IMG/VR virus record: IMGVR_UViG_3300028559_000206
Location: 1 to 22,422 of that record
Origin: a virus
Reading direction: 5' to 3' (one strand)
Length of the DNA: 22,422 nucleotides
Below are positions 1-22,422 of this stretch, piece after piece. A model generated the notes under the pieces. It had not been told where the DNA came from. It worked only from the letters and a program-made list of their open reading frames with translations, and made no database searches. The position numbers and the translations under genes were made by a program. Every line of letters begins with the position of its first letter. Position 1 is the stretch's first letter.

Positions 1-647
1 CCAGTTCCAGCCGTCCAAGAACCTGTTGATTGAATTTTTTTAGTAATTGCAGGTAAATAAATTTGATTGCCCGCTAATGTTATATAAGTTCCAGCTCCAA
101 AATCTATTATATCGTTTGGAGATGCGACATTATTTGCAATAGTTATATTTTTTGGTAAATAAGATTTTCCTTGAATGGTTGCGGTTGCTGGGTTAACACC
201 TTCTAGTTTAATAAAGTTAGTGCCATCATATCTAAAAACAACATCCACAGTTGTTAAAATATCACCAGTCGCAACATCAGTTCCATCGGTTTTTTTAAGA
301 TTTTTTACACCAGCACCATTGACATTGACTGTTGAAGCTCCGCTATTGGCATTGCCAGCACGAAAGATAATAATCATTCCATTAAAATAACCTTCGCCAG
401 CTCCAACTGAAACTGGCGATTTAAAAGGCGAAACTGGGGTTAATACATAAGCATTTGCAGTTCCTGAATCGGTAAAAAATTGACCTCCACTTGAATATCT
501 TGCGGAAGCTATTGCAAGCTGATTTAAATTAGAAGTTGAAGGAGTCTGACCAGAGTTAATAATTAAATTATTAACATCGGCAAGTTGGTTATATTCAACA
601 CTCGCCACTGTGTCGCCATCAATTTTTGATGTATTAAAATTAGACAT
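1..647 (-). CDS. Tail fibre protein, N-terminal part (cut by window edge)
   Basis: This open frame of about 215 codons starts with ATG at 647 and runs off the left edge without a stop. It opens 'MSNFNTSKIDGDTVASVEYN' and continues with stretches such as 'ANSGASTVNVNGAGVKNLKK' and 'TGDILTTVDVVFRYDGTNFI', which are typical of the N-terminal baseplate-attachment region of phage tail fibres. It lies directly downstream of the gp48-like gene, where Mu-like phages keep their fibre genes. The role would be adsorption to the host surface, with the specificity part outside the window. The start sits in the box AAAAAACTATG, also seen at other starts in the window. The family assignment rests on low-complexity G/T/N/A composition and position, so the exact fibre type is unknown. 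Confidence 0.75.
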   Translation of the reverse strand, partial: MSNFNTSKIDGDTVASVEYNQLADVNNLIINSGQTPSTSNLNQLAIASARYSSGGQFFTDSGTANAYVLTPVSPFKSPVSVGAGEGYFNGMIIIFRAGNANSGASTVNVNGAGVKNLKKTDGTDVATGDILTTVDVVFRYDGTNFIKLEGVNPATATIQGKSYLPKNITIANNVASPNDIIDFGAGTYITLAGNQIYLPAITKKIQSTGSWTAGT

Positions 648-664
648 AGTTTTTTAAATTAAAA

Positions 665-1270
665 TTATAAAGCATTAGAATACCTAAAAAATAATTGAGT
701 ATTTGCTGGTTTTAGCTTGTTAAATAAACAATCCAAAATTGCTGGTTGTTGAGATGTTAAAGTAAAGGGAAATGTTAAAGGAAAGCCATTTGGTTGTATA
801 GAGCTTGGCAATGTAATAACAATTGTAAATGGTGCCGAAGCTTGACTAATCAACAAAAAAGGCAAAGTTAATGGAAATGTTGAGGTTGAAACTCCATTAG
901 AAACTTGTATGTTGTAGCCAAGAATTTCGGCAATTTTTTTAAATTGGCTTTCAGTTGTAGCATTGATGCCAGAGAGTTTTAGCAAAACATTTAACCTTCT
1001 TTGTTCAATTGTCGAAGCTACTGGAATGCAAGAATCAGGAATACCAACAAATCCTTCCCACTCTTGAATTAATGTTGTTGTTTTTTGCGGATTATACTCA
1101 TTAGAAACTTCATTTATTTTATTTCTAAAATTTAACCATTCACTAGCCAAGCCTATTAATATTCTTCTTAATGTTGAATCCTCTGTATTTTTAGCTTCGT
1201 GCAGTCTATCGTCTCTTAAATGTTGCAATAAAATATCTGCTTGTTGTGTTTGGCTTCTTTCTTTTAACAT
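665..1270 (-). CDS. Mu gp48-like baseplate protein (DUF2313/YmfQ family)
   Basis: This 201-residue protein looks like the small tail protein that follows the gp47 (J) protein in Mu-like phages and helps join baseplate to tail fibres. Visible family traits are the N-terminal helix 'ADILLQHLRDDRLHEAKNTE', the segment 'LIQEWEGFVGIPDSCIPVAS' in which an E-x-x-x-G-I-P-D element is typical of this family, and 'RRLNVLLKLSG', followed by a beta-rich C-terminus. It overlaps the gp47 gene by one base (position 1270), which implies translational coupling. The fibre gene starts 17 bases beyond its stop. Synteny with gp46 and gp47 supports the call; the C-terminal half (residues 120-201) has diverged and is rich in 'FPLTLPF'-like repeats. 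Confidence 0.8.
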   Translation of the reverse strand: MLKERSQTQQADILLQHLRDDRLHEAKNTEDSTLRRILIGLASEWLNFRNKINEVSNEYNPQKTTTLIQEWEGFVGIPDSCIPVASTIEQRRLNVLLKLSGINATTESQFKKIAEILGYNIQVSNGVSTSTFPLTLPFLLISQASAPFTIVITLPSSIQPNGFPLTFPFTLTSQQPAILDCLFNKLKPANTQLFFRYSNAL

Positions 1271-2613
1271 TATGGATAAGTTATAGTTCCTAAAATTGCT
1301 AATTGTGAATCGCTAATTACTGTTGTGCTAGATGGTGCCGATAATGTAAAAATTGGCGAGTTGCCATCTTCATCAATAACACCATAAATTAAAGCATTGA
1401 TTTCATTTAATGTAATATCACCACCAACATTGATTGCAGGGCTTTTAAAATAATCGGTAAGAGTTGTTGTAATAGCAGTTTTCATTGCTACAGTGTTTGG
1501 GCTTAATGTTGCAAATGTTATTGCAATTGGCACGGCAGTTGGTGAAGATACTATAACATAATTATCGGGTGTATTTGCAGGTTTAATTCCGTTATCAACA
1601 TCAATGATTGCATTTTTAACAGCATTTACTTGCGAACTGGTGGGGATTATGTTTGCATCATTATCACGAGTAAAGTAAATGGTCACATAACCCGCAGATG
1701 GTGTTGCGGTTTGAATCCAAACCCTAGTAATACCAGCAATTTTTTCTTTAATAAAAACTGGTAATCCTGAAGCTGTAAATGGAGCGGTAAAGTTCGCACA
1801 TCTTTGATTTAAGCGACTTCTTAATTCGTCGTCAGTTTCAGCATCTAAACCAAGTGTCAAGCCATCATAACTTAAATAGCAATTATCATTGACATCAACT
1901 ATTGGACTTATTAAAGTTAATTGAGAACCGCCAGCAGAATTGCCATTTACACCATAATTAACAGCTTTTATTGCAACAAATGCAGAAGTAAAACTAGCAG
2001 TTATTGTGCCAGTGGCAGGGCTTACAGGTGTTCCGCTTATTGTGTAGGTAAATTGAGTGTTTGAAATAACATTAATTGTTGCCGTAATATTGTATTCGGT
2101 TTGAGAAGCTCCAGCGATGGCAACGGATACTCCTGTTGCTAAATTATGATTAGCGGTGGTTGTTGCCGTTGCAGTGCTTCCACTTCTAGTCAATGTTGTT
2201 ATGCCTATTGTTTGAGCCGATATTGTTGCACTGGCTTGGGTTTCATATTGTGTGCCATCAGCTTTTTGAATTGTGGTTGTATTAGGAATTGTTGTTGAAG
2301 CAGTGCCTGTAAAAACAGCATAACCTTCGGCTTTCACTGGATCTTTTCTAGTAATGCCAAACCAAGAAGCCCATAATTCTAAATACTCATCGGTTGCAGT
2401 TTGTGGAAATAGTTGTTTTAAAACTTCTTTGATATTATCGTTATTCTCATCAAAACCAGCCGACATTGATGTAACTGTTGCCATAGCAAGAGAATTTCTA
2501 ATATTAGGGTCTATTTGCTTTGATGTATCGAGCTGTCCTGCATTTACGGCAAGAATAAAGGCATTCGCAAGTCTTTCTTGAATTTGTGATATTGTTGAGA
2601 ACTCAATTGCCAT
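1270..2613 (-). CDS. Mu gp47 / P2 J-like baseplate protein
   Basis: This 447-residue protein is a baseplate wedge component of contractile tails. The N-terminus ('IQERLANAFILAVNAGQLDT', then 'YLELWASWFGITRKDPVKAE') and the middle segment 'DAETDDELRSRLNQR' match the baseplate J family. The C-terminal part with 'ITRVWIQTATPSAGYVTIYF' and 'NVGGDITLNEINALIYGVID' is also typical. Residues about 138-207 form a beta-rich insert ('TTTANHNLATGVSVAIAGAS', then 'ISNTQFTYTISGTPVSPATG') between the two halves of the normal beta domain; this resembles inserts in the tail terminator at 10103-11170. The gene abuts the gp46-like gene by stop/start adjacency and overlaps the gp48-like gene by one base, so the three are probably co-translated. 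Confidence 0.9.
   Translation of the reverse strand: MAIEFSTISQIQERLANAFILAVNAGQLDTSKQIDPNIRNSLAMATVTSMSAGFDENNDNIKEVLKQLFPQTATDEYLELWASWFGITRKDPVKAEGYAVFTGTASTTIPNTTTIQKADGTQYETQASATISAQTIGITTLTRSGSTATATTTANHNLATGVSVAIAGASQTEYNITATINVISNTQFTYTISGTPVSPATGTITASFTSAFVAIKAVNYGVNGNSAGGSQLTLISPIVDVNDNCYLSYDGLTLGLDAETDDELRSRLNQRCANFTAPFTASGLPVFIKEKIAGITRVWIQTATPSAGYVTIYFTRDNDANIIPTSSQVNAVKNAIIDVDNGIKPANTPDNYVIVSSPTAVPIAITFATLSPNTVAMKTAITTTLTDYFKSPAINVGGDITLNEINALIYGVIDEDGNSPIFTLSAPSSTTVISDSQLAILGTITYP
1993..2202 (-). other. Inserted beta-rich domain within gp47-like protein
   Basis: Residues about 138-207 of the gp47-like protein carry the pattern T-x-T-x-T-x-x-H-x-L-x-T-G, then V-x-I-x-G-A, then Y-N-x-T, then F-T-Y-T-I-S-G-T-P and S-P-A-T-G. 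In ordinary gp47 proteins the strands 'TQYETQASATISA' and 'FVAIKAVNYGVNGNSAGGSQ' follow one another, so this looks like a clean domain insertion. A similar domain is present in the tail terminator gene. Boundaries are approximate. Confidence 0.6.
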
Positions 2614-3045
2614 TTATAAATTTAAAAAAAGATTATAATATTTACTGTTGACTTGTAATTTATTTATTAACTCTATTTCAACATTAACCTTTGTATCTTG
2701 TTTAGTAGCTTTAACATTTATTTTACTAACTATACCATCGTCAATCATCCATTTTAGACCATCCTTTATTGATGTTTCAATCATTGTTAGATTAGATTGA
2801 GTTTGTTTGGCTTGTGTTGTATATAACCACAACAAAGAACCTATTTCATAGCCAGCAACACGATTAAAAGCATTTGTAAAGTGTCCTCGCCTTAATGTTG
2901 GCTCGCTTACTTTATTGCTTCTTTTTTCGCAAAAAACTGACATATAAAGGGCAGTGTCTAGACTATCGGTTTTAGCAATATCGCCATTCTCAATATCTAG
3001 ATCCCAATAACCTTTTTTGTGTGTGAGTTTAAAATCTATTGCCAT
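2614..3045 (-). CDS. Mu gp46-like baseplate protein
   Basis: This 143-residue protein resembles phage protein GP46 of Mu-like phages, a baseplate subunit analogous to P2 W and T4 gp25. The N-terminal 'GYWDLDIENGDIAKTDSLDT' (W-D-L then G-D-I), the segment 'PTLRRGHFTNAFNRVAGYEI' (R-G-H/W-x-x-D/N), and 'GSLLWLYTTQAKQT' are family hallmarks. The C-terminal 'KWMIDDGIVSKINVKATKQD' followed by beta strands is also characteristic. It stops immediately before the gp47-like start. Upstream, where the gp45-like spike would normally be co-directional, the spike gene lies on the opposite strand, leaving a 64-base A+T-rich gap (3046-3109). A perfect TATAAT on the minus strand (3066-3071) lies in that gap, but no convincing -35 was found. 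Confidence 0.88.
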   Translation of the reverse strand: MAIDFKLTHKKGYWDLDIENGDIAKTDSLDTALYMSVFCEKRSNKVSEPTLRRGHFTNAFNRVAGYEIGSLLWLYTTQAKQTQSNLTMIETSIKDGLKWMIDDGIVSKINVKATKQDTKVNVEIELINKLQVNSKYYNLFLNL

Positions 3046-3098
3046 TTTATTTTAAATAAATTAGAATTATAAGATAAAATATTTTGTTAAAAAAGCAC

Positions 3099-3113
3099 TA
3101 GAAAAAACTATGA
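3099..3113 (+). promoter_or_regulatory. Start-site box TAGAAAAAACTATGA before the spike gene
   Basis: This 15-base string contains the ATG of the spike gene (3110). The identical 15 bases occur at 15963-15977 and 18839-18853, and a shorter form at 10082-10093. No Shine-Dalgarno sequence precedes the ATG, so the A-run may serve initiation through ribosomal protein S1, or the string may have another role. The sequence identity is seen; the function is inferred. Confidence 0.45.
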
Positions 3114-3589
3114 TTATAAAAGGTTATATTACAAAAACCGATGGCACTTATGCAACGGTTGTTTCAATGTATAATGAAGTCTATGACGATGTATTATTAC
3201 TTTATCCTTACGGCTCACAATCAAAAGTTAAGCCCACAGATACAACACTTATTTTATTGTTTGGTTGCAATGGTAGCAAAACAAATTTATTTGGCATACC
3301 TTACGAAGTAAATACACAATCAATTCTTGAAGATGGCGATAGCGAATTAAAAAACAGAGTTTCTAAAAATGGTTTTAAAGCAGGCAGTAGCAAAAATACT
3401 GTTGTAGGAGATACTGACTGCGACAAATCTTTCAATGCCTTATCTTATAAAGTAAATAATATTAAAGTTGTCGGTAGTCAACAAGCAACAATTAACAATC
3501 CTACTGGCGGAACGATAATAGATGCAGAATCAAGAGTTGCGATTTCAAGTATAATTACAGCTTTAAAAAATCACGGATTAATTGCTTAA
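3110..3589 (+). CDS. Mu gp45-like baseplate spike protein, inverted relative to its operon
   Basis: This 159-residue plus-strand gene sits exactly between gp44-like and gp46-like genes, the normal place of gp45 (baseplate spike/assembly protein V) in Mu-like phages. The segment 'YDDVLLLYPYGSQSKVKPTD' followed by 'LILLFGCNGSKTNLFGIPYE' matches the gp45 pattern: a D-D-V near Q/Y-P-Y-G, then a V/L-x-L-F-G-G-N-R-S-like element. The C-terminus 'NPTGGTIIDAESRVAISSII' then 'ALKNHGLIA' is a closing motif seen in several phage tail proteins. Mu gp45 is about 197 residues, so this is somewhat short. The odd point is orientation: all other tail genes are on the minus strand. Its stop overlaps the gp44-like stop tail-to-tail by four bases. 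It begins in the box TAGAAAAAACTATGA. A possible TAAAAT -10 (3075-3080) lies upstream but no good -35 was seen. Confidence 0.75.
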   Translation: MIIKGYITKTDGTYATVVSMYNEVYDDVLLLYPYGSQSKVKPTDTTLILLFGCNGSKTNLFGIPYEVNTQSILEDGDSELKNRVSKNGFKAGSSKNTVVGDTDCDKSFNALSYKVNNIKVVGSQQATINNPTGGTIIDAESRVAISSIITALKNHGLIA

Positions 3590-4686
3590 TAAATAATTAA
3601 ATCATCGGCAAAACTGTTCCCTAAATTGTTTATTTTGCCTACACTAAAAGAACCTTGCTCTACAATATCAAGATTAGTAAATGAACCTTGTAAGCTTTGA
3701 TGAAATGTAACACCTTGAATCAAAAAAGTTCCCTGCACCTCCATATCATAATCAATTATATCAACAAGAGTATTGGGTTGCCATAATGTATTATTACTAG
3801 AATAATAACCAAGTGTCGTGCAAGTATATCTTGAACCCTTTGCCTTTCTAACTTGTATATTCCACTCGGCCAGAGCCTTTAATGATTTGCTTTCGCTTGC
3901 AGTATCCATTGTCAATATCTTTCTTCTAGTTGATCTAATTTGTGGATCAACAGCCCTCCCTTTTTGTGAAATACCTGTTTTAGTATGAGTTTTATTATTG
4001 CCTTGTGAATATACTTCAACAACATTAAATCTATCTATTGTTGATAATTTTAACCTTGATGTTAAAATGTTTGTGTTTGCGGTGTAATTATTAATTAACA
4101 TATTTTTAACAACCTCATCATCCTCGCGAATAATATTTAAATTGCCGTTTTTATCCATTTTTAACAATACTTGTAATTTTTTAGCATACTGGTCTAAAAA
4201 ATTAAAAATAGACTGGTTTAGCTCCGTCTTTATCGTTTCTTTTGCTTCTAAATTTAATATGCCAACTTTATTAATAACCTTTATTGAAAACCCATTATCT
4301 TTTAAAACAAGATTAACAAGACTTTCAAAATTTCTTTGATTGTAAGATTTTTGAATAATATCTGAGTCAATAATATCTCCCCCAATATCCCGCCCTGATG
4401 CCGTTTTAGATTTTGAACTTGGCGAAGCTTCTTTCTCTATTTCTTCAATAAAGCCAGTTATTATTAATATATTATCGATAAAAACTCTTGCTTTTTGCCC
4501 CATAAAAACTTTTGCTTTTTGCCCCTCTTTAATGTCATTGATAAGTTTACTAGATTTATTTTCTTCAACAGTGGTTGTAAATGAAAAAAAAGAGGAGAAA
4601 TTTTCCATTGCTGAATTAACGGCAATATCTGTAAAACCCTCATATCTAATACCATCAACTTCAAGATAAATATTATTGTTAAACAT
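3586..4686 (-). CDS. Mu gp44-like baseplate hub protein
   Basis: This 366-residue protein matches the Mu gp44 / phage tail protein D family, the trimeric baseplate hub analogous to T4 gp27. Family signs are the N-terminal 'YLEVDGIRYEGFTDIAVNSA', the hub element 'IDNILIITGFIEEIEKEASP' followed by 'GRDIGGDIIDSD' (normally G-R-D/S-x-x-x-D-L-V-D-C/S), and the C-terminal 'LWQPNTLVDIIDYDMEVQGT' then 'FLIQGVTFHQS'. An 8-residue tandem duplication, G-Q-K-A-K-V-F-M then G-Q-K-A-R-V-F-I, lies at about residues 55-70. The start overlaps the end of the gp43-like gene by eight bases. The stop overlaps tail-to-tail with the inverted spike gene, which would normally be its direct partner. Confidence 0.85.
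   Translation of the reverse strand: MFNNNIYLEVDGIRYEGFTDIAVNSAMENFSSFFSFTTTVEENKSSKLINDIKEGQKAKVFMGQKARVFIDNILIITGFIEEIEKEASPSSKSKTASGRDIGGDIIDSDIIQKSYNQRNFESLVNLVLKDNGFSIKVINKVGILNLEAKETIKTELNQSIFNFLDQYAKKLQVLLKMDKNGNLNIIREDDEVVKNMLINNYTANTNILTSRLKLSTIDRFNVVEVYSQGNNKTHTKTGISQKGRAVDPQIRSTRRKILTMDTASESKSLKALAEWNIQVRKAKGSRYTCTTLGYYSSNNTLWQPNTLVDIIDYDMEVQGTFLIQGVTFHQSLQGSFTNLDIVEQGSFSVGKINNLGNSFADDLIIY
4481..4528 (-). repeat. 24-base tandem duplication inside the gp44-like gene
   Basis: The plus-strand string AAAACTCTTGCTTTTTGCCC (4481-4500) recurs as AAAACTTTTGCTTTTTGCCC (4505-4524), a period of 24 bases with one mismatch in the 20 compared. In frame it duplicates eight residues (G-Q-K-A-K/R-V-F-M/I). 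The frame is kept, so the protein remains open. Confidence 0.85.
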
Positions 4687-5872
4687 TTGTTAAAATTTTT
4701 ATATTGCCTTGAATTTGCGAAGTATCGCCAAAATTGTTTAATAATCTTATTGTTTCTTTTAATTCTAGGGAGCCATATAATTTAAAAATAAGTGTATTTA
4801 AGCTAATTGGGTTAATAATATTATAACTAGCAACATTTGGCAAGCTAATTGCTAATTGAGAAAATATATTGGTAGCCTCAATTTTCATTTGCAACAATGT
4901 ATCTCGCAAAGTTTTATCAATAGTATTTGGTAATTGATTAAATCCATTTTCTAAATCAGCAATAACTTGGTTTAATTCTTGTAAATTATTGTATTCTATG
5001 TTAACCGAGGCATCGTAGGCAGTGGCAAGCACAGCAACATTGACAAAATTATTTAATTGATCTTGATTTGTTTTAATGTCTTTTTGAATTTGTGAATTAC
5101 CCACAATGATTTGATCGCTTTCATTAAAGCCGAATAGTTTTTTAGTTGTATTGAATAAATCTTTTGAGTTTTTAAAAGCAACTCCTAGATTGTCAAAAGA
5201 AGTTCGTAAGTTTGAGGCTAGTATTGATGGAGATTGCACTAATTTATTTGCACTATTGACAATTTGGTTTAATGAAGTTGTTAAATCGGCGAAACTATCG
5301 CCAGCACCTTGAATTTGTTTGGCAATATTATTTATTTTGTTCGCAGTTTTTTTTAATGTTTTAACTCCTGAATCAAATTTTGCCTTGGCATTTTTTACCG
5401 ACTTCCAGCCATCATCAAAAGCTTTTTCATTTTTGCCAAGAATGTCTGATTTTAATTGTGCTAAAAAACCTTTGGTAGAAGTTATTTTAGTTGGCAAAAT
5501 ATTTTGAGAAGCTACTTCAAAATTGATTGTGAATTTAGTTATGCCTAGCTCCTTGATACTCTCGGCGAATGTATAGCCAACAACTACAACTTCTAAATCG
5601 CCAAAAGAAGGGTGAACTAATGTTCCAACTCCTGCTTGATCTAAGGCTTGAATTAAACCGTCTCTTTCACTATAACTTACATTGTCATCGGTGAAAACAT
5701 TTAATATAAATTTCTTTTCTAATCCGCCTAGATCCTCAACATATCTTTCTGTTTTGTTAGGGTATTCGTGAGTTTGTGTTTTTCTACCACCAGTCCCACT
5801 TGATTCTTGGTAGAAGAAAAAAGCATCTCGAAACTGACCGTCTGGCAATCTTGATGTGTTAAATATTGTCAT
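4679..5872 (-). CDS. Mu gp43-like tail/DNA circularisation protein
   Basis: This 397-residue protein fits the DNA circularisation N-terminal family (Mu gp43/N), a tail protein located between the tape measure and the hub. The N-terminal domain (residues 1-130) shows 'SRLPDGQFRDAFFFYQESSG', 'GGRKTQTHEYPNKTERYVED' and 'DDNVSYSERDGLIQALDQAG' then 'GTLVHPSFGDLEVVVVGYTF'; the R-x-H-E-Y-P and L-x-H-P-x-x-G elements are diagnostic. The rest (residues 140-397) is mostly helical, with runs of K, N and D that look like coiled coil. The name reflects an old proposal; the function in virions is probably structural. It begins one base beyond the tape measure stop and overlaps the gp44-like start. Confidence 0.87.
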   Translation of the reverse strand: MTIFNTSRLPDGQFRDAFFFYQESSGTGGRKTQTHEYPNKTERYVEDLGGLEKKFILNVFTDDNVSYSERDGLIQALDQAGVGTLVHPSFGDLEVVVVGYTFAESIKELGITKFTINFEVASQNILPTKITSTKGFLAQLKSDILGKNEKAFDDGWKSVKNAKAKFDSGVKTLKKTANKINNIAKQIQGAGDSFADLTTSLNQIVNSANKLVQSPSILASNLRTSFDNLGVAFKNSKDLFNTTKKLFGFNESDQIIVGNSQIQKDIKTNQDQLNNFVNVAVLATAYDASVNIEYNNLQELNQVIADLENGFNQLPNTIDKTLRDTLLQMKIEATNIFSQLAISLPNVASYNIINPISLNTLIFKLYGSLELKETIRLLNNFGDTSQIQGNIKILTNV

Positions 5873-7297
5873 TTAAAACCCCGCAAAAACTGAATTAACT
5901 CCAACTGGCAAGAAATTGTTAGGGCGAGGAGTAAAACCCGCACTAGAACCTTGTGGCAATCCTTTAATATTAACATCTAATTGACCGCCAGCTGTTAATT
6001 GTTGTGTTTTATTAATTTGTGCTGGCTGGTTCATTTTTGGTGCCACCATTTCCGACAATTTATCAAGCCCAATAAAATCTAAAACAATAGAAGTATCGGC
6101 TTTAAATTCGTTAATCAATCCCATTACCATTTTTAGTTTTTCGGCAACATAATCAAAAGCACTTACTAATTTGTTTTGTAAAAAATCATAAATAATCATT
6201 AATTCTTCTTTAAATAAAAACATCACACCAATAGCAAGTTGCAAGCCAAGTATCCAAGGGTTCATTGCAAATACCATTGCTATTGCCTTACCAAACAATA
6301 CAAAACCTGTGGTGGCTAATCCTAAAACACCAGCAAGAGAACCTAAAATTAATAATGCTGGCGATAATGTGGCAGTTATTAAAATTGCATAAGTAATAAA
6401 TTTTTGTGCTTGAGGTGATAAAGCTTTAAATTTATCTGTAAGTGTTGCAATAACATCGGTGATTTTTGTGATATTGTTTGATAAATTAATTGATTTTGCC
6501 ATTTCCGTTCCTAACTCGCCAAATGCAATATTAACAGAATCAATTAAAGTGCTTGCAAGTCCACTTAAAGTTTCAGACATTTTTTCAGCTCCATTCTCAA
6601 ACAATCCGCCTTTTTGTGTGGCTTTTTCCATAGCTTTTGCAACTATATCAAAACTTAATTCACCTTTTTCTTTCATTGCCATTATTTGTGCCGTTGTTTT
6701 GCCTGTGGAATCTGTTAATAGTTTCATTAAAGGCACACTATTATTAACGAATTGATTAAAGTCTTGACCTAATAATCTTGTTGTTGCCGCGGTTTGTGAA
6801 AATGCCAATGCCATTCCGCTCATGTCTCCGCCAGATATTGAAGCAATATCGCCTAGAACTTTAATAGTCTTCATCGCTTCTTCGAATTGCATCCCACCAG
6901 TAGACATTAACATATTTAAAGATTTACTAATATCGGCAATTTGGAATGGTGTTTTAGCGGCATATTTAGTAACTTCTTGAAAAGCTAATCCTCCTTTTTC
7001 GACACTACCTGTCAATACATTCATTCTTATTCTTAACATCTCGAATTCTGCGGCACTTTTAAAAGCCTTTGTCGCTACTAATCCCATTGCTACCGATAAT
7101 GGAGCGAGTGTCATGCCAGCATTACTAAATGATTGACTGGTTCTTTTTATAGTATCGCTTAAATTACTAAATGATGTTGACATCTGCCCTGCAATAGAAT
7201 AAACCTTATTTTTGGTAGCTTCTAGGTTTGATTGTATCTTTTTTAATTGAGGGCTTATGTTATCAACTAGGTCGTAGATATATGATACTTTAAACAT
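5873..7297 (-). CDS. Tail length tape measure protein
   Basis: This 474-residue protein is the tape measure that sets tail length and is later ejected with DNA. Residues about 55-200 form the conserved tape measure domain ('TLAPLSVAMGLVATKAFKSA', 'YAAKTPFQIADISKSLNMLM', 'DFNQFVNNSVPLMKLL'). Residues about 300-362 are strongly hydrophobic, with two or three membrane-type segments ('FITYAILITATLSPALLILG', 'MNPWILGLQLAIGVMFLF'), as in many tape measures. The N-terminal 50 residues are coiled coil. At 474 residues the protein is short for a contractile tail, which predicts a tail of roughly 70 nm using the common rule of about 0.15 nm per residue. It starts eight bases inside the end of the frameshifted chaperone frame, the normal lambda/Mu layout. 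Confidence 0.9.
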   Translation of the reverse strand: MFKVSYIYDLVDNISPQLKKIQSNLEATKNKVYSIAGQMSTSFSNLSDTIKRTSQSFSNAGMTLAPLSVAMGLVATKAFKSAAEFEMLRIRMNVLTGSVEKGGLAFQEVTKYAAKTPFQIADISKSLNMLMSTGGMQFEEAMKTIKVLGDIASISGGDMSGMALAFSQTAATTRLLGQDFNQFVNNSVPLMKLLTDSTGKTTAQIMAMKEKGELSFDIVAKAMEKATQKGGLFENGAEKMSETLSGLASTLIDSVNIAFGELGTEMAKSINLSNNITKITDVIATLTDKFKALSPQAQKFITYAILITATLSPALLILGSLAGVLGLATTGFVLFGKAIAMVFAMNPWILGLQLAIGVMFLFKEELMIIYDFLQNKLVSAFDYVAEKLKMVMGLINEFKADTSIVLDFIGLDKLSEMVAPKMNQPAQINKTQQLTAGGQLDVNIKGLPQGSSAGFTPRPNNFLPVGVNSVFAGF

Positions 7298-7490
7298 TTT
7301 TTTCTAGTTGTTTGTTAATTTTTTCGGCTTCTTTTTGAAGTCTTAATATTTTTGTTATTGGCTGTAATTCAAGCCATTCAAAACTAGCCGAGCCTTTATA
7401 AAAATATCCAATATTACAAATTATTGATTCAATCGAAACTTTGTTGTGGGTAAAGCCCCCTATTTTAAGGTCTTCATCCACGAAACAATA
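7290..7490 (-). CDS. Tail assembly chaperone, -1 frameshift extension (T domain)
   Basis: This frame is in -1 relation to the upstream chaperone gene and overlaps its end. It carries 'ASFEWLELQPITKILRLQKE' and 'AEKINKQLEK', resembling the C-terminal extension of the second product in lambda G/GT and Mu tail-chaperone pairs (S-x-x-E-x-x-x-L-P-x-x-x-x-L-x-x-Q-x-E-A). The only possible own start is a GTG at 7481 without a Shine-Dalgarno site, so it is more likely translated after slippage at 7490-7496. The fused product would be 144 residues of the first frame plus 66 of this one, about 210 residues. The extension would bind the tape measure, whose gene begins inside its end. Frameshifting is inferred from layout and slip site. 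Confidence 0.75.
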   Translation of the reverse strand, partial: YCFVDEDLKIGGFTHNKVSIESIICNIGYFYKGSASFEWLELQPITKILRLQKEAEKINKQLEKNV

Positions 7491-7921
7491 AAAAAAACCT
7501 CTAAATATTTAGCAAGCAACTCCTCAAAATCTTCTTCGTTAATTTTTTCAATATCAAGATTATTAAGGGGCTGTTTCATTTCTTCATCTTTAAAAGCAAC
7601 ATTTAGCAATAAATTTGCAAACGATTTAAAATAGCTAACAATGTCAAAGTTAGGGCTCGCATATAAAATTGCTTTAATAGCCTTAGCATCTAAACCATTT
7701 TCATTTTCTATTTGTTCACTTGCTTGTTGTTTTGACAAAGATTGTGTCATACCAAAAATGGCTTCTATAAACTTCTTTTTTAGCAATAAGGTTTTATCTT
7801 TGTCTTTATAAGATGGTGCAGACAAATAGATTTTATCTAAATCAATAAAGCAATTTTTCTCACCATCTTTAATTTGGACTTTGATAGAATTTTGAAAATC
7901 AAAAATAATTTTATCTTTCAT
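7460..7921 (-). CDS. Tail assembly chaperone, zero-frame product
   Basis: This 153-residue gene lies between tail tube and tape measure, the fixed place of the tail assembly chaperone (lambda G, Mu gp41). It starts 'MKDKIIFDFQNSIKVQIKDG' and continues with helices ('KFIEAIFGMTQSLSKQQASE', 'FDIVSYFKSFANLLLNVAFK'). Sequence alone gives weak family recognition; position, length and the overlapping -1 frame with a slippery T run are the main evidence. The protein would coat the tape measure during tail assembly and not be kept in the virion. It follows the tube gene with a two-base gap, so translation is probably coupled. Confidence 0.75.
   Translation of the reverse strand: MKDKIIFDFQNSIKVQIKDGEKNCFIDLDKIYLSAPSYKDKDKTLLLKKKFIEAIFGMTQSLSKQQASEQIENENGLDAKAIKAILYASPNFDIVSYFKSFANLLLNVAFKDEEMKQPLNNLDIEKINEEDFEELLAKYLEVFFIVSWMKTLK
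7490..7496 (-). promoter_or_regulatory. Programmed -1 frameshift slippery heptamer T TTT TTT
   Basis: On the minus strand the first chaperone frame reads GAG GTT TTT TTT ATT, with eight consecutive T. The last seven, in phase T TTT TTT, form a canonical -1 slippery heptamer. After slipping one base back the next codons are TAT TGT TTC GTG GAT and lead into the downstream extension frame. The heptamer lies 28 bases before the zero-frame stop TAG. Tail-chaperone frameshifts of this kind are conserved in lambda, Mu and many other dsDNA phages. Confidence 0.7.
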
Positions 7922-7923
7922 AA

Positions 7924-8268
7924 CTAAATTGCAGGGTTACCTTTAAAAACATACTCAACGATTTCTAAATCCTCCGTTAATGGATCTTTTTCCATTGCAC
8001 AGTTTGAAAAATTTTGATTTCTAAATGAAATTACATTGTTGTCGCCATTATTATAAAAACTTTGAAATAATGCTTTATTTTCATCGGTTGCTCTTACTGG
8101 CACAATAACCATACCAATATTAGTTGAAACATCGCTAGTAATTATTATTGAGCCATTAACTTGAGGATGAAAATTTCTTGTAATAGAGCCAGCTTCGATT
8201 TTAACTTTACCTTCGTAACTTACTGTCTTTCCGTTGATATTTAAATCACCTTGTTTTTGTATTGCCAT
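7924..8268 (-). CDS. Mu gp40/M-like tail tube protein
   Basis: This 114-residue protein directly downstream of the sheath is the tail tube subunit forming the inner DNA channel. 'GDLNINGKTVSYEGKVKIEA' then 'GSITRNFHPQVNGSIIIT', and the ending 'ENKALFQSFYNNGDNNVISF', 'EKDPLTEDLEIVEYVFKGNP', correspond to the Mu gp40 (M) tube family. It has the expected length of about 115-120 residues, with an all-beta pattern. It starts eight bases after the sheath stop. No clear Shine-Dalgarno site is visible, which is unexpected for an abundant structural protein. Confidence 0.87.
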   Translation of the reverse strand: MAIQKQGDLNINGKTVSYEGKVKIEAGSITRNFHPQVNGSIIITSDVSTNIGMVIVPVRATDENKALFQSFYNNGDNNVISFRNQNFSNCAMEKDPLTEDLEIVEYVFKGNPAI

Positions 8269-8276
8269 AAATTTAT

Positions 8277-9833
8277 TTATTCAAATGTTGGAGTAAAATT
8301 AACTATGAATTCTCTTACCTGAGTTATAATATTAGCGATTGATTCTGCTGTAATTTTGCCATCAACCAAAGTAATAACCACTGATTGATCTAGGGCATCA
8401 ACAAAAGCTTTTAATTCGCTATCACCAGCTCTTAACAATACATAATTATTATTATTAGTTTTATAACCCGATAATGCACCATAATATTTTTTCATAAGAT
8501 TAATAAAACCTTCTTTATTAATCATAGCACGACCAGCTATTAATTCGCCAGTTGTTAACCGTCTTCCAATTAAATCAGCTTTTAAATTGTTAAATACATA
8601 TTCTCTAATAATAGTTAAGGTATCAAAATAATTGAGATATTTAAAAGTTTTATCAACTTGACCTTGTGCATCAGTTTTATAAGTGGTCATTGCTTCGTTA
8701 ATAATGATACTTGTATTAGATGGGTTATTTCTTAATAAAGTTAAACCACTATTTGCAAGCTCATCAGCCTCAACATCGCTAAAATCATTGCCACTTTCAA
8801 TTATAGGTAAGTTATAAATAGGAGTTCCAGCATAAGGAACACCAGCATAATAATTACCACCAACTGTTTCACCGTTGGTTGCGAAACTTGAAACATTAGC
8901 ACCAACTGACAATCTTAATTCTCTAATACCAGCAAAGATTGATGCAATAACAAGTGGGCTTTCAAAAATAGCTCCACCTTTTAATTTTGTAGCAGAGATT
9001 AGTTTATTAGCAATGCCACAAAGTGTTTTTTGGTTTAATGCATCTACAAAAGTGTTTAGATTAGCATAGGTATCTAATTTACAAAATAAACCAACTCCAT
9101 CAAGAATTTTATTATCTACATTAAATCTTGCTTCGGTAAATGTTGATAATGTAGAAGTGCCCCACTCGGCAGGATAAACGATAGTTGTAAATCTTTTATC
9201 TACAATTGGATCGAATAACGAAGTTAAAACTGGGTTTGTTGCACCACTTGACATTACAGTTATTGTTGTGGTTATCCCAGCAATAGAGCCATCAACACCA
9301 AGAGATATTGTATTGCCTTGTGTGCCATCATTTACAGCAGTTAATGCAACTGAACCAGTAGTATTTACAGAGGTTACTGGTGAATAAGCATTAGCAGTAA
9401 TTGCAGTCTCTAATTTACCACCAATTACAGTCGCAGTATCACCGATAGCAACAGCAATTTCGTATTTACCATTTATTTTTGAATCAATGTAAATAGTTAA
9501 TGTGCCAGCTTCGGTAGAAGTGCCTGAAAAAGCAATTGAGCCAGTTGAGGCGACACCAGAAGCATTATCGGTTAAACCAATCGCAGAAACTTTTGGCTTA
9601 ATTTTAGAAACCGATAAAGTATCAATTAAAGATCTGCCAGCTTTTGCAATTTGTGATTTTGCACCGAATAAATCGTTAAATTCTTTTTTGCTTAAAATAT
9701 TTTCTTTAAGCTCACCACTAGAAGCAGTACCACTTATCATACAACCTACTAAAAGAATTGAGCGATCGCCTGCATCTTTTGCGGTTAATGCTGATTTAAT
9801 ATTAGATGTTCCTCTTGGAAATGATTGTCCCAT
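8277..9833 (-). CDS. Mu gp39/L-like contractile tail sheath protein
   Basis: This 518-residue protein is the contractile sheath subunit. Sheath family signs include the N-terminal 'KDAGDRSILLVGCMISGTAS', the segment 'RFTTIVYPAEWGTSTLSTFT', 'GIRELRLSVGANVSSFATNG' and 'SNTSIIINEAMTTYKTDAQG' followed by 'FKYLNYFDTLTIIREYVFNN', and the ending 'FIVNFTPTFE'. Residues about 100-205 form the variable beta-rich outer domain ('SIAFSGTSTEAGTLTIYID', 'VNTTGSVALTAVNDGTQGNT'), as in other Mu L proteins. The ATG overlaps the preceding stop by one base and is preceded by an AAGG Shine-Dalgarno core. The product marks the phage as a myovirus-type particle. Confidence 0.93.
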   Translation of the reverse strand: MGQSFPRGTSNIKSALTAKDAGDRSILLVGCMISGTASSGELKENILSKKEFNDLFGAKSQIAKAGRSLIDTLSVSKIKPKVSAIGLTDNASGVASTGSIAFSGTSTEAGTLTIYIDSKINGKYEIAVAIGDTATVIGGKLETAITANAYSPVTSVNTTGSVALTAVNDGTQGNTISLGVDGSIAGITTTITVMSSGATNPVLTSLFDPIVDKRFTTIVYPAEWGTSTLSTFTEARFNVDNKILDGVGLFCKLDTYANLNTFVDALNQKTLCGIANKLISATKLKGGAIFESPLVIASIFAGIRELRLSVGANVSSFATNGETVGGNYYAGVPYAGTPIYNLPIIESGNDFSDVEADELANSGLTLLRNNPSNTSIIINEAMTTYKTDAQGQVDKTFKYLNYFDTLTIIREYVFNNLKADLIGRRLTTGELIAGRAMINKEGFINLMKKYYGALSGYKTNNNNYVLLRAGDSELKAFVDALDQSVVITLVDGKITAESIANIITQVREFIVNFTPTFE

Positions 9834-10024
9834 TATTTACCTTTTTTTTGAGTTGATATAACTTGATCGACAACCTCGATACAGTTATCAATATTAGAAT
9901 CTTTTAATCTATTTCGCCAAAATAAATCTGTTGGCACTCCAGCCTCATCATTAATTTCAATGATTGCACCTTGTAGCAATTGTCCTTGTGGAGTTCTTAA
10001 ATTTTGGTTTAATTTTATTTGCAT
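9833..10024 (-). CDS. Mu gp38-like small tail protein (DUF2635)
   Basis: This 63-residue protein, starting 'MQIKLNQNLRTPQGQLLQGA' and containing 'IEINDEAGVPTDLFWRNRLK' followed by D-S, matches DUF2635, the small protein placed between tail terminator and sheath in Mu-like phages. The W-R-R/N-R-L-x-D element is the family signature. An in-frame ATG 18 codons upstream (10078) exists, but the extra residues ('MQKIDKNQQYKHIKNYFV') have no family match and would cover a promoter-like sequence, so the internal ATG at 10024 is preferred. Function in the virion is not established for the family. The stop overlaps the sheath start by one base. Confidence 0.75.
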   Translation of the reverse strand: MQIKLNQNLRTPQGQLLQGAIIEINDEAGVPTDLFWRNRLKDSNIDNCIEVVDQVISTQKKGK

Positions 10025-10039
10025 AACAAAATAATTTTT

Positions 10040-10068
10040 AATATGTTTATATTGTTGATTTTTGTCAA
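10040..10068 (-). promoter_or_regulatory. Possible promoter for the sheath/tube segment
   Basis: On the minus strand a consensus TTGACA (10063-10068) is followed after 17 bases by CATATT (10040-10045, four of six to TATAAT), 16 bases before the DUF2635 start. It lies in one of the few real intergenic gaps (10025-10102) of the operon. A second promoter here would suit the high demand for sheath and tube. The -10 is poor, so the call is tentative. Confidence 0.35.
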
Positions 10069-10081
10069 TTTTTTGCAAGTC

Positions 10082-10093
10082 AAAAAACTATGA
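10082..10093 (+). promoter_or_regulatory. Orphan start-site box AAAAAACTATGA
   Basis: This copy of the start box lies just past the tail terminator stop, but the plus-strand frame that follows (10090-10191, 33 codons) runs antisense to the end of that gene and resembles nothing. It is either the scar of a lost plus-strand gene, a signal acting on the minus strand as CATAGTTTTTT, or chance in A-rich DNA. Confidence 0.3.
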
Positions 10094-10102
10094 TTTTAGA
10101 TT

Positions 10103-11170
10103 TTAACGAGTGTTTAGATCATAATCTAAACCTTGCTCCTCAAATAAACCCTCAACCCTTTGCAGTGGAACTCCCAAATCATAATCGTTAGTATCGCTAA
10201 CTTGAATAAACCCTTGAACTACAAAATCAAACCTATGTGTATAAGTAGCGGTTATATAATCATCAGCTTCATCGCCTACATATTGGCAGGGTTGCATCTC
10301 TTCATCGCTTAAATCACTTTCAAAAATATAATTTGCTAGGGCTTTTAATATTGGTTTTAAATAGCCTTTGGCATTATCGGCAATGTCGCCACCAAGAATT
10401 GATGTTGTTGCAGGTATAACTATATAAATGCTAAAACTTTGCTGTGCCGAGTTCCAATAGTCTTCATTTGTTCTTTTTGCAGTCGATGAATCACCGACAA
10501 CCGTATCATTTCTATAAGCTTGGTTTTGCCCCATAACAACATAAAGCCATGTTTCCAAAACTCCACCCTGCCCTGCTGTATAAAACTCTTGTATTCTTTG
10601 TGGTGTTGCAGAATTTGCTATCCTTGTTGCTGTGCTTACTTTTATTTCGCCTTGTGCTGGTGATTGCATCGTGCCAGTTGTTGTGTAGCTAAACGAGATA
10701 TCTGTTAATTTAGTTATTTGTTTATAGCCATTATATCCCTCATAATCGTCAAGCAATAAATATCCACCATTTACATTGGCAGGGTTGCCACTTACTTTAA
10801 AGGTAAAAATTAATTTACTTGGCACACTTACTAATTCCCAACTTCCGTTGAAACCAACTGCTCCAGATATTTCAATTTTAATTGGCAAAATTTGTGGAGA
10901 AAATAAAGACGGATCACTTAATTTATGATCTGTTAAAGCTGTTGCGGTGGCAATACCATTAGAAAAAGTTATTGTGCTTAATGCAATAGGTTCTTTTGCA
11001 CCCTTGATGGTTACATAATTACCAGTTAATAAATTATGATTTGTCGCTGTCGTACAAGTTATTGTCGAGCTTACCCTTGTCAAGGAAGAAGCATTAATAA
11101 TGGTTGAAAAATCATTAGTATATTTTGGCAAAATATCTTTTAATCTATTAACGACTTTAATACCTTTCAT
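10103..11170 (-). CDS. Mu gp37-like tail terminator protein with nested domain insertion
   Basis: This 355-residue gene sits between the HK97 gp10-like and DUF2635 genes, where Mu-like phages encode the tail terminator. The N-terminal 30 residues and the C-terminal part ('YLKPILKALANYIFESDLSD', 'TATYTHRFDFVVQGFIQVSD') would form the terminator fold, while residues about 28-177 are a beta-rich insertion. That insertion itself contains a second one: the outer copy begins 'TCTTATNHNLLTGNYVTIKG' and resumes 'YNGYKQITKLTDISFSYTTT', while residues about 64-142 make a second copy ('TALTDHKLS', 'KIEISGAVGFNGSWELVSVP'). A similar domain is in the gp47-like protein. The start is preceded by a G run plausible as a Shine-Dalgarno site. 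The terminator role is inferred from position. Confidence 0.65.
   Translation of the reverse strand: MKGIKVVNRLKDILPKYTNDFSTIINASSLTRVSSTITCTTATNHNLLTGNYVTIKGAKEPIALSTITFSNGIATATALTDHKLSDPSLFSPQILPIKIEISGAVGFNGSWELVSVPSKLIFTFKVSGNPANVNGGYLLLDDYEGYNGYKQITKLTDISFSYTTTGTMQSPAQGEIKVSTATRIANSATPQRIQEFYTAGQGGVLETWLYVVMGQNQAYRNDTVVGDSSTAKRTNEDYWNSAQQSFSIYIVIPATTSILGGDIADNAKGYLKPILKALANYIFESDLSDEEMQPCQYVGDEADDYITATYTHRFDFVVQGFIQVSDTNDYDLGVPLQRVEGLFEEQGLDYDLNTR
10640..11089 (-). other. Outer beta-rich inserted domain of the tail terminator
   Basis: Residues about 28-177 follow the pattern seen in the gp47 insert: T-x-T-x-x-x-H-x-L-x-T-G, V-x-I-x-G-A, Y-x-x-I-T, F-x-Y-T-T-T-G and S-P-A-x-G. The pattern is interrupted after 'VTIKGAKEPIA' and resumes at 'YEGYNGYKQITKLTD'. 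Boundaries are approximate. Confidence 0.55.
10745..10981 (-). other. Nested second copy of the inserted domain
   Basis: Residues about 64-142 repeat the same order of elements within the outer copy: 'ITFSNGIATATALTDHKL', 'PIKIEISGAVGFNGSWELVS' and 'FTFKVSGNPANVNGGYLLL'. The A-T-x-T-x-H-x-L, I-x-I-S-G-A and F-x-F-x-V-S-G-x-P elements parallel those of the other copies, at low identity. Confidence 0.5.
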
Positions 11171-11643
11171 TTTTTACCCCCCAACACTTGTTTTAATTTA
11201 ATATCTATATTTCTTTTAATCTTATCTTTATTTTTCATAACAATTCTTTTAAATGGCTCTCTTGCTTCCATTTTGGCTGTTCCTTCTTCTAAAAATTTTG
11301 CATACTCTGGTGCATTTTCGTTAGCTCCAAATTCTAATTGTCTGTTGCCACGAACGGCAAAATCAACTGATTTTCTAAATTTACCCGTAATGATTGCTGG
11401 TGTTTCGTTGGGTGCTGATGCTGTGTGTAATTTAGGTTTTTTTAATTTACCGCCACCAATTCCTTTGTATACTTTGTAGCCTCTACCACTTTTTAGTTGT
11501 TTCATATCTTTATTTAAATCGGCAACTAATTCTTTACCTGATGTATAAAAGCCTTGGCGAATTGCTTTTGTTAATTCTACTGGCAATTCGTAAAGAAATT
11601 TTAATGTTTTTTGGTTTTGTGAACCATCTTTTACTTTTATCAT
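11167..11643 (-). CDS. HK97 gp10-like head-tail/tail-completion protein
   Basis: This 158-residue basic protein has the features of the HK97 gp10 family: the helix 'LPVELTKAIRQGFYTSGKEL', the segment 'TPAIITGKFRKSVDFAVRGN' (P-x-x-x-T-G-x-L/F-R-x-S), and the diagnostic 'YAKFLEEGTAKMEAREPF' (Y-A-x-x-x-E-x-G-T-x-x-M-x-A-R-P-F). It acts at the head-tail joint as a tail completion factor. The gene overlaps its neighbours on both sides by four bases, so the connector genes are translated as a coupled block. Confidence 0.87.
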   Translation of the reverse strand: MIKVKDGSQNQKTLKFLYELPVELTKAIRQGFYTSGKELVADLNKDMKQLKSGRGYKVYKGIGGGKLKKPKLHTASAPNETPAIITGKFRKSVDFAVRGNRQLEFGANENAPEYAKFLEEGTAKMEAREPFKRIVMKNKDKIKRNIDIKLKQVLGGKK

Positions 11644-12032
11644 CGTTGATTGGCATTTATTGTTTTATCGCCTTTCTCAATACTTCTCAATCTAATAATT
11701 TTATCGTCAATATCAATATTATCTGTATTTACAATCTTGTAATAGATATTTTGATACTCAATCCATAATTGCTTATCCAAAGGTATTGATGAGCTGTAAC
11801 GAACATAAAAATCAGTATTTACACCTTTTTCGATATTTACTCCGTCTATAAATTCTCCTGCCGTATTTGTTTTTACCATCGCCCAAACCGTTGCTATTGT
11901 TGTAAAGCCAACTGTTGCCAAACTATTGGGTGCATTGTTTGGAATGATCGCAGTTGTTAAAATTTTAATTCTTTTATCAAAATCGCTAGTGCAAATCTTT
12001 TTTGTATTTTTCTTTATTGATTGGCATTTCAT
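11640..12032 (-). CDS. Head-tail adaptor (head closure) protein
   Basis: This 130-residue protein looks like the phage head-tail joining family (SPP1 gp16 / HK97 gp7-like stopper). The segments 'FDKRIKILTTAIIPNNAPNS' (D-x-R-I-x-I), 'TIATVWAMVKTNTAGEFIDG' (V-W-A-x-V-x), 'TDFYVRYSSSIPLDKQLWIE' and 'IYYKIVNTDNIDIDDKIIRL' follow the family order exactly. The first 15 residues are poor in family features and an internal start is conceivable, but the four-base overlap with the upstream connector gene supports the annotated ATG. The protein seals the connector after DNA packaging. Confidence 0.85.
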   Translation of the reverse strand: MKCQSIKKNTKKICTSDFDKRIKILTTAIIPNNAPNSLATVGFTTIATVWAMVKTNTAGEFIDGVNIEKGVNTDFYVRYSSSIPLDKQLWIEYQNIYYKIVNTDNIDIDDKIIRLRSIEKGDKTINANQR

Positions 12033-12592
12033 AAAAAGAATTTTTGCGAAATAATATAGGGGAAGAATAAAGACTTAAAAAGAGAATTATTCTCAACAAC
12101 ACAATCGCCAGCATTTTCATATAGATAAGAACAAACACTTAAACAAGCTTGCTTTATTGCTTCTGGTCTATTGGGATAATCAGCTTTAAATGTAATTATA
12201 ACCGCTTGCTTTCTTTCGTAGGTTGTTGGAAATGTTTTATCGTTATTAATATAGATTGACGAATAATCTGCATCATTAGTAAAATAATAATCGGCTGAAC
12301 TTAATGTTTGTAAGGCATTATTAACATCGTAATATTGAATTGAAGTAATTGATTTTAATTTGCTTCTTTTTACTTCTATACCGTTGCATTGTGGGAATGT
12401 GTCAAGATATAACTTAAATTCTTTTTCAACAAATTCTCTACCAGTTATATTCTCACCAATTTGACGAGACACTTTAATAAATGGAGTTAAAATACTATCA
12501 AAATCATTTCCATCAATTCGCAAAAATGTTTTTATTTCAGCAAGTGTCAAAACTTCGGTTGTGGCATCAGTTACTAAAATTATGGATGACAT
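12029..12592 (-). CDS. Gp6-like head-tail connector protein
   Basis: This 187-residue protein matches the phage gp6-like connector family, whose ring binds under the portal. Visible hallmarks are 'VLTLAEIKTFLRIDGNDFDS' (L-x-x-x-K-x-x-L-R-x-D, D-x-x-D), 'IKVSRQIGENITGREFVEKE' (A/V-x-x-x-x-E-x-x-T-G-R-x-x) and the C-terminal helix 'PEAIKQACLSVCSYLYENAG'. Its length is normal for the family. It overlaps the upstream 113-residue gene by 13 bases and the adaptor gene by four bases. Confidence 0.87.
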   Translation of the reverse strand: MSSIILVTDATTEVLTLAEIKTFLRIDGNDFDSILTPFIKVSRQIGENITGREFVEKEFKLYLDTFPQCNGIEVKRSKLKSITSIQYYDVNNALQTLSSADYYFTNDADYSSIYINNDKTFPTTYERKQAVIITFKADYPNRPEAIKQACLSVCSYLYENAGDCVVENNSLFKSLFFPYIISQKFFL

Positions 12593-12921
12593 ACTATTTG
12601 CAATATTCTTTGGGCTGATTCATTGGAACTTGAAACTAATCTAACAAAATTAAAAGGGTTATCGTAATTGCTTTCAATTTCAATAAATTTGTTAGCAGTT
12701 ACCTTAATTTCTTTTGCAATTCCAGAGGTTGAGCCGTATAATTGATAAAAATTAACACCGTCAATAGAGCCTTCAATAGTTAATTTAGTTCCAGTAAAAG
12801 CACTTGGCATTAATATACCAACTAAATGAGTTCCGCCAAGTTCATATGATGATGATGTAGCTGTACTAATCGGTATTGTAATAGTTGCAAATTCTCTTCT
12901 GTTTTGAAATTTACTCGACAT
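12580..12921 (-). CDS. Small beta-rich phage structural protein, function unknown
   Basis: This 113-residue protein contains 'YELGGTHLVGILMPSAFTGT' followed by 'LTIEGSIDGVNFYQLYGSTS'. This arrangement (L-G-G-x-x-L-V-G-I-x-M-P-x-A-x-T-G-T, then L-T-x-x-G-S-x-D-G-x-x-F-x-x-L-Y) recurs in small proteins encoded in the head-tail region of many phages and prophages, but I know of no experimentally assigned role. A beta-sandwich fold and a place on the capsid or connector surface are possible. A GAGGT Shine-Dalgarno core lies about nine bases before the ATG. It overlaps the genes on both sides. Confidence 0.7.
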   Translation of the reverse strand: MSSKFQNRREFATITIPISTATSSSYELGGTHLVGILMPSAFTGTKLTIEGSIDGVNFYQLYGSTSGIAKEIKVTANKFIEIESNYDNPFNFVRLVSSSNESAQRILQIVCHP

Positions 12922-13180
12922 TTTTATTTACCTCTTTTTTTTTGATTGATTTTATCCCTTTGTTTTTTAAATTATCAATAGCTTTATTTTCGTATTCTTT
13001 AATCGCTTTTTCTTCTAATTCTTCTAAATTATTATTTATTTTAATTCCCCAATTCTCTTTAATAAAAACTTGAGCCAATTCTTCATAAATATTATAAATA
13101 TTACCTTCTAAATATTCAAAACATTCGTTCCCTAATTCATTTTTTGAAGCTATGATATTTTTTAAAACTTTGATTTCCAT
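12911..13180 (-). CDS. Hypothetical 89-residue protein between capsid and connector genes
   Basis: No family was recognised. The protein is acidic in the middle and lysine-rich at the end ('KAIDNLKNKGIKSIKKKEVN') and is predicted helical, with likely coiled coil in 'NNLEELEEKAIKEYENKAID'. It is the first gene after the terminator at 13204-13225 and overlaps the next gene by 11 bases, so it belongs to the head-tail block. Many phages have a short lysine-rich gene at this place ('MKVKVL...'-like starts), consistent with the opening 'MEIKVLKNIIASKNE', but a function cannot be given. Confidence 0.6.
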   Translation of the reverse strand: MEIKVLKNIIASKNELGNECFEYLEGNIYNIYEELAQVFIKENWGIKINNNLEELEEKAIKEYENKAIDNLKNKGIKSIKKKEVNKNVE

Positions 13181-13203
13181 ATTAAATAACTTAATTAATA
13201 AAA

Positions 13204-13225
13204 AGAGGGGTTTTTACACCCCTCT
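13204..13225 (-). terminator. Rho-independent terminator after the capsid/decoration genes
   Basis: On the minus strand AGAGGGGT and ACCCCTCT form a perfect 8-bp stem with a 6-base loop, followed by TTTTATT. It lies eight bases beyond the stop of the decoration-type gene. It is the only strong G+C-rich hairpin with a T tract found in the operon. Downstream head-tail genes probably depend on partial read-through or a further promoter. Confidence 0.85.
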
Positions 13226-13232
13226 AATTAAT

Positions 13233-13634
13233 TTATGCAACTGGTAAGTGTTTTGCATCACCTAAAATTACAGATGCCCCAGCAGTTAAGCCAGTAGTTA
13301 CAGAGGTTGAAACCAAAGATAGTTTAACATATCTTTTAGTTCCAATGTAACCAATTCTTGAACGAGATTGAGCAGTTAAAATTGCGGCATCAGCCTCAAG
13401 TCCAACCAAATCATCATCGTCAACTGAGCCACTATAAGAACCCGAAGTATCAGATTCTTGAATAAGTGGGGTTACAGTTCCATCGGTTCTTGCACCAGTA
13501 ATAACTTCAAATGTTACTGATTCATAACCTTGGGTATCAATTTCTACACCAGCAGTTGTGGTGTTTGTTGAAATTGATGCGATATTCAGAGCATTTAGAA
13601 TCTTAATATCATTTTTTAGGTCTCTACTAGCCAT
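13233..13634 (-). CDS. Probable capsid decoration protein
   Basis: This 133-residue protein follows the major capsid gene and has an all-beta composition rich in T, S and V. The pattern 'GVEIDTQGYESVTFEVITGA' then 'TDGTVTPLIQESDTSGSYSG', and 'SRSRIGYIGTKRYVKLSLVS', recurs in proteins encoded next to HK97-type capsid genes in many prophages, which are assumed to decorate or stabilise the head. The assignment is inferred from position and composition. It has the best Shine-Dalgarno site noticed in the window (AAGGAG, eight bases before the ATG) and is followed by a strong terminator, which suggests high and separately tuned expression. Confidence 0.65.
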   Translation of the reverse strand: MASRDLKNDIKILNALNIASISTNTTTAGVEIDTQGYESVTFEVITGARTDGTVTPLIQESDTSGSYSGSVDDDDLVGLEADAAILTAQSRSRIGYIGTKRYVKLSLVSTSVTTGLTAGASVILGDAKHLPVA

Positions 13635-13642
13635 AAAATATT

Positions 13643-13648
13643 CTCCTT
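13643..13648 (-). promoter_or_regulatory. Strong Shine-Dalgarno site AAGGAG of the decoration gene
   Basis: The minus strand reads AAGGAG, an 8-base spacer, then ATG. Most other genes here have no or weak ribosome sites, so this perfect site stands out and fits a high-copy virion protein. Confidence 0.8.
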
Positions 13649-13661
13649 TTTAAATTAATTA

Positions 13662-14834
13662 TTATGTTGAAACTTTAAGTTTTCTTAAACCCTCTGGCAA
13701 GACAACTTGTCCACCAGTTCTTTTATATACAATAAAGCGTCTTTTGCCATTTATAGCTTGAGTGTATGGATCTTCTATAAATTCAATAGATTGATTATCG
13801 GCGATATAATAACATTTACGATAATCGCCAAGAATTATTGGATAAGTTCCAGCACCAACATCAGGCATATCGTTAGCTAAGAAATAAGGTAAGCCAGCAA
13901 CAGTGTTAGGCATATCAGTGCTTCCAAGGCTAGGGACAAACAAATATTGTCCGTAGGTATCTTTTAAAGTTCTGATGTTTCCGTGTAAAGTTTTTCTGTT
14001 AAACATCCAAGCAAGATTGTATCCAGTTGGGATAAATCCTTGAATTGTATAAAGAGAATCCGCAGTTAATGCTGAAGCACTTCCTGTTACAGTTTCACCA
14101 ACTGACGAGTTAGTTAAAAGACCTTCTGGTTTATTAACACCATTTCCCAAAATAAAAGCTTGACCTTCTAATCTAGCAAAATCTTCTGAAATATCAGAAG
14201 TAATTTGTGTCTTCATATCAAAAACAGAATCTCTGAGCATTTCAAGAGATATATCGGTATAGACCATCATCTTTTCTGCTTTGATTGTATCCTCGCCGTA
14301 AGTTGAATTAGATTGAGTAGCTGTTTGAGCTTCACCAACCCAACCGCCAGATACTAAACCAGTTCTTTTAGGAATTACAATTTCTTTTGCAGTTGTTGCA
14401 ATAATGCGAGCTACCGAACGAACAGGAGAAACCTCAGTAATTTTTTTAATGATTTCGTTAATATATTCAGCAGGAGCTAAATAACCACCGTGTTCATTAT
14501 TTCTTACTTGAAGATATTTTTGTTCTTCCGTTACTTTGATTCCAAAATTACCTTTTAACAAAAAGCTTTCAAAAGCTTTCAATTCTTGAGTTTTAGCTTG
14601 TTTTTCTTCGCCACCTAAATTTCTTTTAAGATCGGCTTCTAAAGAATTATAAAGATTTTCAAGCTCTTCAATCTTTTTAGATTTTTCGCTGATTTCTTTA
14701 AATTTAGCTTGATTTTTTGCTTCTTGCACATCAAGTAAAGAGTTAATTTTAGCTTCTTGCTCAGGAGATAGTTTTCTAGTCTCATCTCTTAATGCATTTA
14801 GAGCCTCCATGTGTTTTTGTTCAAAATCTGACAT
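13662..14834 (-). CDS. Major capsid protein, HK97 fold, with N-terminal scaffold domain
   Basis: This 390-residue protein forms the icosahedral shell. Residues about 1-100 are a charged coiled coil ('KINSLLDVQEAKNQAKFKEI', 'EKSKKIEELENLYNSLEADL'), the delta domain that acts as internal scaffold and is removed by the protease encoded upstream. The mature part begins around residue 105 with 'YLQVRNNEHGGYLAPAEYIN' and 'IIKKITEVSPVRSVARII', then 'GLVSGGWVGEAQTATQSNST' and 'GQAFILGNGVNKPEGLLTNS', all classic for the HK97 capsid family (G-G-Y-L-x-P, W-V-x-E, G-x-G-x-x-x-P-x-G-L-L). It lies six bases downstream of the protease gene. Whether it cross-links like HK97 cannot be told. Confidence 0.95.
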   Translation of the reverse strand: MSDFEQKHMEALNALRDETRKLSPEQEAKINSLLDVQEAKNQAKFKEISEKSKKIEELENLYNSLEADLKRNLGGEEKQAKTQELKAFESFLLKGNFGIKVTEEQKYLQVRNNEHGGYLAPAEYINEIIKKITEVSPVRSVARIIATTAKEIVIPKRTGLVSGGWVGEAQTATQSNSTYGEDTIKAEKMMVYTDISLEMLRDSVFDMKTQITSDISEDFARLEGQAFILGNGVNKPEGLLTNSSVGETVTGSASALTADSLYTIQGFIPTGYNLAWMFNRKTLHGNIRTLKDTYGQYLFVPSLGSTDMPNTVAGLPYFLANDMPDVGAGTYPIILGDYRKCYYIADNQSIEFIEDPYTQAINGKRRFIVYKRTGGQVVLPEGLRKLKVST

Positions 14835-14840
14835 ATTGTT

Positions 14841-15884
14841 TTATTTTAAATTTTTAATGAAATTGTTTAAATCTGTGATGATTTTTTGTTTTACATCAGC
14901 ATCTCGCTGATTATCTTCGCCAGCATCTCGCTGGTTTGAGAATTCTTTTATTTTACTTATAACTGTTTTAGCCTCGGTGATTGAGAAACCGTGAGATTTA
15001 AGTGTTTGCTCGATGTCCCTTTCAGTGTCAAAAGATTTAATAAGAGGACTAGTTATTGAATTATCATTAAACTCGTCAGCCATTCTTTTATATAATTGAT
15101 TTACAACTGGTTTAATGCGATTTTTATCTGCATCAGTTATATCAACACCTCCTCTTGCACCATTTAGTATCCCTGCTATTGAAAAAATAGCTTTTGGTAT
15201 AATGTGAGGTTCGCCATTGATTATATCGGCAAACAATAATTTGTATGAACCAAATAAATTTGCATTTTGTCCATCAAAATACATAAAATATTTACGATAA
15301 TCTTGATTTGGTGCTTCGATTGAGTTTGTATACTCTTTAATTCTTTGCTCTGCTTGTGTGCTATCCCAGCTTCTATCTCTTGGTGCTAGTGGAAGTTTAG
15401 TAGTGCCAGCAAATGATTTAAAACCACTTACTAAGGCTTGTGAGTTCATAGCCTTGGTAACTAACGACACTTCTACTAATTCAATTTCTTTTAATAATCT
15501 AACCCCATCTTTTGCCATATCAAAATTTTTGGTAAAGAAGCCAATTGACATTTCTTTAATTGAGCCTATTTTCATTTGTGGAATAATTCGCCCAGAAACC
15601 AAAGTGTCGTCTTTTGGCAATTTGCCTTTAATAAATAGTCCTTTATCATCTTCATATAATTGCACCGATACCCCAACAGGTTCACTCATTTGATGTTGCC
15701 ACAAAATATTAACTTGTGAATTTTTAGCCAAAGAATTAGCAAAAGCACCACGAATTACAACATCATCTCCATGATCTATGTTATTAAAAGTCGATGCATA
15801 GCCTTCAAATGTAAAAATATTATTTTCTTCGGCTGTTGCCTTGACTTGGAATGGAAATGATTTCGTTTCTTTCGTTTCTTTCAC
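14841..15884 (-). CDS. HK97-type prohead protease (S78 family) with long C-terminal extension
   Basis: This 347-residue protein combines a protease domain (about 1-160) with a second module. Family signs are 'FTFEGYASTFNNIDHGDDVV' and 'GAFANSLA', catalytic His64 in 'ILWQHQMSEPVG' and catalytic Ser113 in 'IKEMSIGF', plus 'LVEVSLVTKAMNSQA'. Residues about 164-285 ('LPLAPRDRSWDSTQAEQRIK', 'YKLLFADIINGEPHIIPKAI', 'ILNGARGGVDITDADKNRIK') form an extra domain found in some phage head proteins; its role is unclear to me. The start is GTG at 15884; no in-frame ATG exists upstream before a stop, and starting at Met66 would remove the catalytic His. It would cleave the capsid delta domain during maturation. 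Confidence 0.9.
   Translation of the reverse strand: MKETKETKSFPFQVKATAEENNIFTFEGYASTFNNIDHGDDVVIRGAFANSLAKNSQVNILWQHQMSEPVGVSVQLYEDDKGLFIKGKLPKDDTLVSGRIIPQMKIGSIKEMSIGFFTKNFDMAKDGVRLLKEIELVEVSLVTKAMNSQALVSGFKSFAGTTKLPLAPRDRSWDSTQAEQRIKEYTNSIEAPNQDYRKYFMYFDGQNANLFGSYKLLFADIINGEPHIIPKAIFSIAGILNGARGGVDITDADKNRIKPVVNQLYKRMADEFNDNSITSPLIKSFDTERDIEQTLKSHGFSITEAKTVISKIKEFSNQRDAGEDNQRDADVKQKIITDLNNFIKNLK
14897..14933 (-). repeat. 24-base period repeat in the protease C-terminus
   Basis: The 13-base string CAGCATCTCGCTG occurs at 14897-14909 and 14921-14933. In frame it encodes two copies of Q-R-D-A in the acidic linker 'NQRDAGEDNQRDADVKQK'. The frame is preserved. Confidence 0.75.
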
Positions 15885-15905
15885 AATTAAAAAAATTGAT
15901 TTATA

Positions 15906-15933
15906 TTGACTAACAAATTATAGTATTTAAGAT
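15906..15933 (+). promoter_or_regulatory. Candidate promoter for the inverted 99-residue gene
   Basis: TTGACT (15906-15911) is followed after 16 bases by TAAGAT (15928-15933), 40 bases before the ATG of the plus-strand gene. The -10 overlaps a 13-bp inverted repeat, which would make the promoter repressible. The -10 is only four of six to consensus. Confidence 0.4.
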
Positions 15934-15958
15934 AATTTATTATTATAAATTATCTTAA
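15927..15958. promoter_or_regulatory. 13-bp perfect inverted repeat, possible operator
   Basis: TTAAGATAATTTA and TAAATTATCTTAA are exact reverse complements separated by TTATTA. The repeat lies between the divergent starts of the protease (minus) and the 99-residue gene (plus), covering the candidate -10 of the latter. It has no flanking T tract that would suggest a terminator. Autoregulation by the 99-residue protein is a possibility, not shown. Confidence 0.6.
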
Positions 15959-15962
15959 TCAA

Positions 15963-15977
15963 TAGAAAAAACTATGA
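15963..15977 (+). promoter_or_regulatory. Start-site box TAGAAAAAACTATGA before the 99-residue gene
   Basis: This copy is identical over 15 bases to the box at the spike start (3099-3113) and at 18839-18853. It contains the ATG at 15974. No Shine-Dalgarno site is present. Confidence 0.45.
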
Positions 15978-16273
15978 ATAACACAAAAGAAATTAACTTA
16001 AATATTAAATTTAACCGATCTTATATTTTTTTTAAATGGATTTTGCAAAAATATAAAACACAACTGCCTTACAATGGCGAGATTAAACAATTCGCAATAA
16101 CAAATAATTATTGCCCTAAAATCTGCGACCAGTGGAGAAATTATGGAGTTGGTTATAGAGTTTGGAATTTATTACACAAAGATCTAATAATTAGTTTTTT
16201 GATAGGTAAAATAGATAATCTAGATTTATATGAGCTAGAAAGGGAGTTTTTAGAATTAAAGCAAGAAAAATAA
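15974..16273 (+). CDS. Unknown 99-residue protein, possible HTH DNA-binding protein, inverted in operon
   Basis: This plus-strand gene is embedded between the head morphogenesis and protease genes, which both run on the minus strand. The middle region 'IKQFAITNNYCPKICDQWRN' followed by 'YGVGYRVWNLLHKDLI' recalls a Cro/Cox-like helix-turn-helix (F-A-x-x-x-x-V/C-x-P-x-x-x-x-Q-W-x-x-x-G), and the protein is small and rather basic at the N-terminus, ending in an acidic helix 'LDLYELEREFLELKQEK'. I did not recognise a specific family. Its stop is one base from the stop of the head morphogenesis gene, so it fills the gap precisely. It has its own candidate promoter overlapped by a perfect inverted repeat, and the box TAGAAAAAACTATGA at its start. 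Confidence 0.65.
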   Translation: MNNTKEINLNIKFNRSYIFFKWILQKYKTQLPYNGEIKQFAITNNYCPKICDQWRNYGVGYRVWNLLHKDLIISFLIGKIDNLDLYELEREFLELKQEK

Positions 16274-16274
16274 T

Positions 16275-17435
16275 TTACTTATCTTTATATTTTTCCCAAA
16301 TATTAGTAGACCAAGTTCTGCCTGCATCACCACCCCATAAATCCCAAGCGATTCTCCAAGTGGTGGGTTCGCCATCCCTGAATTCATAATGAGTTGAGCG
16401 GTAATTACCATGCCTAGAAAAAAAAGAATACATTCTTTTAACTGTTGATAATGTTAAATTTTCTCTATTTTTTAATTGATTTGCTCTTGCTACTCCAACA
16501 GCCGTTCCGCCTCTTCCGTATTTTTGCCTCCATTCTAATGCTCTTTCGCCTACTTTTGCCATTTCTTCGGTTGGCTTAAATGTTTCACTTGCTTTTGCTT
16601 CAAACGATTTTTTACCAAACTTATTAGAATAATCTGCGATACATCGACAGTTAATTGACTCCTCGGCTGGCAAGTTAGGATCTCTTGGGAATTTTGCAAC
16701 ACTACCGCCAATTAAAAAATTATCATCAACATTTACTTGTTGAAAATCAGCTTGTGCATGTGTTATTCTAGTTCTTTTATCAAGTAAAGCTACCCAAGTT
16801 TTAAGCACTTCAATTGGCTTGCCGTCAATTTCTAATTGCGATTCATTAATAAGTTCACCTTCTTCTTGCCTAGTCCAGCTTTCAGTCAAGCCAACAACTT
16901 GTGAGGCTATTAATTCGCTTCTTGCTTCGCTTTTATCAAGTAAATTAATTTTAATATTTCTTGCAATAATGATCCACTCTGGCAATGCTTTTTGATTGTC
17001 AAATTTTAATTCTTCTTGCCTTATTGCTAAATCAATTTCTTTCGCATTCGTTTCAGCTATATATTTTGCTTGCCTTTCACTTTCGTTGGCAACAAAGAAA
17101 GTAGCTGAATCTTGGAATTGTGTATTAACCTCTTTTAACTTGTCTTTTACTTTTGGATCTGTGATCTCTTTTATTTCGAAATCAATGCCAAAATTTAATC
17201 CTTTTTGTTGCAAGTCTTCTCGTAAAGAAAAACCAAATTCTTTTATTGTTTTTCGCATCATATCCCTAATTTCTTTTAGGAACTCTGGATAATAATTATT
17301 CGCCAACTCATTAGAATTGATATTGCCATTTTTACGATAAATACTTTCTGCATCATTTGCCATATTTTTAAATATGGCTTTAATTTTAGGTATTGCATTA
17401 GCTTCTAATTTTCTTTTGCGAACATCAATTTCCAT
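16275..17435 (-). CDS. Mu F-like head morphogenesis (minor head) protein
   Basis: This 386-residue protein contains the Mu F / SPP1 gp7 head morphogenesis domain: 'TWVALLDKRTRITHAQADFQ' (W-x-x-x-x-D-x-R-T-x-x-x-H) followed by 'PRDPNLPAEESINCRCIADY' (P-x-D-P-x-x-P-A-x-x-x-I-N-C-R-C), at about residues 210-275. The C-terminal region, about 290-380, is a separate module with 'ALEWRQKYGRGGTAVGVARA' and 'LSTVKRMYSFFSRHGNYRST' then 'TWRIAWDLWGGDAGRTWS', an arrangement also found attached to other phage head proteins. It binds the portal and enters the procapsid in related phages. It overlaps the portal end by 11 bases. The strong R/G/W motif set makes the call firm. Confidence 0.92.
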   Translation of the reverse strand: MEIDVRKRKLEANAIPKIKAIFKNMANDAESIYRKNGNINSNELANNYYPEFLKEIRDMMRKTIKEFGFSLREDLQQKGLNFGIDFEIKEITDPKVKDKLKEVNTQFQDSATFFVANESERQAKYIAETNAKEIDLAIRQEELKFDNQKALPEWIIIARNIKINLLDKSEARSELIASQVVGLTESWTRQEEGELINESQLEIDGKPIEVLKTWVALLDKRTRITHAQADFQQVNVDDNFLIGGSVAKFPRDPNLPAEESINCRCIADYSNKFGKKSFEAKASETFKPTEEMAKVGERALEWRQKYGRGGTAVGVARANQLKNRENLTLSTVKRMYSFFSRHGNYRSTHYEFRDGEPTTWRIAWDLWGGDAGRTWSTNIWEKYKDK

Positions 17436-18786
17436 AAAACTCTTTTGCTTTTAATTGGATATACTCATCAGTATAAAATTTTCCACCATCTTGCTTTTGT
17501 TGATCTTTCATTATCTTAATAAATTCGCTTTTAGCCATAGGTTCGTCTCTATTATCCTCTGTATTTATATCTTGACCGACTGGCACTTGATTTGCTGGCT
17601 TGTATATTACATCGCCACCACTTATTGCTTCGTATCCAATCATCGCTCTTATCTCATTGTCGCTTAAAATCCCTATTTTACTTGCCAAAATAGCATTCTC
17701 AAATTTTCTTGCTTCCAAAGACTCAATTGCCGATTCGTCAAAATAATATTCCAACTCTTCCGTTCCAGTATATCTTGTTAATAATTTAGTCGATAAAAAA
17801 TTTAATATTCTTTTTAGAATTGGCAAAACCGCATTATCGTAATAAGTATATTTAGCCGCATCCAAGTTAGAAAATGTCATATTCTGCGAACTAATCATTG
17901 GTAGCGGTATTTTTAAAGCATTATATATGGCTTCACTGACTGATTGTTTAAGCCTTGGGAAGTCCATATCTTTCATTGATTCCGATAATTGCTTCCAATC
18001 AAAATCGCCTCCTAAAAAAGCTAATTCACCAGCATTTTTTGCACCTGATAACTTTTCTTTCATTAGTTGCTTCAATCTATCAATTTGTTCTGGTTGCAGT
18101 TCATTCGTGCCTTTGTAAGTAATCATTCCACTTGGTCTTGCACCATTTTTAAGCAAAGAATAATTATGGATCGAGGCTGAAACAAATTGGGAGATTTCCA
18201 GTTGACAACCTACAAAAGCACTACAACCAACTAAATTTGTTGATGAGAATTTAGGGTTAAAAGACCGTAGATGTATTAGTTCATTTTTTTTTGCATCAAT
18301 AAATCTTTTTTTGCCATCTCTTGTATATGTTATAGAGTTAATGGCAGTTGACAAGGTGTATTCCCCCATATAACCATCATTACCAGCCAAAATTGTTATA
18401 TCTGTTGGTTTAATATTATTTATTTCAATTGGCTGAGATTCGCCGATTATGTTAATATAAGCATTGCCAGTTAATAAATAATAACTTGCGATCTCTTTAA
18501 TAAATAACTGGGAATCAGTAAAGGGGTTAGGGTTTTTTAAAATATCAAGGGCTTTATGTTTATATATAAAGTCGCCAGTTTTTTTGTTTTTTAAAACAAT
18601 ATCAATAGAGCTTATTGAATCCGCGATTAAATTAGTTGCCGTAAAGACAGGACAAGCATCATAAAAATAATTAATAAATGCACTAGAATTACTGTTTGAG
18701 CTATATTCTTGTTTGAGAAAGTTAAATGCAAACCAATCTTGCATTCCGTAGCTTTTTTTTTCTTGTTTTTTTTTAAAGAATAACAT
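17425..18786 (-). CDS. HK97-family portal protein
   Basis: This 453-residue protein forms the dodecameric portal. Features include 'YFYDACPVFTATNLIADSIS' (A-V-x-x-x-x-x-L-I-A-x-x-I-A), 'HKALDILKNPNPFTDSQLFI' (H-P-x-x-x-L-L-x-x-P-N-P), 'YYLLTGNAYINIIGE' (G-N-A-Y), 'ELIHLRSFNPKFSSTNLVGC' and 'QMTFSNLDAAKYTYYDNAV'-like ending ('NMTFSNLDAAKYTYYDNAVL'). The C-terminal 'ILSDNEIRAMIGYEAISGGD' is also typical (L-x-x-N-E-x-R-x-x-x-G). The N-terminus begins with a lysine run after 'MLFF'. It is preceded by a 73-base A+T-rich gap after the large terminase stop, holding an orphan start box. Confidence 0.93.
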   Translation of the reverse strand: MLFFKKKQEKKSYGMQDWFAFNFLKQEYSSNSNSSAFINYFYDACPVFTATNLIADSISSIDIVLKNKKTGDFIYKHKALDILKNPNPFTDSQLFIKEIASYYLLTGNAYINIIGESQPIEINNIKPTDITILAGNDGYMGEYTLSTAINSITYTRDGKKRFIDAKKNELIHLRSFNPKFSSTNLVGCSAFVGCQLEISQFVSASIHNYSLLKNGARPSGMITYKGTNELQPEQIDRLKQLMKEKLSGAKNAGELAFLGGDFDWKQLSESMKDMDFPRLKQSVSEAIYNALKIPLPMISSQNMTFSNLDAAKYTYYDNAVLPILKRILNFLSTKLLTRYTGTEELEYYFDESAIESLEARKFENAILASKIGILSDNEIRAMIGYEAISGGDVIYKPANQVPVGQDINTEDNRDEPMAKSEFIKIMKDQQKQDGGKFYTDEYIQLKAKEFYGN

Positions 18787-18838
18787 TTTGATAAAAATTT
18801 TTTTAAATAAAAATTAGTTTTTTTAATTAAAAAGTCAT

Positions 18839-18853
18839 TAGAAAAAACTATGA
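18839..18853 (+). promoter_or_regulatory. Orphan start-site box TAGAAAAAACTATGA
   Basis: This is an exact 15-base copy of the boxes at the two inverted genes, but the plus-strand frame after it (18850-18951, 33 codons) runs antisense into the large terminase end and shows no recognisable protein. It begins 'MNKIKKHK', like starts of the small plus-strand genes, so it may be the scar of a lost gene. It may instead act as CATAGTTTTTTCTA on the minus strand upstream of the portal gene. Confidence 0.35.
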
Positions 18854-18859
18854 ATAAGA

Positions 18860-20314
18860 TTAAAAAGCATAAAATTCTTTTTTTGAAAATAATGCAATTT
18901 TACAAGCATCAATTAAAGTGTCAACAAAATCATCATGTGCAGATTGATTAAATGAAAGCAACTCTTCAATTATATCGTTAAAATTCTCAATAGTGTTATT
19001 CATAATAACATTAGGTGAAGTAGAATTTAAGCAAGGGATTATATTGTTTGCTCGCATAACTTTATCACCATCTCTTGGCAAAGTTTGTTTAATCATCTGC
19101 TCGCTTGGCACTGGCAAGCCATCCTTTCGATATTGTTGTAATAAATAAGTTCCGTGAGCTTTATCCTCAATCCATATATAACGAAAGCCATATTGTATTT
19201 TTGGCATTATCCAAGGTCTAATCCAATTATCAATTTCAACCGAATTAATTTTTTTTCTTTTTACATCTATTAAATAAAGCTTTTTTTCTAATACTCCCCA
19301 ATAACTAAAACAAGTAAAATCATTATGTTGTTTATCTTTATAAGCCAAGTCGGCAGTCATAAAAGTATAATCATATTTGTTAGGCAAATTGCTAGTGAAA
19401 ATAAAGCAATCTCTTTTAAATAAAGCACCGCTTGATAAAATAGGGGTTTGTTGATATTGCGATAAAAACATAAACTCATTTTTTTGCAACTCTTCCAACC
19501 TATCAACTGTGTATTGTGATGGCAATTGGCAAACTCCATTATCTACAAGTGGCAATTTAAGTAAGCTAAATTTATACTTATCTAATAAAAAGCCCGAGAT
19601 GTCTTCAAGATGCAACCTTTGTTGTATATTAATAATTGGCACATTGCTATCATTAAGTCTACTTAATAAGGTCTCTTCAAAATATGTTTTAACTTTATTT
19701 CGGCGAACCTGCGAGTAAATGTCGGAGGGTTTATTCGAATCATCTATAATTAAACAGCCTGAAAACTCTTTTGCTCCCCTAAGGCCACAACCGAAGCCTG
19801 TAATCTGCCCACCAATAGATGAAAACAACACAACTCCACCATCGGCGGTTGTTATTTTTCTACTTGAAAAAGTAGGCTTGCCAGTCTCTTCTTGTATATA
19901 AGATTGCCAAAACTCATCAATAGGTTGAACTTCTTGTGCCTCTTCTTTTATACCATTATCATACATAGCTAAATAAACTGGGTTTGTTAGAATATTAGCT
20001 AAATCTCTTGATATATCGTTTAGTAATGCTTGCGAATAACTAGTATAAATAAAATTAGCCTTGGGGTTTGTGGCCAGTGTATAGGCTATAAAATATCTAG
20101 CAACTGTTGTTTTGGCAGATCTAGGGCAGATATTGATATTTAATCTTTTATGTTTTAAATCATAGACATCTTGGAAGGCTTGCAATAATTTAGGGTGCAA
20201 CGGTTCTTTTATAAATTTTCTAGTTTCAATCAATCGAAACATATACAAAAACCAAGTTTCAAAGCCTTTTTTATGTAGTAGCTGACCGAAATATTGAGGG
20301 TTTTTAATCTGCAT
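18860..20314 (-). CDS. Large terminase subunit
   Basis: This 484-residue protein is the packaging motor ATPase/nuclease. The ATPase domain has a deviant Walker A 'NICPRSAKTT' (residues about 61-70, C-P-R-S-A-K-T-T) and Walker B 'CLIIDD' (197-202). A coupling-type segment is 'INIQQRLHLEDISGFLLD'. The nuclease domain has conserved acidic residues in 'FMTADLAYKDKQHNDFT' (Asp322), 'YIWIEDKAHG' and 'SAHDDFVDTLIDACKIALFS' (final D-D-x-x-D). These features and length are normal for large terminases. It overlaps the small terminase by 11 bases. The type of DNA packaging (pac or cos) cannot be derived from this. Confidence 0.94.
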   Translation of the reverse strand: MQIKNPQYFGQLLHKKGFETWFLYMFRLIETRKFIKEPLHPKLLQAFQDVYDLKHKRLNINICPRSAKTTVARYFIAYTLATNPKANFIYTSYSQALLNDISRDLANILTNPVYLAMYDNGIKEEAQEVQPIDEFWQSYIQEETGKPTFSSRKITTADGGVVLFSSIGGQITGFGCGLRGAKEFSGCLIIDDSNKPSDIYSQVRRNKVKTYFEETLLSRLNDSNVPIINIQQRLHLEDISGFLLDKYKFSLLKLPLVDNGVCQLPSQYTVDRLEELQKNEFMFLSQYQQTPILSSGALFKRDCFIFTSNLPNKYDYTFMTADLAYKDKQHNDFTCFSYWGVLEKKLYLIDVKRKKINSVEIDNWIRPWIMPKIQYGFRYIWIEDKAHGTYLLQQYRKDGLPVPSEQMIKQTLPRDGDKVMRANNIIPCLNSTSPNVIMNNTIENFNDIIEELLSFNQSAHDDFVDTLIDACKIALFSKKEFYAF

Positions 20315-20735
20315 CTTCTATAATTTTATTTATATGCTGTTCGTATTCTTCTTTTTCTTCTTTTTCAATATAAACAACTTTTGATTGTATCTGTCCTGAG
20401 TGTTCGGTTTCTGTTTTTAAACTAAACTCATCTTTGCATTTTCTTTCTAGCCAAAATTTAATACTAGTCATATCACCATTGTCAATAGCTTCAACCAGCT
20501 TTATTTTAGCTTTTATATCAACTCTTTTTTTTAACTCCTCTTTTCTGACGGAAAAAGAGGGATTCTTTTTTATGTAGTCGTAAAGTGTATCCCTAGAAAT
20601 TTTTGCAAAAATACAAGCTTGCTCATCAGTAAAGGCATTCATAAAAGCTTGTTCTAATTTAGCAACAACATCCAGTGCCATTACGGTTGGTCTCCCAAGT
20701 TTTTTATGTTCTGATTTTGGTTTCTTTTTAGTCAT
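20304..20735 (-). CDS. Small terminase subunit
   Basis: This 143-residue protein precedes and overlaps the large terminase. The N-terminal 'HKKLGRPTVMALDVVAKLEQ' is followed by a helix-turn-helix at about residues 37-57 ('DEQACIFAKISRDTLYDYIK'), a DNA-recognition element of small terminases. The middle helices ('VDIKAKIKLVEAIDNGDMTS', 'IKFWLERKCKDEFS') form the oligomerisation region, and the end is acidic with E/K repeats. It would recognise phage DNA and load the large subunit. The gene starts one base after the queE remnant, so it is transcribed with the ParB-like gene from the promoter at 21422-21449. Confidence 0.87.
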   Translation of the reverse strand: MTKKKPKSEHKKLGRPTVMALDVVAKLEQAFMNAFTDEQACIFAKISRDTLYDYIKKNPSFSVRKEELKKRVDIKAKIKLVEAIDNGDMTSIKFWLERKCKDEFSLKTETEHSGQIQSKVVYIEKEEKEEYEQHINKIIEDAD

Positions 20736-20736
20736 A

Positions 20737-21198
20737 TTATTTAAGATTTATTGCTTTATGAACTTGAATAGATAATCTAAAATTATATTGATAACATAGT
20801 TCCAAACATAATTCTAACGATTGAGTTATGTTATTATTAATTTCTACTGGTTGCACCCATATCAACTTATCTTGTAGATTATATAAATTAATTAAATTAA
20901 GTAAATTATTGCAATCATTTTCATTTAAAATAGGGAATTTAATTTCATTACATCTTTTTAATGTATCAGGACTAATAACCTGCTTTCCTGCCATATTAAT
21001 TTTTGGTGAACCAGTCAGCCAGCATCTATCATCTATATCGGCTTGTTGAGTGCAGGAAGTTTCTATTTGCACATTAAAATTATTATCAATTAATAAATTA
21101 GTAAATTCTTTTAAATTATGAATTAAAGGCTCTCCGCCAGTTATAACTATATGTTTTATTTCTTTTTTTTTAGCTTCGTTTAATAAATCAATTTTCTT
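20737..21198 (-). pseudogene. queE: 7-carboxy-7-deazaguanine synthase (QueE) remnant, N-terminal radical-SAM part missing
   Basis: This open frame of 153 codons after a TAA at 21199-21201 reads 'KHIVITGGEPLIHNLKEFTN', 'NFNVQIETSCTQ', 'SPKINMAGKQVISPDTLKRC' and 'YNFRLSIQVHKAINLK'. These match the C-terminal two thirds of QueE (G-G-E-P; I-E-T-S-G-T; S-P-K-x-N-M; R-L-S-x-Q-x-H-K). The first 70-80 residues, which hold the C-x(3)-C-x-phi-C cluster motif and substrate loop, are absent, so the radical reaction cannot occur. No usable ATG precedes G-G-E-P; a GTG at 21072 would give only 111 residues. The preceding ParB-like frame ends inside this one, 11 bases overlapping, in another phase. It looks like a deletion fusing two genes. 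QueE makes the preQ0 precursor used for tRNA queuosine and for phage DNA deazaguanines. Confidence 0.8.
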
Positions 21199-21397
21199 TT
21201 AACTTCATTGCCCTTGCATGACCGCTTAAAATAGTTCCATCTTGATTAATGTTAATTGGTTGCATAAAACCAATTGAGTTAATAGAATTTTCAAGATCTT
21301 TCATTCCCTTTTCAGTAAATTGCCGAGGGTTTTTTGGATGTGGTTTTAAATCAGCTAATTTTCTTTTTTCAATTTTCCAAGTTATTCTTTTTTGCAT
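21188..21397 (-). CDS. ParB/Srx-like N-terminal domain protein, probably truncated
   Basis: This 69-residue frame has the start of a ParB-like nuclease domain: 'WKIEKRKLADLKPHPKNPRQ' (P-H-P-x-N-P-R), 'GMKDLENSINSIGFMQPINI' and 'DGTILSGHARAMKLKEN' (G-H-x-R). Domains of this type, alone or joined to DNA methyltransferases, are common near phage terminase genes and normally continue at least 60 residues beyond G-H-x-R. Here a TGA follows ten residues later, and the queE remnant continues in a frame shifted by one base. The G-H-x-R element is intact, but the fold is incomplete, so activity is doubtful. It is the first gene after a good minus-strand promoter (21422-21449). Confidence 0.7.
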   Translation of the reverse strand: MQKRITWKIEKRKLADLKPHPKNPRQFTEKGMKDLENSINSIGFMQPININQDGTILSGHARAMKLKEN

Positions 21398-21421
21398 AAA
21401 TATTGATTTAGTTGTTCACTA

Positions 21422-21449
21422 ATAATAACTAACTTTTTTTTAATGTCAA
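21422..21449 (-). promoter_or_regulatory. Minus-strand promoter at the head of the structural operon
   Basis: On the minus strand TTGACA (21444-21449) is followed after 16 bases by TATTAT (21422-21427, five of six to consensus), 24 bases before the ParB-like ATG. The -35 continues as TTGACATTAAA, similar to the two plus-strand promoters nearby. It is divergent to them, so this stretch is a switch or hub between the two transcription directions. Confidence 0.7.
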
Positions 21450-21565
21450 CTTTTTTTTTAGCTTTAAAAAATGCGATCTTGCCACCGAGCCGATCCCCTA
21501 TTTTAAAGGATCTTGTCTTTTTTTGTATTATTTTGAAAATAATTGAAAATAATTGAAAAAAGCAC

Positions 21566-21593
21566 TTGACATTTAATTTTTTTACTTTAAAAT
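21566..21593 (+). promoter_or_regulatory. Plus-strand promoter, first copy of a duplicated module
   Basis: TTGACA (21566-21571), 16-base spacer, TAAAAT (21588-21593). It is preceded by ATTGAAAATAATTGAAAAAA (from 21542), which reappears almost unchanged before the second promoter at 21959. The A+T-rich upstream part may serve as an UP element. The gene at 21653 follows. Confidence 0.75.
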
Positions 21594-21601
21594 ATATCAT
21601 A

Positions 21602-21623
21602 ACAAAACAATTTTTTGTTTTGT
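21602..21623. promoter_or_regulatory. 9-bp perfect inverted repeat at expected transcription start
   Basis: ACAAAACAA and TTGTTTTGT are exact reverse complements separated by TTTT, beginning nine bases after the -10 of the first plus-strand promoter. It could be an operator or a 5'-end hairpin in the mRNA. The other module copy has an unrelated repeat at the same place. Confidence 0.55.
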
Positions 21624-21652
21624 CAACCCCTTTTAATTAAATAAAAAACTAT

Positions 21653-21949
21653 ATGAAAAAAGAAAATACAATCAAACTAGATCCCGCCTTCATTAATCAA
21701 AAAGAGTTCACCGACACAACAACATTTGATAATATAGAAGTAGAGAAATATACCGACAGGCTTGAATTTATTTTTGTTGATAAATCTAATGAAAAATATA
21801 AAGAATTTTTAAGATATAAAATTGGAAAGCAGGAGATATTTTTTAGAGGACAAATTCTAAAAATAGAGGATTTTTTAGAACACCAAAAACTTATTAATCA
21901 AGCACTTGATTACATAACAGTTTATAATAAAACAATTGAAAATAATTAA
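21653..21949 (+). CDS. Hypothetical 98-residue protein, first plus-strand gene
   Basis: No family was recognised. The protein begins 'MKKENTIKLDPAFINQKEFT' and contains 'KYTDRLEFIFVDKSNEKYKE' and 'GKQEIFFRGQILKIEDFLEH', suggesting a small alpha/beta domain that is charged and soluble, without signal peptide or membrane segment. It has its own strong promoter (21566-21593) with an inverted repeat at the transcript start, and an ATG in the context TAAAAAACTATATG. Its last codons (A-A-T-T-G-A-A-A-A-T-A-A-T-T) form part of the upstream element of the next promoter. The strand and strong regulation suggest an early or regulatory phage gene; this is inferred only from context. Confidence 0.7.
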   Translation: MKKENTIKLDPAFINQKEFTDTTTFDNIEVEKYTDRLEFIFVDKSNEKYKEFLRYKIGKQEIFFRGQILKIEDFLEHQKLINQALDYITVYNKTIENN

Positions 21950-21958
21950 AAAAACCTC

Positions 21959-21987
21959 TTGACATTTAAAAAAATATCAATTAAAAT
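21959..21987 (+). promoter_or_regulatory. Plus-strand promoter, second copy of the duplicated module
   Basis: TTGACA (21959-21964), 17-base spacer, TAAAAT (21982-21987). ATTGAAAATAATTAAAAAAA precedes it from 21935 and TTGACATTTAA is shared with the first copy. It lies in the 89-base gap between the two hypothetical genes. Confidence 0.78.
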
Positions 21988-21990
21988 ATT

Positions 21991-22014
21991 GTTATCAAGG
22001 CAAAACTTGATAAC
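21991..22014. promoter_or_regulatory. 9-bp perfect inverted repeat after the second promoter
   Basis: GTTATCAAG and CTTGATAAC are exact reverse complements separated by GCAAAA, starting three bases after the -10, so covering the expected start point. It has no T tract, and an operator or leader hairpin is more likely than a terminator. Confidence 0.65.
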
Positions 22015-22038
22015 AATTTAAAATTAAATAAAAACTAT

Positions 22039-22323
22039 ATGAATAAAGAAAATCTCCAAAATCTAAAAAAATATTTAGAAAGCAACATTGCTAGTTATCT
22101 AAAAATCAGCCAAGATATACAAAATTTAAACTGTTTAAACAATAAAGATTATCTTAGGTATTTTGATAAAGAAGACACGGTCAACTTCCCCATTTATATT
22201 GCTTCTCACATAAGAAACGATCTAATTTCTTTAATTGAAAAATTAAAAAAACAACTGGCAGAAATTAATGAAGCTATTTTTAGCATTGATTGTAAAGAAT
22301 TAGAAAAAGAATTTAATAAATAA
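22039..22323 (+). CDS. Hypothetical 94-residue helical protein
   Basis: No family was recognised. The sequence is mainly helical and charged: 'NLQNLKKYLESNIASYLKIS' at the N-terminus and 'RNDLISLIEKLKKQLAEINE' near the end suggest a helical hairpin or coiled coil, with an aromatic loop 'LRYFDKEDTVNFPIYI' between. It has no signal peptide or membrane segment. It follows the second promoter module and starts in AAAAACTATATG, nearly the same context as the preceding gene, which suggests the two control regions arose by duplication while the proteins are not visibly related. It probably forms an operon with the partial gene that starts 12 bases after its stop. Confidence 0.7.
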   Translation: MNKENLQNLKKYLESNIASYLKISQDIQNLNCLNNKDYLRYFDKEDTVNFPIYIASHIRNDLISLIEKLKKQLAEINEAIFSIDCKELEKEFNK

Positions 22324-22334
22324 CAATAAATTAT

Positions 22335-22422
22335 ATGCAAACTTTTATTTTAAAAAGAACTAAAAAAACTATTGGCGATGCAGGAGACATTTTTGAACAA
22401 AACGGTTTTGAAAGAAAGCATT
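22335..22422 (+). CDS. Hypothetical protein, 5' end only (cut by window edge)
   Basis: An ATG at 22335 opens a frame of at least 29 codons to the window edge, beginning 'MQTFILKRTKKTIGDAGDIF' and continuing E-Q-N-G-F-E-R-K-H. It starts 12 bases after the stop of the previous gene, so it is probably co-transcribed. The beginning recalls small phage proteins of the L-K-R-x-x-x-x-T-I-G type, but too little is present for assignment. Confidence 0.5.
   Translation, partial: MQTFILKRTKKTIGDAGDIFEQNGFERKH

Follow-up and report, generated by a model that had tools for sequence, protein, structure and literature searches.

The virus record IMGVR_UViG_3300028559_000206 (22.4 kb, positions 1 to 22,422, G+C 31%; the whole of this stretch is hereafter called the window) carries a Mu-type tail module in which a single gene, that of the baseplate spike, is turned round. 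Synteny and gene trees indicate that the spike gene was inverted once, in place, in the ancestor of a large lineage of uncultured phages, and has been kept reversed since. We consider it probable that three elements hold jointly at this locus, namely a divergent gp45-type spike, a single fixed inversion, and a promoter dedicated to the spike. The relevant features of the window are the following.

665–1270, minus strand: gp48 baseplate wedge gene (PF10076, 5.5e-21)
1270–2613, minus strand: gp47 baseplate wedge gene, J-like (PF04865, 1.4e-39)
2614–3045, minus strand: gp46 baseplate wedge gene (PF07409, 8e-15; phrog_180)
3046–3109, unstranded: divergent gap of 64 bp between the start codons of spike and gp46 (57–80 bp in most relatives)
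3110–3589, plus strand: gp45-type baseplate spike gene (159 aa, ATG start, open frame), reversed relative to the operon
3586–3589, unstranded: four-base overlap of the spike and gp44 ends, the place of 0.3–5.4 kb of cargo in relatives
3586–4686, minus strand: gp44 baseplate hub gene (PF21683; phrog_177, 2.5e-55)
4679–5872, minus strand: gp43 gene, tube initiator or DNA-circularisation protein (PF07157, 2.9e-20; phrog_184)

The spike gene thus stands head-to-head with gp46 and tail-to-tail with gp44 inside a leftward gp43–gp48 baseplate operon. The terminase, portal, capsid, sheath, tube, tape-measure and baseplate genes of the window all lie on the minus strand, the head genes being named by inspection and from matches among relatives. 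A first-pass annotation had read this as the Mu order from gp43 to gp48 with the spike alone on the opposite strand, which the profile matches of the flanking genes bear out. The tail-to-tail overlap of four bases that it described is likewise present, formed by the spike stop TAA (3587–3589) and the gp44 stop, read as TTA on the plus strand (3586–3588). The spike ORF is under purifying selection, with dN/dS of 0.08–0.17 and most changes at codon position 3 in a codon comparison with 10 relatives. No Rfam match was found within the window. Dozens of metagenome assemblies, independent of one another, show the reversed arrangement again, as do contigs of Rickettsiales genomes, and it is therefore neither an assembly error nor due to chance. 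Its carriers are Mu-tailed myophages, at least partly associated with Rickettsiales. The closest genome relative of the window phage lies in a Rickettsiales assembly (G011), which holds, besides the reversed-spike prophage, another prophage of the Mu type whose gp45 is co-directional (L133, contig C222).

The reversed gene encodes a membrane-piercing spike of the gp45 type that has diverged and carries an altered tip, an identification that is based on relatives, profile comparison and a medium-confidence structural model, and not on a Pfam match of the window protein itself. An alignment of the reversed family with nine canonical gp45 sequences by hhalign gave a probability of 95.9 and an E-value of 5.3e-9 over residues 1–104. 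The profile of the N-terminal part of Mu gp45 (PF06890) scored above its curated cut-off in one relative (G007/L076) and fell short of it in another ten contigs or genomes. An AlphaFold2 model built from 23 diverse sequences reached a mean pLDDT of 75 (an earlier model from a narrow alignment, with a pLDDT of 37, was unusable), and the best PDB matches of this model in Foldseek were the R2-pyocin spike (4s37), P2 gpV (3qr8) and the Mu baseplate spike chain 9ki1_V, with a probability of 1.00 and E-values of about 1e-4 at modest TM-scores of 0.34–0.47. The first-pass assignment to a gp45-like spike is supported by these three lines of evidence. An OB-fold N-terminus is followed by a C-terminal tip like those of tail needles and head fibres, which in the clade of the window weakly matches the corresponding profiles. 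Since this tip is different and the iron-binding HxH apex is absent, by inspection, from the window spike, we call the product a divergent gp45 homologue and not a standard gp45. What places it with the gp45/gpV-type spikes are its gp45-related N-terminal OB domain and its position between the gp44 hub and gp46 wedge genes.

Related phages were sampled through viral-contig searches queried with spike, gp44, gp46 and gp47, and through genome searches; annotated phages were added for the canonical set. The gp44, gp46 and gp47 queries were not conditioned on spike orientation. When strands were compared across the gp44–gp46 run, as the first-pass annotation had suggested, all 45 distinct spikes of the lineage ran against gp44 and/or gp46, even at about 33% identity and below, and all canonical gp45 genes (16/16) were co-directional. 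In a gp47 tree of 61 rows, 44 of them reversed, the reversed state falls on one side of a single branch (SH-aLRT 99), so that one change suffices; among the co-directional rows L102/L172 come closest, followed by L133, with some long branches and the exact outgroup placement unsure. In the spike tree the reversed spikes fall with co-directional L102, L172 and L133, apart from other gp45 sequences (100/98), and stay together among themselves (92/91). This tree broadly agrees with the gp47 tree, and inversion in place is therefore favoured over import.

A second gene of the window is reversed in a similar fashion.

15974–16273, plus strand: small reversed gene (putative, 99 aa), between the genes for head protease and minor head protein

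Its layout, head-to-head on one side and tail-to-tail on the other as for the spike, is kept in L135 and in every one of the 14 viral contigs recovered; the homologue in L180 agrees on the protease side, and its other flank gave no match to the minor head protein. The motif TAAGATAAWWTATT occurs at 3070–3083 and 15928–15957, that is in the two divergent gaps, and the window has no further copy. As a shared operator it was rejected as too weak, with 3 matches against 0.56 expected and as many in 2 of 100 shuffles.

Two candidate elements of transcription initiation are apparent in the gap between spike and gp46.

3039–3067, plus strand: sigma70-type promoter candidate towards the spike, TTGCCA-17-TAGAAT, its -35 overlapping the gp46 start codon
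3066–3071, minus strand: -10-like hexamer TATAAT (pseudo-symmetric TAGAATTATA) overlapping the plus-strand -10; weak, in AT-rich DNA

In the clade of the window the candidate facing the spike stands 40–42 nt before the spike ATG (52 in L029) and scores z 2.8–5.7 against dinucleotide shuffles; relatives show TATAAT, TATACT or TATTAT as the -10 element, with a spacer of 16 or 17. The TTGCCA element is partly forced by the Met-Ala codons of gp46, and DNA of such high A+T content has many -10-like hexamers. The promoter logic does not appear to be uniform across the lineage, since in the branch L129/L132/L157–L170 the clearer candidate faces gp46, at its best as TTGACA-16-TATTAT, and the match in the spike direction is weak in intermediate branches. 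The hexamer at 3066–3071 may possibly make the gap a bidirectional promoter: overlapping -10 hexamers on opposite strands occur in many close relatives, with predicted starts 15 or 18 bp apart, where chance matches are likely, and are absent from several others (L004, L012, L062, L076). A consensus scan of positions 2600–4800 found no terminator-like sites, against 0.9 expected by chance. A promoter candidate facing the spike, together with convergent genes that no terminator appears to part, would fit separate control of the spike and convergent transcription.

We propose that the layout represents a noncontiguous operon, a late operon of genes pointing one way that is interrupted by a single structural gene on the opposite strand. 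Judging by sequence conservation in the clade of the window, rightward transcription of the spike probably begins at a sigma70-type promoter of its own, situated in the 64-bp gap. As no terminator was found between the convergent genes, the spike and hub transcripts would be expected to run into each other and to be mutually antisense. The Mu spike is a trimer (PMC11915804); given that a Mu virion needs only three spike subunits, low and separately set expression of the spike would presumably suffice. We infer such effects of the reversal on expression, collision and dosage, and separate control of the spike may be adaptive or merely tolerated.

A reading that is quite possible, if short of likely, holds that the reversal is a frozen accident, in which a neutral inversion brought or found a promoter and was kept because re-inversion is rare, with no regulatory meaning. 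It overlaps with the noncontiguous operon proposed above, since the anatomy is the same and only the function is denied. The single change without reversion on the tree agrees with it, as does the variation of promoter strength and direction between branches; the constancy of the gap in most relatives, the near-consensus spike promoter at a fixed distance across the clade of the window, and the second gene with the same layout (15974–16273) speak against it, though all of these are compatible with neutrality. At the other extreme, and in our view unlikely, the flipped spike would be a stoichiometry device, in which polymerase picks either the spike or the wedge genes at a shared, mutually exclusive divergent promoter and antisense transcription from the late operon holds the spike down. 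If so, the centre of the baseplate would be made on a separate schedule from its rim, and the flipped gene at 15974–16273 would mark another such boundary, in the head module.

The junction of spike and gp44 is a site of cargo-gene insertion in these phages, several relatives having 0.3–5.4 kb between the two genes. In the branch of the window and several others the cargo ORFs lie on the spike strand (32, against 1 shadow ORF). A general rule that cargo is always on the spike strand had to be rejected, as it is on the gp44 strand in L171 and L178; there, the segments L171:2747–3799 and L178:2854–3906 encode a 350-aa protein resembling a DNA sliding clamp, by inspection only. Overlapping convergent 3' ends would plausibly offer a low-cost point of insertion. 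One cassette, with genes for a DUF3440 PAPS-reductase-like protein, a ParB-like protein and an SNF2 helicase, recurs next to gp44 and/or the spike.

L021:7509–11453, in a relative: DUF3440 cassette, also found in L027, L028, L011, L017, L040 and L065–L068

This cassette sometimes includes an ectoine-synthase-like cupin (PF06339, 8.7e-44), and PADLOC returned partial component matches only for it. In L064 (10093–12575) and L088 (93–5717), a second sheath gene, 36–38% identical to that of the window, and other tail genes lie at or near the junction; the two segments come from the same sample, are on opposite strands and 93% identical over 1.7 kb, and represent either a nested element or an assembly chimera.

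Such traffic at the junction lends some colour to the idea that a foreign spike, inserted in reverse and equipped with its own promoter as a moron is, took the place of a lost ancestral gp45, as does the likeness of the tip to tail needles and head fibres in the clade of the window. We regard this replacement as improbable: the spike and gp47 trees give the same co-directional relatives (L102, L172, L133), several reversed spikes of the branch L129–L170 keep canonical HTHSGV tips (L132, L157 and L170), and a tip can change without replacement of the whole gene.

That the ORF at 3110–3589 is not the spike, and that a true co-directional spike lies elsewhere in the phage, appears very improbable and is largely refuted. 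The window protein does lack a Pfam match by itself, PF06890 having missed this copy, and when queried directly against Pfam, PHROGs, PDB sequences and phage records it gave either no match or a match of the C-terminal tip only. This reading is nevertheless contradicted by what the profiles, the family and the fold show. When 13 whole records were searched with PF06890 and the family alignment, in virus contigs of up to 51 kb that may be incomplete, no second gp45-like gene was detected apart from the co-directional gp45 of the separate prophage in the Rickettsiales assembly G011; each virus contig has one, always the reversed one, with the exception of G010, which stops short of the spike and gave no match. 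The first-pass annotation had pointed to such a spike elsewhere as counter-evidence, and within these virus contigs none came to light. A phase-variable invertible segment like the G segment of Mu, caught in one state, would account for a gene opposite to the Mu order and is scarcely credible, contradicted as it is by the same orientation in 45/45 spikes, near-identical phages from many samples included; it is effectively excluded because no inverted repeats flanking the spike gene were found, so that of the fixed inversion and the invertible segment that the first-pass annotation had left side by side, only the fixed inversion stands, with its single change on the tree.

No report of an inverted gp45 was found in the literature searched, which took in a minority of the subscription journals. 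The type of organisation is already known, and what is new is that it has become fixed, across a lineage, on a core gene of the virion. Baseplate gene order of the Mu type is conserved in 16/16 canonical loci examined, and here a single core structural gene was apparently turned once and has stayed turned while the phages diverged deeply (to about 50% identity in gp47). In this lineage one may ask, as in a natural experiment, whether it makes a difference that assembly genes are transcribed in the same direction, and what a noncontiguous layout does for a part of the virion of which only three copies are required.

The window spike has the OB-fold N-terminus in common with the spikes of Mu (gp45), P2 (gpV) and R2-pyocin, which are also its best fold matches, and occupies the same slot as Mu gp45 between the hub gp44 and the wedge gp46. 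It differs from Mu gp45 in its opposite orientation, and aligns from about residue 21–23 of that protein. The HxH apex of canonical spikes is missing in the clade of the window, where a tail-needle-like tip is found, whereas HTHSGV persists in other reversed branches. Sigma70 promoters that fire in both directions from symmetric -10 elements have been described (PMC12825309); there the -10 hexamers of both strands overlap. The overlapping -10-like hexamers of the window and many close relatives would resemble these, as a putative case read from sequence that is weak in AT-rich DNA. The closest parallel in organisation is the noncontiguous operon menE-menC-MW1733-ytkD-MW1731 of Staphylococcus aureus, reviewed in PMC7154746, where a noncontiguous arrangement in S. 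aureus phages is also reported. Both that operon and the phage locus have a gene on the opposite strand within a co-directional series, no terminator found between the convergent genes, and overlapping sense and antisense transcripts to be expected. For the phage, it is putative that the flanking genes share a transcript and that the overlapping transcripts regulate each other. Unlike in S. aureus, the flipped gene here encodes a structural component of the virion, and one ancestral event appears to have become fixed across a phage lineage.
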